Source of the DNA: Dyella nitratireducens | Lineage (GTDB): Bacteria > Pseudomonadota > Gammaproteobacteria > Xanthomonadales > Rhodanobacteraceae | Reading direction: 5' to 3' | Assembly (NCBI RefSeq): GCF_014642835.1 | Contig: NZ_BMJA01000001.1 | Coordinates: 1-64,000 of the forward strand | Length of the DNA stretch: 64,000 nt | Shown here: positions 1-64,000 of the stretch, in pieces | Numbering within the stretch: position 1 is the stretch's first letter | Layout: each line of letters starts with the position of its first letter | Translations under genes and position numbers: made by a program | Notes under the pieces: model-generated | The model's input: only the letters and a program-made list of their open reading frames with translations | Databases searched by the model: none | What the model was told of the DNA's origin: nothing

Positions 1-1
1 A

Positions 2-58
2 CCTAAGAAGGCGCTGGGCGGGCTGACGCCCGCGGACTACGCAAAGCAGTTAAAGTGA
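2..58 (+). mobile_element. 3' end of an IS3-type transposase (runs off left edge)
   Basis: The first bases read in one frame as a short C-terminus containing ALGGLTPADYAKQ followed by a TGA stop at 56-58. That tail is typical of the integrase-core ORF of IS3-family elements, which often end in a 'GGLTP(A/E)(D/E)Y/F' stretch. Only 18 codons are visible, so it is unknown whether the gene is intact. It suggests that accessory DNA continues beyond the left edge. Confidence 0.55.
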
Positions 59-133
59 CAACGGGCTCCAAAGCATCCCGCTACTCAAGGCGGGGGGACG
101 TCGCCCTTGGGCCACAATGACTTCATATCGCAA

Positions 134-245
134 GTGACCAAGTGACCAACTTCCTTGACTTTACCGAGCACTCTGCCGTGCTATGGCGCCATCAACGCCG
201 TTAAAACACTCGCTCCTTTTCACAAATAGTCAGTCACTTGGTCAC
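134..245. repeat. 13-bp inverted repeat, arms 87 bases apart
   Basis: GTGACCAAGTGAC at 134-146 is the exact reverse complement of GTCACTTGGTCAC at 233-245. Each arm is itself two tandem GTGACCAA-like units. The repeat lies between the transposase tail and the toxin-antitoxin pair, in a stretch (59-337) with no other feature I can support. It could be an insertion-sequence end, an operator, or chance. Confidence 0.5.
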
Positions 246-337
246 CTTTGGCGAGAACTTGCCAGTGCATCCCGCTTTTGCGAAGGAGCCAGAGTGTTTT
301 TCAAACGAAAAAGCACTCTAGCTCGTCATCCCTTCAG

Positions 338-553
338 TCAGTCGCGCAGATACTCGCCATATTGCTCAAGCAACTTTGGCTCGCCGCTCAACTGCTCGCG
401 TAGATATTGTTTGAACTGAAGCATTTGGAGTATCCACTCCTCTATGTCCTCTGGATCTTTTACCGTCTCACTATGCTTAAGGCGGTCGTTGTACTTGATA
501 CCATCATTCAACGCGCAGAGAAGCGTCGGTAGCCAAGAACTATCAATTTCCAT
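338..553 (-). CDS. Tsi2-like small protein, putative antitoxin/immunity partner
   Basis: A 71-residue acidic protein predicted to be mostly helical, with no signal peptide. It starts inside the 3' end of the Tse2-like toxin gene, so the pair is probably translationally coupled. I chose the ATG at 553 because AAAAGGA lies 8 bases upstream; the ATG at 562 adds three residues and has poorer spacing. Tsi2 of Pseudomonas aeruginosa is a helical 77-residue protein that binds Tse2, and this one has a similar size and a comparable two-helix layout around residues 5-50. Sequence identity to Tsi2 is not obvious. The assignment as antitoxin rests on position, overlap and size. Confidence 0.5.
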   Translation of the reverse strand: MEIDSSWLPTLLCALNDGIKYNDRLKHSETVKDPEDIEEWILQMLQFKQYLREQLSGEPKLLEQYGEYLRD

Positions 554-1004
554 ATGAAACATCCTTTTCTAAAAGCTTTGCCAGCGCAGCGAGCAGCGCT
601 TTAAAACGCTCCAAAGGCATGTCGTACGCAGGTGCAATCGTGTGATGGGTCGCATCGTAATTCGAATTGTAGTAATCGCGAACTATCACCAATCCTTCTG
701 GAAGAACCGTGCCTGCAGGAATCTTGTAGTAATTCCATGCCCCCTTGAATAGGTTCGGCTTATCAAATGTACTTATCCCTCTAGGAAAGTTCCTCACTCG
801 TACCCAACCATCTTCGATAGTTATATCCGGTTTTCTTGGTGCTCCGCGCATGCGTTGAACTTCTTGTTCAACAGGAGCGAACAAGCCCTCTTGCGAAGAA
901 ACCTTTCTGGCTCGCCATAGATCAACGGGTACTACGCCACCAAAAAATCGTTCTATCTGGTTGGTTTCGATCAATACGTCTTGTAGAACTTCGATGTTCT
1001 TCAT
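543..1004 (-). CDS. Tse2-family toxin (ADP-ribosyltransferase-like)
   Basis: A 153-residue protein. Three blocks in the C-terminal two thirds match my recollection of the Tse2 toxin of Pseudomonas aeruginosa in order and spacing: GISTFDK (76-82), IPAGTVLPEGL (95-105) and DATHHTIAPA (117-126). In Tse2 the equivalents are GTSVFDR, IPDGTDIPPDL and QATHYTIMPA. Tse2 is a cytotoxic effector with an ADP-ribosyltransferase-like fold, normally secreted by a type VI system and neutralised by Tsi2. No secretion genes are nearby, so here it may work as an intracellular toxin-antitoxin pair stabilising the island. The start has GAGGT 6-7 bases upstream. The downstream gene overlaps its end. Confidence 0.7.
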   Translation of the reverse strand: MKNIEVLQDVLIETNQIERFFGGVVPVDLWRARKVSSQEGLFAPVEQEVQRMRGAPRKPDITIEDGWVRVRNFPRGISTFDKPNLFKGAWNYYKIPAGTVLPEGLVIVRDYYNSNYDATHHTIAPAYDMPLERFKALLAALAKLLEKDVSYGN

Positions 1005-1139
1005 GACTTACCTCTGTCCTAAGGTTTAAGTGACCGGCGCAATGCTGCGTGCCGAATATATACCCCTTGAACTAGTAACAAAGTGGCCAGGATCACTCTT
1101 GAGCTACAGAGCCAGCGCTGGCTTTTTCAGGCATAAAAA

Positions 1140-1159
1140 AACCCGCCAATCGGCGGGTT
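1140..1159 (-). terminator. Rho-independent terminator
   Basis: AACCCGCC at 1140-1147 pairs with GGCGGGTT at 1152-1159 across a 4-base loop, and the reverse strand continues into a T run (A run at 1134-1141). It resembles the terminator at 12375-12396 in sequence and lies on the outer side of the distal attachment-like site, as if it were the displaced original terminator of the tRNA-Leu operon. A second perfect palindrome, AGCCAGCGCTGGCT, lies at 1110-1123 and runs into five T on the + strand. The rest of 1005-1419 has no gene. Confidence 0.7.
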
Positions 1160-1210
1160 CTTCTTTTCTTCACTACCGAATCCTGTACCAGGACTTCCGT
1201 AGCCTTCGAT

Positions 1211-1229
1211 TGGTGCCAAGGGGAGACCA
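1211..1229. other. Distal attachment-like site (partial copy of tRNA-Leu 3' end)
   Basis: TGGTGCCAAGGGGAGAC here aligns with TGGTGCCCAAGGGGGGAC at the 3' end of tRNA-Leu(GAG) (12441-12458) with one missing base and one substitution. A same-orientation copy of a tRNA end at the far side of DNA carrying an integrase next to that tRNA is the expected signature of site-specific integration. The copy is short and imperfect, so the boundary is inferred. Confidence 0.5.
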
Positions 1230-1285
1230 TACTTATCAAACAAGTTATTGATTTTATTGCAAAATATTTCGAACAGGCCAAAAAA

Positions 1286-1306
1286 CATACACAAGATCAT
1301 ACACAA
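1286..1306. other. Paired 9-mers, putative integrase arm-type sites (distal end)
   Basis: CATACACAA occurs at 1286-1294 and 1298-1306 with a 12-base period, preceded by AAAAA. The same arrangement (CATACTCAA then CATACACAA, period 12, preceded by AAAAA) stands upstream of the integrase at 12309-12329. Tyrosine integrases bind short direct repeats flanking the core site, so these are candidate arm sites. Confidence 0.45.
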
Positions 1307-1419
1307 CTTAGACATGGAATCCACCAAATCCGCTCTTGGCGGTCTTAGATCACTCATCGCAACGCATGCCGCTTGCTCCAATGCGAGTCCCCATTGGGTA
1401 CTCACATTGCAAGTACATC

Positions 1420-2997
1420 TTAAAGATCAGCCGCCTCACCCTCTCCTTCGACCTGCAGCTGCACTTTGTCCAAGCTACCTTCAGCTGGGTATTTTTCATC
1501 TAGAGAACTGAGCATCTCATTTATGAGAGATACAACGTCGCCATCCACTGAATTCAGGCTCCTCGCATACAATCGCGGGATTCGATGCAGCCGGTGAAGT
1601 GGATTGTGGCAAGTCACAAAATTCGTGTCGCGGACCGCAGCCCAATGCCCATGCACAAATCCCGATGACCAATCGTAATATTTGTCATAGATATCCTTGC
1701 ATCCGCTCTCGGTCGCTAGTTTTCTAAGATTGCTGCTGGCCCAGTGACCCACATCAATATTTAAAAATTCCTGCCAAGCGTCTTCGTTAGCAATGCTGTA
1801 AAGGGCGTCTTGATCAAGAAAATCAGGCAACTCGCCCTCTGCTTCTTGAATTTTTAAGAATGCCAATTTTGCCTGACCCGCTCCATAGACGCGGTAGGAC
1901 TTCCAAAGGCTTTCGTCATCTTTGGCAAACAAATATTTCAATGTAACGAAAGCTTCCACGAGTGACCGCAACGCCATCCTTCCAGTAATGCGAAAATGCA
2001 GGAGACTGAAGCGAACTTCTTCGGCAATTGCTAACGCATACAATACAAGTCCAAATGCTGTGTCGAGTCGAGCATCAATTCGATTCGAATTGAGGTTAGC
2101 TTCACAACGCATGATAAGACTTTGCCGAGCTCGATATAGTGAGTCCTCATCTATCTTCGATGGAGTAATTGTATATCCATCATCGTTAGGGTCGATGCAC
2201 TGAGTTTTCTTAAAGGCCTCGTCCCAGAACGATTGAACCCAGTGAGTCGGAGAGTCACGACGAAAAGCCTGCTCCATCGCACGTATCGATGGACGCACTT
2301 TACGAAGGTCTCCGTGGTTGGGGTACAACCTCAACGATTCAATTTCACCCTGACTTCCGGGTGGGAATACGAGTCGGCCGGAAATCGCTGGAATGATAAC
2401 TTTGAACCAGCGAATGTCTGTGGATGCTTGGGATTGATGGTCGAGCACCCCTGCCAATGCTCGCCCAAGCGTCTTCCAATCGTCCTTATCCGCCTCCACC
2501 GTTAACCGCTGCTTCCAACGATCTATTCCGGGCAGAGAGTCAATGAGAGTAAGAGGCCTTAGCGCTGCATAAGCAAGAGGATGTTCAACAATAAGGTCGA
2601 AGAATCCATTGAACCGATCTAGTGGTATTTGCGCCAACATAGTGTGGTCGACAACAGGTAGATTTGGCGGAGCTTCATCATATTCCGCCTCAGATCGATT
2701 TGGCGTCAGCCTCTTCTCGCCATCTACTTTAAACCACTCTATGCATAGATGTGCTATCCGTCGAAAGCATGCGAGATAGTCATCACGGTCCATCACCCCT
2801 GTAAGCAAGACGGCCCAAAGCATTTCCGGCATATGATCATCTGACCATGAAGACATGTGGAAATTAGGTAACTTGTTTAATGGTGGAATCAGCTTACTTC
2901 CATGACGCTGATGTTGCTCGATACCGCTGATATTATAGTTGGCGTAAGACTTGCGAGATTGCTTTTTCCTACCGCGCTGATTTTTCGACTTGGACAT
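1420..2997 (-). CDS. DUF5677-like protein, last gene of candidate defence operon
   Basis: A 525-residue cytosolic protein with a basic N-terminus (Lys/Arg-rich residues 1-18) and no membrane segment. The C-terminal third has RMALRSLVEAFVTLKYL, then a Trp/Tyr-rich helix, then SSGFVHGHWAAVRD. This pattern of an early Arg-Glu helix and a late Ser/His helix is that of the DUF5677 family, whose function is not established. It follows the 229-residue gene by about 90 bases on the same strand, so it probably belongs to the same transcript as the nuclease operon. I recognise no catalytic motif with certainty. Confidence 0.55.
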   Translation of the reverse strand: MSKSKNQRGRKKQSRKSYANYNISGIEQHQRHGSKLIPPLNKLPNFHMSSWSDDHMPEMLWAVLLTGVMDRDDYLACFRRIAHLCIEWFKVDGEKRLTPNRSEAEYDEAPPNLPVVDHTMLAQIPLDRFNGFFDLIVEHPLAYAALRPLTLIDSLPGIDRWKQRLTVEADKDDWKTLGRALAGVLDHQSQASTDIRWFKVIIPAISGRLVFPPGSQGEIESLRLYPNHGDLRKVRPSIRAMEQAFRRDSPTHWVQSFWDEAFKKTQCIDPNDDGYTITPSKIDEDSLYRARQSLIMRCEANLNSNRIDARLDTAFGLVLYALAIAEEVRFSLLHFRITGRMALRSLVEAFVTLKYLFAKDDESLWKSYRVYGAGQAKLAFLKIQEAEGELPDFLDQDALYSIANEDAWQEFLNIDVGHWASSNLRKLATESGCKDIYDKYYDWSSGFVHGHWAAVRDTNFVTCHNPLHRLHRIPRLYARSLNSVDGDVVSLINEMLSSLDEKYPAEGSLDKVQLQVEGEGEAADL

Positions 2998-3088
2998 TGG
3001 AACGCTTCCGCAATTTGTCTAAGTAGACGGGACAAACAGCCAGCATTGACATGAAGATCCGTTGTCAACACCTTAAACCTTCCTAAGC

Positions 3089-3778
3089 TTAAGACCGACG
3101 CTTTGTGCCGGTGAGATATTTCTCGACCTGTGTTACAAGCCTTGGGCTCAACGCTCCAGATACCTTCATCGTTCCACCAGATGAAAGGGTAACGTGACCT
3201 TTGAGGCCACGATACGTAACCTCAAAAGCAGAAGAATCAATTCTGTATTCCACACCTTTTAACCATCTAATCTTTTCGACATCCATCCCTTGCTTCGAGG
3301 CAAATTCCAGCCTAGCTACCAGATCTTGAGTCACAACAGCGCCAGATACCGACAAGCCCGTTAGCTTCGCAGACTCAACGCCGCCAAAAATTTCAGCTGG
3401 ATTAGAAAACTGAAACTTCATTGGTTCGCATGTAAAATCTAGGCCAGATATCGTCTCAATGGCATTAAAAAGATGCTTCCCGCCGTGGCCGGGATTTTCA
3501 AGTCTGAAGTAGCTTCGCACATCGCGAAAAATTATCGCAAAATCAAGGAAATTGACGCTAGCAAATTCCTCATTAAATGGAACGCCTTCATCACTGATGC
3601 GCGTAACAACAACCTTAGTCCGCCATAGGAAGCGAAGCTTTTGGATTTGCCCATCATCTTCGAGCGGAGTAAAGCCAAACTCAGACTCTGCAAGTAGTGG
3701 ATACTTGCTCAATAACTTAACTATGCCCACGCCCTTCTTCGGAAGGCCAACCCGGTACCACCTGTAAGTGGTACTCAT
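3089..3778 (-). CDS. Unrecognised protein, third gene of nuclease operon
   Basis: A 229-residue soluble protein with no signal peptide, membrane segment or motif that I recognise. The N-terminal half has alternating hydrophobic strands, and the C-terminal part is glycine- and strand-rich and ends basic (TGTKRRS). Its ATG overlaps the stop of the upstream 363-residue gene by 4 bases (3775-3778), which implies translational coupling and probably matched amounts. Its conserved place behind the nuclease and its partner suggests that it is part of the same system. Confidence 0.6.
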   Translation of the reverse strand: MSTTYRWYRVGLPKKGVGIVKLLSKYPLLAESEFGFTPLEDDGQIQKLRFLWRTKVVVTRISDEGVPFNEEFASVNFLDFAIIFRDVRSYFRLENPGHGGKHLFNAIETISGLDFTCEPMKFQFSNPAEIFGGVESAKLTGLSVSGAVVTQDLVARLEFASKQGMDVEKIRWLKGVEYRIDSSAFEVTYRGLKGHVTLSSGGTMKVSGALSPRLVTQVEKYLTGTKRRS

Positions 3779-4866
3779 GTCTCGTCACCTTCAGTTTGTT
3801 TTGAAATTTCTTTTCTGAAACCTTCCATCAATTCCCGCGCCTTGTCCTCGACAACAGAGGAAATTCGTTCAACTTCCGCACGCAATGGCGTTCGTTTGCG
3901 TGACGAAACTTTTCCGTCCTCCATTGGATACACCCCTCGCAAAAGAAATGAGAATCCGGTGCAATCCTTTGGCTCAGCAAACATAGCTTCGATGTCGTAA
4001 ACGTTCCCGATTCCCTTCAACTCCGCGGTCGCCCAGCCAACCCTACAGATGTAATACTGCCTATCATCCAAAAGGCCATTCAAGATTTCAGACCGCGTTA
4101 CTCCATTGCCACGTAGGGCAACCCTCTCTACGTGTGTGTCGATATCGTCTTCAGCTTCGTCGTCGGGATCAGGCTTAGGTTTAAACGTGTAAACGTCCGT
4201 CACATCACGCCTTGAGTAGTCTGGAAGACTATTCATTAATTCCAAGAAAAACTTGGTCCTCTGTTTATGGAACGGAACATCGAACAAAGATATTTCATCC
4301 TTGGAAACACCTTGGCCAGTATTTTTTTCGACTCGCTCGAGGACCATGTCCCTTATCGCGTTGACATAATCGTTTTGCGTATTACGTACGATGTAGCGAT
4401 CTCCCGACCTAACGAAGTCGACTGTTCCATCACGTACTTGCAACTGATTAAACTCGTTCCTTTTGTAGTCAACCTTCGTGTAGTGAATGTTGACAGATAG
4501 ATTTTCGCCCGCTCGAGTAACAGTAACTACATCCCCGACCGACTCCATCTCAGCCTTCATTTGCTCGATTGCTTTCGTAATATCATCAATCCCCGCAATG
4601 CCATTGACTGCCATTGAGGTAATGCGCTCTCGACGAGAAGCCACGCCTAGACGTGCTGCAATACTTTGGTTATCGTGATAGTCATGCGTGAGTCTCGAAA
4701 AATATCTCGCAAGATCCACCCTGTCAGTCTTCTTGCTTACGACAATGTTCCGATGCTCAAACAACTCAATGATTGTCGGCAAATCAACTTTGTGCTCGTT
4801 TAGAGCATCGAATATATTTTTGTCAGTTGCGTAGTACAGTGATGGTCCATAAGCAGGCTTTTTCAT
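3775..4866 (-). CDS. Unrecognised partner protein of PD-(D/E)XK nuclease
   Basis: A 363-residue soluble protein that I do not recognise. Residues 1-120 are helical and could be a DNA- or partner-binding region; the middle is strand-rich and holds an acidic DDEAEDDID stretch; the last 40 residues look like a charged helix. The start overlaps the stop of the nuclease gene by 4 bases and its own stop overlaps the next start by 4 bases, so the first three genes form one coupled unit. A two-gene nuclease system such as GAPS4 would be the first comparison to make, but I cannot confirm that similarity from the sequence alone. Confidence 0.6.
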   Translation of the reverse strand: MKKPAYGPSLYYATDKNIFDALNEHKVDLPTIIELFEHRNIVVSKKTDRVDLARYFSRLTHDYHDNQSIAARLGVASRRERITSMAVNGIAGIDDITKAIEQMKAEMESVGDVVTVTRAGENLSVNIHYTKVDYKRNEFNQLQVRDGTVDFVRSGDRYIVRNTQNDYVNAIRDMVLERVEKNTGQGVSKDEISLFDVPFHKQRTKFFLELMNSLPDYSRRDVTDVYTFKPKPDPDDEAEDDIDTHVERVALRGNGVTRSEILNGLLDDRQYYICRVGWATAELKGIGNVYDIEAMFAEPKDCTGFSFLLRGVYPMEDGKVSSRKRTPLRAEVERISSVVEDKARELMEGFRKEISKQTEGDET

Positions 4867-5861
4867 TTACGCCACCCTATATCGCCGGGATTGTATGTAG
4901 TTGCCACACTCGCAATTCGGTCTATTTGGATTTGATCGAGGATCTCACTTCGCTCTGGCGCAAACCCCCAAGCTTTAGCGTACCTAGTCTTAGCTTTTTC
5001 AAAGATGCTCTTCAGATCACTGTGCGCGTCGGCACTTGTGACGCGAATACGTAACGTTTCCCCTGAATCGAGCATCTGATAGTGCGAAAGACAATCCAAT
5101 AGATACTCAAATTCCTCTACGGAATCACCTTTTCGGTTGTAATAGATGAGGTAGCCCTGACCACACTTATCAGCTTTTTTGTGCTTTATAACGATAAACG
5201 GCCCTGACATCGTCTCAATAGTCGCGGGCTGCCCCCACACGTCCCCCTGCCTACGCAACATTTTCAAGTCAGGGTAGTAGAATGAGTAATCCTTTGGCAG
5301 TTCATCCTCTCCTTTGAGACGAATTAAATCGTTAGCAACGTTGTAGAGCCGTTGAATATCTAGAGGCCCTAAAAAGTGAAGGACGAGATTGGCCGCTAAC
5401 GGAAGAGTCCCTAAGTCAACTTTCTTTATTTCTTCATAAAAGGACTTGCCATATTGGTAATCATGATTATGGACAAATAACATTCCACGAACTTCATAAG
5501 ACTCCGTATCATCCATAACATATTTCGCACGCCAGTCAGCAGACTCTCGCGCACATTCGGTCGTCAATGCGAGTGACTTCAAGGCGCCCCTGAGCGCAGT
5601 AGCGGAGATGGATTCCGCTTTGTAACTTTTTAGATCCGTGTGAAGATAAATCCGCTTTCCAAGATACGGATCTATGTAGTGAAAAACGACGTCACCCGGG
5701 TGGGTATCTTTTTTCTTTTTACTTTTGCCGCCCTTTAGATGTGCATCGTTACAGCACGGGAAATTATCGTCATGCTTGTGATTTTTTTCCCAATGGAAGT
5801 GCCGAAAGATATCGTGAGATAACTTCGCGGCGATCTCTGAAATATTTATGGTCTCAGCCAC
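4863..5861 (-). CDS. PD-(D/E)XK-type nuclease, first gene of candidate defence operon
   Basis: Start chosen at GTG 5861 (332 residues) because AAGGGA lies 7 bases upstream; the longer frame to 5960 adds a Trp/Arg-rich stretch with no good ribosome site. Residues 55-80 carry a PD-(D/E)XK-like core: PGD (Asp57), a hydrophobic strand, then IYLHTDLKSY with Asp76-Leu-Lys78. Just before it is a lysine-rich patch (46-51). PD-(D/E)XK proteins are usually metal-dependent DNA endonucleases. The rest of the protein is not recognised. It leads three overlapping genes in an island full of other defence-type genes. The bases between 5862 and 6070 hold no gene on either strand that I can support. Confidence 0.6.
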   Translation of the reverse strand: MAETINISEIAAKLSHDIFRHFHWEKNHKHDDNFPCCNDAHLKGGKSKKKKDTHPGDVVFHYIDPYLGKRIYLHTDLKSYKAESISATALRGALKSLALTTECARESADWRAKYVMDDTESYEVRGMLFVHNHDYQYGKSFYEEIKKVDLGTLPLAANLVLHFLGPLDIQRLYNVANDLIRLKGEDELPKDYSFYYPDLKMLRRQGDVWGQPATIETMSGPFIVIKHKKADKCGQGYLIYYNRKGDSVEEFEYLLDCLSHYQMLDSGETLRIRVTSADAHSDLKSIFEKAKTRYAKAWGFAPERSEILDQIQIDRIASVATTYNPGDIGWRK

Positions 5862-6070
5862 TCGACGTTCCCTTGTATGTTGCCTGCACGACCTTTGCTG
5901 CCTCTGAAGATTGGAGATCAGCCATCCGATGGGCCTCCAGCATTTCCAAGGCCCGACCATTTTGGAAGCACGAAACGTACCAGAGAAGCCAATTTTAGAC
6001 GGTATTGCCGCAATGGTCGGAGAGGCTGAGCCCCTCAGAACGTATACCTTCCGGAATCCTTAAAGAGGTC

Positions 6071-6123
6071 TATCAAATCTCATATCATAATGATATTATA
6101 AAATTCTCTAAGGAGATTTGATA
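6071..6123 (+). promoter_or_regulatory. Inverted-repeat control/res-like site of serine recombinase
   Basis: TATCAAATCTC at 6071-6081 and GAGATTTGATA at 6113-6123 form a perfect 11-bp inverted repeat. Between them is ATATCAT-A-ATGATAT (6082-6096), a second palindrome. The right arm overlaps the recombinase Shine-Dalgarno AAGGAG (6110-6115) and touches its ATG. Resolvases commonly bind paired dyads next to their own gene, so this is a candidate res site that also allows autorepression. Confidence 0.6.
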
Positions 6124-6687
6124 ATGTCAGCCGCTATCGTGGGCTATGCCCGTGTCAGCTCCACCGGCCAAAGTCTGGACGTTCAGCTCGATAAGCTGAA
6201 GGCATATCGTTGCACCAAGGTCTTTGCCGAGAAGCGATCCGGCAGGCAAGCGGACGGCCGCCCAGAGCTTCAGGCTTGCCTTACCTTCCTACGGGAGGGA
6301 GATACGCTAGCCATCACCAAGCTGGACCGTATGGCCCGTTCTGTACTCGATCTGGCCAAGATTGCTGACCAGCTTCGCCAGAAGAGTGTGACCCTGAAGG
6401 TTTTGGATCAGGCCATTGATACAAGCACGTCGGAAGGGAAGTTGATGTTCAGCCTGTTAGCCAGCTTTGCGGAGTTCGAAAACGATATCCGTGCTGAGCG
6501 GCAAATGGACGGGATCGCCAAGGCCCGGATCAAGGGTGTGCAATTTGGCCGGAAGCATGCCCTCACACCTGAGCAGGTTGGGCGAATTAAAACACTGCGC
6601 GAAGAAGAGAGCTTTTCGGTTCCGCAGATTGCCGAGCGGTTTAATGTTGGTGTGGCTACCGTGTATCGTGCTTTAAAACTGCCTTAG
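6124..6687 (+). CDS. Serine recombinase (resolvase/invertase family)
   Basis: A 187-residue protein starting at ATG 6124, with AAGGAG 8 bases upstream. It has the resolvase/invertase layout: a catalytic domain beginning GYARVSS (nucleophile Ser12), the LDRMARS arginine motif near residue 75, a long helix with FAEFENDIRAERQ, and a C-terminal helix-turn-helix (FSVPQIAERFNVGVATVYRAL, last 25 residues). These enzymes cut and rejoin DNA at short paired sites. The TIR gene follows after 30 bases. It may resolve multimers of the mobile element or act at the adjacent dyad. Confidence 0.9.
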   Translation: MSAAIVGYARVSSTGQSLDVQLDKLKAYRCTKVFAEKRSGRQADGRPELQACLTFLREGDTLAITKLDRMARSVLDLAKIADQLRQKSVTLKVLDQAIDTSTSEGKLMFSLLASFAEFENDIRAERQMDGIAKARIKGVQFGRKHALTPEQVGRIKTLREEESFSVPQIAERFNVGVATVYRALKLP

Positions 6688-6717
6688 CAATGTCTCGATC
6701 ACGACCACAGGGGACGT

Positions 6718-7686
6718 ATGAAACTCTTCATTAGTTGGAGTGGTGAAAGAAGCAAGGCATTAGCGCTTGCACTCAAAGAGTGGTTTCCACTGGTCCTACA
6801 TTACGCTGATCCTTGGCTTTCCGAGGCAGACATTGAAGCCGGGCAGAGATGGGCCGATGCGGTCGCCAAAGAGTTAGAAGCATGCAACTTTGGAATTCTC
6901 TGTGTCACCCGGGAAAATTTAAATTCTCCATGGGTACTTTTTGAAGCGGGTGCGTTGGCTAAATCTTTAGAAGGTGGCCGCGTCATACCCCTTCTTCTCG
7001 ATCTCGACTTCCGCGACATCAGCGGACCTCTTGCTCAATTTCAAGCGAAGAAGTGTGAAAAGAATGGACTGCTTGAAACTATACAATCCATCAACCAAAG
7101 TGCCGCCAATCCCACGGATGAGCGGTACAAGCAGCTTTTCGAAGCCCTGTGGCCAGACTTAGATAAAAAGATATCCGACATACCCAAGCCTAGTGATCCC
7201 GTGAGACAAACGAGGACGCAATCTGAAGTGCTGGAAGAATTAGTCGGAACCGTCCGGACGATGGAGTCTCGCTTAAGAGAGAGTCCAGACGAACCAAGAC
7301 AACTTAGAAGGCGCAAGCGGATGCACCCCATGATGCTCCGCGAGTTTTCCCATATGTTCTCTGAAAAAAGAGGTGACCCAATCTCAATCTTGATGATCGC
7401 GAGTATCTTTCGTGAAGATATTCCGTGGTTATACGAAATTGGGGTTGATGCCTACCGGCATGCCTCTGGTGGCAATCGCAGCGCAGCCAGTAAGGCAGTC
7501 CATAGATTTCTTCGCGCGATCGAAGCTGTGCGGCATAGTCCATTTATAGAAGAACTGGATGTCGACGATAAAATGATTCGGCCATCGCTGTTTCGAGATA
7601 TCGAATTCATGCTGCACGAAGAATTTTCTGACGAAGACCGTAAAGGTGAAAAGTCACTTGAGTCCAGTCCCAGCAGCCGGACTTAG
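6718..7686 (+). CDS. TIR-domain protein, putative NAD-consuming defence effector
   Basis: A 322-residue soluble protein. Residues 1-140 form a TIR-type domain: it opens with KLFISWSG, then has LEACNFGILCVTREN, and SPWVLFEAGALAK with Trp72 and Glu76 in the WxxxE arrangement seen in catalytic bacterial TIR domains. The next 60 residues are charged and probably a linker, and the C-terminal 130 residues are an unrecognised helical domain. Bacterial TIR proteins of this kind often degrade NAD during phage infection or make signalling nucleotides. It lies 30 bases after the recombinase, and no Thoeris ThsA or Argonaute gene is visible, so its sensor or partner is unclear. Confidence 0.75.
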   Translation: MKLFISWSGERSKALALALKEWFPLVLHYADPWLSEADIEAGQRWADAVAKELEACNFGILCVTRENLNSPWVLFEAGALAKSLEGGRVIPLLLDLDFRDISGPLAQFQAKKCEKNGLLETIQSINQSAANPTDERYKQLFEALWPDLDKKISDIPKPSDPVRQTRTQSEVLEELVGTVRTMESRLRESPDEPRQLRRRKRMHPMMLREFSHMFSEKRGDPISILMIASIFREDIPWLYEIGVDAYRHASGGNRSAASKAVHRFLRAIEAVRHSPFIEELDVDDKMIRPSLFRDIEFMLHEEFSDEDRKGEKSLESSPSSRT

Positions 7687-7853
7687 TGCCCACCGATATC
7701 AACCAAGTTAGCGACGAGATTCGAGGGTCAGTGGCGATCCCCTTAGCTCGGTTCGCTATCCAAGTGGTGCGCGCGCCCGGGCAAATGTGGCCTTGTACAG
7801 ATTTGGCGAGAACCTTTTAAAAAGTAGTCGACGAAAAAGCCAAACTTGGTTTC

Positions 7854-7897
7854 GGAAAGCAGGTTTTTCCTTGCATCATAGGAAATGCCTGCTTTCC
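7854..7897. repeat. Long nested hairpin in intergenic region
   Basis: GGAAAGCAGG (7854-7863) pairs with CCTGCTTTCC (7888-7897), and inside it TTTCC (7866-7870) pairs with GGAAA (7881-7885). It lies between the ends of two convergent genes. There is no clear T tract, so it may be an inefficient terminator, an RNA-stabilising stem or a mobile-element remnant. The rest of 7687-7932 holds nothing I can support. Confidence 0.55.
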
Positions 7898-7932
7898 ATA
7901 TCGGATTGTGGACCAAGCCACCCTTTCAGCGT

Positions 7933-8880
7933 TCACTCACGCAAAGTGTTTACGACCGCACTCCAGTTCGGGTACGAAATCGAGAAAATAGCGGGTGCGA
8001 CCTCATGAAGGCCATCTCCTTCATATCCTTGCAAGCCATCCAACTTCCAGTTGGCAACGCCGCCTTTATCGGGGCAGCCCAAATAGTCCACTTCGACAAT
8101 CTTCTGGGACGAACTCGGTAAGCTATCAATCTTAAATGAGCCACCACCTCCTATTTGCATGTTTTGACCGTCCACTAAAGCTACACCTGCACTGACACCG
8201 CCCAAGTTTTTGTTGGTCTGGTTATCGATTCGCAAAGTAATGTTGCAAAGGTTGGTCGGAGGTTCACCTTGGCCTTTGCTATACGCGATTGGCGTGACCA
8301 CAACGTATCCCGTAGCTGTTTCCGCTTGCTGGTCTGCTTTCCGCTTTTGCGCTTCCGCTGCAAGTACATCGAACGATTTATCTACGCTGGTTTGGCCATC
8401 AACATCTAAGCCATTGGTTCCATCTACGTGTTCGAACACAACGGCCTGCGTTTTGAAGTAAACGGTATGATGAAACTGATTTCCGCATGAAGCCTGATCG
8501 CCAACTGCACAGCGATTTGCTCCAACAATTGCATTTGCGGATTCGTACACATTCGAAGGTTTGTCTGTCTTCACTTCAAACGATCCATCGACTTCATAGC
8601 TATTCTTTTTGTTCGTATCATCTTTGCGTATTACAGTTGCGTCGTAGCTGACGATATCGTTTGTATCGAAATTCGTCCTTCCTGCTACCCACGTTATTAC
8701 CTGCCTTTTGATCTCGTCATTCGTTTGGTTCCCGTGGTCGCTTGGCGCATCTAATTTGGCCGCAGCTTGTGAACTGGCCGGATCATCAGCGCTTGGTTTG
8801 CTTTGGGTAAAACTTAGGACGCCGCCTAAGCATGCGAACGCTACAATGATGCCAAGCATAATTTTGAACGGCTTACGCAT
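7933..8880 (-). CDS. Membrane-anchored or secreted hypothetical protein
   Basis: A 315-residue protein starting MRKPFKIML at 8880, where AGGGGA stands 7 bases upstream; an in-frame ATG at 8934 lacks a comparable site. Residues 5-25 are a hydrophobic signal or anchor segment. A Ser/Ala/Asp-rich linker follows, then a domain with EIKRQVITWV and four cysteines (near residues 145, 152, 213 and 268), and a C-terminal strand-rich part with RIDNQTNKNLGG. I do not recognise the family. It is 40 bases downstream of a small two-span membrane protein and shares its leader motif (CAAACAGGGGA), so the two are probably expressed and used together. Confidence 0.65.
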   Translation of the reverse strand: MRKPFKIMLGIIVAFACLGGVLSFTQSKPSADDPASSQAAAKLDAPSDHGNQTNDEIKRQVITWVAGRTNFDTNDIVSYDATVIRKDDTNKKNSYEVDGSFEVKTDKPSNVYESANAIVGANRCAVGDQASCGNQFHHTVYFKTQAVVFEHVDGTNGLDVDGQTSVDKSFDVLAAEAQKRKADQQAETATGYVVVTPIAYSKGQGEPPTNLCNITLRIDNQTNKNLGGVSAGVALVDGQNMQIGGGGSFKIDSLPSSSQKIVEVDYLGCPDKGGVANWKLDGLQGYEGDGLHEVAPAIFSISYPNWSAVVNTLRE

Positions 8881-8920
8881 TTCGAAATCCCCTGTTTGAT
8901 GTTCGGATTGCGAGTAGGTT

Positions 8921-9163
8921 TCAATCCGAATCAAGTGGCTTGTTGCCCAAAAATTTGGAATTTTTGTTGATCAGATGGATCAGCGCGTGCATAACGGCAA
9001 ATGCGAGTGCAATGAGAAGTGCGATGTACAGGGCTAAGGCAAACCAGCCCAAATATCCTTCTACGACCCAGCCGATACCAGCCAGCAGAATCACCATGAC
9101 GCCCGGCCCACTTAGCCTGTACAACGCCCACAGCGTCATCAGCCGACCAAAAAGAGAATCCAT
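8921..9163 (-). CDS. Small two-span membrane protein
   Basis: An 80-residue protein with two hydrophobic segments (about residues 20-38 and 40-62) and a short charged tail. AGGGGA precedes the start, in the same CAAACAGGGGA context as the downstream gene. Divergent from the XRE regulator 160 bases away, with that regulator's likely operator in between. Function unknown; it may anchor or transport for the secreted partner. Confidence 0.6.
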   Translation of the reverse strand: MDSLFGRLMTLWALYRLSGPGVMVILLAGIGWVVEGYLGWFALALYIALLIALAFAVMHALIHLINKNSKFLGNKPLDSD

Positions 9164-9254
9164 ATCCGTCTCCCCTGTTTGTTTGTAGTCAATGGATCGA
9201 GGCGAGATTTAGACCGCATTCGCGGTAACGCACCCCATCCAAATAAGTTCAATA

Positions 9255-9276
9255 TGGACTAGTCATTTTTGGACTA
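9255..9276. promoter_or_regulatory. Putative XRE operator (direct repeat in divergent promoter)
   Basis: TGGACTA occurs at 9255-9261 and 9270-9276, 15 bases apart on the same face of the helix to within half a turn, inside an AT-rich stretch between the divergent membrane-protein and regulator genes. Such short repeats at the promoter are typical XRE binding sites. The assignment is by position and repetition only. Confidence 0.4.
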
Positions 9277-9326
9277 TACCAAAACCAACTTCAGCATGCC
9301 ATCCGGGTTTACCTCGGATACGCACG

Positions 9327-9611
9327 ATGGCCGGCTCTACTCACCATCCCGACTATCAGCTTCTATTGACAATGCTTAAAGCCACACGGGAATCCGGTAA
9401 GGTGGCTCAAACAGAACTTGCGAGCAGATTGGACACAACTCAGACCTTCATCTCTAAGGTTGAGCGAGGCGAGCGCAGGTTGGATGTCGTCGAACTAATT
9501 GAGATGCTGGAGGCACTCGATATCAAGCTAGAGGATTGGCTCAGGGACTATGTTGCACAACGACATCGCGAGCACAGAAACAAGACTGTGCCAAAAAAAT
9601 TGTCAATGTGA
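9327..9611 (+). CDS. XRE/Cro-type helix-turn-helix regulator
   Basis: A 94-residue DNA-binding protein. Residues 25-60 are a Cro/C1-type helix-turn-helix (AQTELASRLDTTQTFISKVE, then GERRLDVVELIEML). The C-terminus is basic. It probably represses the divergent membrane/secreted pair and itself through the TGGACTA repeats. Standalone XRE proteins of this size commonly control accessory cargo genes. Confidence 0.85.
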   Translation: MAGSTHHPDYQLLLTMLKATRESGKVAQTELASRLDTTQTFISKVERGERRLDVVELIEMLEALDIKLEDWLRDYVAQRHREHRNKTVPKKLSM

Positions 9612-9745
9612 TGATCAGGCAGCATCCCCGAGCTGATCGACATCTATAAAAATATATTTTCAAAGAGCAACTGAGAACCCTTGAGTCACAAGGGCTCTTA
9701 GCTTTAAGCACGCGAAAATTTACAGGGTACGCATTGCCCTAGACA

Positions 9746-10357
9746 TCAAACCACGCCATCCTTACAGAGATAGCTGATGCGATCTTCCCACTTCCATTGA
9801 AAATGCCATGCTTCCTTGGCTGCATAGCCACAGATGCCCACGATATTCTCTACGGAAAGAACTCTTGTCCCGTATCTGCTTACGAGCTGCCATCTTTTGT
9901 TCTTATGAGTCAGTCCACGAGCCGCGTGAGCAAATGCTTGATTGAGCTCAGCGGCGGCCATGTACTGATTGTCCGGCAGCTTAGGATGGCTATAGATCAA
10001 ATGATGAAAGTGGCATCCACTAAACTTTTGCGTAGTCATCTTATTGTAGATTGGGTGGGTTTCCATCACTAGTAAACCCGTCAAAGGCGGAACACCTTTC
10101 TTGATCCAATTTCTACCTAATACGTATTTTTGAACCTTTCTCCAGTGAATAGATGCAACTCTGCGTGCCTCGCATGGTTCAATATCATATTGAAAAGATA
10201 GAGTTCCAAAATACGCTATATCATTCTTTATAAGCTGCTTCTGAATTTTAATTATTCTTGGATTTATCTGTTCATAGTCTTGGTATCGACGTATATCCTC
10301 ATAATCATGGTCATAGTATGGAATATTTTGATTAATAATAAATTTATTTCTATTCAT
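9746..10357 (-). CDS. YagK/YfjJ (inovirus Gp2)-like HUH replication protein
   Basis: A 203-residue protein from unusually AT-rich DNA. It shows the order of motifs of HUH endonucleases: motif I FGTLSF (50-55), an HUH motif CHFHHL with His116 and His118, and motif III GYAAK with Tyr178 and Lys181. The overall layout fits the YagK/YfjJ C-terminal (inovirus Gp2) family found in P4-like integrative elements. It may nick the excised element to start rolling-circle replication. It lies beside AlpA and the integrase, so it forms part of the mobility block. The 220 bases upstream (10358-10577) hold no gene I can support. Confidence 0.65.
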   Translation of the reverse strand: MNRNKFIINQNIPYYDHDYEDIRRYQDYEQINPRIIKIQKQLIKNDIAYFGTLSFQYDIEPCEARRVASIHWRKVQKYVLGRNWIKKGVPPLTGLLVMETHPIYNKMTTQKFSGCHFHHLIYSHPKLPDNQYMAAAELNQAFAHAARGLTHKNKRWQLVSRYGTRVLSVENIVGICGYAAKEAWHFQWKWEDRISYLCKDGVV

Positions 10358-10577
10358 AAAATTTAATTCACTTTTTTATTGTTTATATTTTTAATACTTC
10401 TCCAATCTGATCCAGAGCGATAAGCCCTGCCAGTCAAGAAATATAGTGTTTTCGACGCTCAACTCTTCGTCAGTGGGACCACTGGCTCATTGCCTCTGCG
10501 ATCTATATTTAGCAGCGCTAAAGCCAAGTGCTATTGCAGCTGTGGAAGTTGGGCAAATTTGGCAGCCACAATTCCAT

Positions 10578-10835
10578 TCAAGTGATCGATTGTTTTTCGA
10601 CCGCTACCCCTCCCTTCCATTTGCCTTCCTTGCTGGAAACTTCAGCAAGTTCGAATATCCAAGAGTCAACGTCGCAACTTAACCAGCGCGTCATAACTCC
10701 CGAAATCTTAATAGGCTTCGGAAAATGCCCTTTAGCCATTAGTCTTCCGACGGTCGAACGAGAAAGACTAGTCTTCTTAACGACGTCAGCCATTCGCAGC
10801 AAACTTACTGAATTCGATTCTTCGATTTTTGACAC
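10578..10835 (-). CDS. AlpA-family regulator
   Basis: An 85-residue protein starting at GTG 10835, with AGGAG about 9 bases upstream. Residues 10-45 are a winged helix-turn-helix of the AlpA/MerR-like type (LLRMADVVKKTSLSRSTVGR, then FPKPIKISG, then a Trp before the recognition end). AlpA proteins activate integrase or excision genes of P4-like elements. It precedes the integrase on the opposite side of a 140-base AT-rich spacer. Confidence 0.85.
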   Translation of the reverse strand: MSKIEESNSVSLLRMADVVKKTSLSRSTVGRLMAKGHFPKPIKISGVMTRWLSCDVDSWIFELAEVSSKEGKWKGGVAVEKQSIT

Positions 10836-10978
10836 GATGATGATCTCCTAAAATGTGAGGCCATTTTCATCTTGTCTTATTACTCACGCAATAGCATTTG
10901 TTAATTTAAGATACTAAAGTTATTATTATAATTGTCATTCATGTTTTATTTATTTTAAAAATTCAGAGCTCTCCAGCA

Positions 10979-12277
10979 CTATTCTTTAGAATGATCTTCG
11001 TCCCTTAAGCGATCAAGGTGATCTGCCCATTCCTGCATTTTTTGACGTCGCTGCTCTTTGAACTTCACCCGCGCATAAGCGGCTTGAACCTGATCTTTGG
11101 GCGCATGAGCCAGCTGCTGTTCCAACATGTCGAGCTCATAATTCAAGCGTTCCCTGCCCATGCTACGTAAGGTTGCCCGGAAGCCATGTGTCGTGTGCTT
11201 GCCACGAAATCCCATTTCTCGCAAAGCCTTGCTTAGCGAGTCACGGCCCAAATGTGGTGTCTTCTGCCTAGCCAGCGGTGGAAACACATATTCCGTACCA
11301 CCAGTAAACAGGCGCATTTCCTCGAGCGCGCGAAGTGCCTGTTTCGGCAGGGAAGTAGTGAAGTCTTTCCCAGTCTTCATCCTGTTACGACCGTCCAATT
11401 CCATGCCCGGCACACGCCATTCCGCCGCCGCTAAATCCATTTCGGACCAACGCGCACTAGCAATGATCCCCGGTCTAAGGCTAGTTAACATCGTTAGTGT
11501 TAGTGCAGCGCGGACCACGCGATTGTCGTAACGCTCGATCGCCTTCAGAAGCTCTTTGAGTTCGTTTTCGTTTTCTGTGATAGCAGGAAGATGGCCGCCC
11601 TCATGCTTAGGCAACAAATTGTTTAGACGCAGCACCGCATCATCAGCACGCATGCCCTCGTCTATTGCATAACCTACGATGCTACCCACGTGCTGTTTCG
11701 CTTTTCTAGCAAGCACAGGTACTTTAGATGCCATCCCAAGAAGGACTGGCTTAACATCCTTTGTCACAAGGGTGCGCATATCTACATCACCAAGTTTGGG
11801 AATTAGATATGTCTCAACGATAAGTCGGGCTTTACGATAAGTCTCCGATTGCCAAGTCGGTCGTTTTTCCGATAGCCATCTTGTCGCCACAGTCCGGAAG
11901 CTAAATCGCTCAGCTTCAGCAGCCTGCTGGGCTGCAGCCGCTATCTCAGACACTCGTGCACTACGACGATCCCGTTTGGCGGCATTGACCCCTTTGACAG
12001 CTTCTCCCCCTTCGACTGCTCGAATTAGCGTAATTGCTTTGGTGCGAGCATCAGCTAATGACAAACCAGTTTCTGGTATGTCTTCAGGAAAATGTCCGAT
12101 AACGATTGCCGGACTCTGTTTGCCATTCGGAAGACGGCAACGGATCAGCCAAGATTTGCGGCCACTTGGCCTGACTTCCAAATACAATCCGTTCCCATCT
12201 GCCAGTCTGTAGGGAGTCTTTTGTCCCTTAGCTTTGGAAATCTGGGTAACGGTGAGTGGTCGAGCAAGCTCAGGCAT
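10979..12277 (-). CDS. P4-type tyrosine integrase
   Basis: A 432-residue integrase. The N-terminal 90 residues are a DUF4102-like arm-binding domain (YRLADGNGLYLEVRPSGRKSW...), residues 125-225 a core-binding domain, and the rest the catalytic domain with Arg268 (SLRPG), His364-Gly-Phe-Arg367, His391 and nucleophile Tyr401. It integrates an element at the 3' end of the adjacent tRNA-Leu(GAG), 160 bases away. All catalytic residues are present, so it is likely functional. Confidence 0.93.
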   Translation of the reverse strand: MPELARPLTVTQISKAKGQKTPYRLADGNGLYLEVRPSGRKSWLIRCRLPNGKQSPAIVIGHFPEDIPETGLSLADARTKAITLIRAVEGGEAVKGVNAAKRDRRSARVSEIAAAAQQAAEAERFSFRTVATRWLSEKRPTWQSETYRKARLIVETYLIPKLGDVDMRTLVTKDVKPVLLGMASKVPVLARKAKQHVGSIVGYAIDEGMRADDAVLRLNNLLPKHEGGHLPAITENENELKELLKAIERYDNRVVRAALTLTMLTSLRPGIIASARWSEMDLAAAEWRVPGMELDGRNRMKTGKDFTTSLPKQALRALEEMRLFTGGTEYVFPPLARQKTPHLGRDSLSKALREMGFRGKHTTHGFRATLRSMGRERLNYELDMLEQQLAHAPKDQVQAAYARVKFKEQRRQKMQEWADHLDRLRDEDHSKE

Positions 12278-12288
12278 GTGGCCCCGGT

Positions 12289-12329
12289 TTGAGTATGAAA
12301 TTGAAAAACATACTCAAAAGCATACACAA
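12289..12329. promoter_or_regulatory. Integrase upstream repeats: arm-type sites / operator
   Basis: TTGAGTATG (12289-12297) and CATACTCAA (12309-12317) form an inverted repeat, and CATACACAA (12321-12329) repeats the right arm 12 bases on. The block lies immediately upstream of the integrase start and mirrors 1286-1306 at the far end of the element, so it could both bind integrase for recombination and repress its own gene. Confidence 0.5.
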
Positions 12330-12374
12330 AATGCTGCACTTCCGTGAATTCACCTGAGCCTATAAGAAACAAAA

Positions 12375-12396
12375 AAACCCGCTAAGTAGCGGGTTT
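12375..12396 (-). terminator. Terminator of the tpiA-secG-tRNA-Leu operon
   Basis: AAACCCGCT pairs with AGCGGGTTT across a 4-base loop; on the reverse strand it is followed by a run of seven T. It lies 45 bases beyond the tRNA 3' end, on the element side of the attachment site, so the element seems to supply a replacement terminator. Confidence 0.8.
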
Positions 12397-12440
12397 CATT
12401 GAGCTTCTGGGACTATAAGAAACATCCTGAAGCATAGTGT

Positions 12441-12525
12441 TGGTGCCCAAGGGGGGACTCGAACCCCCACGACTTGCGTCGCTACCACCTCAAGGTAGTG
12501 CGTCTACCAATTCCGCCACCTGGGC
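12441..12525 (-). tRNA. tRNA-Leu (anticodon GAG)
   Basis: The reverse strand folds into an 85-base leucine tRNA with acceptor GCCCAGG/CTTGGGC, a long variable arm, loop TTGAGGT giving anticodon GAG, TTCGAGT T-loop and an encoded CCA. It is the integration site of the neighbouring element, whose DNA begins just past the CCA. Confidence 0.95.
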
Positions 12526-12540
12526 TAATAACGCTTAATT

Positions 12541-13011
12541 TTAGTGCTTGCTCGTTGCTGCTGCTGCCGGGGCTGTGGGAGCTGGGACTTCGCCCTGCTG
12601 TGCCTTGGCCGGGGCCGGCTGCGCCGCTGGGACTTCGCCGTTGCCGGCCGGGGTTGCTGCCGGCACTTCCACCTTCGGCTGGGCCGCGGGCTGCGCATTT
12701 TGCGGTTTGGCGGGCTGGTTGCCAAGACTTGCCATCACGCCAAGGTTGTTATTGGCCTGCTGCTGGCGGATGGCGCCGCCGTTGGCCTTCAAGTAGATGC
12801 CCATGCCGATGCTGAGCGCGAAGAACAGCGCGGCGAGCACGGCGGTGGAGCGCGACAGGAAGTTGGCCGAACCACGGGCACCGAACACGGTGGCCGATGC
12901 ACCGGCGCCAAAGCCGGAACCTGCCTCGGCACCAGCACCGCGCTGCATAAGGATCAGCACGATCATCGCTGCAGCGATCAGGATGTAGAACACGCTGAAG
13001 ATGACGAACAT
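12541..13011 (-). CDS. secG: Protein-export membrane protein SecG
   Basis: A 156-residue inner-membrane protein that assists SecYE in preprotein translocation. Two membrane segments (about 3-20 and 52-72) flank the conserved loop with QRGAGAEAGSGFGAGASATVFGARG-type glycines. The C-terminus is extended by about 75 residues rich in Pro, Ala and Gln, longer than the E. coli protein (110) but usual for this group. It stands between tpiA and tRNA-Leu on one strand, a standard Xanthomonadales order. Confidence 0.95.
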   Translation of the reverse strand: MFVIFSVFYILIAAAMIVLILMQRGAGAEAGSGFGAGASATVFGARGSANFLSRSTAVLAALFFALSIGMGIYLKANGGAIRQQQANNNLGVMASLGNQPAKPQNAQPAAQPKVEVPAATPAGNGEVPAAQPAPAKAQQGEVPAPTAPAAAATSKH

Positions 13012-13038
13012 GGGGTCTCGCGTTGGGTTCGGTGTCGC

Positions 13039-13791
<753 letters not shown>

Positions 13792-13902
13792 GTCCGCATC
13801 CGTTAAAAATGAAAGCTGGCAAGCTTAGCTAGCGACCCAGGGCACGGCAACGCGCGTGCTGAATGCATTTTTATTTATATCGATCCAGCAAAGGAATAGG
13901 TC

Positions 13903-14715
13903 ATGACGAAAGCTCGTCCACTCAGCTTGATTACTGGTGCATCGGCCGGCATTGGCTCCGCCTTCGCCCGTGCGCTTGCTGCGCGTGCACATGATGTGGT
14001 GCTGACGGCGCGCCGCACCGATCGCCTGGAAGCCTTGGCGGATGAGCTACGCGGTCAACATGGTGTGAACGCGACGGTGCTGACTAACGACCTTGCTGAT
14101 CCGCACGGTGTCGAGCAACTTTGCGCGGCGCTGGACGAACGCGGTTTACAGGTGGACTGGCTGGTCAATAACGCCGGCTATGGTGTGCCTGGACGCTTCG
14201 ATCAGAACGATTGGCCAGTGCATGCCGATTTTCTGCGCGTGCTGGTGACGGCGCCGACGGAATTGGCGTGGCGTTTGATTAGTGGCATGCGCGAGCGCGG
14301 TTATGGGCGCATCGTGAATGTGGCTTCGCTGGCAGGGCATGTGCCGGGGAGCGCGGGGCATACGCTGTATGCGGCGAGCAAGGCGTACATGATCAAGTTT
14401 TCGCAGTCGCTGGCGTTGGAGAATTTGGGCATCGGCGTGAATGTGTGTGCGTTGTGCCCTGGGTTTACGTACTCGGAGTTTCACGATGTAACGGGTACGC
14501 GTGCGTTGGTGAGCAAGATGCCGGGTTTTATGTGGCAGCGCGCGGATGATGTGGTGCGGGAAGGGATTGATGCGGTGGAGCGCGGCGATGCTGTGCATGT
14601 GACCGGGCGGTTCAATCGCACGGTGAAGAGCTTGTTCAAGCTGATGCCGGATCGGATGGCGTTGAGGATGTCGGCGAAGCAGTCGAAGCGGTATCGGGCG
14701 CAGGATGCGGAGTGA
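13903..14715 (+). CDS. Short-chain dehydrogenase/reductase
   Basis: A 270-residue SDR. It has the cofactor motif TGASAGIG (11-18), NNAG (89-92) and the catalytic Ser142, Tyr156 and Lys160 (YAASK). Arg residues after the second strand (TARRTDR) suggest NADPH preference. Substrate is not predictable from sequence. Divergent from tpiA; a REP-like palindrome follows its stop. Confidence 0.9.
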   Translation: MTKARPLSLITGASAGIGSAFARALAARAHDVVLTARRTDRLEALADELRGQHGVNATVLTNDLADPHGVEQLCAALDERGLQVDWLVNNAGYGVPGRFDQNDWPVHADFLRVLVTAPTELAWRLISGMRERGYGRIVNVASLAGHVPGSAGHTLYAASKAYMIKFSQSLALENLGIGVNVCALCPGFTYSEFHDVTGTRALVSKMPGFMWQRADDVVREGIDAVERGDAVHVTGRFNRTVKSLFKLMPDRMALRMSAKQSKRYRAQDAE

Positions 14716-14738
14716 TTTCTTGAATGCACGGAGGATGC

Positions 14739-14810
14739 AGGTTGGGGTGCAAACCCCAACATCATTGCGTTAGGGAGATGGCGGTGTTGGGGTTTGCACC
14801 CCAACCTACG
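14739..14810. repeat. REP-like palindrome pair, family B
   Basis: AGGTTGGGGTGCAAACCCC at 14739 is followed, 25 bases on, by its reverse complement ending CCCCAACCTACG at 14810. Each half is itself a hairpin. Related copies are at 21584-21868, 25789-25862 and 29168-29241. Confidence 0.85.
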
Positions 14811-14823
14811 CGATCGGCAAGTG

Positions 14824-15540
14824 TCATGGAGAGCCGCCACCGATCCAGTGTGCGAGCAGGAAGGCGGTGGCTGAGGCCAGGCCGCCGATCAACACTGTCT
14901 GCAATGCGCTGCGCCAGCCGCTGACACCGGTGAAGCGACTCTTGGCGGCGCCGAATATCGCCAGCGCTACAACGGTGCACACGATCGATACCAGCAGCGC
15001 CGGCTTCAATTGCGCGATCAGCATGTACGGCACCAGTGGAACAAGGCCGCCGACGATGTAAGCACCACCGATGGTGAGTGCGCTGCGCAAGGCGCGGCCG
15101 GGTTCAGGGGTTTCCAGGCCGAGTTCGAAGCGCATCATGAAATCGACCCAGGCTTCGTGATCGTTGCGGAAGTGTTCGAGGATGGGGTCGCAGGCGGCGC
15201 GATTGAGGCCGTAGCCTTTGAAGATTTCGACGATCTCGCGTTCTTCTTCGCGCTGTAGATGGCGCACTTCATGGAGTTCGCGGCGGCGTTCGGAGTGGTA
15301 GTGGTCGGCTTCGCTGCGTGCGGCGAGGTAACCGCCCAGGCCCATGGCGATGGCACCGGCGGCAATTTCGGCAACGCCTGCGACGACGACGACGCGGCTG
15401 GCGACGTTGGCTGCCGAAAGGCCGGCGGCCAAGGCGAACGGTACGGTGAGGCCATCGGCCATGCCGAGCACGATATCGCGGACGGTGTCGGAGGCGGCGA
15501 AATGGCGCTCCGTATGAGGGTGGCGATGGGTGGCGGACAT
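14824..15540 (-). CDS. VIT1/CCC1-type membrane transporter
   Basis: A 238-residue protein starting at ATG 15540, with GGGAG 8 bases upstream; the frame extends further upstream but through repeat DNA. It matches the VIT1/CCC1 family of iron/manganese transporters: an N-terminal HFAASDTVRDIVLGMADGLTVPF segment, a first pair of membrane helices with GAIAMGLGGYLA, a charged cytosolic helix with EREIVEIF, and three further C-terminal membrane helices. Metal specificity cannot be judged. Transcribed away from the downstream hairpins. Confidence 0.85.
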   Translation of the reverse strand: MSATHRHPHTERHFAASDTVRDIVLGMADGLTVPFALAAGLSAANVASRVVVVAGVAEIAAGAIAMGLGGYLAARSEADHYHSERRRELHEVRHLQREEEREIVEIFKGYGLNRAACDPILEHFRNDHEAWVDFMMRFELGLETPEPGRALRSALTIGGAYIVGGLVPLVPYMLIAQLKPALLVSIVCTVVALAIFGAAKSRFTGVSGWRSALQTVLIGGLASATAFLLAHWIGGGSP

Positions 15541-15649
15541 GCGGTGGGCTCCCGGGTAGCGGGGAGACTTTAGCGGGTTGTGTGCAGGGGGCGGGGCAAT
15601 GAGACGTACACGCATTGGCTTTTGCGATGTGTGTTCGTGGATTTGCTCC

Positions 15650-15687
15650 ATGGCCGTCATTTCCGCGCAAGCGGGAATGACGGCCAT
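15650..15687. repeat. REP-like palindrome, family A
   Basis: ATGGCCGTCATTTCCGC followed at once by its near reverse complement GCGGGAATGACGGCCAT. This is one copy of the 'GTCATTCC(C/G)GCG' palindrome family scattered through the window (also 18426, 21674, 22593, 26619, 34291, 45266, 61849). Confidence 0.85.
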
Positions 15688-15732
15688 GCGTAGATACAAA
15701 CTTTCTAGCGAGGTTGCTTCACCCCACCCCAA

Positions 15733-15759
15733 CCCTCCCCTACTACACGTAGGGGAGGG
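15733..15759. repeat. 11-bp perfect hairpin (CCCTCCCCTAC type)
   Basis: CCCTCCCCTAC (15733-15743) pairs perfectly with GTAGGGGAGGG (15749-15759). A weaker relative is at 61917-61945. It lies just past the stop of the oxygenase gene; there is no T tract, so it may protect transcript ends more than terminate. Confidence 0.7.
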
Positions 15760-15794
15760 AGCAGTTCGTCGCGTGGATGTAGAAAGCGTGATGC

Positions 15795-16754
15795 TCAGAT
15801 CAGCTTGATCTCACGCAAACGCTGCATGAGATATTCGTGTGAACTGATCGAGGTGTCGTAGCGGCGCGGATTGTCAGGAGTAATGCACTGCGGCAGCGGA
15901 TCGAGCACCACGTCCGGATTGGGATGCAGAAAGTACGGCACCGAATAGCGTGGCTTGCGTGCATTCGCATTCGGCGGATTCACCACGCGATGGGTGGTGG
16001 ACGGATACACGTGATTGGTCAGGCGCTGCAGCATGTCGCCGATGTTCACCACGATGGCGTCGCCTTCGGTGGTGATGGGTAGCCACTCGCCTTCGCGGGT
16101 GAGCACTTCCAGGCCCTCGGCGCTGGCACCGACCAGCAGGGTGATGAAGTTGATGTCTTCGTGGGCGCCCGCACGCACGTTGGGGATGTTTGCCTCGGTG
16201 ATGGGCGGGTAATGGATCGGGCGCAGGATGGAATTGCCCTGGTCGATCTTGTCTTCGAAGTAGTCTTCCGGCAGATCGATGTGCAGCGCCAGTGCACGCA
16301 GCACACGGCCGCCGAGCAGATCCAAGGCTTGGTAAAGCTCGTAGCTGTATTGGCGAAAACCCGGCACTTCGGCTGGCCACAGGTTTGGCGGCATCAGGTC
16401 GGCGAAGCGCGAATGGCGGTCGATGTCACGGCCGATATGCCAGAACTCTTTCAAATCTGGATGACGGCTGTCCTTGGCGGTTTCGATCTTGAAAGGTGTG
16501 TAGCCACGCGCGCCGCCGGAACCAGGCACGTGGTATTTCATCTTGGTTTCGGTGGGCAGCGCGAAGAAGCGCTGGAAGGCATCGTAAGCACCATCGATCA
16601 GTGGCGGCGTGATGCCGTGGCCGCTGATGCAGCAGAAGCCAAATTCGCGATAGGCCGCACCCAGTTCGGCGACGAAGGCCGCGCGGTCGGTGTCGTAGCG
16701 GCGGATGTCGAGGGTGGGAACCTTCTTAGCCGGTGTACGGGCAGATGTATCCAT
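15795..16754 (-). CDS. 2-oxoglutarate/Fe(II) oxygenase, isopenicillin N synthase-like
   Basis: A 319-residue non-haem iron dioxygenase. The double-stranded beta-helix core shows the iron ligands His198, Asp200 (AHEDINF) and His255 (TTHRVV) and the RxS motif Arg269-Tyr-Ser271 that binds the 2-oxoglutarate carboxylate. The N-terminal region has the family's FGFCCISGHGI. Substrate unknown; relatives act on small molecules. Monocistronic by position. Confidence 0.88.
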   Translation of the reverse strand: MDTSARTPAKKVPTLDIRRYDTDRAAFVAELGAAYREFGFCCISGHGITPPLIDGAYDAFQRFFALPTETKMKYHVPGSGGARGYTPFKIETAKDSRHPDLKEFWHIGRDIDRHSRFADLMPPNLWPAEVPGFRQYSYELYQALDLLGGRVLRALALHIDLPEDYFEDKIDQGNSILRPIHYPPITEANIPNVRAGAHEDINFITLLVGASAEGLEVLTREGEWLPITTEGDAIVVNIGDMLQRLTNHVYPSTTHRVVNPPNANARKPRYSVPYFLHPNPDVVLDPLPQCITPDNPRRYDTSISSHEYLMQRLREIKLI

Positions 16755-16911
16755 GCTGTTTTCCAGGTAGGCGTACGGTCGATTTTGTGGCCGCCACCGC
16801 AGGGGCGGTGCACGTCGGGCCTTTGGGCCATGTCTGCGTCAAGCCAGACAGGCTCCACTCCATGGCGACCTGGCATCTGTTTGTAACGCTGCGCAGGGCA
16901 GCGTTACTGGT

Positions 16912-18270
16912 TCACGAGCGTTCGGTGGCGGATTTTACGACGTCCGCAAGACGTTCTGCCATCTGACGCACTTCGGCTTCGTCGGCGGCTTCAACGGTCA
17001 CCCGCACCAGCGGCTCGGTGCCGGAGGCGCGCAGCACGACGCGGCCGCGGCCAAGCAAGGCCTGCTCGGTATCGGCCAGTGCCTTGCGCACGGCGTCGCT
17101 GTTGAGGGCTTCGCGTGCGCCGGCCGCACGCACGTTGATCATCACCTGCGGCATTTTTTTCAGGCCCTGGCGCGCGCTGCTGAGATCCTGGCCGGACAGC
17201 TTCAGCGCTTCGAGCACGGCCAGCGCGGCGACGATGCCGTCACCGGTGGTGGCACGATCCAGGCACAGCAAATGGCCAGACGTTTCGCCACCCAATATGC
17301 CGTCGTGCTCCTTCAGTTTCTGCAGCACGAAACGGTCGCCGACATTGGCGCGGATCAGGTCCACGCCCAGGCCTGCCAGTGCCTTTTGCAGGCCGTAGTT
17401 GCTCATCAGCGTGCCGACGACCGGACCTTTGAGCAGCCCGCGCGACTGCCAGCTGTGCGCCAGCACGTAGAGCATGTCGTCGCCATCGCCAAGCACGCCG
17501 TGGCGATCCACCACTTGCACGCGATCACCGTCGCCATCGAACGCAAAGCCGATATCGGCGCCCTGCTCCACCACCGCGCGCTGCAGTGCTTCGGGGTGCG
17601 TGGAGCCAACGTTGTGGTTGATGTTGAAGCCATCCGGCTTGTCGCCAATGGTGTGCACGTTCGCACCCAGCTCGCTGAACACTTTCGGTGCGACTTGGTA
17701 GGTGGCGCCGTGCGCGCAATCGAGCACGATCTTCATGCCGGCCAGGCTGAAATCTTCCGGCACGGTGGATTTGCAGAATTCCGCATAGCGCGTGATGACG
17801 TCGGTGACGCGGATCACTTTGCCGAGATGTTCCGAATCCACGGTGGTGAACGGTGCATCGGCTTCCAGTTCGATGGCGGCTTCGATTTCGTCGGAGAGTT
17901 TTTCGCCTTGCGTGGAGAAAAACTTGATGCCGTTGTCGTAGTGCGGATTGTGCGAAGCGCTGATCACGATGCCAGCATCGGCGCGCAGGCTGCGGGTGAG
18001 GTAAGCCACGGCCGGCGTGGGCATGGGACCGAACAGGCGAACGTCCGCCCCCGCGGCGGCCAGGCCGGCTTCCAGGGCGGATTCGAACATGTAGCCGGAA
18101 ACGCGGGTGTCCTTGCCGATCAGTACCAACGGGCGGCGGGAGGATTTCTTCTCCCGGCCCAGCACCACGCCGAGCGCCCGCCCCAGCCGCAGCATGAAAT
18201 CCGCGCTGATGGGCCACTGGCCTACGCGGCCACGGATGCCGTCGGTACCGAAATATTTGCGTTGGTTCAT
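16912..18270 (-). CDS. glmM: Phosphoglucosamine mutase
   Basis: A 452-residue enzyme that converts glucosamine 6-phosphate to glucosamine 1-phosphate for peptidoglycan and LPS precursors. It has the phosphoserine loop [12 protein letters not shown] (Ser106), the metal loop DGDGDRV, the sugar loop GGETSGH and the C-terminal phosphate-binding [12 protein letters not shown]-terminus [14 protein letters not shown] is canonical. In many gammaproteobacteria it follows folP, as it does here, with 308 bases holding a family A repeat pair between. Confidence 0.97.
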
Positions 18271-18425
18271 GAAAAGTCTGTCTTGAGGAGCGGAAGTCAG
18301 GAAATAGGGACAAGGGCGTCGCCAGGGCGTGAATGCTACACCGGGCGGTTAGCTATGCCTCATATTGGCCCTCGCCCGTTTGCCGGGGGAACTTGGAGGT
18401 ATCCGAGATAAAGCCATTTTCCAGT

Positions 18426-18512
18426 ATGGCCGTCATTCCCGCGAAAGCGGGAATCCATTTTCAACGATGCATCAGAGCAAGATGGATTCCCGCTTTCGCG
18501 GGAATGACGGCC
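18426..18512. repeat. REP-like palindrome pair, family A
   Basis: ATGGCCGTCATTCCCGCG starts the left unit, and the right unit ending CGCGGGAATGACGGCC is its reverse complement; both are internal hairpins, 23 bases apart. It fills most of the 308-base gap between glmM and folP; nothing else is seen there. Confidence 0.9.
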
Positions 18513-18578
18513 TTGAGGTAATGGGTATTTCCTGCCAACGCTTCCCACTTGCCCTATCGGGAATGAGCAGATCAGGCC

Positions 18579-19484
18579 TTACTCATCATCCGGCCAACTC
18601 GGCATTTTCTGCTTGTCATGCCGCTCCGGTGTGTCGCCAGCTTGCACGGCATGCCACACCTTCAATGCATCCACAGTAGCTGCCACATCGTGCACGCGCA
18701 CCATGCGTGCACCGCGTTGCACGGCGATCAGCGCCGCAGCCACCGAACCGGCGGCGCGGTCGGCGGGGTCTTTGCGGCCGGTGAGCGTGCCGATCATCGA
18801 CTTGCGCGACAGCCCCACGTAAACGCCACTGCCAAGATCGGCGAAGCGCTGCACTTTACGCAGCAGTGCAAGGTTGTGTTCCAGGTTTTTGCCGAAGCCA
18901 AAACCAGGGTCGACCATTACTTTGCGCCGATCGATGCCGGCCAATTCGCAGGCGAACAGGCGATCGGTGAGGAAACGATGCACTTCGCCGACCACGTCGT
19001 CGTAGTGCGGTTCGTCTTGCATGCTACGCGGCTCGCCTTGCATGTGCATCAGGCAGATCGGCACGCGCAGTTCGGATGCAGCGTCCAAGGCGCCCTCACG
19101 GCGCAGGGCATACACGTCGTTGATCATGCCGGCGCCGGCCGCTACGGCGGCGCGCATCACTTCGGGTTTCGACGTGTCGACGGCGATCGGCAGCGAGGTG
19201 CGCGCCACCAATTGCTCGATGACGGGAATGACCCGCTGCAATTCGTCTTCGACGGCAACATCCGCCGCGCCGGGGCGAGTGGATTCGCCGCCGACGTCGA
19301 GCATGTCGGCGCCCTCTTCCGCCAGCCGCAGGCCGTGTTCCACTGCGGCTTCCACGCTGGAAAACTGGCCGCCGTCGGAGAACGAATCCGGTGTCACGTT
19401 GATGATGCCCACCACGCGCGGACGATCCAGCGTCAACGGCCGGCCGTTGCAATCCAGCACCGTGGCGAACATGTCGGTGGTCAT
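18579..19484 (-). CDS. folP: Dihydropteroate synthase
   Basis: A 301-residue enzyme condensing p-aminobenzoate with the pterin diphosphate in folate synthesis. It has [25 protein letters not shown], the PIAVDTSKP strand, [23 protein letters not shown] and GLSRKSMIG, all family signatures. I chose the ATG at 19484, which overlaps the orn stop by 4 bases (19481-19484); the frame is open further upstream only because it shadows orn. Usual length is about 280. Confidence 0.96.
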
Positions 19485-20050
19485 GTGCAATGCTCCGCAC
19501 CGCCGAGCGCGCCCATGAATTGGCGGTAGTAGCGCAGTTCGTCGATGGAGTCGCGAATATCCGACAGTGCCGTGTGTGCCGATTCTTTGGAGAAACCGCG
19601 ACCGATGGTCGGCGCCCAGCGACGTGCCAGTTCTTTCAGCGTGGACACGTCCAGATTGCGATAGTGGAAGAAGCGTTCCAGTTGCGGCATCTGCCGATGC
19701 AGGAAGCGGCGATCCTGGCAGATGGAATTGCCGCACATCGGCGACTTGCCCGGCATCACCCACGGCTTGAGAAACTCCAGCGTGGCCTGCTCTGCTTGCG
19801 CATGCGTGCAGGTGGAGTCCAACACCTGATCCCACAGGCCGGATCGGCGGTGCTGGTTGCGGTTCCAGGTATCCATCGCTTCCAACCGCTCCACCTCATG
19901 GTGGATCGCGAAGACGGGGCCTTCGGCTAGAACGATCAGATCCTTGTCGGTGACGATGGTGGCGATCTCGAGGATCGAATCGTTATCGGTATCCAGACCG
20001 GTCATTTCCAGGTCGATCCAGATGAGGTTGTCTTCGTTCGCTTGGCTCAT
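19481..20050 (-). CDS. orn: Oligoribonuclease
   Basis: A 189-residue 3'-5' exoribonuclease that finishes degradation of short RNAs and linear dinucleotides such as pGpG. DEDDh residues are visible in IDLEMTGLD (exo I), the NSICQDRRF region (exo II) and [11 protein letters not shown] (exo III). Usual length. Translationally coupled to folP through a 4-base overlap, which is an uncommon pairing worth noting. Confidence 0.96.
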
Positions 20051-20138
20051 GCGCCCTCCTGACGGCGCAGTTTAGCAAGAGCCAAGCCACTTCCTCATTA
20101 CCCCCGTCTCAGCTGCCCGCTTCCCCTATCATTTGCCC

Positions 20139-21587
20139 ATGCACACCCTCTTCTGGCACGACTACGAAACCTTCGGCACCGATACGCGCCGGGACCGGCC
20201 GATCCAGTTTGCCGGCATCCGCACCAACCTGGAGCTGGAAATCATCGACGAGCCGGTGATGTTCTACGGCAAGCCGCCGCGGGAGATGCCGCCCAGCCCG
20301 GAGTCCTGCCTGATCACCGGCATCACCCCGCAGCAGGCTGAGCGCGACGGGTTGATCGAGGCCGATTTCGCCGCACGCGTGCATGAGCAGCTTGCTGCGC
20401 CAGGTACCTGTGGCGTGGGTTACAACTCCTTGCGCTTTGACGACGAATTCACGCGCCAGCTGTTGTACCGGAATTTTTTCGAGCCGTATGGGCGCGAATG
20501 GGAGAACGGCAATTCGCGCTGGGACCTGATCGACCTTGTCCGCATGTGCGCTGCACTGCGACCCGAAGGCATCGAGTGGCCCACGCATGAGGACGGCACC
20601 CGAAGCTTCAAGCTGGAACACCTGGCCACCGCCAATCATCTTCGGCAGGACCGCGCGCACGATGCGCTCTCCGATGTGTATGCGCTGATCGATCTGGCAC
20701 GCCTGATCCGCGTGCGCCAGCCGCGCTTGTGGGACTGGCATTTCAGCCTGCGCCGCAAGCAGCGCGTGTTCGAGCTGCTGGACCTCACCGCCATGACGCC
20801 GCTGGTGCATGTGTCATCGCGTTACCCGGCCAGCCGTGGTTGCCTGGCGATCATCATGCCGTTGGCGGTGCATCCGGCTCGGGCGGGTGAAATCATCGTG
20901 TACGACCTCGCGCAGGATCCCAGCGATCTGCTGACGCTGGAGGTCGACGACATCATCGATCGCATGTTTACTGCGCGCGCCGATCTGCCGGAAGGTGTGG
21001 AGCGCATTCCGCTGCGCACCGTGCATGCAAATCGCTCCCCCGCACTGGCGCCGTTGTCGGTGCTGAAAGGTGTGGATCTCGCGCGGCTACCATTGGACGT
21101 GGATCGCTGTCTGGCGCATGCCGATACCTTGCGTGCCGCGACGAATCTGGCGGATAAGTTGCGCCGCATTTTCCAGCGGGCGGCCGAGCTGCCGCCGCCG
21201 GAAGATCCGGAGTTGGCGCTGTATGGCGGTTTTCTGCCCGATGCCGACAAGCGTTTGCTGCGCGACGTGCGGGCGACGCCGCCGGAGCAGTTGGGGGCGC
21301 GCAAGTTCGAGTTTCGCGATGCGCGTTATCCGGAGTTGCTGTTCCGTTATCGGGCGCGCAATTGGCCGGAGACGTTGACGCCGGAGGAACGGGAGCGGTG
21401 GGAAGCGTTTCGCATTCAACGGCTGACGCGGGCTACGCCGCTTACGACGCTGACGTTGTCGGAGTATTTCGCGAAACTCGTGATGCTGCGCAATGATCCG
21501 CTGGGGCGCGATAAGGGTGCGGTGTTGGATCAGTTGCAAGTTTGGGGTGAGCAGGTTGCGGCTGAGGCTGGCATTGCGCTTGCGTAG
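20139..21587 (+). CDS. sbcB: Exodeoxyribonuclease I
   Basis: A 482-residue 3'-5' single-strand DNA exonuclease with roles in recombination and mismatch repair. The DEDDh core has HDYETFGT at the start, FDDEFTRQ, and DRAHDALSDVYALIDLA; the C-terminal half is the SH3-like and helical regions of ExoI. I start it at ATG 20139 rather than the TTG two codons before. The stop TAG (21585-21587) lies inside the REP-like sequence GTAGGTTGGGG, so the last codons abut the repeat. Confidence 0.95.
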   Translation: MHTLFWHDYETFGTDTRRDRPIQFAGIRTNLELEIIDEPVMFYGKPPREMPPSPESCLITGITPQQAERDGLIEADFAARVHEQLAAPGTCGVGYNSLRFDDEFTRQLLYRNFFEPYGREWENGNSRWDLIDLVRMCAALRPEGIEWPTHEDGTRSFKLEHLATANHLRQDRAHDALSDVYALIDLARLIRVRQPRLWDWHFSLRRKQRVFELLDLTAMTPLVHVSSRYPASRGCLAIIMPLAVHPARAGEIIVYDLAQDPSDLLTLEVDDIIDRMFTARADLPEGVERIPLRTVHANRSPALAPLSVLKGVDLARLPLDVDRCLAHADTLRAATNLADKLRRIFQRAAELPPPEDPELALYGGFLPDADKRLLRDVRATPPEQLGARKFEFRDARYPELLFRYRARNWPETLTPEERERWEAFRIQRLTRATPLTTLTLSEYFAKLVMLRNDPLGRDKGAVLDQLQVWGEQVAAEAGIALA

Positions 21588-21868
21588 GTTGGGGTGCAAA
21601 CCCTGATGCATCCCCACTTTTCTGTTTTTCCGGCAAGAGCCGAAGTTAGCGTCGATGCTGTTTCAGAGCGAGTCGTCATTCCGGCGAAGGCCGGAATCCA
21701 TCGCCAGTGCGAAGCATGGATTCCGGCCTTCGCCGGAATGACGTCGAGGCAAGACTGACTTTTTCGCGGCGAGCGACGCTCCTGAAGCAAGAAACGTGGG
21801 GTATATCGGGAGCAAACCCGAATATCGCCGTCTATGTCACCATTGTTGGGGTTTGCACCCCAACCTAC
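21584..21868. repeat. Split family B palindrome with a family A pair inside
   Basis: The left half GTAGGTTGGGGTGCAAACCC is at 21584-21603 and the matching right half ending CCCCAACCTAC at 21845-21868, about 240 bases apart instead of the usual 23-27. Between them sits a complete family A pair (21674-21701 and 21716-21743). The arrangement looks like one repeat inserted into another. No gene lies in 21588-21883. Confidence 0.75.
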
Positions 21869-21883
21869 GAGAATCGAACCATC

Positions 21884-22570
21884 ATGCCACGCGCCTACTT
21901 CTCGCCTGCCACATTCCGCTTCCTCAAAAGCCTGGCCCGCAACAACAACCGCGAATGGTTCCAGAAGCACAAAGCCGAATACGAGCGCGACGTGCGCGAT
22001 CCGTTTCTGGAGCTGATCAGCGACATGCAGGCTCCGCTGGCGAAAATAAGCGCGCACTTCCGCGCCGATCCGCGCAAGATGGGTGGCTCGCTGTTCCGCG
22101 TCTATCGCGATACGCGGTTCTCGAACGACAAGGAGCCGTACAAGCCCTGGGCCAGTGCGCGCTTTTTCCATGAGCGGCGGCATGAGATTCCGGCACCTTC
22201 GTTCTACGTGCATATCAAGCCGGGCGATTGCTTTGTCGGCGGCGGCATGTGGCATCCGGAGCCGGATGCGTTGAAGCGGCTGCGTGCTTTTCTTGCTGAT
22301 AATCCGGCCGCGTGGAAGCGCGCGGTGCAGAGCAAGGCGTTCCGCGATCATTTTGCGTTCTGGGGTGAATCATTGACGCGACCGCCGCGCGGATTTGATC
22401 CGGAGCATGAGCTGATCGAGGATCTGAAACGCAAGGACTTTGCGGCAGGCGAGCAGTTTGATGAAGCGCTGGCGTGTTCGGCGGAGTTGTTGCCGTATAT
22501 GGTGGCCAGTTACAAGCGGCTGGCGCCGATGATTGATTATTTGTGTGCGGCGCAGGAATTGGAGTTTTAG
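21884..22570 (+). CDS. DUF2461 (TIGR02453) family protein
   Basis: A 228-residue soluble protein of the widespread DUF2461 family: FSPATFRFLKSLARNNNREWF at the start, FRVYRDTRFSNDKEPYKPW in the first third, GGGMWHPEP, and a C-terminal helical tail. Molecular function is not established. Start at ATG 21884, just after the repeat; the ribosome site is weak (GAGA). Confidence 0.85.
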   Translation: MPRAYFSPATFRFLKSLARNNNREWFQKHKAEYERDVRDPFLELISDMQAPLAKISAHFRADPRKMGGSLFRVYRDTRFSNDKEPYKPWASARFFHERRHEIPAPSFYVHIKPGDCFVGGGMWHPEPDALKRLRAFLADNPAAWKRAVQSKAFRDHFAFWGESLTRPPRGFDPEHELIEDLKRKDFAAGEQFDEALACSAELLPYMVASYKRLAPMIDYLCAAQELEF

Positions 22571-22592
22571 CGCAACCGAAATCCCACCTCAG

Positions 22593-22620
22593 CGTCATTC
22601 CGGCGAAAACCGGAATGACG
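22593..22620. repeat. REP-like palindrome, single family A unit
   Basis: CGTCATTCCGGCGAAAACCGGAATGACG forms one hairpin and stands between the convergent ends of the DUF2461 gene and lysS. Confidence 0.85.
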
Positions 22621-22630
22621 AGCATCACGC

Positions 22631-24151
<1,521 letters not shown>

Positions 24152-24226
24152 GGAGATTCCATTGCTGCCGGCGCTCAAATCGAGTGCCAAGCGCTTCTTT
24201 ATGTATCGCTGATGGTCAAACGCCCA

Positions 24227-24532
24227 TCAATCATCTTTGCCGAACACATGCTTGACGGCGTGCTTGGTGGCATCCCAGCCTTCGCGCGTACCGTGCGCGA
24301 CGCCGTGCCCTACTTCTTTCGCACCATGCCCGATACCCTGGCCCGCTTCTTTCGCGCCATGGCCGACCGTTTTGGCGACGTGCGCCGTGGCATGACCCAC
24401 GTCGCGTGCACCGTTGCCGATCGCGTGTCCGGCATCTTTGGCATCCTGCTTGACGCCCTGGCCGGCGGCGTTTGCGACATGGCTGAAAAACAGCACGCTG
24501 GCACATGCCAACAGCATCGTTTTGCCGTTCAT
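24227..24532 (-). CDS. Small secreted Gly/His/Ala-repeat protein
   Basis: A 101-residue protein with a signal peptide (residues 1-22, cleavage near ANA-AG). The mature part is built of degenerate 11-residue units of the form GHGAKEAGQGI / GHGAKEVGHGV, rich in Gly, His, Ala and Lys, and ends KHVFGKDD. Such 11-mer repeats resemble amphipathic helical (LEA-like) or metal-binding His-rich proteins. It sits between prfB and lysS on their strand. Function unknown. Confidence 0.65.
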   Translation of the reverse strand: MNGKTMLLACASVLFFSHVANAAGQGVKQDAKDAGHAIGNGARDVGHATAHVAKTVGHGAKEAGQGIGHGAKEVGHGVAHGTREGWDATKHAVKHVFGKDD

Positions 24533-24554
24533 ATCGTGACTCCTCGATCAGTGA

Positions 24555-25680
24555 TCACGCATCGACGCGCTTGGCACCCGCATCCAATCCGGCTTTCAGG
24601 CTGGCCTCGATGAAATCGTCGAGATCGCCATCCAGCACCTTTTGGGTGTCGGTGCGTTCCACGCCGGTGCGCAGGTCTTTGATGCGGCTCTGGTCCAACA
24701 CGTAATTGCGGATCTGGCTGCCCCAGCCAATGTCGGACTTGGTCGCTTCCAGCGCATCCTTTTCGGCGTTGCGCTTTTGGATCTCCAGTTCGTACAGCTT
24801 GGCGGCCAGCATCTTCATCGCGCGGTCGCGGTTGGCGTGCTGGCTGCGCTCGGTCTGGCAGGCCACCACCACACCGCTGGGTACGTGGGTAATACGCACC
24901 GCCGACTCGGTTTTGTTGACGTGCTGACCACCGGCGCCGGACGAGCGGTACACGTCGGTCTTCAAATCAGCCGGATTGATCTCGATGTCTATATCGTCAT
25001 CGACTTCCGGCGACACGAACACCGAGGTGAAGCTGGTGTGGCGGCGGTTGTCGGAATCGAACGGGCTCTTGCGCACCAGGCGGTGTACGCCGATTTCGGT
25101 TTTCAGCCAGCCGTAGGCGTAATCGCCTTCCACGCGGAAGGTGGCGGACTTGATGCCGGCCACGTCGCCGGCGCTGACTTCCATCAGCTCGGTTTTCCAG
25201 CCGCGCGATTCGCACCAGCGCAGGTACATGCGCAGCAGCATTTCGGCCCAGTCCTGCGCCTCGGTGCCGCCGGCACCGGCCTGGATATCGACGAAGGCAT
25301 TGGCCGAATCCATCTTGCCGGAGAACATGCGCTGGAATTCCAGCTTGCTTACCTCGGCGTCGAGCTTGCCGACGTCGGTCTGCACGGATTGCACGGTGGC
25401 TTCGTCGCCGTCGGCGGCAGCCATTTCCAGCAGCTCGCCGGCATCGGCCAGGCCGGAGGTGATGCGGTCGATGCCGCTGACGATGGTGTCGAGACGGGCG
25501 CGTTCGCGGCCCAGTTCCTGCGCGTGGGGCGGATTGTCCCAGATGCTGGGGCTTTCCAGTTCGCGGCTTACTTCTTCCAGACGCTCACGCTTGGCGTCGT
25601 AGTCAAAGATACCCCCTAAGCGACTCGATACGGGCCGTGAGGTCCGCGATCTGCGCAAGGATCGGATTGGTTTCGATCAT
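24555..25680 (-). CDS. prfB: Peptide chain release factor 2 (programmed +1 frameshift)
   Basis: RF2, which recognises UGA/UAA and releases the nascent chain. A short 25-codon frame starting [10 protein letters not shown] at 25680 ends with UGA at 25605-25603, and the rest (349 codons) is read in the +1 frame, giving about 374 residues. Visible signatures are the UGA-recognition SPF tripeptide ([13 protein letters not shown]) and the catalytic GGQ ([15 protein letters not shown]). The frameshift makes RF2 level control its own translation. Confidence 0.97.
25602..25617 (-). promoter_or_regulatory. RF2 +1 frameshift site
   Basis: The reverse strand reads AGG GGG TAT CTT TGA C: an internal Shine-Dalgarno-like AGGGGG, then slippery CUU followed by the in-frame UGA and a C, as in E. 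coli prfB. Slow UGA decoding when RF2 is scarce allows the shift. Confidence 0.96.
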
Positions 25681-25788
25681 GTGTGGTTGAACCCTGAAGG
25701 GATGGCGCCCAATGAGCGCAAGATAAACGTCAATCGTAGCAAACCGGGTGCGAAGGCGCCTAGTTGAGGGCCTTAGGAGGCGCGCTCG

Positions 25789-25862
25789 GTAGGTTGGGGT
25801 GCAAACCCCAACATAGTGGTATGCATGGACATGGCGATGTTGGGGTTCGCACCCCAACCTAC
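25789..25862. repeat. REP-like palindrome pair, family B
   Basis: GTAGGTTGGGGTGCAAACCC begins the left unit (25789-25814); the right unit (25837-25862) is its near-exact reverse complement ending CCCCAACCTAC. Located between prfB and the CPBP protease gene. Confidence 0.9.
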
Positions 25863-25868
25863 GGGCGC

Positions 25869-26522
25869 TCAACCGAATGCCAGCAGCAGACCGCCCAGAT
25901 TGAACAACGCGTGGCAAAGGATGCCGGGCAGCAGGCTGCCGCTGTAGCGCTTCAATTCGCCTGCCAGTACCCCGAGGAGACAAGCAGCGCAGGCCGTCAC
26001 CGGCCCCACCTTCAGGTGGATGACCCCGAATAGCAACGCAATGGACAGCGATGCAGCAATACCAGCCAATGCGACGCGCAGGCGTGCGCTCAAAAGGCTC
26101 CGGGCCAGCGTGGACTGCAGCAGTCCGCGGAACACCACCTCTTCCTGCACGGGAGCGCCCAGCGCAAAACACAAATAAGCCTGCCAGGGAGCAAGGTGCA
26201 CGCCCTCCGGCATGCCGGGCTCATTGGCGTGTGCAAGCACCACGGTCACGACGGTACCCAGCAATACGCCGAGTGCGAGGGCATAAAGTACATATCGATA
26301 CGCCGGCCATTGCCAGCCAAAGTCTTCCGCTGTGAGCCATCGTTGTTGAATGGCCCATCCCATCAATGCGCAGGTTGTTACCAGGGTGAGGGCGATGACC
26401 GCGGGCACCATCGCCGTGGGCGTCAGATGCAACGCCGATACGATCAGGAAAGCGGGCATGTAGATCGCCAGAAACAGCAGCAGCGTTAGCGCTACTGATC
26501 GCAAGAGCTTGAGCACAAGCAT
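25869..26522 (-). CDS. CPBP-family intramembrane protease
   Basis: A 217-residue protein with about six membrane segments and the CPBP (CAAX protease / Abi) signature: Glu127-Glu128-x3-Arg132 (QEEVVFRGLL), His169 (FGVIHL) and His204-x3-Asn208 (ILCHALFNLGG). Members are intramembrane glutamyl-type proteases or related proteins; the substrate is unknown. All signature residues are present, in contrast to the protein at 46432. Confidence 0.85.
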   Translation of the reverse strand: MLVLKLLRSVALTLLLFLAIYMPAFLIVSALHLTPTAMVPAVIALTLVTTCALMGWAIQQRWLTAEDFGWQWPAYRYVLYALALGVLLGTVVTVVLAHANEPGMPEGVHLAPWQAYLCFALGAPVQEEVVFRGLLQSTLARSLLSARLRVALAGIAASLSIALLFGVIHLKVGPVTACAACLLGVLAGELKRYSGSLLPGILCHALFNLGGLLLAFG

Positions 26523-26618
26523 CGGTTTCCCCGTTGGCCCACCCTACCTACACGCTACAGCCAGGGTGAGGGGTGGGACAACGCCACTTCTGCCATAGAC
26601 CTACGTTGCTTGCCTCAC

Positions 26619-26696
26619 CGTCGTCGCCCCGGCGAAAGCCGGGGCCTAGCGACTCAAAGCGAAAGGCCCTGGGTCCCGGCGTTCGCCGGGACGACG
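26619..26696. repeat. Diverged REP-like pair, family A variant
   Basis: CGTCGTCGCCCCGGCG opens the left unit and the right unit ends CGCCGGGACGACG; the family A 'TCATTCC' is replaced by 'TCGTCGCCCC'. It lies downstream of asnB, between its stop and the CPBP gene. Confidence 0.7.
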
Positions 26697-26707
26697 AGCC
26701 ATTGCGT

Positions 26708-28378
26708 TTACGGCGTTGCTTCAAGCGCATGTGCATGCACATCACGCACCGCACGTCCTGATGGATCGGCCATCGCCGCAAACGCGGGGTCCCACGCCAA
26801 CGCGGCAGGCGACGAGCATGCGATCGACTTGCCGCCTGGCACTGTCGCCGCACACGCTTCGCCGGGGAAGAACTTCTCGAAGATGCGGCGATACAGATAT
26901 GCCTCTTTCGTGGCCGGCGTGTTGAACGGATAGCGCGATGCAGCGGCGGCAAATTCACGATCGCTGACCGCCTGCTCGGCGTGCGCTTTCAAGCCATCGA
27001 TCCAGCCGTAGCCCACGCCATCGCTGAATTGCTCCTTCTGCCGCCACAGGATCAATTCCGGCAGCGCACCCGCGAAGGCTTCGCGCAGTACGGCTTTTTC
27101 GATACGCCCCTTGCCCGCCATCTTGTGCTGGGCGTCCATGCTCATGGCGGCTTCCATGAATTCCAGATCCAGGAAGGGCACGCGCGCTTCGACACCCCAG
27201 GCCATCATCGATTTGTTTGCGCGCAAGCAATCATAGCTGTGCAAGGCATCGAGCTTGCGCACGGTTTCTTCATGGAAAGCTTCAGCCGACGGTGCTTTGT
27301 GGAAATACAGATAGCCGCCGAAGATTTCATCGGAACCTTCGCCGGACAGCACCATCTTCACGCCCATCGCCTTGATGCGGCGTGCGAGCAAGTACATGGG
27401 GGTGGAGGCACGAATGGTGGTGACGTCATAGGTTTCGATATGGCGAATCACTTCCGGCAGCGCGTCTAACCCTTCCCAGAAGTTGTAGATGAAACCGTGA
27501 TGCACGGTGCCGAGTGCATCGGCAACGACTTTCGCAGCAACCAGATCAGGCGAGCCTTCCAGACCGATGGCAAAGGAATGCAGGCGCGGCCACCAGGCTT
27601 CGCTGCGGTCATCGTCTTCCACACGCTCGCGTGCGAAGCGGGCCGCGCAGGCGGCGACCAGCGAAGAATCCAAACCGCCAGAAAGCAGCACGCCATACGG
27701 CACGTCCGTCATCAACTGACGATGCACGGCCTGTTCGAATGCCTGGCGCAGTTCGCCGGGGCCATGGCCTTTGGTCGCTGAATACTCACGCCACGGACGC
27801 TGGTAGTAGCGCTGCAATTCGCCCGTGATGCTGTCGTATGCGTGGCCCGGCGGAAACGGTGCGACGTCGGCGCAAACACCCACCAGTGCCTTCATTTCCG
27901 AGGCGACGCACAGCCGGCCTTGCGCATCATGCCCCCAATACAGCGGACACACGCCCATGGGGTCGCGCGCGATCAGATAGCGCTTCGCATCGCCATCCCA
28001 CAGGGCGAACGCAAAAATGCCGTTGAGCTTGTTGAGGAAATCCGCGCCGTGTTCGCGGTAGAGCGCGTTGATCACTTCGCAGTCGGAGCCGGTGGTGAAG
28101 TCGTAGCTGCTGTGCGCGCGCAGCTCACGATGGTTGTAGATCTCGCCGTTCACCGCCAGCGCCAGGTGTCCATCGCGAGACCGTAGCGGCTGCGCGCCGC
28201 TGGCCGGATCGACGATGGCCAGGCGCTCGTGCACCAGGATCACCCCGGCATCCACGAACACCCCGCTCCAATCCGGCCCGCGATGGCGCTGTCGTTGCGA
28301 CAACTCCAGGGCTAGCAGGCGTAACGCAGCCAGATCGTCGCCCGGCTGAAGATCGAACATTCCAAAGATGGCGCACAT
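26708..28378 (-). CDS. asnB: Asparagine synthetase B, glutamine-hydrolysing
   Basis: A 556-residue enzyme making asparagine from aspartate with glutamine and ATP. The N-terminal glutaminase domain begins with the nucleophile Cys2 (MCAIFGMFD) and has HRGPDWSG and NGEIYNH; the synthetase domain has the PP-loop VLLSGGLDSSLVA and SGEGSDEIFGGYLYF. Length matches E. coli AsnB (554). AAAGGA stands 9 bases before the start. An Asn-rich leader frame and a terminator lie immediately upstream, which points to attenuation control by charged tRNA-Asn. Confidence 0.97.
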   Translation of the reverse strand: MCAIFGMFDLQPGDDLAALRLLALELSQRQRHRGPDWSGVFVDAGVILVHERLAIVDPASGAQPLRSRDGHLALAVNGEIYNHRELRAHSSYDFTTGSDCEVINALYREHGADFLNKLNGIFAFALWDGDAKRYLIARDPMGVCPLYWGHDAQGRLCVASEMKALVGVCADVAPFPPGHAYDSITGELQRYYQRPWREYSATKGHGPGELRQAFEQAVHRQLMTDVPYGVLLSGGLDSSLVAACAARFARERVEDDDRSEAWWPRLHSFAIGLEGSPDLVAAKVVADALGTVHHGFIYNFWEGLDALPEVIRHIETYDVTTIRASTPMYLLARRIKAMGVKMVLSGEGSDEIFGGYLYFHKAPSAEAFHEETVRKLDALHSYDCLRANKSMMAWGVEARVPFLDLEFMEAAMSMDAQHKMAGKGRIEKAVLREAFAGALPELILWRQKEQFSDGVGYGWIDGLKAHAEQAVSDREFAAAASRYPFNTPATKEAYLYRRIFEKFFPGEACAATVPGGKSIACSSPAALAWDPAFAAMADPSGRAVRDVHAHALEATP

Positions 28379-28423
28379 GATGGGATTTCCTTTAGCTCGC
28401 TGGTAGAGTGAAACGCTAGAAAC

Positions 28424-28452
28424 AAAAGGGCCCGCACTTGGCGGGCCCTTTT
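28424..28452 (-). terminator. Putative attenuator upstream of asnB
   Basis: On the transcript AAAAGGGCCCGC (28452-28441) pairs with GCGGGCCCTTTT (28435-28424) across a 5-base loop, followed by TTTT-G-TTT, a rho-independent terminator. It lies 25 bases after the stop of the Asn-rich leader frame and 45 bases before asnB. A short CGGGCC inside the end of the leader frame (28492-28487) can pair with GGCCCG in the left arm, giving a competing antiterminator. Confidence 0.8.
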
Positions 28453-28477
28453 GCGTGTGTCTGGTTGCTGCTTACTT

Positions 28478-28606
28478 CTACACGCCGGCCCGTCCGCGGT
28501 TGCGGTTATTGTTATTGGCGTTGTTATTCAGGACTGTTGCAGCCACGGCAGCGCGCGCCGCGAAGGCGGCGTGGTTGGCGAGAAGGCTGACAAAGTAGGT
28601 GTGCAT
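28478..28606 (-). CDS. Asn-rich leader peptide of asnB (attenuation)
   Basis: A 42-codon frame from ATG 28606 to TAG 28480-28478. Residues 27-36 read NNNANNNNRN, eight Asn in ten codons (AAU and AAC mixed); the first 26 residues are hydrophobic and alanine-rich, and the tail is RGRAGV. It is followed by the terminator and asnB in the same direction. In classical leaders (his, thr, leu) a run of the regulated amino acid makes the ribosome stall when its tRNA is uncharged, which prevents the terminator. No clear Shine-Dalgarno is seen; TTTAGT at 28619-28614 could be a -10 box placing the transcript start at or near the ATG, i.e. leaderless translation, but that is a guess. Confidence 0.75.
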   Translation of the reverse strand: MHTYFVSLLANHAAFAARAAVAATVLNNNANNNNRNRGRAGV

Positions 28607-28704
28607 GCGGTCGACTAAAACACAAGTCCGTACCGCGCGCAACGGTTACAACTGTTACCTAGGCCGGCCGTCCTGCCGGGTTTGGGACCGGCCAACGTAC
28701 CGGC

Positions 28705-29070
28705 TTATGTCGATGACACCCAGCGCAGGGCCTCATCGAGCTCGGCGTCCGCAAACAACCTGAAGTGCATGGGCATGGCGAAGCCGAACATGCTGGACAT
28801 TACACGTACCCAGCCCACGTCGGTGACCAGTGCCGTGCGTTCCCAGCCACTGATGTGGCGGAAACCCAGCTTTACATCGTCCCACATCGCACCGGGCGCG
28901 AAGCCGGTGAAATCGTCGCCGATGTGGATCACCAGGCGCAGTTTGCGATTCAGCGCGAAGGCTGCCTCGATGTCCGGCACCATGATGTTTTCGTAGTCTT
29001 GCGCGGTGACCAGGCCGCGCATGCGGAAGCCGAGAATACCGGCGGGGAGCGAAGGGAGTTGCTCGATCAT
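28705..29070 (-). CDS. SpoIIAA-like STAS/SEC14-type protein
   Basis: A 121-residue soluble protein starting at ATG 29070 with AAGGAG 7 bases upstream. It matches the SpoIIAA-like (DUF3478) family: GILGFRMRGLVTAQDYENIMVPDIEAA at the start, LRLVIHIGDDFTGF in the middle, and FRLFADAELDEALRWV at the end. Members are predicted lipid- or nucleotide-binding; function is not settled. Transcribed toward the asnB leader region. Confidence 0.8.
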   Translation of the reverse strand: MIEQLPSLPAGILGFRMRGLVTAQDYENIMVPDIEAAFALNRKLRLVIHIGDDFTGFAPGAMWDDVKLGFRHISGWERTALVTDVGWVRVMSSMFGFAMPMHFRLFADAELDEALRWVSST

Positions 29071-29167
29071 GACGATGCTCCTTGATGCTTCGTCTGAGAG
29101 TAGTATCCAAGCGCGATTTGAACAGCCGCACAAGTGAAACGGCGTGAAATTTTCCGGCGACCAACGC

Positions 29168-29241
29168 GTAGGTTGGGGTGTAAACCCCAACATGATGATG
29201 TCAATCAAGGTAGCGATGTTGGGGTTTGCACCCCAACCTAC
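29168..29241. repeat. REP-like palindrome pair, family B, overlapping recJ stop
   Basis: GTAGGTTGGGGTGTAAACCCC starts at 29168 and its reverse complement ends CCCCAACCTAC at 29241. The recJ stop TAG (29240-29238) is the TAG of the GTAGG end of this repeat. Confidence 0.9.
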
Positions 29242-30956
29242 ACGGGTTCCATGTAGCGCAGCAGAAGCCTTGGTGATTCCCTGCCCTGCCAATCATTGAT
29301 AGTGAGCTCATACGCCGCACGCATCATTGCCGGCGGCGGCTTGCCTTCATAGGCATTGAACATCACCGCATCATGTACCGCATCGTCACGCGGATCGCGC
29401 AAGCTGAGGCGCAGATGCCGCTCGCCCATCGGTCGCCAGCTGAAGCATTCGAAGCGGTTTTCGAACACCGGCTCGGGAAAGGCCTGCCCCCAAGGGCCGG
29501 CGAAGCGCAGCATGCGCGCCATCTCCAGGGTGAACATGCCGGCCGGCATTTCGCCATCGGTGTAGAGCACGGCCTGCAGCTGTTCTTCGCTCAGCCATTC
29601 GCGCGCTACCGCGTCAAAAGCTTCGGCGAAACGGGGGTAGTGCCGCGCGGGCAAGCTGAGTCCTGCGGCCATGGCGTGACCACCGAAGCGCTCGATCAAA
29701 CCGGGATGGCGCGCATCGACCACCGCCAACGCATCGCGGATGTGAAAGCCGGATATGGAGCGCGCTGAGCCACGCAGGTGATCGGGATCGTCCTCGCCCG
29801 CCGGCGCGAAGGCGATCACCGGGCGATGCAGGCGTTCCTTCAATTTGGAAGCGACCAAGCCCACTACGCCGGCATGCCAGCTTGGTTCGAACAACGTGAC
29901 GCCCATTGTTTGCACATCGATGTTTGCCGCGCCGGCCACCATCACTTCTGCTTCGGCCACCATGGTGGCTTGCAGATCGCGGCGTTCCTGATTGATGGAA
30001 CTCAACAGCTCGGCGTAACGGCGCGCCTGTACGGCGTCATCGGTGAGCAGGCATTCGACGCCCAGCCGCATGTCTTCCAGTCGGCCCGCAGCATTCAAAC
30101 GCGGCCCGATGGCATACGCGAAATCGCTGGCACACAGCGAAGCCACGCTGCGCTGGCTGACGTCGATCAAGGCCAGAATGCCGGCGCAACCGCGACCGCT
30201 ACGCAGGCGTTTCATACCGGCTTCCACCAGCACGCGATTGTTGTAATCCAGCGGCACCAGGTCGGCCACCGTGCCCAGCGCCACCAGATCCAGGAGTACC
30301 GATAAATCAGGTTCGGGTTTCGTTGCAAACCAGTCTTGCTCGCGCAGATGCGCACGCAAGGCCAGCAGCACGTAGAACATCACGCCGACGCCGGCCAGTG
30401 CTTTGCTGGGAAAGTCATCGCCGTGCACATTGGGATTGACGATGGCATCCGCTTCCGGCACATGATCACCGGGCAGATGGTGGTCGGTGACGATCACGCG
30501 CATGCCACGCGCATGGGCGGCCGCCACGCCGGCCATGCTGGCGATGCCATTGTCGACGGTCACGATCAGCTGCGCATGCGATGGCAATGAGGCCACCAGT
30601 TCCGGCGTAAGCCCGTAGCCGTGCACGAAGCGGTTGGGCACGACATAGTCCACGCGCTGCGCACCGAGCATGCGCAAGCCGCGCACGGCCACCGCGCTGC
30701 CGGTGGCGCCGTCGCAATCGTAGTCGCCGGCGATGACGATCGATATGTCGTTGCGGATCGCTTCCGCCAGCAACACGACAGCCTGCTGCATGCCGCTCAA
30801 ATGCTGCGGCGATAAAAGACGATTCAAGCGATGCTCGGCGTGTTCGGGACTCAACACACCGCGCGCGGCATAGATACGTTGCAACACGGGATGCACGGCC
30901 TCGCCCCAGCCTGCCGGTTCACCCAGCAGAGGGCGCCGCTTCAACACTTGGCGCAT
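29238..30956 (-). CDS. recJ: Single-stranded-DNA exonuclease RecJ
   Basis: A 572-residue 5'-3' exonuclease of recombination and repair. It carries the DHH-family motifs: GDYDCDGATGSA, TVDNGIAS, VTDHHLPGDH and GPRLNAAGRLEDM, and the C-terminal DHHA1 glycine motif RSISGFHIRDAL ... RFGGHAMAAGLSL. I start it at ATG 30956, which overlaps the stop of the upstream gene (TGATG); further upstream the frame only shadows that gene. Its stop lies in a repeat. Confidence 0.96.
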   Translation of the reverse strand: MRQVLKRRPLLGEPAGWGEAVHPVLQRIYAARGVLSPEHAEHRLNRLLSPQHLSGMQQAVVLLAEAIRNDISIVIAGDYDCDGATGSAVAVRGLRMLGAQRVDYVVPNRFVHGYGLTPELVASLPSHAQLIVTVDNGIASMAGVAAAHARGMRVIVTDHHLPGDHVPEADAIVNPNVHGDDFPSKALAGVGVMFYVLLALRAHLREQDWFATKPEPDLSVLLDLVALGTVADLVPLDYNNRVLVEAGMKRLRSGRGCAGILALIDVSQRSVASLCASDFAYAIGPRLNAAGRLEDMRLGVECLLTDDAVQARRYAELLSSINQERRDLQATMVAEAEVMVAGAANIDVQTMGVTLFEPSWHAGVVGLVASKLKERLHRPVIAFAPAGEDDPDHLRGSARSISGFHIRDALAVVDARHPGLIERFGGHAMAAGLSLPARHYPRFAEAFDAVAREWLSEEQLQAVLYTDGEMPAGMFTLEMARMLRFAGPWGQAFPEPVFENRFECFSWRPMGERHLRLSLRDPRDDAVHDAVMFNAYEGKPPPAMMRAAYELTINDWQGRESPRLLLRYMEPV

Positions 30957-31867
30957 CACGGTTTGCTCCGCCGCCAAAAGCGCACGCGGTGCCAGGGACG
31001 ATGCAGCCAGCGCTCGCCGCTGGCGAAGGCAAACAGCACCGGTTCGCGTTTGCACAGTTGTTGCAAAGCAGGCCACCACTCGGCAGCAATGGCATCCACC
31101 GGCTCGTCCTGCAGGTCGATCAACCAGCCTGCCTTGGCCGAATCCAGCCGGGTGCGTCGTTGCGCGGGAATGCCGGCGCGTTTCGCCAGTGCCAACAACA
31201 GCAGGTCTTCACCGATCACGCCGCTCAACGCAGTGTCGATACGTGCCGGCAACACGCCACCGCCCCAGAACCACAAGCTATTGACCGGCGGCAATCCACG
31301 TTCGCGCCGTTGCGCGTTGAGCGGATGTTGATGCAGCAGTACCTGCACTTCATTGAACAACATGCGCCAGCGGCGTGCTTGGGCGCCTTCGGGCAGGTGC
31401 TCGTACAGATCTTCGCCGAGTGCGGCCTCGGGTGCGGCGAAATCGGGCAAGGCGTTTTCCGCCGGCAAGCGCAGATGCCAGCGTTGCGGCGAAGAGACCT
31501 CCAGCTTCATGCCTTCGTCGGCAAACACAGCTTGCAACGGCTCGGCCAACTCGTCAGCTTCGTCCATGCTCAACGGCAGCTGGCCGCAAGCCATCAGTCG
31601 CGCGCCGGTCATATCCGGCTGCACCCAGGCCGGGTCGGCGCTGAGCCAGCAGCTGTCGCCCGCATCGCCGGTCAAATAGTCACGAATGAGCGCGCCCGCC
31701 GGCATGCCGCCTTCGCATCGAAAATACGCCGCCAGACCACCGAGGTAGCCCACGGCACCATCGGCAAGACGATCCGCACGCTGCAGCCACGCACGTAACG
31801 GATGTGAGTGATCGAAACGCTGCCAGGCCGGCAGCCAACATTCCAAGGTTCGCGGTACGTTATCCAT
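30956..31867 (-). CDS. Conserved hypothetical upstream of recJ
   Basis: A 303-residue soluble protein, coupled to recJ by a 1-base TGATG overlap. It has the block LHQHPLNAQRRERGLPPVNSLWFWGGG, a signature of a conserved Xanthomonadales/Burkholderiales family often labelled as a phosphoglycerate mutase-like or regulatory protein, without good evidence. No catalytic residues that I can assign. The ABC-F gene lies immediately upstream (6 bases), so the three form an operon. Confidence 0.7.
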   Translation of the reverse strand: MDNVPRTLECWLPAWQRFDHSHPLRAWLQRADRLADGAVGYLGGLAAYFRCEGGMPAGALIRDYLTGDAGDSCWLSADPAWVQPDMTGARLMACGQLPLSMDEADELAEPLQAVFADEGMKLEVSSPQRWHLRLPAENALPDFAAPEAALGEDLYEHLPEGAQARRWRMLFNEVQVLLHQHPLNAQRRERGLPPVNSLWFWGGGVLPARIDTALSGVIGEDLLLLALAKRAGIPAQRRTRLDSAKAGWLIDLQDEPVDAIAAEWWPALQQLCKREPVLFAFASGERWLHRPWHRVRFWRRSKP

Positions 31868-31873
31868 CGTGGG

Positions 31874-33766
31874 TCAGGCTTCGAGCAGCTCGTACAACTC
31901 GAGCCACTCGGCTTCGAGGGTTTCCTTTTCTTTGCGCAGTTCGGCCTGGCGCTGGCCGAGCTTCATCAGTTCGGCGGTGGGGCCGTTGTAGGTTTGGGGA
32001 TCGGCGAGCTTCTGTTCCAGCTTGGTCAGCTCTTCGTCGATGGCAGCGACGCGCGTTTCGATTTTCTTCACGCGCTGGCGTGATGCCTTTTCGCTTTCGC
32101 GCTGCGCGGCAGCGGCGCGGCGGCGATCCGCGGCGGATTCAACCGGTTTGCCTTCCGACTCCGTTTTCTTGGGCGCGGCGCCGCGTGCACGCAGCCAGCG
32201 GGCGTAATCGTCCAGGTCGCCATCGAACGACTCCACTTTGTGATCGGCCACGCGCCAGAAGCTGTCGCAGACCATGCCGAGCAGATGGCGATCATGCGAC
32301 ACCAGCACCAGTGCGCCATCGAAATCGGCCAGCGCATCGGCCAGGGCTTCGCGCATGTCGAGGTCGAGGTGGTTGGTGGGTTCGTCGAGCAGCAGCAGGT
32401 TGGGTTTGTCCCACGCGATCAAGGCGAGTGCGAGGCGTGCGCGCTCGCCGCCGGAAAAGCCGTCGACGGACTCGAAGGCGCGATCGCCCGCGAAATTCCA
32501 GCCGCCGAGAAAATCACGCAGCGCTTGTGCACTGACGCCGGGCGCCTTGTCCTGTAGGTGGTCGAAGGGGCTGGCGCCTTCGCGCAGGCTTTCCACCGTG
32601 TGCTGGGCGAAGTAGCCGATTTTCAGATCTTTGTGCGCTTTGCGCTCGCCCTGCAGGGGGAGCAATTCACCGACGAGGGTTTTCACCAAGGTGGACTTAC
32701 CGGCGCCGTTGGGGCCGAGGAGACCGAGGCGTTCGCCGGCTTCCAGGCGGAAACGTACGTCACGAAGAATGATGGCAGGCAGCGCACCGGCTTCGCCGGG
32801 ATAGCCCGCTTCCACGTCTTCCAACTGCAGCATCGAATCCGGCAAGCGATCCGGCACCGCGAACTGGAAATGGAATGGACGTTCCGCCCTGACCGCTTCC
32901 GTTCCCGAGATCTTTTCCAGCCGCTTCATGCGCGACTGCGCCTGCTTGGCCTTGCTGGCCTTGGCCTTGAAGCGATCGATGAAGGATTGCAGGTGCGCAC
33001 GCTCCGCCTGCTCGCGTTCGTGCGCGATCTGCTGCAAGCGCAATTGCTCAGCACGCTGACGTTCGAAGGCGCTGTAGTTGCCGCTGTAGAGCTTCCCCCT
33101 GCCCTCGTTGAGATGCAGGGTGTGGGTGATCACGCCGTCGAGGAATTCGCGGTCATGCGAGATCACCAGCAAGGTGCCCTGGTAGCGGCGCAGCCATTCT
33201 TCCAGCCACAGCACGGCATCCAGGTCCAAGTGGTTGGTGGGCTCGTCGAGCAGCAGCAGCTCGGACGGTGCCATCAGGGCGCGGGCCAGGTTCAGGCGCA
33301 CGCGCCAACCGCCGGAGAACTCGCATACCGCGCGTTCATGCGTTTCCGGGCTGAAGCCGAGTCCGTGCAGCAGACGGCCGGCGCGGGCGCGGGCGTCGTA
33401 GCCGTGCAGCTCTTCGATGCGGTGATGGGCGCGCGCCATCGCCTCGGTGTCACCGCGTGCCTGGGCATCGGCCTCGTCGCGTATGGCGGTGGCCAGTTCC
33501 ACGTCGCCGCCCATCACGTAGTCGATGGCCGGGTCGGGCAAGGCCGGGGTTTCCTGCGCTACCGAAGCCAGGCGCAGCTTGGCCGGCATATCCAGCTCGC
33601 CCGCATCGGCCTCGAGCTGTCCCTGGAGGGCGGCAAACAGGCTGGATTTACCGCAGCCGTTGCGACCCACCACGCCCAGGCGCCAACCGCTCTGGATGAC
33701 GAGGTCGATATCGGAAAGCAGCAAACGGCTGCCGCGGCGCAAAGCAAAGTGGCGGAACGCAATCAT
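31874..33766 (-). CDS. ABC-F family ATPase (YheS/Uup-type)
   Basis: A 630-residue protein with two ABC ATPase domains on one chain and no membrane segments, the ABC-F layout of ribosome-associated factors. Walker A motifs GRNGCGKSS and GPNGAGKST, signatures SGGWRVRL and SGGERARL, and Walker B LLLLDEPTNHLDLDA and LLLLDEPTNHLD are seen. The C-terminus is a charged coiled coil as in YheS. Start placed at ATG 33766 (MIAFRHFALRRG), the usual N-terminus, although its ribosome site is weak. Confidence 0.9.
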   Translation of the reverse strand: MIAFRHFALRRGSRLLLSDIDLVIQSGWRLGVVGRNGCGKSSLFAALQGQLEADAGELDMPAKLRLASVAQETPALPDPAIDYVMGGDVELATAIRDEADAQARGDTEAMARAHHRIEELHGYDARARAGRLLHGLGFSPETHERAVCEFSGGWRVRLNLARALMAPSELLLLDEPTNHLDLDAVLWLEEWLRRYQGTLLVISHDREFLDGVITHTLHLNEGRGKLYSGNYSAFERQRAEQLRLQQIAHEREQAERAHLQSFIDRFKAKASKAKQAQSRMKRLEKISGTEAVRAERPFHFQFAVPDRLPDSMLQLEDVEAGYPGEAGALPAIILRDVRFRLEAGERLGLLGPNGAGKSTLVKTLVGELLPLQGERKAHKDLKIGYFAQHTVESLREGASPFDHLQDKAPGVSAQALRDFLGGWNFAGDRAFESVDGFSGGERARLALALIAWDKPNLLLLDEPTNHLDLDMREALADALADFDGALVLVSHDRHLLGMVCDSFWRVADHKVESFDGDLDDYARWLRARGAAPKKTESEGKPVESAADRRRAAAAQRESEKASRQRVKKIETRVAAIDEELTKLEQKLADPQTYNGPTAELMKLGQRQAELRKEKETLEAEWLELYELLEA

Positions 33767-33940
33767 GGGGAGAATCAGGCTAGGACCGGGCAAGGCACCC
33801 GAAGCCGCACATGATAACGGTCAGGGGCGCTCTGGTTCATTCAGATCGGCCCTCCATCACATCTGCCGGCTTTGCTCGTAGCAGGACCTTCACGGTTCTG
33901 CTAAAACAGCGCGGCAACGCTTTGTGCGGAGAGGGGAATC

Positions 33941-34285
33941 ATGTTCAAGCACCGTTACACCCTGCCCTTGCTGGCAGCCATGGCCCTCGGCGCCGGGCTG
34001 GCCGCGTCGCAGGCCGCCCTTGCCCAGGAAACGCTTACCCAGCGCGTGCAGGAAGAAAAAACCATGAACCTGCCGGCACGCGGCATGAGCATGGAGCAGG
34101 TGGAGAAGCGGTACGGCGCACCACTGCACAAGCTTTCGCCGCGAGGCGGGGATTCGGCGCATCACCCAACCATCAATCGTTGGGAGTACTCGAATTTCAT
34201 CGTGTACTTTGAGAACAGCCATGTGATTCATGCGGTGTTGAATACACCGGCCGGTAACAATCGGAATCCGATGGTGGTGAATTGA
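33941..34285 (+). CDS. Periplasmic BamE/OmlA-like small protein
   Basis: A 114-residue protein with a cleavable signal peptide (1-28, ALA-QE). The mature domain has MNLPARGMSMEQVEKRYGAP, then INRWEYSNFIVYFENSHVIHAVL, which is the pattern of the BamE/OmlA (SmpA) fold: a 'GM..xxV...G.P' helix followed by Trp-Tyr strands. There is no lipobox. Probably a periplasmic protein; role unknown. Confidence 0.7.
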   Translation: MFKHRYTLPLLAAMALGAGLAASQAALAQETLTQRVQEEKTMNLPARGMSMEQVEKRYGAPLHKLSPRGGDSAHHPTINRWEYSNFIVYFENSHVIHAVLNTPAGNNRNPMVVN

Positions 34286-34290
34286 CCCGC

Positions 34291-34411
34291 CGTCATTCCG
34301 GCGAACGCCGGAATCCAGTACAAACATGCTGTGCGAAGCACTCAGCATAAAGAGGTTATGTGTGCTTCGCACGATGTGTTTAGACTGGATTCCGGCGTTC
34401 GCCGGAATGAC
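34291..34411. repeat. REP-like pair, family A, with long spacer
   Basis: CGTCATTCCGGCGAACGCC begins at 34291 and the reverse-complement unit ends GGCGTTCGCCGGAATGAC at 34411, separated by about 70 bases that contain a further imperfect inverted repeat (GTGCGAAGCAC / GTGCTTCGCAC). No gene in 34286-34538. Confidence 0.85.
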
Positions 34412-34538
34412 ACCTGGAAAGATTGAGCGTCGCCGGAAGAAAGACTGCCTCGCGCAACGATCAGCGGCATCGTAAACTTTCGCACTTGCCTGCCTGGCAG
34501 CCGCCGGGCGATTCCCCCTCAACGCGAGTGTCGTCCCC

Positions 34539-35576
34539 ATGACCGATTCCAACTTGCGCCTGCCGGCCGAATGGGAGCCGCAGGCCGCCGTGTTGATTGC
34601 CTGGCCGCATGACGGCACCGACTGGGCCGAGCGGCTCGAACAAGTGGAATCCACCTACGTCGCGCTGGCGGCGGCCGTGACGCGCTTCCAGCCGCTGATC
34701 ATCGTGGTGGCCGATGCTGCTCTGCGTGCACATGCCACCGCGAAACTGCAAGCCGCACATGCTGATCTCTCACGCATCCGCTTCGTGGAATTGCCGTACG
34801 ACGACACCTGGCTGCGCGATTCGGGGCCGATCACCTTGCGCGGCGACGGCAACCGCTTTCAGCTCACCGATTTCCGCTTCACCGGCTGGGGCGGCAAATT
34901 CGGCGCGGCGCAGGATGACGCGTTGATCGCCGGACTGGTCCAGGCTGGCGTGTTCGGCTCGGCTGAGCACAAACGTATCGATTGGGCGTTGGAAGGCGGC
35001 GGCATCGAGAGTGATGGCGTCGGTACCGTTCTCACCACGTGGCGCTGCCTCACGCAGCGGCATCCGGAACAATCGCGCGAGGAAATGAGCAATATCCTGC
35101 GCGACGGCCTGCACGCCAAGCGTGTGCTATGGCTCGATTACGGTTACCTGGAAGGCGACGATACCGACGCACACATCGATACCTTGGCGCGCTTTGCGCC
35201 GGGCGATCGCATCGTCTACCAAGCGTGCGACGATACCGATGATGTACACCATGCCGAGTTGCAGCGCATGGGCGACGAACTGGCGGCATTGCGTACCCCA
35301 GGTGGCAAGCCCTATACGCTGTATCCGCTGCCCTGGGCCGAGCCGATCATCGACGAAGGCCGGCGGCTGGCGGCGTCTTACGCGAATTACCTGATCGTCA
35401 ATGGTGCGGTGTTGGTACCAGCCTACGGCGATGCCGCTGACAACGAAGCGGCGCGCATCATTGGTGAAGCGCATCCTGGCCGTGTGGTGGTGCAAGTGCC
35501 CTGCCGCCCGTTGATCTGGCAAAACGGCAGCCTGCATTGCATCACCATGCAGTTGCCGGCAGGGTTGTTGGGTTAG
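34539..35576 (+). CDS. aguA: Agmatine deiminase
   Basis: A 345-residue enzyme hydrolysing agmatine to N-carbamoylputrescine and ammonia. It has the guanidine-modifying fold with WPHDGTDW, YDDTWLRDSGP, WALEGGGIESDG, HIDTLARF (catalytic His/Asp) and the nucleophile Cys334 (NGSLHCITMQ). The next enzyme of the pathway, aguB, is 6.5 kb further on rather than adjacent. Confidence 0.95.
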   Translation: MTDSNLRLPAEWEPQAAVLIAWPHDGTDWAERLEQVESTYVALAAAVTRFQPLIIVVADAALRAHATAKLQAAHADLSRIRFVELPYDDTWLRDSGPITLRGDGNRFQLTDFRFTGWGGKFGAAQDDALIAGLVQAGVFGSAEHKRIDWALEGGGIESDGVGTVLTTWRCLTQRHPEQSREEMSNILRDGLHAKRVLWLDYGYLEGDDTDAHIDTLARFAPGDRIVYQACDDTDDVHHAELQRMGDELAALRTPGGKPYTLYPLPWAEPIIDEGRRLAASYANYLIVNGAVLVPAYGDAADNEAARIIGEAHPGRVVVQVPCRPLIWQNGSLHCITMQLPAGLLG

Positions 35577-35591
35577 TACTCAACACGACAC

Positions 35592-36344
35592 ATGAGCGTT
35601 GCGCTACTCAACTTCTATGCGAGGCGCCGGCAGCGCATGGCTGCTGTGCCGTTTGACGATTTCATCGTGGCGCACATCAGGGCCGGGCAGAAACGGCTGA
35701 CCAACGGTACGCAGCGTGCAGCGGTCGACATGGGGCATTACCTCGTCGTGACCCCGGGCATGCTGCTGAACGTGGAGAACGTACCAGCCAGCAATGGACC
35801 GTATCTTTCCAGTTGCATTGCGGTGTCGCGCGAATTGCTGCTGGAAAAGAAGTGGACAACGGACACCGATCCAACAACTTGGACAGTATTGCCGCCCTCG
35901 CCTGCCCTGGATCAGGCTTTCGCGCATACCGAACTGGGTTTGCAGCAGCAATTACCGCAGGCAGTGTTGGCGCATCGGGTGCGGGAGCTGTTGGAAGCGC
36001 TCGATCTCAGCGGTTTCCGTCCCACTTCGCTGCAAGAGCTGGCGGTGGCCGAGCGCGTACGCATGTTGCTGGCCGCGATGCCTGATAGAGCGTGGCACGC
36101 TGAAGACATTGCCGGACATTTGGCGATGAGCGTGGCAACGTTGCGCCGCAAGCTGGCTGCGGAGAAGACGAGTTTCCGCGCGGTGCTGGAAGAAGTGCGC
36201 CTGGCACGCGCGCTCACCTTGATCCAGACCACTACACAGCCGCTCAAGCGCATTGCCGAAGTCTGCGGCTATCTCTCTCCGTCACGTTTTGCGACACGGT
36301 TCCGGATGCGTTTTGGCACGCTGCCTTCCGAATTGCGTGAGTAA
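35592..36344 (+). CDS. AraC-family transcriptional regulator
   Basis: A 250-residue regulator starting 15 bases after aguA. The N-terminal 150 residues match the 'AraC-type N-terminal' sensing domain (LTNGTQRAAVDMGHYLVVTPGM); the C-terminal 95 residues hold the two helix-turn-helix units (AEDIAGHLAMSVATLRRKL and LKRIAEVCGYLSPSRFATRFRMRFG). It may control the transporter or PEBP gene downstream. Confidence 0.9.
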   Translation: MSVALLNFYARRRQRMAAVPFDDFIVAHIRAGQKRLTNGTQRAAVDMGHYLVVTPGMLLNVENVPASNGPYLSSCIAVSRELLLEKKWTTDTDPTTWTVLPPSPALDQAFAHTELGLQQQLPQAVLAHRVRELLEALDLSGFRPTSLQELAVAERVRMLLAAMPDRAWHAEDIAGHLAMSVATLRRKLAAEKTSFRAVLEEVRLARALTLIQTTTQPLKRIAEVCGYLSPSRFATRFRMRFGTLPSELRE

Positions 36345-36413
36345 TCTGCGCTGACCGACATCGCCTGAAAAAGTGCTAGGTTGACGTCCGGCTTGGGTAG
36401 AAGGACTCATCGG

Positions 36414-37760
36414 ATGAGTACTGTTTCCAAATCATTGGCCACGCGCATTCTATGGGGCTTGACCATCGGCGTCGTGGCAGGCGTCATCACTCTGGGTGTG
36501 GGGGAACTCTCTCCGCGCGTGTTGAGTGCGGCGCAGACCGTGTCCTCGGCTGCGCTCGATCCGTTTGGCCAGATTTTCCTGCGCTTGCTGTTCTTCGTGG
36601 TAATCCCGCTGGTGTTCTCCTCGCTTGCATCGGGCGTAGCGCAATTGGGCAGGCTCGATCGCCTTGGACCATTGGCTTGGCGCACGTTTGCGCTGTTCGC
36701 CGCCAACATGCTGATCGGCGTCGCCATCGGTTTGTTGATGATGAATCTGCTGCAGCCAGGCCATCATCTGGCAGGGGGCGCCAAGGATCTGCTGATGCAG
36801 GAATATGGCGGCAACGCAAAGCAGACAGTGCAGCGTTCGGAGGCGCAACCCGGCATGAGTTTCGCGTTGCTGGTAGACATGTTCATGCCGCGCAATCTGC
36901 TCGGTGCTTTCGTCGGCAACAGCCGCGGTGCGCTGGGTGACGTACTGCCGCTGATCGTATTCGCGATGCTGGTGGGCGCCGCCGCGACACAGCTGGACGA
37001 GCCGAAGCGATTGAAACTGCAAGCCTCGCTCGATCTAGTCAGCGACACGATGACTGCCATCGTCGGTTTTGCGCTGAAGCTTGCGCCGTATGCGGTACCC
37101 GCGATGATCTATAGCGTGATCGTGAAAGTCGGCCCCAGCATTTTGATCACGCTTTCCGTGTTCGTGCTTGGTTGCACGGCGGCGCTGGCATTGCAGTTGT
37201 TCGGCACCATGTCGGTATGGCTGCGCGTGTTTACCTCTCGATCGCCGCTGATGTATTTCAAGCAAATACGGCCGTTGCTGGTTACGGCGTTTTCCACCAG
37301 TTCCAGCAGTGCCTCTCTGTCCGCGTCACTGGCGATGGCACGCGACGAATTGAAACTGGCACCGAGCACGTCGGGTTTCGTGCTGCCGTTGGGAGCCACC
37401 ATGAACATGAGCGGCACAGCCTTGTTCGAAGGTTGCGTGGTGCTGTTCGTGGCACAGGCGTTCGGGATAGAACTCGTGCTCGGACAGCAATGCGTGCTGA
37501 TGCTGCTGTCGGTGCTTAGCGCCGTGGCAGTGGCCGGCATTCCTGGGGGTTCGTTGCCGCTGATTGCAGGTTTGCTCGCTACTTTCGGCGTACCACCGGA
37601 AGGCATCGGCATCGTGCTGGGCGTGGATCGCATCCTCGATATGTTGCGCACTACGGTCAACGTGGGCAGCGACATCGTTTCCGCCACGGTCGTGGATGCG
37701 CAAATGCGCAAGATCGCACCCGTTGGCGCTGAAGAAAGTGTGAGCGTTTCGGGCGATTGA
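36414..37760 (+). CDS. Dicarboxylate/amino acid:cation symporter (DAACS)
   Basis: A 448-residue inner-membrane transporter of the glutamate/C4-dicarboxylate (SLC1-like) family. Start at ATG 36414 with AAGGA 8 bases upstream. Re-entrant loop motif TSSSSASLSAS, the TM7 motif NMSGTAL (usually NMDGT), AGIPGGSLPLI and DRILDMLRTTVNVGSD are visible. The Asp to Ser change in NMDGT affects a cation-site residue, so coupling may differ from GltP/DctA. Confidence 0.9.
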   Translation: MSTVSKSLATRILWGLTIGVVAGVITLGVGELSPRVLSAAQTVSSAALDPFGQIFLRLLFFVVIPLVFSSLASGVAQLGRLDRLGPLAWRTFALFAANMLIGVAIGLLMMNLLQPGHHLAGGAKDLLMQEYGGNAKQTVQRSEAQPGMSFALLVDMFMPRNLLGAFVGNSRGALGDVLPLIVFAMLVGAAATQLDEPKRLKLQASLDLVSDTMTAIVGFALKLAPYAVPAMIYSVIVKVGPSILITLSVFVLGCTAALALQLFGTMSVWLRVFTSRSPLMYFKQIRPLLVTAFSTSSSSASLSASLAMARDELKLAPSTSGFVLPLGATMNMSGTALFEGCVVLFVAQAFGIELVLGQQCVLMLLSVLSAVAVAGIPGGSLPLIAGLLATFGVPPEGIGIVLGVDRILDMLRTTVNVGSDIVSATVVDAQMRKIAPVGAEESVSVSGD

Positions 37761-37831
37761 TTGCGCGTGGCGTGGCAAGCCCGTGGCAGGCACTTTCATA
37801 TCCTGCCGCCGTCCACACACGAGTGTCTGCC

Positions 37832-38359
37832 ATGTTCCGTACGCTTGCCGTCTTGTTTGCCCTCAGCGCCGCCGTTGCCCATGCCGGTGACTTTTCTCTA
37901 CAAGTCGATGCCGCCGACGCCACCGGCCATATCGCGCCGAAGTACACCTTCAACGGCTTCGGTTGCAGCGGGCAAAACTTGGCACCCGCCATGCACTGGC
38001 AAGGGCAGCCTGCGGGAACACGCAGCTTTGCGATGACGGTGTACGACCCGGATGCGCCCACCGGCAGCGGCTGGTGGCACTGGGTGGTGATCAACCTGCC
38101 AGCTTCTATCCATTCGCTACAGGAAGGCGGTGCATTGCCCACGGGCGCACGCGGCATCCACAATGACTTCGGCACCACAGCCTGGGGTGGCCCCTGCCCA
38201 CCCGTTGGCGATAAGCCGCATCGCTATGTATTCACCGTGTATGCGCTGGACGTGCCGCAGCTGGATGTGCCGGACAATGCCAGCGCCGCGCTGGCCGGTT
38301 TCATGGTGCATGGCCATGTACTGGGCAAAGCGCAGCAAACGCTGACGTACGGGCGATAA
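37832..38359 (+). CDS. YbhB/YbcL-type PEBP protein, periplasmic
   Basis: A 175-residue protein starting at ATG 37832, with a signal peptide (1-19, AHA-GD). The PEBP (Raf kinase inhibitor-like) fold motifs are present: DPDAPTGSGWWHWVV and the DFG..AWGGPCPPVGDKPHRY block with GHVLGKA at the end. Relatives bind small anions or phospholipids; role in bacteria is unclear. Confidence 0.9.
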   Translation: MFRTLAVLFALSAAVAHAGDFSLQVDAADATGHIAPKYTFNGFGCSGQNLAPAMHWQGQPAGTRSFAMTVYDPDAPTGSGWWHWVVINLPASIHSLQEGGALPTGARGIHNDFGTTAWGGPCPPVGDKPHRYVFTVYALDVPQLDVPDNASAALAGFMVHGHVLGKAQQTLTYGR

Positions 38360-38415
38360 GGCCCTTCCTCTGCACTCGCGGGTGCAGGGGAAATGCCTCA
38401 AAAAAATCAGCCTGG

Positions 38416-38952
38416 CTATTTGTCCAACCGCACCCACTTGTTGCCGAGACGCGCACAAACACCACCATCTTGGCAAACGGTCAAATTGCCTTTGTCGACG
38501 GCGGCATTGATCTCGGACACCCATCGCGCACGCGCGATCTCCTCACGCGCTTGCCTCACTGCATAAAGCGATGCGCCGATCGCCAGCAAGGAGCCGATCG
38601 CGCAGGCAATAAAAGCTCTCCAGGCATGGGTCGTATGCATGCGACGCATCGCTTCGATGCGTCCAGCCAGATGCTGCGAAGCCACCTCCAGCGTGCGGGC
38701 GCTACGCTGCAGCGTTTCCTCCAGGTTGTGAACGGGGCCCGCCAGGCCTTCGGTCAGCGCCGCGTGGGTAGCGGTTTTTACGTTCGACATAGCCTGGGTG
38801 GTACTGCGTTCGACGGTGCTCGATACCTGCTGCGCTGCATGAAGCAATTGCTGAGCCGCATGATGGTTTGTTTCCACCACACGGCTGCTGCGCTCTTCGA
38901 AATGGTCGGTGGCGGCGGAGAGTTTGACGGCGAATGTTTTGATATCTTCCAT
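38416..38952 (-). CDS. Coiled-coil protein with one membrane span, effector cassette
   Basis: A 178-residue protein with a helical N-terminal two thirds (many Gln, Ala, Glu; coiled coil likely), one membrane segment (about 112-130), and a C-terminal Cys-containing tail with NLTVCQDGGVCARLGNKWVR. It starts 17 bases after the effector stop, so it is the last gene of that operon. Not recognised; a chaperone, adaptor or a further immunity factor would fit the position. Confidence 0.6.
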   Translation of the reverse strand: MEDIKTFAVKLSAATDHFEERSSRVVETNHHAAQQLLHAAQQVSSTVERSTTQAMSNVKTATHAALTEGLAGPVHNLEETLQRSARTLEVASQHLAGRIEAMRRMHTTHAWRAFIACAIGSLLAIGASLYAVRQAREEIARARWVSEINAAVDKGNLTVCQDGGVCARLGNKWVRLDK

Positions 38953-38969
38953 GTTGTAATCACCGTGAT

Positions 38970-40289
38970 TCAGCGAGAGAGCGTCAGCACGGGGCCGTGT
39001 TGAACGGGAGTTTGCAAGACCTGCTGCTGTTGCCTCACCAACTCGGCCTGCTGCTCTTGCAGTTGCTGCTGCTGATTGAAAAGGTGGCCCTGCTCGAAAA
39101 ACAATTGACCGGCATCCGATTGCGCATAAGCGCGCCCCACTTGGCGAGCAAGCGCGTCGTCTTTGTGGATGGCAGCTTGATACAGCGCCTCGAACATGTC
39201 GTCGATGGAACTGTTTTTATCGATATGCGGGCATCTGGCAGGCCATGCATGCTCGCGTTGCCATGGCGGCGCAAGCTCGGGATTGCGCTCCCGCTCCACC
39301 TCGTAAGCACGCGCCGAGATCGGCAGAACATGCTCATGCGTTGTGATGGTGTGCTGAAACAACCCTTTCGCAGGCGGCAAGCTGCTGCTGTCGTAATACG
39401 GGATGGGGGATGGGTTGCTGCCCAAATCGATACCATTTTCTTCCAGCAGCTTTTCGCTCAAGTGCAACTGCGACAGGTTTACAGTGATGGAAGGCGTGCG
39501 GTTGTAATGGCGCTCCAGTTTCGCCGCTTCGCCAATGGCCCAGGCGCCGTAGTAGTTGGCGTAGTCGGATTTGCCGAGGGCACCAAGAGCCGATTCTTTT
39601 GGTTCTTTATCAAAGAAATTCCGTCCCATAGCCTCCAGATTGGCGGGCGTTGGACTAAGGGTAAGATCAGGGTTAAGGGTGAGGTTGGGTTGAAGTGCAT
39701 AGACATAGACCGGGTAGTCGCCGCTTTGCTCGATGAAGTCCCTTAATCTGGTGGGTTGAGCGTTGTAAATATCAGCCAGGGTGGGAGTCGGGTTGGATGT
39801 CTTAATCTGGCTGACAATGGCATTCCATCCAGAAATTTCCGCACTAGCCTCATCGCGGCGATTGGCAGCGATAAGATTGCCGATGGCCGCCGTGTAATCG
39901 TGATGGGTCTTGGCAGCTTGCGTAGCTTCTTTGCTGAAAGTCGCATACGCCTGCACGGTAGTGGCGTGATTGAAGCCATGTTGCAATTCGTGGCCTAACG
40001 TAAAGACCACTTCCCCCGTATTAACGGTCTTGTCCGACCGTGTACTCAGGATACGTAACGGCAAGCGCATGGCCTTAGTAGCCGCGTCGTATTCACCACC
40101 CGCATGGGAGTGGGAAATTGGTTCAATCTGTTTGAGATATCCTAGTTTCACAGCGGTATTGATTTGCTCAATCAAAGCCGCTGATGCCTCGATCGAAGCG
40201 CGCAGATTTTGAACCTGGTCCGGAGTGACACCAGGCTGCGTTTCGAAGGCGGCGATGATTACCTGGGCTTCATGGCTAAGAGTTGGCAC
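38970..40289 (-). CDS. Putative T4SS effector with HExxH metallopeptidase motif
   Basis: A 439-residue protein with no signal peptide. Residues 95-155 carry FTLGHELQHGFNH, a zinc HExxH motif (His100-Glu101-x2-His104), with possible third ligand Glu147 or Glu151 in RRDEASAEI. The C-terminal 90 residues (DDMFEALYQAAIHKDDALARQV.., then a Gln-rich tail NQQQQLQEQQAELVRQQQQV) resemble the Gln-rich XVIPCD secretion domain of Xanthomonadales T4SS effectors. Immunity-like lipoprotein genes lie immediately upstream. It could cut a periplasmic target in rival bacteria. The secretion system is not in this window. Confidence 0.6.
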   Translation of the reverse strand: MPTLSHEAQVIIAAFETQPGVTPDQVQNLRASIEASAALIEQINTAVKLGYLKQIEPISHSHAGGEYDAATKAMRLPLRILSTRSDKTVNTGEVVFTLGHELQHGFNHATTVQAYATFSKEATQAAKTHHDYTAAIGNLIAANRRDEASAEISGWNAIVSQIKTSNPTPTLADIYNAQPTRLRDFIEQSGDYPVYVYALQPNLTLNPDLTLSPTPANLEAMGRNFFDKEPKESALGALGKSDYANYYGAWAIGEAAKLERHYNRTPSITVNLSQLHLSEKLLEENGIDLGSNPSPIPYYDSSSLPPAKGLFQHTITTHEHVLPISARAYEVERERNPELAPPWQREHAWPARCPHIDKNSSIDDMFEALYQAAIHKDDALARQVGRAYAQSDAGQLFFEQGHLFNQQQQLQEQQAELVRQQQQVLQTPVQHGPVLTLSR

Positions 40290-40308
40290 GTCGCGCTCCT
40301 TGCGTTAT

Positions 40309-40965
40309 TCAGTAGATCAGGACCATCTTCACGCATCGGTGATTGATTTTCTCAACTGGTTCGTTGGCTTCCCCTTCTGGGTAGACCTCGATGTAGAGCT
40401 TAGGGCGGGTGAAAGAAAGGTTGATCAGTGCTCCGTGTTCGCCGTAGTACGGTTCGGACGTGAAGCCCATGGATTCAAGTTCGGCCTTGAACTGGTCAAA
40501 ATCTATCTGGCAAATATCGGTCATGGGAGGACTAGCGCCAGGAGCGTTTTTGTTGAAAGAGAATTCGAAGCGGGGGCCATAGTTGGGGGACCGATCCACA
40601 CCGAAGCCATAACTCCATTGGCGCGTTATGGACTCTCCAAACCCATATCTTTCATAGCGATCAGCCGCATGATTGATCGCCGTTCCCATGGCTTCTCGCA
40701 AGCGCTGTGGCGTGAAGTCTTCGAGGCTCTTGCTACTTCGAATCAGCGTCAGCAGGCGTGTCAATGCCTGCTCAGCATTGAGAAGGGGGCGAATCGATGT
40801 AGTGCTTATTCCATTGTGATCAAAGTCGGCGGAATGAGACAAGGCAGATGTCTCCTTAGAAGATGGCAAGGTGGCTTGTGAGGGCGCACTCTCGCAAGCA
40901 ACTAACGTGACTGCGCCGAACAAGAGGCTTATACGACTACAACGGGATGGTGATAGCGCGAACAA
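40309..40965 (-). CDS. Immunity-like lipoprotein, copy 2
   Basis: A 218-residue lipoprotein: signal peptide with lipobox TLVAC-ES (Cys near residue 25), a Ser-rich linker, then a soluble domain with ICQIDFDQFKAELESMGF and YYGEHGALINLSFTRP. It is about 60% identical by eye to the protein at 41237-41878. Cognate immunity proteins of T4SS effectors in Xanthomonas are periplasmic lipoproteins encoded next to the effector. It starts 36 bases after the truncated effector frame and ends 19 bases before the intact effector. Confidence 0.65.
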   Translation of the reverse strand: MFALSPSRCSRISLLFGAVTLVACESAPSQATLPSSKETSALSHSADFDHNGISTTSIRPLLNAEQALTRLLTLIRSSKSLEDFTPQRLREAMGTAINHAADRYERYGFGESITRQWSYGFGVDRSPNYGPRFEFSFNKNAPGASPPMTDICQIDFDQFKAELESMGFTSEPYYGEHGALINLSFTRPKLYIEVYPEGEANEPVEKINHRCVKMVLIY

Positions 40966-41001
40966 GACTGCTTCCCCACAGAATCCATTGCAAATAACCT
41001 A

Positions 41002-41220
41002 TCACTGGGCGAACGCGTGAAATGACAGCGATAGCCTGAAAGGAAAGTAAGGTTCTCTCGCCTTGATGCGCCAAACACATTTGCCCAGTCCGCCGCCGCG
41101 CCCCTTAGCCGCTGATGATTCAATCGAGGCGCACAGGTTTTGCACTTGATCCGGGATGACGTTGGGCTGCTTTTCAAAAGCGGCAATGATCGCTTCAGTT
41201 TCAGTGCTCAGTGTTGGCAT
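41002..41220 (-). pseudogene. Truncated start of a second effector gene
   Basis: The first 37 residues (from MPTLSTETEAIIAAFEKQP) match the start of the intact effector (MPTLSHEAQVIIAAFETQP), after which the frame runs out of the effector and into DNA homologous to the upstream region of the lipoprotein gene. It is the junction of a tandem duplication, with the rest of the effector lost. It lies in the same orientation between the two lipoprotein genes. Confidence 0.8.
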
Positions 41221-41236
41221 ATCGCGTTCCTTGCGT

Positions 41237-41878
41237 TCAAGAAATCAAAACCATCTTTACGCATCGATGACTGATTTTCTCAACGGGGTCATCGGCCTCG
41301 CCTTCCGGATAGACCTCGATGTAGAGATTCGGTCGGGTGAAGCTAACGTTGATGAATCTGCCATGCTCGCCATAGTAAGGCTCGGAGTTAAAACCCATCC
41401 CCTCGAGTTCGGCCTTGAATCGGTCGAAATCGATCTGACAAATATCAGACATCGGAGGAGAAGTTCCTGGATCGCTTCTGAAGTCAAAGCTGAGCCTGGG
41501 GCTTGGTTTGAGATTTTCATCCATCTCTATGGCATATGACCAATCCGCCGTAACCGGTTCGCCAAAAACGTGTTGTCCAGGTCGATACGTTGCAAACGGT
41601 ACTCCCATCTTTTCGCTTAGATACTCACCCGTGAACTCGTTCACGCTGCGACTGGTTCGAATCAGCACTAGCAACCGGGCAAGCACCTGCTCAGCGTTGA
41701 GAACGGGGCGAATCGGCGCAGTGGTTATCCCACTGTGATCAGAGTCGGCGGAATGAGACACAGCAGATGTCTCCTTGGAAGATGGCAAGCTGGCTTGTGA
41801 GGGCGCACTCTCGCAAGCCACTAACGTGACTGCGCCAAACAAGAGGCTTATACGGCGGGATGGTGATAGCGCAAACAA
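41237..41878 (-). CDS. Immunity-like lipoprotein, copy 1
   Basis: A 213-residue lipoprotein with lipobox TLVAC-ES and the same domain order as copy 2, differing mainly in residues 70-130. It starts at the divergent promoter region shared with aguB. Because its own downstream effector is only a fragment, it may be an orphan immunity gene or may protect against related effectors of neighbours. Confidence 0.65.
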   Translation of the reverse strand: MFALSPSRRISLLFGAVTLVACESAPSQASLPSSKETSAVSHSADSDHSGITTAPIRPVLNAEQVLARLLVLIRTSRSVNEFTGEYLSEKMGVPFATYRPGQHVFGEPVTADWSYAIEMDENLKPSPRLSFDFRSDPGTSPPMSDICQIDFDRFKAELEGMGFNSEPYYGEHGRFINVSFTRPNLYIEVYPEGEADDPVEKISHRCVKMVLIS

Positions 41879-42066
41879 GATTGCTTCCCCACAGAATCCA
41901 TTACAAACAACCTATCACCGGGCGGACGCATGAAATGACAGCGATAGCCTGAAGGGAAAGTAAGGCTCTCTCGCCTTGATGCGCCACACACAATTTGCCC
42001 CATTCCGCCGCGGCGGTCCTTTAAACTATGCGTTTCCCGCCACCCGGCGACCAGGAAATGCCCCGA

Positions 42067-42957
42067 ATGACCCGCAAGACACTCAAGGTCGCGCTGCTGC
42101 AGGAGACTCACCGCGGCAGCCGCGATGCCAATCTCGATGCCATCGAAGCCGGCCTGCGCGAAGCTGCCGCGGCCGGTGTCGAGCTTGTGCTGCTGCAGGA
42201 GCTGCACAACGGTCCGTATTTCTGCCAGCACGAATCGGTGAACGAGTTCGACACCGCCGAGACCATTCCTGGCCACAGCACCGCACGCATCGGCAAGCTA
42301 GCCGAGGAGCTGAGGCTGGTAGTGGTGGCTTCGCTGTTCGAAAAACGTGCCGCCGGGCTGTATCACAACACCGCGGTGGTGTTCGATCGCTGCGCCGCGA
42401 TCGCGGGCAAGTACCGCAAGATGCATATTCCGGATGATCCGGCCTTCTATGAAAAGTTTTATTTCACACCGGGCGATCTAGGCTTTGAGCCGATCGACAC
42501 CTCGGTGGGCCGTCTGGGCGTGCTGGTGTGCTGGGATCAGTGGTACCCCGAAGCTGCGCGCCTGATGGCGCTGGCCGGTGCGGAATTGCTGCTCTATCCC
42601 ACGGCGATCGGCTGGGATCCCAATGATGCGCAAGATGAAAAAGACCGTCAGCGCGAAGCATGGATTACCGTGCAGCGTGGCCATGCGGTGGCGAACGGCA
42701 TTCCTCTGCTGGCTTGCAACCGTACTGGCTTCGAACCCGATCCGGCTGGCGTGGGCGCTGGCATCCAGTTCTGGGGCAGCAGCTTTGTGGCAGGTCCGCA
42801 GGGTGAATTTCTGGGCGAGGCCGGCAACAACAAGCGTGAATTGCTGATCGTCGAGATCGATATGGCGCGCAGCGAGCACGTGCGTCGCATCTGGCCGTTC
42901 CTGCGTGATCGGCGGATCGATGCGTATGGCGATTTGCTGAAGCGCTTCCGCGATTGA
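42067..42957 (+). CDS. aguB: N-carbamoylputrescine amidase
   Basis: A 296-residue nitrilase-fold enzyme converting N-carbamoylputrescine to putrescine. The Glu-Lys-Cys triad is visible in LLQELHNGPYF, GKYRKMHIPDD and GVLVCWDQWYPEAARLM. I start it at ATG 42067 (MTRKTLKVALLQE), with AGGA about 10 bases upstream; two earlier in-frame ATGs exist at 42028 and 42058. Its partner aguA is separated from it by the 35.6-42.0 kb block. Confidence 0.95.
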   Translation: MTRKTLKVALLQETHRGSRDANLDAIEAGLREAAAAGVELVLLQELHNGPYFCQHESVNEFDTAETIPGHSTARIGKLAEELRLVVVASLFEKRAAGLYHNTAVVFDRCAAIAGKYRKMHIPDDPAFYEKFYFTPGDLGFEPIDTSVGRLGVLVCWDQWYPEAARLMALAGAELLLYPTAIGWDPNDAQDEKDRQREAWITVQRGHAVANGIPLLACNRTGFEPDPAGVGAGIQFWGSSFVAGPQGEFLGEAGNNKRELLIVEIDMARSEHVRRIWPFLRDRRIDAYGDLLKRFRD

Positions 42958-42961
42958 TGTT

Positions 42962-43037
42962 GTAGGTTGGGTTAGCGCAGCGTAACCCAACATTTTTAGG
43001 CGGCATTGTTGGGTTACGCTGCGCTAACCCAACCTAC
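42962..43037. repeat. REP-like perfect 31-bp inverted repeat, family B variant
   Basis: The unit at 42962-42992, beginning GTAGGTTGGGTTAGCGC, is repeated exactly in reverse complement at 43007-43037, with a 14-base spacer. Sequence differs from the other family B copies in the middle (GTTAGCGCAGCG instead of GTGCAAAC). It follows aguB by four bases. Confidence 0.95.
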
Positions 43038-43163
43038 GCCCCGCGTTTGCCAAGGCCACGGCAGGACAGGTTTTTGATCCCGTCGACGGACAGGCGCAAG
43101 CAGGCTTGCACTACCCAACCCAAGTCCTCATGCTGCACGTCTCCCCCACCCCATACCCATCGC

Positions 43164-44396
43164 ATGAGCGTCCCCGAAACCAACCTCCCCACCAAGCCTG
43201 ACCTCAGCGGCCAGCCGATCGAGCGGGTGCATCGCGATGGGGTGGAATACGTGTTGTTGGGCACGGCACACGTGTCGCGCGCCAGCGTGGACGCGGTGAA
43301 TGCGCTACTGGCGAACGAGTCGTTCAACGCCATTGCGGTAGAACTGTGCGAAAGCCGCGCGCAGGGTATGCGCGATCCGGAAGCGTTCAAGCAGATGGAT
43401 CTGTTCCGCGTGATCCGCGAGGGCAAAGCCGGCATGGTGGCGGCGAGCTTGGTGCTGTCCACCTTCCAGAAGCGGCTTGCCGATCAATACGGCATCCAGC
43501 CTGGCGCGGAAATGAAAGCAGCGATGGATGGCGCCGCCGAACTCAACGTACCGCTGTGGCTGGTCGATCGCGAAGTGGGCACCACGCTCAAGCGCGCCTG
43601 GCACAGCGTGGGTTTCTGGCAACGCTTCAGCCTGCTCGGTGGCATGCTGGCCAGCGTGTTCGAGCGTGAGACGATCGACGAGAAGGAAATCGAGAAACTC
43701 AAGCAAGGCGACATGCTGGAAAGCGCCTTCAGTGAATTTGCCAATGAATCGGCACCGCTGTACCGCAGCCTGATCGCCGAACGCGACGCCTACATGGCGG
43801 CGCGTCTGCGCGAGGAAGCCGGACGCTCGGTCACCGCCAACCCATGCAAGGTGCTGGTGGTGATCGGCGCCGGGCATCTCAAAGGCCTGAGCGAACACTT
43901 GCGCATCCAACAGGCGGATCCGAGCGAGACCGTGGCCGAGCTGGCCAAGACGCCGCCCAAGGCGCAATGGCCGAAATGGCTGGCCGTCGGTTTGGTGCTG
44001 CTGATCTTTGCGGCGATCGGCTATGCCTTCCACCGCAACACGGCGCTGGGTGCGCAAGCCTTGCGCGACTGGGTGTTGTTTACCGGAGGGTTCTCCGCAC
44101 TCGGTGCACTGCTGGCACGCGCACATCCGTTGAGCATCATTGCAGCTTTCATTGCCGGCCCCATCAAGCCGTTCCGCCCGGGCATTCCTTCCGGCGGCAT
44201 CAGTGCGATGGTGGAAGCGTGGGTGCGCCGGCCGCGCGTGGCGGATTTCGAAAGCCTGCGCGACGACATCGTGCACTGGAGCGGCTGGTGGACGAACCGC
44301 GTGGCACGCACGCTGCTCAATTTCTTCCTGGTCTGCCTGGGCACCATCGTCGGCGAGTACACCGCAGGCATCCATATTCTTAAGAACCTGTTCTGA
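43164..44396 (+). CDS. TraB/PrgY-family membrane protein
   Basis: A 410-residue protein starting at ATG 43164. The N-terminal domain is TraB/PrgY/GumN-like (YVLLGTAHVSRAS, AVELCESR, VIGAGHLKG), and the C-terminal 140 residues form about four membrane helices. In enterococci the family shuts down pheromone signalling; the enzymatic activity is thought to be proteolytic with conserved Gly-His and Glu residues. Role here unknown. Confidence 0.85.
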   Translation: MSVPETNLPTKPDLSGQPIERVHRDGVEYVLLGTAHVSRASVDAVNALLANESFNAIAVELCESRAQGMRDPEAFKQMDLFRVIREGKAGMVAASLVLSTFQKRLADQYGIQPGAEMKAAMDGAAELNVPLWLVDREVGTTLKRAWHSVGFWQRFSLLGGMLASVFERETIDEKEIEKLKQGDMLESAFSEFANESAPLYRSLIAERDAYMAARLREEAGRSVTANPCKVLVVIGAGHLKGLSEHLRIQQADPSETVAELAKTPPKAQWPKWLAVGLVLLIFAAIGYAFHRNTALGAQALRDWVLFTGGFSALGALLARAHPLSIIAAFIAGPIKPFRPGIPSGGISAMVEAWVRRPRVADFESLRDDIVHWSGWWTNRVARTLLNFFLVCLGTIVGEYTAGIHILKNLF

Positions 44397-44535
44397 TTTG
44401 CGGCAATGCGCAAGGGAGCGCGGCTTTTTGTCGCTCCCCTACTGCGTTATTCGCCCATTGTGACGGCTGAGCGGCAACCTCTATACTCGGTCGAGTACGT
44501 TGCACGCATCCGCTGGAACCTTGGGGATCCTTTTG

Positions 44536-44868
44536 ATGATTCGATTGCAATTGTTTGGCTTGGCCGCCATCACTGCTGCTGTTCTGATTTGTTCCAGCTC
44601 TGCCCTTGCCACGGGCGACAAGAAAAACGGCCGTACCCTCGTCTATACGTGCAATGGCTGCCATGGCGTTCCCGGCACCAACAATGCGTATCCGCAATAC
44701 CCGGTGCCAAAGATTGCGGGGCAGAATGAGCAATATCTGATCAGCGCGCTGCATGAGTACAAGGCGGGCGACCGCACGCATCCGACCATGATGGCGCAGG
44801 CGCAAAGCCTCTCCGATCAAGAGATCGAGGACATTGCCGCCTATCTTTCCAGCATTGCTCCCAAGTAA
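44536..44868 (+). CDS. Periplasmic mono-haem cytochrome c
   Basis: A 110-residue c-type cytochrome starting at ATG 44536, with a signal peptide (1-23) and one haem site CNGCH. The distal Met is probably in HPTMMAQA. It resembles half of a cytochrome c4 and is followed 21 bases later by a second such gene; the two likely act as a pair in electron transfer to a terminal oxidase. Confidence 0.9.
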   Translation: MIRLQLFGLAAITAAVLICSSSALATGDKKNGRTLVYTCNGCHGVPGTNNAYPQYPVPKIAGQNEQYLISALHEYKAGDRTHPTMMAQAQSLSDQEIEDIAAYLSSIAPK

Positions 44869-44889
44869 GCCACCGAGGATTCCATCGAC

Positions 44890-45240
44890 ATGAAACGCGC
44901 GCTCACGCTGCTCTCGTTCGGTATGGCTTTCGCGCTGGCCTCGGCGCCGCTGCTGGCTGGCGGTGATGCTGCAAACGGCAAGTCCAAGGCGGCGGCCTGT
45001 TTTGCCTGCCACGGTGCCGACGGCAACGCTGTCGATCCGCAGTATCCGCGTCTGGCTGGCCAGTATTTCGGTTACATCCAGCAGGCCTTGCACGAATACA
45101 AGGACGGCCGTCGCAGCAATCCGATCATGAAAGGTTTTACCGCGACGCTATCGGATCAGGATATCGACGATATCGCGACGTATTACTCGTCGTTGCCGAC
45201 GAAGATGGATACGTTGAAGGGGCACGTGCAGGGTGATTGA
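44890..45240 (+). CDS. Periplasmic mono-haem cytochrome c
   Basis: A 116-residue c-type cytochrome with a signal peptide (1-23, LLA-GG) and one haem site CFACH; distal Met in NPIMKGF. Shares the QYPRLAGQ...QALHEYKDG pattern with the preceding gene, so the pair arose by duplication of a c4-like domain. Confidence 0.9.
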   Translation: MKRALTLLSFGMAFALASAPLLAGGDAANGKSKAAACFACHGADGNAVDPQYPRLAGQYFGYIQQALHEYKDGRRSNPIMKGFTATLSDQDIDDIATYYSSLPTKMDTLKGHVQGD

Positions 45241-45265
45241 TCGCTCTCGCTATGTCATGTCCACT

Positions 45266-45300
45266 GTTCCCGCGAAGGCGGAGGCGCTTTCGCGGGAATG
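45266..45300. repeat. Degenerate REP-like palindrome, family A
   Basis: TTCCCGCGAAGGCG ... CGCTTTCGCGGGAA forms one imperfect hairpin just after the cytochrome stop. Confidence 0.6.
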
Positions 45301-45347
45301 CACAGCCTTCAAGATAAGCGGATGTGTGCAGCGATGGATGCCTCGCA

Positions 45348-45956
45348 TCAGCCCATCGCGGACTGCCCTTCCTTCTTGCTGTAATACGGATTGGTGCCGC
45401 CCTTGTGATCGGTTGCATCGCGCACCGCGGTGATTTCCGGTACGCGCTCACGCAGCGTCTTTTCCACGCCATGCTTGAGCGTCACGTCGACCATGCCGCA
45501 ACCGTGGCAACCACCGCCGAATTGCAGCAGCACCACGCCATCGGCATCCACTTCCAGCAGGCTTACGCGTCCACCATGCGCGGCGATGCGTGGATTCACT
45601 TCGGCCTCGAGCACGTAGCGCACGCGCTCCACCAAACCCGCCTCCGTGCCTGGGAGTTGTCCTTTGATCTTCGGCGCGCGGATATTCAACTGACCACCGG
45701 TCTGGTTCGGTTCGTAATCAATGGTGGCGCTTTCCAGCCATGATGCGCTGTCGCCTTCGATATAGAAGTTGAAGCCCTGGCACTCCACCGTCCATTCGCT
45801 GCCGGTGAGTTCGTAAGGTTCGCAGAATTCCAGTTCGCAATCGGCAGCGGGCGTGCCCGGTGCGGTGACGCGCAGGCGAATGCCTAACCCGTCGATGCCC
45901 TGCTGGGCGAGTAAGCGCTGGAAATGCTCCTGCGCGCGTTCGGAAATCTCGATCAT
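45348..45956 (-). CDS. nfuA: Fe-S biogenesis protein NfuA
   Basis: A 202-residue iron-sulfur carrier. The N-terminal half is the degenerate A-type (HesB) domain, and the C-terminal NifU-like domain carries GGCHGCGMVDVTLKHGVE with the CxxC that binds a 4Fe-4S cluster, followed by VRDATDHKGGTNPYY. Usual length and domain order for gammaproteobacterial NfuA. Confidence 0.95.
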   Translation of the reverse strand: MIEISERAQEHFQRLLAQQGIDGLGIRLRVTAPGTPAADCELEFCEPYELTGSEWTVECQGFNFYIEGDSASWLESATIDYEPNQTGGQLNIRAPKIKGQLPGTEAGLVERVRYVLEAEVNPRIAAHGGRVSLLEVDADGVVLLQFGGGCHGCGMVDVTLKHGVEKTLRERVPEITAVRDATDHKGGTNPYYSKKEGQSAMG

Positions 45957-46093
45957 GCCTGCTCCGGAACCACTAACTTTGCCCGTAAAAGTACGGACCT
46001 ATACCGCACCATTTTAGTCCTGTTTTCAGCGAATGTCCGAATGGGTCGTTTTCGCGTACAGTTCCAGCGTTTGAGCACACGACGGAGATCGCC

Positions 46094-46435
46094 ATGACTG
46101 CCCAACCGCTATCTGCCCAGCATTGCCAGCCGCGCAAAGGCAAGGAACATGCGCTGGACGAAGCAGCCGTTACCGCGCTGCTGCCGCTGGTGCCGGGCTG
46201 GAAGCTAAGCGCACAGGCCGATGCCTTGGTGAAAGATTTCCGCTTCGAGAACTTTCATCACACGCTGGGCTTTATCAACGCGGTGGGGTTCATGGCCAAC
46301 CATGAGGACCACCATCCGGATATCGAGGCGGGCTACGGCCATTGCAAGCTGCGCTGGTCTACGCATGATGTGGGCGGCCTGTCGTTGAACGATTTCATCT
46401 GTGCGGCGCGTGTCGACGCTCTGCTCGAACGTTGA
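46094..46435 (+). CDS. phhB: 4a-hydroxytetrahydrobiopterin dehydratase
   Basis: A 113-residue pterin-4a-carbinolamine dehydratase, recycling the cofactor of phenylalanine hydroxylase. The signature MANHEDHHPDIEAGYGHCKLRW followed by STHDVGGLSLNDF is complete, with the catalytic His residues. The next gene starts inside its stop codon. Confidence 0.92.
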   Translation: MTAQPLSAQHCQPRKGKEHALDEAAVTALLPLVPGWKLSAQADALVKDFRFENFHHTLGFINAVGFMANHEDHHPDIEAGYGHCKLRWSTHDVGGLSLNDFICAARVDALLER

Positions 46436-47949
46436 ACGAAACCGGGCGTCTCCGAGCGGCGTTAATCTGCGCCAGCTACGTGCTGGTTGCGCTTATTGCC
46501 TGCGTGGCGCTTGGCCGCTTGGCCGCGCAGATGACCGCCACGCAATTGCTGGACCAAGCGCAGCACCAACTCGCGCGCATTGAAGCCAATCAGCCGCTTT
46601 GGGAATGGCAGTTGCGCAAGCCACGCGATCTCGTCGCAGGTCGCGCGTTCGGCAACGCAACGGTCGTACAGGACGATGATGCACTGCGGGTCACCAGCGA
46701 AGACGGCACGCCGTTCGAACTGGGTTTACCGATTGCATCGCCGCTGGATCTCAGGCATTGGCCGATTCTGCAGTTGGCATTGCAGAGCAATACAGCCGGC
46801 AACATCGGACTGGTGTGGCAAGGCAGCAGCCATGCCCTGGCTTGCCTGGCACCTTCCGCCCATGTGCTGACACCCGATACAAGTAGCTTGCGCATCGATT
46901 TGCGCGATCTGGCGTGGAAGAGCGCCGAACAAGGCAAATGCGCCACACCGGGCATTGCGCAGATGCTTCGCTTGCGTGTCCAGCTTCCGCGCGATGGAAG
47001 TCTACGCATCGCATCAGCGGCATTGCTGACCACCGAGCCGATGCCACATTTGCAGGACGTTGCGATCGATCTGCCGAAAAACGCTCTGCAGCAGGGCATG
47101 GACCGTATCACCGCACGCACCCAAAACTGGCCTATGCCACTGTTCCGCTTGCCCGATGGCATCAGCGCAGAAGCCATGCTGGCGTTAAGCAATCGACTGC
47201 GCGATCGCTGGCCAGCCGCACTGATCGTACCCGCCGGCGAAACACCTCAGGCCGAGCCGATGGCTCGCCCTCGTCAGGCATGGGCCTGGAGTGCCTGCAT
47301 CGTCTACCTGCTTGTATTGCTGTGGCTGGCACTGCGTCCCGTCCGAGGTCGCTTGCGGCCGTGGATTGAAATCGCCGGCTGCCTGCTGGGCCCTTTATGG
47401 GTGATCACAGGTTTGCACTGGGGGCTGCGCCCTACCCCGCTAGGCTTGACGACCTTCGGCGGGGGCTTGGTCTACGCGCTCGCCATCGAACGCCGGCATC
47501 TGCCGCGGCTATGGCGCTGGCCCGGGGCGGGTCGCCAGTGGTTGTGGCCGCTGGCGACGCTGCCGGTTACCGTGCTGCTGGCCATGTTCTATGGCCACGC
47601 ACTGCGCCCCCTGTTGCTTGGCCATGTGCTTGCCTATTTCGCCTGGGCCTGGTTGCAGCAGTGGTTGATACTGGTTGTGTTGCTGCACCGCTTTGAACGG
47701 ATTCTGCCCCGGCCAAGCTGGGCCATCGTGCCGGTTGCGCTCGTATTTGCGTTGTTGCACACACCCAACGCTGCGCTGATGCAGCTTTGCTTCGTCGGCG
47801 AGCTCTGGTGGGCGTGGTGCTTTTTGCGCTCGCGCAGCGTATTGCCAGTTGCGCTGTCACATGCGATCTGCGCCTTGTTAGTGGAGTCGGCGCTGGCAGG
47901 CGGACCGCTGCTGCGTTCACTCGAAGTCAGCGCTCGCTTCTTTTTGTAG
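46432..47949 (+). CDS. Large membrane protein with degenerate CPBP domain, TTG start
   Basis: A 505-residue protein. It begins with a membrane segment (about 8-30), has a periplasmic region of about 230 residues, then about eight membrane helices. The last 140 residues have a CPBP-like order (WLQQWLILVVLLHRF, FALLHTPN, ALSHAICALL) but the active-site EExxxR is replaced by QQWLILV, so it is probably not a protease. The only sensible start is TTG 46432, overlapping the phhB stop (TTGA), which implies coupling. The stop TAG lies in a repeat. Confidence 0.65.
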   Translation: MNETGRLRAALICASYVLVALIACVALGRLAAQMTATQLLDQAQHQLARIEANQPLWEWQLRKPRDLVAGRAFGNATVVQDDDALRVTSEDGTPFELGLPIASPLDLRHWPILQLALQSNTAGNIGLVWQGSSHALACLAPSAHVLTPDTSSLRIDLRDLAWKSAEQGKCATPGIAQMLRLRVQLPRDGSLRIASAALLTTEPMPHLQDVAIDLPKNALQQGMDRITARTQNWPMPLFRLPDGISAEAMLALSNRLRDRWPAALIVPAGETPQAEPMARPRQAWAWSACIVYLLVLLWLALRPVRGRLRPWIEIAGCLLGPLWVITGLHWGLRPTPLGLTTFGGGLVYALAIERRHLPRLWRWPGAGRQWLWPLATLPVTVLLAMFYGHALRPLLLGHVLAYFAWAWLQQWLILVVLLHRFERILPRPSWAIVPVALVFALLHTPNAALMQLCFVGELWWAWCFLRSRSVLPVALSHAICALLVESALAGGPLLRSLEVSARFFL

Positions 47950-48013
47950 GTTGGGCAAAACCCACTATCGTGACTACACCGCCACGGCAACGCCGGGGTT
48001 TACCCAACCCACG
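47946..48013. repeat. Degenerate REP-like pair, family B, ends of two genes
   Basis: GTAGGTTGGGCAAAACCC starts at 47946 and GGGTTTACCCAACCCACG ends at 48013. The first part supplies the stop of the membrane protein; the second encodes the last residues and stop of rluC on the other strand. Confidence 0.75.
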
Positions 48014-48983
48014 GTCTGCGCGTGCTTTTTCCTTTGGTGGAGAGCGCATCCAACACCGACTTCAAGTCATCCGGCAACGGCGCTGAGAACCCATAGGCGC
48101 GCCCATCCAGTTCGAACGACATGTGTGAGGCATGCAGAAACAGCCGGTGAAGCCCACGCTCTCGGAAGCGCTTGTTCGCCTCCTTGTCGCCATATTTGGT
48201 ATCACCCGCCAGCGGATGGCCGATGTGCGCGGCGTGCACGCGGATCTGGTGCGTACGGCCGGTGCCCAGGGTCGCCTGCATCAGGCGCGCACCAGCGTAC
48301 TGCTCCATCTCCCGGAAGAAGGTGAGCGAGGGTTTACCGTCGTCCGCCACCCGTACCATCCGCTCGCCGCCTTGCAGTACCGACTTCTTCAGGGGCAGGT
48401 TCACGTCGAACTTGGCCTTCTGGGGGTGTCCCACCATCAGGCATAGATATTGTTTGGTCACTTCGCCTGCCCGGATCGCCTCCTGCAAGCCGGTAAGTCC
48501 CGCGCGGGTACGGGCGAACACCAGCACGCCGCTGGTGTCGCGATCCAGGCGATGGACCAGCTCCAGATGATCCTTGAGTCGAGCCTGACGCAACAACTCG
48601 ATCGCGCCAAAACTCACTCCGCTGCCACCGTGGCTGGCCATCCCGGATGGCTTGTCGATGACCAGAAAGTGTTTGTCCTCGAAGATCACCGCCTCAGCCA
48701 CCGCCGCGAGCGCCGCCTGGGGAGCCCCCTCTTCGGCCGGCCGCTCGGCCACCCGCACCGGCGGAATGCGCAGGATATCGCCCTGATTGAGACGGGTATC
48801 CGGCTTGGCACGCTTGCCGTTCACGCGTACCTGGCCGGTGCGCAGCAGCCGGTAAATCATGCTCTTGGGCACCCCCTTGAGCAGGGTCACGAGGGCGTTG
48901 TCGATGCGCTGACCGTCCCGCTCCGGACCGATCTCTACTTGACGCACCCCTTGAGGTACATCGGGGGAAGTTGCCGTCTGCAT
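48000..48983 (-). CDS. rluC: 23S rRNA pseudouridine synthase RluC-type
   Basis: A 327-residue pseudouridine synthase starting at ATG 48983. An N-terminal S4 RNA-binding domain (QRIDNALVTLLKGVPKSMIYRLLR) precedes the RluA-type catalytic core with LVHRLDRDTSGVLVFA (catalytic Asp in HRLDRDTSG), GTGRTHQIRVHAAHIGHPL and LHRLFLHA. Divergent from rne, as rluC is in E. coli. The C-terminal Trp-Val-Gly-stop is encoded by a repeat. Confidence 0.93.
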   Translation of the reverse strand: MQTATSPDVPQGVRQVEIGPERDGQRIDNALVTLLKGVPKSMIYRLLRTGQVRVNGKRAKPDTRLNQGDILRIPPVRVAERPAEEGAPQAALAAVAEAVIFEDKHFLVIDKPSGMASHGGSGVSFGAIELLRQARLKDHLELVHRLDRDTSGVLVFARTRAGLTGLQEAIRAGEVTKQYLCLMVGHPQKAKFDVNLPLKKSVLQGGERMVRVADDGKPSLTFFREMEQYAGARLMQATLGTGRTHQIRVHAAHIGHPLAGDTKYGDKEANKRFRERGLHRLFLHASHMSFELDGRAYGFSAPLPDDLKSVLDALSTKGKSTRRPWVG

Positions 48984-49319
48984 TGAAAAAAACCTGGGTT
49001 GAGAGGATACTCGCACAGCGCTCAGCCCGGTCCACCGACATCCGTTGAGGACCAGGCGCCCGCCTGTTACGCCGGCGAGGTTTGCTCCGGTCGGCCATCT
49101 TGGCAGCCGGTTGCAAACACCCTTTCATCGTAACGGTTCGGGTAGCCGCTTGTCCGGTTTTGTTGACCTGATGGCGCGGCGTGCGTGCAACGAATCATCC
49201 CGGTATCGGGAACGTTACCGTTATTTTTGCCGCTTTACCGCAGCGGCGCGATCCCCGGAGAGGCCGCCACACCAGGCGCCACCGCGGCGCGCGACGCGCG
49301 GCCAAGCTGAGGAATCACA
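48984..49319. other. rluC-rne divergent promoter region
   Basis: No gene is supported in these 336 bases. In E. coli the rne leader is long and structured and is the target of RNase E autoregulation; a long leader is plausible here, and the segment 49200-49320 is GC-rich with several short inverted repeats, but I could not identify the hp2 hairpin or a definite promoter. Confidence 0.5.
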
Positions 49320-52300
49320 ATGAAAAGAATGTTGATCAACGCAACTCAGCGTGAAGAGTTGCGTGTGGCCATCGTGGATGGCCAGACCCTTTACGACCTT
49401 GATATTGAAATCCCTTCCCGCGAGCAGAAAAAAGCCAACATATACAAAGGCCGCATCACTCGCGTCGAACCCTCCCTTGAAGCCTGTTTCGTCGACTACG
49501 GCGCCGAACGCCACGGCTTTCTCCCGCTGAAAGAAATCGCCCGCGAATTCTTCACGCAAGGCCTCGATCCCTACAAATCCAACATCCGCGACCTGCTGAA
49601 AGAAGGCCAGGAAGTGGTCGTGCAGGTGGAGAAAGAGGAGCGCGGCAACAAGGGAGCCGCCCTCACCACCTTCATCAGCCTGGCCGGCCGCTACATGGTG
49701 CTGATGCCGAACAACCCGAAAGCGGGTGGCGTTTCGCGTCGCATCGAGGGTGAAGACAGGCAGGCGCTGAAGGAAGCGCTGGAACATCTCACCGTCCCCG
49801 ACGAGATGGGCCTGATCGTGCGCACCGCCGGCATGGGCCGCGACGCCGAAGAGCTGCAGTGGGATCTGGACTACCTGCTGGCCACCTGGAAAGCCATTTC
49901 CCAGGCCGCCAACGCGCAGAAGGCACCGTTCCTGATCTATCAGGAATCAAAGCTGTTCATCCGCGCCCTGCGCGACTATCTGCGCAACGATATCGGCGAG
50001 ATCCTGATCGATGAGGAATCCCTCTATCAGGATGCCCGCGACTTCATGCAGCAGGTGATGCCCAACGCCCTGCGCAAGCTGAAGCTGTACAAGGACGACA
50101 CCCCGCTGTTCTCGCGCTACCAGATCGAGACACAGATCGAGAGCGCGTTCGACCGCACTGTGCGCCTGCCCTCCGGCGGTTCGATCGTGATCGACCAGAC
50201 CGAGGCGCTGACCGCCATCGACATCAACTCCTCCAAGGCCACCAAAGGTGGCGACATCGAGGAGACGGCGTTCAACACCAATCTTGAAGCGGCCACCGAG
50301 ATCGCCCGCCAGCTGCGCATCCGCGATGCCGGCGGCCTGATCGTGATCGACTTCATCGACATGGACAGTCCCAAGCACCAGCGGGAAGTGGAAGAGCGCC
50401 TGAAAGAAGCCGCCAAGCTCGACCGCGCGCGCATCCAGATCGGCCGCATCTCGCGCTTCGGCCTGCTGGAGATGTCCCGCCAGCGCCTGCGTCCATCGCT
50501 GGGCGAAGCCACCCAGATCGTCTGCCCACGCTGCGAAGGCCACGGCCATATCCGCAGCGTGGAATCACTGTCGCTGTCCACGCTGCGCCTGATCGAAGAG
50601 CACGCGATGAAGGACAACACCGGCCAGGTGCTGGTCCAGGCCCCGCAGAGCGTGGCCAACTACATGCTCAACGAAAAGCGTGCCAGCGTGGTCGAGATCG
50701 AACTGCGCAACAAGGTACACGTCGTGATCGTGGCGGACGACAAGCTCGAAACGCCGCATATCGAAATCCAGCGCATCCGCGAAGCGGAAATGGGTGAGCA
50801 CAGCAAGCCCAGCTACGAGCGCCTTACCGCCGAAGAAGCGAACGTGGTGCGCAAGATGGGCCAGATGCTGGGCAGCAGCGAGCAGCCGGTGGTAACTGGC
50901 ATCGTGCCCAGTAGCCCGGCCCCCGTGCGAGAAGAAGCGCCGGTCGCAGCCCCCGCTGCCACGCCGGTCAAGCCGCAGCGCCAGCCAGCCGCCGCTCCCG
51001 CTCCGGTACCGGCGGCCTCGCAAGGCGGTTTCCTGTCCAAGCTGTTCGGCTTGTTCCGTAGCAATGACGCCGCCGTAGCTGCCCCTGCTCCGGCTCCTGT
51101 GACCGCGCCACCGCAAACCACGCGTGGCAAACAGCAGGACAACCGCCGTAACGAGCAACGCACGCGCGGCGAAGGCCAGCAGCAACGCCAGAACCAGCCG
51201 CAGCGCGAAGCCCGCGGCGGTGGGCAGCAGCAGGCCAAGAACCCCAATCAGCAGCGCCAGCGCCAGGAACAGCAGGCGCGCCAGCAGCAAGGCAAGCAGG
51301 AACAGCAGCAGCGCCAGCCGAAGCCCGCGCAAACCGGCGACGCGACTGCCAACGAGCAGCGCAATAAGCAGCAACAGAACGTTGAGGCAGCCAAACCATC
51401 TCAGCAGGAGCGCCAGCCACGTCAGCCGCAGGCAGAGCGTCAACCGCAAGCAGAACGCCAGGCACAGCAGCAACCGGTGAATCCGCCAGTTGCCAAGCCG
51501 TTGGAGGCGCAAAAGCCAGCCGCCGAAACCACAGCCGGCGCTATTGCTACGGCTGAGGGCAATGCTGCCGCCGCAGAAGCATCAGCATCGGCGGAAGGTA
51601 CCGGTCAATCACGTCGCCGCCGCGGCCGTCGCGGTGGCCGTCGCCGTCGTCGTCATGAGGGAGCAGTGGCCGGTGACGCACAGAGCAACCAGGCCCATGC
51701 CCTGGATCTGGACGACGAGGATCGCGACGACATCGAAACCGACGAGGCGGAAGCCGAGACGGCAGAGGCGAAGAAGCCTGAAATGGCCATGCCCGTGGCG
51801 GCTCCCGTGGCTGCTGCACCGGAACCTGCATCAACACCCGCTAACGACGTTGTCCACCCTACCCCGCTCATCGAAAACCATGAACCGGTAACAGTGAAGC
51901 AGGCAATAGCCGAAACGGAAGCCTTCAAGATGGCTACCGTCGAGCCCGAGGCAGCTACGACTGCCGCTGTCGACAACCACACTACGACTCCGTTGATCAT
52001 TGCGCCGGCCCCGGTGCCGTCGTCGTTCAACCTGCCAGTGCTTCCGCCGATTCCGGTGCGCGAGGCTGCTGTTGAGGTTGAGGCATCCGGTACTTCAGAA
52101 GAAACCATTGCACAGCCGCATCACCACGGAGATACCTTGGTCGCGCAAGCCGAAGTTGTCACCGTTACAGTACCCCATGACGTGGAGCCGAGCGCGAACG
52201 AGCCAAGCGTAGTGATCGAGTCGATCGTCGCTGCCGAGATCAAGCATGCGGACGAACCTGTACTCGTCGAACCCGCAGCCGTGCCAGCCCTCGACGAGCC

Positions 52301-52493
52301 GGTGGCTGTGACGCCGGCGCCGATCATCCATCAGCCCGAGCAAGGTGATCTGCTCTCAACGCCGCTGCACCATCATGCGTCGACCGAGCCTCTTCACGAT
52401 CACGGTAACGTCGAGGAAGCCGAGGCCAAGGAACCATCCTCCGAAGAGGAAAATCTGCATGCTGGCCAGCAACGCGACAACAGGCTTTCCTGA
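49320..52493 (+). CDS. rne: Ribonuclease E
   Basis: A 1057-residue endoribonuclease, the core of the RNA degradosome. The catalytic half (about 1-510) has an N-terminal [21 protein letters not shown], the S1 domain ([24 protein letters not shown]), the DNase-I-like part with TAIDINSSK and VIDFIDMDS (catalytic Asp residues), and the zinc-link CPRC at about 402. The C-terminal half is disordered, very rich in Gln, Arg, Ala and Pro, with an arginine-rich RNA-binding stretch ([14 protein letters not shown]-like) near 765 and a His/Glu/Val-rich end. Longer than most xanthomonad homologues. Confidence 0.97.
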
Positions 52494-52521
52494 CACACCG
52501 TCGCCATCGGAAAGCACATAA

Positions 52522-52552
52522 AAAAGGGCCGGACATCACGTCCGGCCCTTTT
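52522..52552. terminator. Bidirectional rho-independent terminator
   Basis: AAAAGGGCCGGAC pairs with GTCCGGCCCTTTT across a 5-base loop; both strands end in T runs. It separates the convergent rne and response-regulator genes. Confidence 0.92.
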
Positions 52553-52576
52553 GCTATCCACGTCGAAACTCGTATT

Positions 52577-53227
52577 TCAGTTTCCGACCTGGTTGTTATG
52601 CGTATCCAGCAACCCATGCACGGTCATTAGATGGGCCAGGCTGATCACGTGATCGACCTGCAGCTTCTCCATCAGCCGCTGCTTGTAGGTGGAAACCGTT
52701 TTGGGACTCAGATTCAGCTGCTCGCCAATGGCAGTGAGTGCCTTGCCGCGCACCAGCATCATCGCCACCTCCAGCTCGCGGCTGGATAGGGAATCGAACG
52801 GCGAACCTTCGCCATCGAGCGTCGCCAGCGCCAACTGCTGCGCCACTGCCGGAGCGAGATAACGGCGGCCACCTGCCACCTGGCGCACCGCGTTGAGCAG
52901 TTCCTCCGCCGCGCAGCTCTTGGTGAGGTAGCCATGCGCGCCAGCATCCAACAAGCGCTTCGGGAAGCGTGCGTCCTCCACTACCGTCACCACGATCACA
53001 TGGGTAGGCAGATTCGCACGCACGATGCGCTCGGTCAGCTCAATGCCGCTCATACCGGGCATATGAACGTCGACCAGGGCGATGCGCGGTCTGCTGGTGC
53101 GGATCAATCGCAGCCCGTCCTCGGCCGTGGCCGCCTCCCCGCAAACGCGGATATCTGGTTGTTGCAGGATCATTCTGAAGCCGGTTCTTACCAGCTCGTG
53201 GTCATCTACCAGTACAACGTCGATCAT
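52577..53227 (-). CDS. GacA/UvrY-type response regulator
   Basis: A 216-residue LuxR-family response regulator. Receiver domain (1-120) with acidic pocket Asp8/Asp9, phospho-acceptor Asp53 (ALVDVHMPGMSG) and Lys103; C-terminal LuxR helix-turn-helix (SSRELEVAMMLVRGKALTAIGEQLNLSPKTV). It matches GacA/UvrY, which drives small RNAs of the Csr/Rsm pathway. No partner BarA-like kinase in the window. Confidence 0.92.
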   Translation of the reverse strand: MIDVVLVDDHELVRTGFRMILQQPDIRVCGEAATAEDGLRLIRTSRPRIALVDVHMPGMSGIELTERIVRANLPTHVIVVTVVEDARFPKRLLDAGAHGYLTKSCAAEELLNAVRQVAGGRRYLAPAVAQQLALATLDGEGSPFDSLSSRELEVAMMLVRGKALTAIGEQLNLSPKTVSTYKQRLMEKLQVDHVISLAHLMTVHGLLDTHNNQVGN

Positions 53228-53451
53228 CTAGCGCCCTCCTTGGTTAGGAACTGTGCCTTCGCAAAGTAGGCAGGTCGCTGACACATTGCAAGTCGATAAC
53301 CCCGCGTTCCGAAAGGAATTTCCATCTTGAGCCAACCCCCACAATCAAGGTAGGAAATTACCTACATACATGTCCTAATTTTGATGCCATGATTAACAAA
53401 ATAGCTGTCGTAAGTCACGCGTTCCTCCACCCTCTGCCATGGAGCGTATCG

Positions 53452-53691
53452 ATGGTGATCTACTCGCTCAGACAGTCGCCGGATGGCGATTGGAGCATCC
53501 GAAGGGATTCGGCCACGCTGTTCAGCCAGCTACGGCTCGGTCCCGCCATTCAACTGGCGCGCGAAGCCGCTCGCGACGAGCACAACCGCTCAGGCCGCAG
53601 CACCTGCGTGGAAATGCCCGGTCCCGCCTCCACTATCCGCCTTGCGCAATACGCGCGCCCGGGTCAGCCGCTGGAAAGCGCCGTGGCCTGA
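53452..53691 (+). CDS. Small DUF2188-like protein
   Basis: A 79-residue protein starting at ATG 53452, with GGAG 7 bases upstream (a longer frame starts at 53389). It reads as MVIYSLRQSPDGDWSIRR, then QLARE AARDEHNRSGR, the 'strand-DGxW-helix' layout of DUF2188-like proteins. Function unknown. Confidence 0.6.
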   Translation: MVIYSLRQSPDGDWSIRRDSATLFSQLRLGPAIQLAREAARDEHNRSGRSTCVEMPGPASTIRLAQYARPGQPLESAVA

Positions 53692-53787
53692 CCGATCCAA
53701 AGCAAAAAGCGGGGTCGACTGCTCCGCTCGCGTAAGGTGCATGTTACGATCCGCGCGCCTGCAGCCGGTCATTCGGCATCCCCTCCT

Positions 53788-53874
53788 GCCCGGATGGCGA
53801 AACAGGTAGACGCAAGAGACTTAAAATCTCTCGGCCGCAAGGCTGTGCGGGTTCGAGTCCCGCTCCGGGCACCA
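53788..53874 (+). tRNA. tRNA-Leu (anticodon UAA)
   Basis: An 87-base leucine tRNA with acceptor GCCCGGA/TCCGGGC, long variable arm, anticodon loop CTTAAAA giving UAA, T-loop TTCGAGT and an encoded CCA. No integrase is adjacent. Confidence 0.96.
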
Positions 53875-54001
53875 ATAACAATCAATCACTTGGGCGCCCA
53901 TCACGCCATTGGCTTGGCGCCGCGTGTAGGAAGCCGTGTAAAAAGCAGCGCATTGCCATGCACACCTGAGGCGATGGCACATTGAGCTTGCGCTTTCTGC
54001 A

Positions 54002-54652
54002 TCAGTGAGGCTGCGTCACCGACAAGAACGCTGCCGCCGCGTGTATCTGCTCCTCTGTCAGCTTGGAAGCCACTTCGGTCATGGAGCCTGGCTTTGGCGT
54101 ATCAGCTTTGGCTCTAACCTGGAATTCGTGCAGGCGATTCACGACGAATGCATCCGGTTCGCCAGCAATACCAGGGAAACGTTGTCCGTTTCCTCTGCCG
54201 TTTTCTCCATGACAGGAAAAGCAAGCAGGAACGCCATTGTCACCACCATGCATGGCCAGTGTGTTGCCTGCGGTCACCAGATCAGTTGCCGGCGCGGGAG
54301 CCGGTGCAAGCGGTGGGTTTTGTGCGGAGAAGAAATGGGCCAGCGCATTGATGTCGGCATCCGATAGTGTTTTTGCAATCGGCTGCATCACGTCGCTGCG
54401 ACGTGTTCCAGCTTTGAACATCGTGAGTGCATGCGCAAGGTAATCCGCATTCATGCCGGCGATACGCGGAACACCCGCTGCAGAACCAGCACCTGATGAG
54501 CCGTGACATGCAGCGCAAATTTGCACTGATGCCGGTGGTGTGGCGGCAAGCGACAGTAATGAAAATGGAAAGATGAGCATAAACACCACGCCCATCCGAA
54601 CAGACAAGAAAAAATCACGCGCTCTCGCGAAGCGACATACTGCGAACAACAT
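54002..54652 (-). CDS. Di-haem cytochrome c4-like protein
   Basis: A 216-residue periplasmic electron carrier. Signal region 1-38, then two c-type domains with haem sites CAACH and CFSCH. Typical c4 phrases are present: GVPRIAGMNADYLAHAL and RFPGIAGEPDAFVVNRLHEF. Start at ATG 54652 with AAGGG 8 bases upstream. It is probably a donor to a terminal oxidase. Confidence 0.88.
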   Translation of the reverse strand: MLFAVCRFARARDFFLSVRMGVVFMLIFPFSLLSLAATPPASVQICAACHGSSGAGSAAGVPRIAGMNADYLAHALTMFKAGTRRSDVMQPIAKTLSDADINALAHFFSAQNPPLAPAPAPATDLVTAGNTLAMHGGDNGVPACFSCHGENGRGNGQRFPGIAGEPDAFVVNRLHEFQVRAKADTPKPGSMTEVASKLTEEQIHAAAAFLSVTQPH

Positions 54653-54806
54653 TGGCTAGCCCTTGATGACTAGGGTGGCTGCTTGCAGTATTACGGCTAA
54701 AACACACGATAGGAATTTGATTTTCTATATCGTAGACATCGACCATATCTATGGCGTTTTGCACTACGCAACGAGTACTAGCATTGAGATTGTGGCGCTA
54801 ATTGCA

Positions 54807-56204
54807 TTACGGGAAAGATGCGCCAGGAATCGCTACTCGCACCCGCAACCCACGTCCTGACGGTGCATCAAGCAATTCAATCGTCGCATTATGCAATTGC
54901 GCTGCACGCTGCACGATGGAAAGACCAAGGCCATAGCCATCACCACCACTTGATTCGCGATGAAAACGCGCAAACACGCTGGCCCGTCTTTCCAGCGGAA
55001 TGCCAGGGCCGTTGTCAATCACTTCAATCACCGTCGCGCCTTGTGAGCGGCGCATGGATAGCTGCACCTGCCCGCCCAACGGCACATGATGCATGGCGTT
55101 CTCGATCAGGTTGCGCAGCAAGGCAGCCATCGCGGCTTCGTAACCGTAAATCACCAGGCTGTCATCGTGCTCAGCGAAAGCGAATTCCACGCCGCTTTCA
55201 CCAAGTAGTGGTGCTAGTTCGTCGATCACATTCATCGCCACGACGATCAAATCGACTTCACTGCGCTGCCCTACTGCAGCGCCGGCCTCCAGCCGCGCGA
55301 GCGCCAGCAATTGCTCAATGCGCCTGGCCAGTCGCGCCAGGCCGGATTGCGCACTGGTCAATGCAGTCTGTGCGTCGGCTGGCAGTGGCGCAGCCATGGC
55401 GCCATCCAGATGGATCATGGTCGATGCAAGCGGTGTACGCAGCTCGTGCGCCACGTCTGCGCTGAAACGGCGCTCACGTTCCAGGGCATCCTCCAGGCGT
55501 TCCAGCTGCGTGTTCAAGGCATCCACCACGGGCTGCAGTTCCTGTGGCGAACGATCCAGTTGAATAGGCTGACGGCTGCCCGGCGCGCGCGACGCCAGCG
55601 CCTGCCGCAAACGTTCAAGCGGACGCAAGCCGCGCTTTACTGCCCAGCCCACCAACACCGCCAACAGCGGCAAGCCGACAAGCTGAGGCAAGCCCAAATC
55701 GAGCCACAGTGCATGCGTGATATCCCGTCGACTGTCATCACGCTCACCGACGCGTATAACCACGTTATTGACGTCATCGACCAGGGTGAAAATGCGCCAG
55801 CCGTAACCCTCGAAGAAATGATTTTCGAAACCGGAAACGGGCGCGGGCTGCAACGGCAGTTTCGCCAGGTTGGTGGTGGTCAGGCGCATGCGGTTGTGCA
55901 TGTCGAACACCTGATAACCCACTTCCGTTTCATAGGTGCGCGTGTGCATCAGCTGTTCTTCGGCCTCGCGGCCAAGGATCGGCACTACCAACAACCCTTG
56001 CTCCGGCATGCGCAACGCATCGAGACCAGCATGCTGGACCAGCACATCCAGCGTACGCGCCGATTGCGCAAGACGCCCATCCAGCAGCTCGCGCGTTTCC
56101 TTCAACGTGCGGTTATAGCTATACAGGCCGATCGGCAGCAGCACGGCAATCAGCACGGCGATGATCATCCAGCGCAACCGGCCGCTCAGACTCAGGCGCT
56201 TCAC
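54807..56204 (-). CDS. Sensor histidine kinase, QseC/PmrB-like
   Basis: A 465-residue kinase with membrane segments at about 10-28 and 168-187 flanking a 140-residue periplasmic sensor, a HAMP-like linker, H-box FSADVAHELRTPLAS (His253), N-box LRNLIENAMHH, G1 VIDNGPGIP and G2 GDGYGLGLSIV. Its ATG overlaps the stop of the response regulator by 4 bases, so they are cotranslated. Ligand unknown. Confidence 0.92.
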   Translation of the reverse strand: MKRLSLSGRLRWMIIAVLIAVLLPIGLYSYNRTLKETRELLDGRLAQSARTLDVLVQHAGLDALRMPEQGLLVVPILGREAEEQLMHTRTYETEVGYQVFDMHNRMRLTTTNLAKLPLQPAPVSGFENHFFEGYGWRIFTLVDDVNNVVIRVGERDDSRRDITHALWLDLGLPQLVGLPLLAVLVGWAVKRGLRPLERLRQALASRAPGSRQPIQLDRSPQELQPVVDALNTQLERLEDALERERRFSADVAHELRTPLASTMIHLDGAMAAPLPADAQTALTSAQSGLARLARRIEQLLALARLEAGAAVGQRSEVDLIVVAMNVIDELAPLLGESGVEFAFAEHDDSLVIYGYEAAMAALLRNLIENAMHHVPLGGQVQLSMRRSQGATVIEVIDNGPGIPLERRASVFARFHRESSGGDGYGLGLSIVQRAAQLHNATIELLDAPSGRGLRVRVAIPGASFP

Positions 56205-56866
56205 GTGGGGTCCCTGGGAATCATGTAGCCCACGCCGCGAATCGTGCGTATGGCGTCGAAGCTCAGCTTGCGGCGCAGGGCATGAATCTGCACTTCCAGC
56301 GCGCTGCTGCCCACTGCGTTGTCCAGACCATACAGCGAGTTTTCCAGATGCTCGCGGCGCACGATACGTCCGGCTCGCTCCATCAGAATGCGCAGCAGAG
56401 AAAATTCGCGACGGGTCAGTTCGACACGCGTGCCGCGGTACTCTGCTTCGCAGGTACCGATATCCAGACTGATCACTCCCACGTCGATACGATTGGCAGC
56501 AAGCCCTTGTGCACGGCGCGTCAGCGAGCGGATGCGCGCACTCAGTTCCTCCAGATGAAAGGGCTTGACCAGATAGTCATCCGCGCCGGCATCGAGACCA
56601 CGCACACGTGCTTCCAGTCCATCGCGCGCGGTCATCACGATCACCGGCGTGTTGACGTGCGAACGCCGCGCTTCGGCAAGCACCTCCAGCCCGTCCTTGT
56701 TGGGCAAACCCAGATCGAGCAGGACCAAGTCGGCCGTCTGATCACGCATCGCCATCAGCGCTTCGCGCCCGTCGCGCAGCCAGGTCACCGCGTAGGAAAG
56801 CCGTTCCAGTGCCTGCCTGATGGCCTCGCCCAATTGCAGGTCGTCTTCGACCAAGATGATGTGCAT
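56201..56866 (-). CDS. OmpR-family response regulator, QseB/PmrA-like
   Basis: A 221-residue regulator: receiver with Asp8-Asp9 and phospho-acceptor Asp51 (LVLLDLGLPNKDG), Lys101-Pro (DDYLVKPFHLEEL), and a winged-helix DNA-binding domain ending GVGYMIP. Coupled to the kinase downstream. Confidence 0.93.
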   Translation of the reverse strand: MHIILVEDDLQLGEAIRQALERLSYAVTWLRDGREALMAMRDQTADLVLLDLGLPNKDGLEVLAEARRSHVNTPVIVMTARDGLEARVRGLDAGADDYLVKPFHLEELSARIRSLTRRAQGLAANRIDVGVISLDIGTCEAEYRGTRVELTRREFSLLRILMERAGRIVRREHLENSLYGLDNAVGSSALEVQIHALRRKLSFDAIRTIRGVGYMIPRDPT

Positions 56867-57008
56867 GCCGCCGTTTACCTTCGTCCTACCTTATGAGAGG
56901 TATTGTCCCGCTTGGTTATTCTGTGGAGATTAGCTTAGGGCGGTCTTACCGACACCCACCGGAAGATCACCTGATTTCCACGCACTATCAGTCAGCCCGG
57001 AGATGCGC

Positions 57009-57977
57009 ATGAAGGCCTTGCGATTCACCCGCCACGGTTCACCCGATGTGCTGGAGTACGTTGACGTCGCCACGCCCCACCTCGATCCCGGCAGCGCACT
57101 GGTGCGGGTGCATGGTGCATCGGTCAATCCCAGCGACGTCAAAAATGTGTCCGGCCATTTTTCACAGACCACGCTGCCGCGTATCCCCGGGCGTGATTTC
57201 AGCGGCATCGTGGAGCAAGGGCCACCAGCATGGCGCGGCGTGGAGGTGTAGGGCACGGGCGGCGATATCGGCTTCATCCGCGACGGCACACATGCGCAAT
57301 ACATCCAGGTCCCGGTTGCCGCGCTGGTGCGCAAACCCGCAGGGCTCGATCATGCACAGGCGTCGGCCATCGGCGTGAATTTTGTGGTGGCGTGGCTGGG
57401 TACGGTGGATTACGCCCAATTGCGCGAAGGCGAAACGATCGCCGTGATCGGTGCAGGCGGCGGTGTCGGCGGTGCGGTCACGCAGATCGCCAAATCATTG
57501 GGCTGCCGTGTCATCGGCATCGACCGGCATCCGGTGGACGCCAGTTCGCCGGCCGGAAAACGCATGCATGCCTTCGTGCCGTTTGACGAACATACCGTCG
57601 CTGGCGTGCGCGATCTGGATGGTCTGTCCGATGGCGTGGACGTGGTGTTCGACAGCGTAGGCGGAGTCGCCTTCGAAGCTGCCCTCGGCGTGGCCAAGCG
57701 GCGTGGCAGGGTGGTGGAAATCAGCGCCACCGGGCGGCGGCGGGTGGAATTCGACCTGATCGACTTCTACCACAACGAAACCCAGTTGCTGGGCGCCGAC
57801 AGCGCCAAACTGGGCGTGGTGGAATCGGCCCGGCTCATGCAGGCCATCGCGCGGGGGTTCGATAACGGCAAGTTCGATCCGCCGGTTATCGCCCACCGCT
57901 ATACCTTGGCTCAAGGGCGGGAAGCTTACGAGGCGGTGGCCCAGGGCACACCTGGACGGGTCGTGATTGTGCCCTGA
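57009..57977 (+). pseudogene. NADPH:quinone oxidoreductase-like gene with in-frame amber codon
   Basis: One continuous frame encodes a zinc-independent medium-chain dehydrogenase (MKALRFTRHGSPDVLEYVD, VNPSDVKNVSGHF, PGRDFSGIV, GAGGGVGGAVTQIAKSLGC, then GVDVVFDSVGG), interrupted only by TAG at 57249-57251 after WRGVEV. The following GTGGDIGFIRDGTHAQY continues the family perfectly, where relatives usually have Trp before GTGG, so TGG probably became TAG. Start at ATG 57009 with GGAG 7 bases upstream. Either a recent pseudogene, a sequencing error, or readthrough. Confidence 0.8.
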
Positions 57978-58043
57978 CGGGGCAGGTTGTTACCGGGAGG
58001 GACCAGGGTGTCCCCGTTTTTCGGTACGCCATTCCAGACACGG

Positions 58044-58403
58044 CTAGGCGTCACGCACCTTCGGCTTCCGCCCCCGCCGCGGCTTGGCCTCAGCCTGCTG
58101 CACAATCAGGCTCTGCAGGTAAGCGATCCCCTCTTCCTCCGGGAAAAAGGCGATCACGTCCGCAACGGACAGATTGTGACGCTCCTTCAGCGCCAGAAAC
58201 TCCGCTTTCGCCCTCTCCATGGCATTTAGAGCAGCCTGTTTGGCCGTCTCTTTCTTGGTTTTGGGCGGTGCGCGTTGTTCGATTTCCTTATCGAGTGCCG
58301 CCAGTTCTTCCTGGAAGCGGCGGAAGGCGTCTTTCGGGAGGGTCATGGGAACGAAGTGTGCTGCAGGATCGGTGATTATCTCATAGGCAGGTGCGCCTTC
58401 CAT
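58044..58403 (-). CDS. Small basic-tail hypothetical protein, AT-hook-like end
   Basis: A 119-residue protein with AAGGA 7 bases before ATG 58403. The middle is a long charged helix (EELAALDKEIEQ ... AMERAKAEFLALKERHNLS), followed by VADVIAFFPEEEG and a C-terminus PRRGRKPKV that resembles an AT-hook. The helix-plus-basic-tail layout is seen in nucleoid-associated proteins, but I cannot assign it to H-NS. Function unknown. Confidence 0.55.
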   Translation of the reverse strand: MEGAPAYEIITDPAAHFVPMTLPKDAFRRFQEELAALDKEIEQRAPPKTKKETAKQAALNAMERAKAEFLALKERHNLSVADVIAFFPEEEGIAYLQSLIVQQAEAKPRRGRKPKVRDA

Positions 58404-58758
58404 CGGTTGTTCCTTTTTTTCGTCAGCGACGCTCTCCTACAACAAACTGACAAGGGGCATTGCCTGTCAGGGCGGGCCATGGTGGGCCTTTCGCCCGCTG
58501 GATAAGCACGCATTGGGATGCGGGCCAAAACGTGATGTAGCCCTGGTTCTATGTTTTCGCCTTCACGTTTCAAGAAAACCCGGCTGCGTATGATGGCCCC
58601 CCAACGCACCATCCTTGCCGCGAAACGTCAAAAACAGCCTCTGGACCCAACACGGGGGCGTCTATGGCACGGTCTAAGCTTTACCTGTTTTGCACCATCG
58701 GATGTCATATCGCAACGGACGGTAGGGGCGCGCTTATCCAATGCTCAGGGGTGCACCG
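58404..58758. other. Gene-free stretch
   Basis: I see no supported gene or repeat here. The first part is the leader of the small basic protein gene on the reverse strand and the last part is the leader of the MASE1 protein gene. Confidence 0.4.
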
Positions 58759-60420
58759 ATGCTGAAATCAATAACGGAAAACAAATGGCTGCAGCAGGTG
58801 ACGGTCTTCGTCGTGTACGGGACGGTGTACACGCTGTTGCGGCCTTATTCGGTTGGCATCTGGCACATCATCAGCGGCCTGCGATTGGGCTGTCTGCTGC
58901 TGTTGCCCTATCGCTATTGGCCAACCCTCGCACTGGCCGAACTTGGCCCGACGCTCTATTACACCTCGCCGGAGCAGGCGCCCTTCGGCCTCGCATGGGA
59001 AATCGGCAATTCGATCCCAGCCATTCTTTTTGCCATGCCCATCGTAGCGTGGTGCAAACGCAGCCTTGGCCTATTCCCATCCAAACACCTGATCAGGGCC
59101 AAAGCGCTGCTTATTTGCATCGCGCTTTCCGCCGCTGTCTGGACGGCTATCACCGTATCTCTGCTGCTGGTCGTGGTGCAGCCGGCCGGCACCCCGCATC
59201 CTTACCAATTCCAGAGCATACAGGCCGTGCAGCTTTTCCTTGGCAAGTACGCGGGGATTCTTACCATTCTGCCGATCGCTTTGGCACTCAAGCTGCAAAA
59301 GCCTCAGCCCTGGCGCAATCGCTTTGCCAAGTGGATCAGCAATCCGCTGTTGCAAGAATCCATGGTCTTGCTGCTGCCAACATTGGCCGTTCTTTACTGG
59401 CTTAATCTGCATGCTCCCACAGGCATCAAGCCAGTCATACGCATGGCCATGTTGCTCCCGGCGGCATGGCTCACCTTGAAACATGGCTGGCGCGCGGCAA
59501 CGGTCGGCACGACAGCGGCAATCATTTGCATCTTCATGAACATGGAATCGCTCATTGGCGATCTGGACGTGATTGGTGCACAAGCCTTTATCGCTTTCTC
59601 AGTCACATGCCTGCTTGCACTTGGCGTTCGCGTCAGCATGCAGAACGCCGCCGAAGAGCAGGAGCGCGTCGATGCCAACGCAGCCGTCAAACTTGCGCAA
59701 CAAGGTTTGTACCTGTGCGAATTGCGCATGAGACAGGCTTCGCAGACGCTTGAGCAAGTTGCCGGCGGCCTGCAATTGACCCAAACGCGGCTACTTAATC
59801 GCTTCAAGCATATGATCCCGCCGATGGAAGGCCAGAGTTACTACAAGCAAATGGCCACCACGCAGAGCCAGGTCTATCAATTGGTGGAATCCATGCACCC
59901 GACGGCTTGGCGCGAACGTGGCCTGCCCGCCGCACTGCGCGAAACCATCGGACGCGCGTTGGACGAGGCCAGCATTGCCTACCGCTTCGAGCTGACCGGC
60001 CGCGGGCTCAGCCAGCTTTCACCCAGTGTGCACGCTGCCATTTATCGCTTGGCCTGCGAAGCCGTGGTGTATGTGATGGCACAACATGCCTGGTCCACCA
60101 TCACCATCTCGCTACGCGGTGGTTTCACTCACGGCCAGCGCTGGGCCGTGCTGCGTGTCGAGGGCAGTGCACATCACACGGAAGCTGCCCTGCCCGTTCA
60201 AAATAAGCAGGAAACGCAGCACCTGGCGGCCAAACTCGGTGCAAACAGCCTGAGCGCGATGGCGATGCGTGACTACGCGCGCCTGTACAACGGTGAGTTG
60301 CACACGTTTACGGAAGCGAATGCGTTCCGCATGACCAGCTTGTTGCACGACGTAAGCCAGCGGGTGCAGGAGCCGCGTGCTGCGGCTCCCGCTGCCTCGC
60401 CGGAGCTATACATCCGTTGA
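58759..60420 (+). CDS. MASE1-type membrane sensor with degenerate kinase domain
   Basis: A 553-residue protein starting at ATG 58759 with AGGGG 8 bases upstream. Residues 1-290 are about eight membrane helices of the MASE1 type (IWHIISGLRLGCLLLLPYRYWP). A coiled coil follows, then a NarX/DegS-like kinase region. The helix that should hold the phospho-acceptor His has none in the usual context, and the N-box reads AIYRLACEAVVYVMAQHA where active kinases have Asn (..EALTNAxKHA). It is therefore probably a catalytically dead sensor. It may still bind a partner kinase or regulator. Confidence 0.65.
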   Translation: MLKSITENKWLQQVTVFVVYGTVYTLLRPYSVGIWHIISGLRLGCLLLLPYRYWPTLALAELGPTLYYTSPEQAPFGLAWEIGNSIPAILFAMPIVAWCKRSLGLFPSKHLIRAKALLICIALSAAVWTAITVSLLLVVVQPAGTPHPYQFQSIQAVQLFLGKYAGILTILPIALALKLQKPQPWRNRFAKWISNPLLQESMVLLLPTLAVLYWLNLHAPTGIKPVIRMAMLLPAAWLTLKHGWRAATVGTTAAIICIFMNMESLIGDLDVIGAQAFIAFSVTCLLALGVRVSMQNAAEEQERVDANAAVKLAQQGLYLCELRMRQASQTLEQVAGGLQLTQTRLLNRFKHMIPPMEGQSYYKQMATTQSQVYQLVESMHPTAWRERGLPAALRETIGRALDEASIAYRFELTGRGLSQLSPSVHAAIYRLACEAVVYVMAQHAWSTITISLRGGFTHGQRWAVLRVEGSAHHTEAALPVQNKQETQHLAAKLGANSLSAMAMRDYARLYNGELHTFTEANAFRMTSLLHDVSQRVQEPRAAAPAASPELYIR

Positions 60421-60442
60421 GACAATAGAGCTCAAACCACCA

Positions 60443-60946
60443 TCAATGACCGGTGCCACCGCTGACTATGCTGCAGTTGGCGGGATTCGTGCAAATACCA
60501 TTTGGCGTCACCGGCGGGGTCGTCGCCACATTAACCTGCGCCGCCCCCGTACTGGTCGGCGTAACCGTAATACGCGTACTACTGTCGCTATAAACCGTCT
60601 CCGTCACGCTTGCATTTTCCGATGCCGCCGACTGAGCAAAGCTGTGCTGCGTCGTCACATATTGGGCATCCACGCCCACCGGCAACACCAGCACCACGTT
60701 ATCCGCAATCGCCACGGCGGCACGCACCGTGCCGTTCAAATCATTAACCTGGACATAGCGAATACCATCTCGAACAAATACGTAGACATGGTAATGCGGA
60801 CTTACGCTGACATCCGTCGCATTCGGCCACGATTGCCCGAGGCCAGTAACAGGCGCCTGGGCGAGGGCCGACGTGGATAAAAGCGCTGCGAACGCTATCG
60901 CTACGACGCCAGTGCGCGAAGCAAAACCGAATGGTTTGCGAAACAT
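60443..60946 (-). CDS. Secreted hypothetical protein
   Basis: A 167-residue protein with AGGGGG before the ATG, a signal peptide (1-30, ALA-QA), a domain with HYHVYVFVRDGIRYVQVNDLNG and VLPVGVDAQYV, and a Thr/Ser/Pro-rich C-terminus with two cysteines (ICTNPANCS) that could form a disulfide. Not recognised. Confidence 0.65.
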   Translation of the reverse strand: MFRKPFGFASRTGVVAIAFAALLSTSALAQAPVTGLGQSWPNATDVSVSPHYHVYVFVRDGIRYVQVNDLNGTVRAAVAIADNVVLVLPVGVDAQYVTTQHSFAQSAASENASVTETVYSDSSTRITVTPTSTGAAQVNVATTPPVTPNGICTNPANCSIVSGGTGH

Positions 60947-61273
60947 AAGTTACCCCCTTCTATCATGGCAGCACCGGTTACCTGGGCAAATCTAACACCA
61001 GGTCGTGTATAAGGCGTGTCGTTCCTTATGCCGCGCCTTGCCTGGGTTATAGGCCCAAAAAACGCCCATATTGGAGACACCGTTCTCCTTTTCAATAGGG
61101 TATATCCGAGGTGCTATTGCCTAAATCGATAAAAATAGTGCACGACCCAGTGCGCTTATCTCTCGAAAATCGCCAGGCTTACTGAGGACATGCGTTAAAA
61201 AGATTTGCAAAATTCGTTCATATTGACTAGCTTGATACTGGCATCACCCATAAAACCACTATAAGGACCAATC
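60947..61273. other. Gene-free stretch upstream of H-NS gene
   Basis: No gene is supported in these 327 bases. The right half (61080-61260) is AT-rich, as expected for a divergent or strongly regulated promoter; H-NS-family genes often repress themselves, but no operator could be identified. Confidence 0.4.
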
Positions 61274-61687
61274 ATGGCCATTGACCTGAAAAACCTTTCA
61301 CCGAAAGAACTCCAGTCACTCATTAGCAACGCGAACGCACAAATGCAGGAAGCCAAATCCAGTCAGATCCACGAAGTCCGCAAGAAAATCGACACGCTGC
61401 TCAGCAACGCCGGCCTCACGTTGGCCGATGTGTATCCCACCCGTGGTGGCCGCGGCGGCAAGGTCGGCAAGCGGGGAACCGTCGCCCCGAAATACCGCAA
61501 TCCTGAAGATCCTTCGCAAACCTGGACCGGACGCGGCAAGCGCCCGCTGTGGTTTGCCGCGGCGCTGAAAAAGCGTGGCGTTACTGCAGAAAGCCTGTTG
61601 ATCGATGGTGCCGTCACCCGCAAGAAGGCAGGGCCGTCGAAGAAAGCTGCGAAGAAAGCAACGCGTCGCAGGGTCAAGCGGCGTTGA
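61274..61687 (+). CDS. H-NS family nucleoid-associated protein
   Basis: A 137-residue protein with AAGGA before the ATG. The N-terminal 55 residues are a coiled-coil dimerisation helix, and the DNA-binding part has the conserved YRNPEDPSQTWTGRGKRPLWF with the GRGKRP-type minor-groove loop. The C-terminal 30 residues are a lysine/arginine tail (KKAGPSKKAAKKATRRR), longer than in E. coli H-NS. It would be expected to silence AT-rich foreign DNA such as the island at the left. Confidence 0.92.
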   Translation: MAIDLKNLSPKELQSLISNANAQMQEAKSSQIHEVRKKIDTLLSNAGLTLADVYPTRGGRGGKVGKRGTVAPKYRNPEDPSQTWTGRGKRPLWFAAALKKRGVTAESLLIDGAVTRKKAGPSKKAAKKATRRRVKRR

Positions 61688-61764
61688 GGGTGGGTTTGGC
61701 CTCTATCCCTCTTCATTTTTGGAAGAGGGTGGGGTGAGAGGCCAAACTGCCTGGCATGAAAAGC

Positions 61765-61792
61765 AAAAGGCGCGGGTTTCCCCGCGCCTTTT
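61765..61792 (+). terminator. Rho-independent terminator of H-NS gene
   Basis: AAAAGGCGCGGG pairs with CCCGCGCCTTTT across TTTC and is followed by CTTTTT on the + strand. It lies about 80 bases after the H-NS stop. Confidence 0.9.
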
Positions 61793-61848
61793 CTTTTTGC
61801 TTATGCCATCAACCCTGGCTTGCCCTGAGCACCTATTCTGCCTCGCCG

Positions 61849-61890
61849 TGATTCCCGCAAACGCGCAGGCGCTTTCGTGGGAATCACGGT
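61849..61890. repeat. Degenerate REP-like palindrome, family A
   Basis: GTGATTCCCGCAAACGCG is mirrored by CGCTTTCGTGGGAATCAC with a short loop. Diverged relative of the GTCATTCCCGCG family, between the H-NS terminator and the receptor gene. Confidence 0.6.
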
Positions 61891-61956
61891 AAGGGAGAGC
61901 ACATACCTTCGTGACAACCCTCCTCTACTGCATGTAAGGGAGGGAGAAAATCAGCA

Positions 61957-64000
61957 TCAGAAAGAATATTTCACCGTCACCAAGGTCGTCATCCCCGAAT
62001 CCACAATATCGGACAACGCAAGATTGTTCTTCCCAACATGAGACCAATACGAGTAGTTGCTGGTCAGGTTGGAAATCGACAAATCGACCTGGAAATGGTC
62101 GTAAAAGGCATAACCGGCATGCAGGTCGACACGCGTTATCGGGCGCACCCACAAATCATCCCAGGTCGCGCCCTGCCCCAGATAATCGTAGGTCGCGATA
62201 TATGAGCTGGCGTAGTGGTAACTCAGATTCACCGAGAAACCATTCTTTTCGTAAAACAGCTCACCGTTGGCCATCAGGTCCGGCGCATTCTGGATGCGCT
62301 CGTTATGGAAACCCGCCATGCCCAAGTCCACCGACGTATGCTGGCCGGTCACATTGAAGCCGACACCGAAGCCATCCAGCGGCGCCGGCATATCCTGGAA
62401 TTTCTGGCGCACTGCCGCCTCGATGCCATACACCCGGCCGTCGCCACCGTTCATCGGCTTGATGTACTGGATGGTACCGCTATCTGTCGTGCCCGCATTG
62501 ACCGGATTGCTGCCGGCTTCGTAGATGTAGTTGGACAGCTTCTTGTAGAAACCGGCCAGCATGGCATGGCCACCGTGCTGATTGCTCCATTCGCCGGACA
62601 GATCGATGTTGAGCGATTCGATCGGCTTCAGATCCGGATTGCCTTCGGTGATGGTGGTCAGGCCATCCGCCGAAACGCTCACCTGCGAACCGCCGCCCAA
62701 CTGTACAAAGGCCGGGCGCGTATAACTCGTCCAGATCGCTCCGCGATATACCGCGCCATCACTCGGGCGATAGTTCACGAAGACGCTGGGCAGCGGTTCG
62801 TCGTAATGGGTGAAGTTCTTGGCGAAGTAGCCAGGAAGCTCGTTGCCGGACGCATCCTGCGGCGTCACCCAGAAATTATTGCGGATATCGGTATGCTCAA
62901 AGCGCATACCCGGAATCACTTCCAGATCGCCCCACTTCAACGTCGCCATGGCATAGGCGGAACTCACAGCCTCGTTGGCGCGCTGCGTATTGCAGTTCCA
63001 GTTGTTGATATACAGGTTGCTGCAGGTGTCGAGGTCACCGGGAACCACGTTCGCCGCGATCAGCCGCTTTAGTGCCGCCTGGTTGATGGTGGGCACGTCA
63101 TAGCTGTAAACACCCGGGAAAACGGACGAGTAATAACCATCGATCAGCCCCAGCGAGCCGAAGCTGCGGTCATCGGTGTATTTGCCAGTGGTCCAGTCGC
63201 GGTTGGTAAACTCGCGGTGGCTATCGACGTACTTCACACCCATCTGCACGGATGTCAGCGCACCGTCGTTGAAGTCATAACGTGCATCGAACTTCGCACC
63301 GCCCTTCTCCTGGCCGCTGTACGACTCGGTCAATTCGCCCGCACGCCGCGCGTACATCGTGGATACGCTGTTGAACTGCGCCGTCATCGCCGGCGTCAGC
63401 GTCGGATACGGAAAACCGTTGGCGCCGTACGTCATCACCGTGCTCGCGCCGTAGGGGAAATTGGCGGAAGAATATTCGTCATTGCGCGCTGAGATTTCCA
63501 CGTGATCCGGACGGTCGTTATGGCCCCAGCTGTAGAACAGATTGGGCGAGAAGGTCCAACCACCCATGTTCTTGTCCGCACCGAACTGGATAGTTCCCAG
63601 ATCCGCCTTCTCCGGATTGGTTTCGTACCAGAAACGCGTGGCGATGCGACCAATCACGGGCTGATAGACGCCCGTGGTACCGATCTGGCTGTAGGTCACA
63701 TTGGCCGGAATCAGCTGCAGATAAGTCGTATCCTGCTCGGTCTTGGCATAGGCATAGCTCATGCGCGCATAAGTGGTCAGCGTGTCGTCCACCTTCCAAT
63801 CCAGCGACACGTTACCGCCATAGCGATGCGTGTAACCCGAGGATGTACCCATGTACATGCCGGTGCTTTCCAGGTTCCGTTGCGGATCGAAACCTGGTGC
63901 GTTGTTACCCGCTGCGGTGGTGCGTGCAAACTCCCACGTGCCATCGCCCAGGGCGGCCGTGGCCGCGGCCGCCTCGCTGTTCACGTAGTTGCGGCTGTCG
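61957..64000 (-). CDS. TonB-dependent receptor, C-terminal part (runs off right edge)
   Basis: About 681 residues of a beta-barrel outer-membrane receptor; the frame is open to the window end, so the signal peptide, TonB box and plug are outside. The barrel ends with the typical aromatic C-terminus (VTVKYSF) and contains alternating strands and long loops, with motifs such as RFEHTDIRNNFW and SLNIDLSGEW. Its substrate cannot be predicted; related proteins in Xanthomonadales take up carbohydrates or siderophores. Confidence 0.92.
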   Translation of the reverse strand, partial: DSRNYVNSEAAAATAALGDGTWEFARTTAAGNNAPGFDPQRNLESTGMYMGTSSGYTHRYGGNVSLDWKVDDTLTTYARMSYAYAKTEQDTTYLQLIPANVTYSQIGTTGVYQPVIGRIATRFWYETNPEKADLGTIQFGADKNMGGWTFSPNLFYSWGHNDRPDHVEISARNDEYSSANFPYGASTVMTYGANGFPYPTLTPAMTAQFNSVSTMYARRAGELTESYSGQEKGGAKFDARYDFNDGALTSVQMGVKYVDSHREFTNRDWTTGKYTDDRSFGSLGLIDGYYSSVFPGVYSYDVPTINQAALKRLIAANVVPGDLDTCSNLYINNWNCNTQRANEAVSSAYAMATLKWGDLEVIPGMRFEHTDIRNNFWVTPQDASGNELPGYFAKNFTHYDEPLPSVFVNYRPSDGAVYRGAIWTSYTRPAFVQLGGGSQVSVSADGLTTITEGNPDLKPIESLNIDLSGEWSNQHGGHAMLAGFYKKLSNYIYEAGSNPVNAGTTDSGTIQYIKPMNGGDGRVYGIEAAVRQKFQDMPAPLDGFGVGFNVTGQHTSVDLGMAGFHNERIQNAPDLMANGELFYEKNGFSVNLSYHYASSYIATYDYLGQGATWDDLWVRPITRVDLHAGYAFYDHFQVDLSISNLTSNYSYWSHVGKNNLALSDIVDSGMTTLVTVKYSF

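Follow-up and report, generated by a model that had tools for sequence, protein, structure and literature searches.

What does a short reading frame crowded with asparagine codons do in front of a gene for asparagine synthesis? In the window, by which we mean the whole 64,000-nt stretch of DNA analysed, such a frame, an intrinsic terminator and asnB follow one another on the minus strand, and an earlier note on this DNA had read the three as an attenuator. Comparative tests support that reading, and from them we infer the regulatory response itself. On the sequence evidence, asnB is very probably under the control of a ribosome-mediated attenuator of transcription that responds to the charging of tRNA-Asn, with the transcript predicted to begin at the leader ATG or right beside it.

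An asparagine-rich frame and a terminator precede asnB

The leader frame runs from an ATG at 28606 to a TAG stop at 28480-28478 and encodes the peptide MHTYFVSLLANHAAFAARAAVAATVLNNNANNNNRNRGRAGV; the earlier description of the frame and its eight Asn residues matches base for base (Table 1). Asparagine is specified at codons 27, 28, 29, 31, 32, 33, 34 and 36, by three AAT and five AAC codons. Among 100,150 overlapping stop-free ten-codon windows counted in six frames over the 64 kb, exactly one holds eight Asn. At least six Asn are found in seven of these windows, six of which overlap the leader run, with the seventh at 10945. The codon cluster for the amino acid of the downstream gene that is required of leader attenuators is present here (8 Asn in 10 codons), and an Asn-rich frame precedes asnB in 93 of 93 related regions described below.

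The terminator lies 23 nt behind the leader stop. Its stretch (28456-28424) folds with −22.1 kcal/mol (z −4.54), and none of 200 shuffles is as good. The hairpin lies about 40 nt before the asnB ATG at 28378; the earlier note had likewise placed a rho-independent terminator ahead of asnB. The product of the gene scores 853.9 bits against NF006949 (asparagine synthase B; cut-off 499) and is 97% identical to AsnB of Dyella acidisoli. The intrinsic terminator that the class requires between leader and structural gene is seen both in the window fold and, by automatic scan, in most of the related loci.

Elsewhere in the window, a repeat, GGGGTGAAACCCCAACAT, occurs in four copies at three mismatches (14745-14762, 25797-25814, 29176-29193 and 29216-29233), with none in 100 shuffles. 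The two copies near 29.2 kb lie in opposite orientation, 40 bases apart.

Table 1. Features of the asnB leader region in the window
Feature	Position	Strand	Basis
Predicted −35 element TTGCGC	28637..28642	−	Promoter scoring; similar TTGC-like box across loci
Predicted −10 element TTTAGT	28614..28619	−	17 nt from the −35 element; position relative to ATG
Leader peptide frame, 42 codons	28478..28606	−	Window sequence; recurs in relatives
Regulatory codons 27-36 (8 Asn, one Ala, one Arg)	28499..28528	−	Window sequence and codon-window count
Putative protector strand 1, ACGCC, covering the Ala codon inside the Asn run	28517..28521	−	Alignment and fold
Putative protector inner hairpin CCGC-AACC-GCGG	28494..28505	−	Alignment and fold
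Partner strand of the putative outer protector stem, GGCGT	28482..28486	−	Alignment and fold
Predicted antiterminator strand 2a, CGGGCC	28487..28492	−	Pairing tests and window fold
Predicted antiterminator strand 2b, GCGTGT (last codons and first base of stop)	28480..28485	−	Second-helix comparison and fold
Predicted antiterminator strand 3b, ACACGC box in spacer	28453..28458	−	Second-helix comparison and fold
Predicted antiterminator strand 3a, GGCCCG, within terminator left arm	28442..28447	−	Pairing tests and window fold
Intrinsic terminator hairpin, then T-run	28422..28454	−	Automatic scan, alignment, folding
Shine-Dalgarno-like AAAGGAAA of asnB	28386..28393	−	Sequence
asnB, asparagine synthase B (glutamine-hydrolysing)	26708..28378	−	NF006949 match

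The arrangement recurs in relatives

Relatives were drawn from the best 80 of 142 asnB matches in named records and from the loci of the best 30 matches among further genomes. Together with the window this gave 111 loci. After removal of two with too little upstream sequence (L041 and L054) and of one member from each of 14 duplicate pairs, 95 distinct regions remained. The sample is one of near relatives. The 93 regions counted below have an AsnB at least 74% identical to that of the window, and all 93 carry an Asn-rich frame before asnB. The best 12 codons hold at least four Asn in 89 of them and three in the other four (L055, L056, L057 and L066), the maximum being eight. A small number of the 93 come from metagenome bins whose labels are imprecise (Proteobacteria, Gammaproteobacteria and one Candidatus Eremiobacteraeota). 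Outside the 93 stand two records without an Asn leader, labelled Rhodococcus maanshanensis (L051, NZ_BCXA01000018.1; AsnB 83% identical) and Prescottella subtropica (L058, NZ_SKCH01000010.1; 78%), whose AsnB may reflect either transfer or contamination.

The automatic scan places a terminator 19-31 nt behind the leader stop in 85 of the 93 loci, whereas the distance from terminator to asnB in these 85 ranges from 25 to 222 nt. For the other eight (L017, L024, L033, L039, L048, L073, L074 and L078) the scan missed or misplaced the hairpin; a GC-rich hairpin was recognised by eye, with a poor T-run in at least three (L024, L074 and L078), and these loci were left out of the pairing tests (n=85). 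Relatives lacking the Asn run or the terminator, which the earlier note had named as evidence against its reading, were thus not encountered in this set.

Leaders of the Dyella type show mostly AAT/AAC exchanges at the first few Asn codons, a pattern that fits translation of the run, and later Asn positions are frequently substituted. Among the relatives compared, the peptide shows little conservation apart from the Asn run and the segments that take part in pairing.

Predicted mutually exclusive pairings of the leader end

The proposal that CGGGCC in the last leader codons can pair with GGCCCG of the terminator arm is confirmed by the complementary minus-strand sequences and by the fold. The predicted antiterminator is longer than this, since a second helix, new here, joins strands 2b and 3b. 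The antiterminator stretch of the window folds with −21.7 kcal/mol (z −3.35 against shuffles). The class calls for an antiterminator that excludes the terminator and overlaps the leader end, and the pairing potential for one is conserved, with the second helix the weaker part. Also new is a candidate protector fold that would use the Ala codon inside the Asn run. This fold (1:2) recurs in the alignments with few compensatory changes and is weaker than the antiterminator at equilibrium; alone in the window it is no better than shuffles (z −0.30).

Compensatory change was scored in three clade alignments, of the Dyella type (n=27), the Rhodanobacter type (n=31) and Xanthomonadaceae (n=17). Because registers differ, alignment A1 omits L055 and A2 omits L025, L028, L042, L046, L053, L056, L057 and L102. 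For protector and terminator together, with most cells in the terminator, 94.1% of cells are paired in the Dyella type and 91.0% in the Rhodanobacter type. Two-sided changes affect four of these pairs in the former (three of them in the protector, whose inner hairpin has many unpaired cells and is 81.5% paired) and six in the latter (five in the terminator, one in the protector). The antiterminator is 98.1% paired in the Dyella type and 99.6% in the Rhodanobacter type, with zero two-sided changes in either; its core is nearly invariant within Rhodanobacteraceae and so cannot covary there. In Xanthomonadaceae, two-sided changes occur in five of nine antiterminator pairs (86.4% paired) and in eight of 14 terminator pairs (90.5% paired). 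Shuffle comparisons, whose significance the relatedness of the sequences can inflate, returned none of 500 shuffles as high for the Xanthomonadaceae antiterminator; for protector and terminator in the Rhodanobacter type, the count of two-sided pairs was reached by 28 of 500 shuffles and the number of pair types by 499 of 500. The earlier note had looked to an alignment of related genomes for covariation. The Asn run, the terminator and the pairing are indeed kept. Compensatory changes occur in the terminator and, in Xanthomonadaceae, in the antiterminator, which is nearly invariant within Rhodanobacteraceae.

When leader tails and arms were swapped between arm types among the 85 loci, 213 of 20,000 permutations were as good, a modest signal because the arms share CCCGC or a similar core. 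In the second helix, Dyella-type leaders join GCGUGU to ACACGC, each pair being formed in 21-27 of 27 sequences, and Rhodanobacter-type leaders join CGCGUA to UACGCG, with each pair in 18-31 of 31; compared with composition shuffles locus by locus, it reaches p<0.05 in only 19 of 85.

Predicted consequences of ribosome position

In the mechanism that we infer, transcription would start at or next to the leader ATG and a ribosome would load on the emerging 5′ end. With asparagine plentiful, this ribosome would run to the stop and cover strands 2a and 2b, such that the terminator forms. With asparagine short, it would stall on Asn codons 27-34 and leave 2a and 2b to pair with 3a and 3b, which would sequester the left arm of the terminator and allow RNA polymerase to read into asnB.

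Partition functions were computed for the 85 loci, with the leading edge of the ribosome assumed to lie 13 nt from the A-site codon and the stall value taken from the best Asn codon. The predicted probability of the antiterminator is about 1.0 at the best Asn stall, versus a median of 0.22 with the ribosome at the stop. The difference between stall and stop exceeds 0.5 in 77 of the 85 loci, or in 73 when the mean over the Asn codons is used. For the window, the antiterminator is predicted to be left free by stalls on codons 27-34 and to be masked by a stall on codon 36 (0.04).

Without a ribosome the antiterminator also wins at equilibrium, with a median of 0.99 and values below 0.5 in 10 of the 85 loci. 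Superattenuation is therefore not predicted for an untranslated leader, and either the protector would need to exert its effect kinetically or a leader without translation would simply be in the on state. An Asn attenuator that depends on leaderless initiation and reads through by default when no ribosome is present is conceivable, although we think it rather unlikely. Such a device would report both the charging of tRNA-Asn and the ability to start leaderless messages, and stress on leaderless initiation would also switch asnB on.

The proposed signal fits the route by which Asn-tRNA is apparently made. An asnS match above the cut-off is present in the genome, and gatB has no match there in a search that was positive in 12 of 14 control genomes. 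With AsnRS present and GatB absent, the substrate for Asn-tRNA should be free asparagine, which is what AsnB produces; under charging by AsnRS only, free asparagine would be the right signal.

A predicted promoter positioned for a leaderless start

The earlier note took the missing Shine-Dalgarno sequence and a possible −10 box as a hint of a leaderless start, and this suggestion is now strengthened. The TTTAGT box ends 8 nt before the ATG, which puts the predicted start point at or next to it, and a TTGC-like box recurs from locus to locus some 35 nt upstream of that ATG. This conserved candidate promoter, new here, predicts leaderless initiation. A promoter score of at least 6, for a TTG-type −35 element combined with a −10 hexamer, is found at the leader ATG in 98% of 91 loci versus 2.6% of 1616 control positions, figures that are partly circular because the ATG was chosen partly by an upstream TTG[CT] and the −10 end was allowed only 6-9 nt before it (L051, L057, L058 and L078 were left out). 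Independently of this −10 window, a Shine-Dalgarno-like motif precedes only two of 91 leaders (six of 92 with a looser motif) and 77 of 93 asnB genes.

Distribution of the leader and alternative explanations

A covariance model, R1, was built from alignment A4 (39 of 84 distinct sequences). Of 147 genomes of the same family searched, 113 have a nearly full-length AsnB (in two pieces in G028), and R1 matches 21-383 nt before asnB in 97 of these. The 16 without a match are exactly those whose AsnB is 63-68% identical, and reading of their upstream DNA revealed no Asn leader. Lenient tallies (E ≤ 0.001: 138 of 147 and 246 of 299 genomes) consisted mostly of weak terminator-like matches and were discarded.

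These patterns bear on whether the hairpin might be a plain terminator with an incidental Asn frame, and asnB served by a promoter behind the hairpin. A hairpin alone is no proof of attenuation, and the interval before the asnB ATG leaves room for a start. However, the Asn run, the stop-to-terminator spacing and the pairing of the leader tail persist from genus to genus even as the distance further downstream changes, the divergent asnB genes of the family lack the leader in 16 of 16 cases, and the promoter-like boxes point at the leader ATG, all of which make this arrangement very unlikely. We give slightly less credence still to a main product that acts in trans, either the terminated RNA or the Asn-rich peptide, with control of asnB secondary. 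The trp attenuator of S. meliloti offers a precedent, since according to PMC7298713 it releases an sRNA and a peptide for which action in trans is claimed. Against this, little of the asnB leader peptide is conserved beyond the segments noted above, and among the matches listed all 96 same-family matches with E below 1e-8 lie before asnB.

An attenuator of asnB thus remains the preferred reading, and its distribution extends beyond one family. Strong R1 matches in the order fall in families f1, f2 and f3. We take f2 to be Xanthomonadaceae, judging from named loci, and the Xanthomonadaceae evidence before asnB comes from reading those loci. Beyond f1 and f2, 58 hand-chosen genomes of the order contain 28 nearly full-length asnB loci: four with an Asn leader, 23 without and one that is uninformative (L178, mis-framed). 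The four are all three f3 loci, by reading, and one f8 genome (G218; L166/L174), in which a divergent Asn leader, MFAIYNTINTTNNRLLRSAGSF, and a terminator precede asnB. Its −10-like ATAGT ends about 25 nt before the ATG, and the f8 leader is therefore apparently not leaderless. A class-wide R1 search (369 genomes, E ≤ 1e-6) gave matches in 10 genomes, of which four belong to Lysobacterales. Ten loci were read, from five of the six non-Lysobacterales genomes (not G506) and from five second-site matches, and no Asn leader before asnB was found in them; nine are terminator-like sequences behind genes, in one case a tRNA gene.

The tenth, L205 (G206:C31:75800-77500, minus strand, family f2; E 2.4e-8), holds a leader rich in Leu, Val and Ile that ends in LRSLLVLVLISQPTGAGRASV and is followed by a terminator, and is apparently another leader attenuator of similar build. 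In the genome of the window itself, no comparable leader stands directly before ilvC or hisG; ilvC seems to lie inside an operon, so the absence there says little. The hisG gene (L208, C3, 550728-551288 upstream) is closely preceded by a frame of about 110 residues (MKRRSIDPETPEESARLSLCRALLSLKNAEEMN...), not a His leader peptide, which we take to resemble TrpR/YerC-type regulators.

Relation to known regulatory leaders

Attenuators with his and other amino-acid leaders are known in proteobacteria, and were reportedly studied by Vitreschak et al. in 2004. T-boxes control asparagine genes in Firmicutes. Like Thr_leader, Trp_leader and Leu_leader of Rfam, the asnB element combines a leader frame with regulatory codons, helices predicted to exclude one another, an intrinsic terminator and a biosynthetic gene. 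It differs from proteobacterial amino-acid leaders in its Asn codons, its asnB target, its 42 codons and its predicted leaderless start. No Rfam family reaches its gathering threshold at the leader; sub-threshold scores (gathering in brackets) are 26.7 bits for Thr_leader (55), 22.6 for Trp_leader (41) and 15.6 for Leu_leader (50).

The Firmicutes T-box would respond to the same signal, tRNA-Asn charging, through an RNA that binds tRNA and has no leader peptide, but a T-box or other tRNA- or ligand-binding riboswitch at this asnB is scarcely credible, given that neither the Rfam matches at the gathering threshold nor the nine in 28350-28750 with E values of at most 5 include a T-box, and that the recurring content of the leader, about 185 nt long, is a frame with Asn codons.

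The predicted start has counterparts elsewhere. According to PMC7298713, the RNA of the S. meliloti trpLE(G) attenuator (rnTrpL/peTrpL) begins with the leader-frame ATG, as is predicted here; that system differs in sensing tryptophan, in its 14-residue leader and in belonging to an alphaproteobacterium. In Streptomyces lividans, leuL, trpL, ilvL, metL, thrL and alaL stand before amino-acid genes and most are described as transcribed leaderless; of eight leaders listed in PMC8079986, none is for asparagine and several lack a clear terminator. Among the openly accessible literature matches listed on asparagine and asnB, on attenuation by leader peptides, on leaderless initiation and on the genera Xanthomonas and Stenotrophomonas, we found no Asn-specific leader attenuator, and the words asparagine and asnB are absent from the main texts of PMC2965389 and PMC1262725.

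Implications

The element is probably a conserved, asparagine-specific, ribosome-mediated attenuator of asnB with a predicted leaderless start, through which asparagine would most likely be made only when asparagine is low. Leader-peptide attenuation would thereby gain asparagine, in an order that includes Xanthomonas and Stenotrophomonas and with about a hundred natural variants. A covariance model would help annotators to find a leader gene that is easily missed, and the leaderless design would offer a clear, testable model of the coupling between the first ribosome and RNA polymerase.
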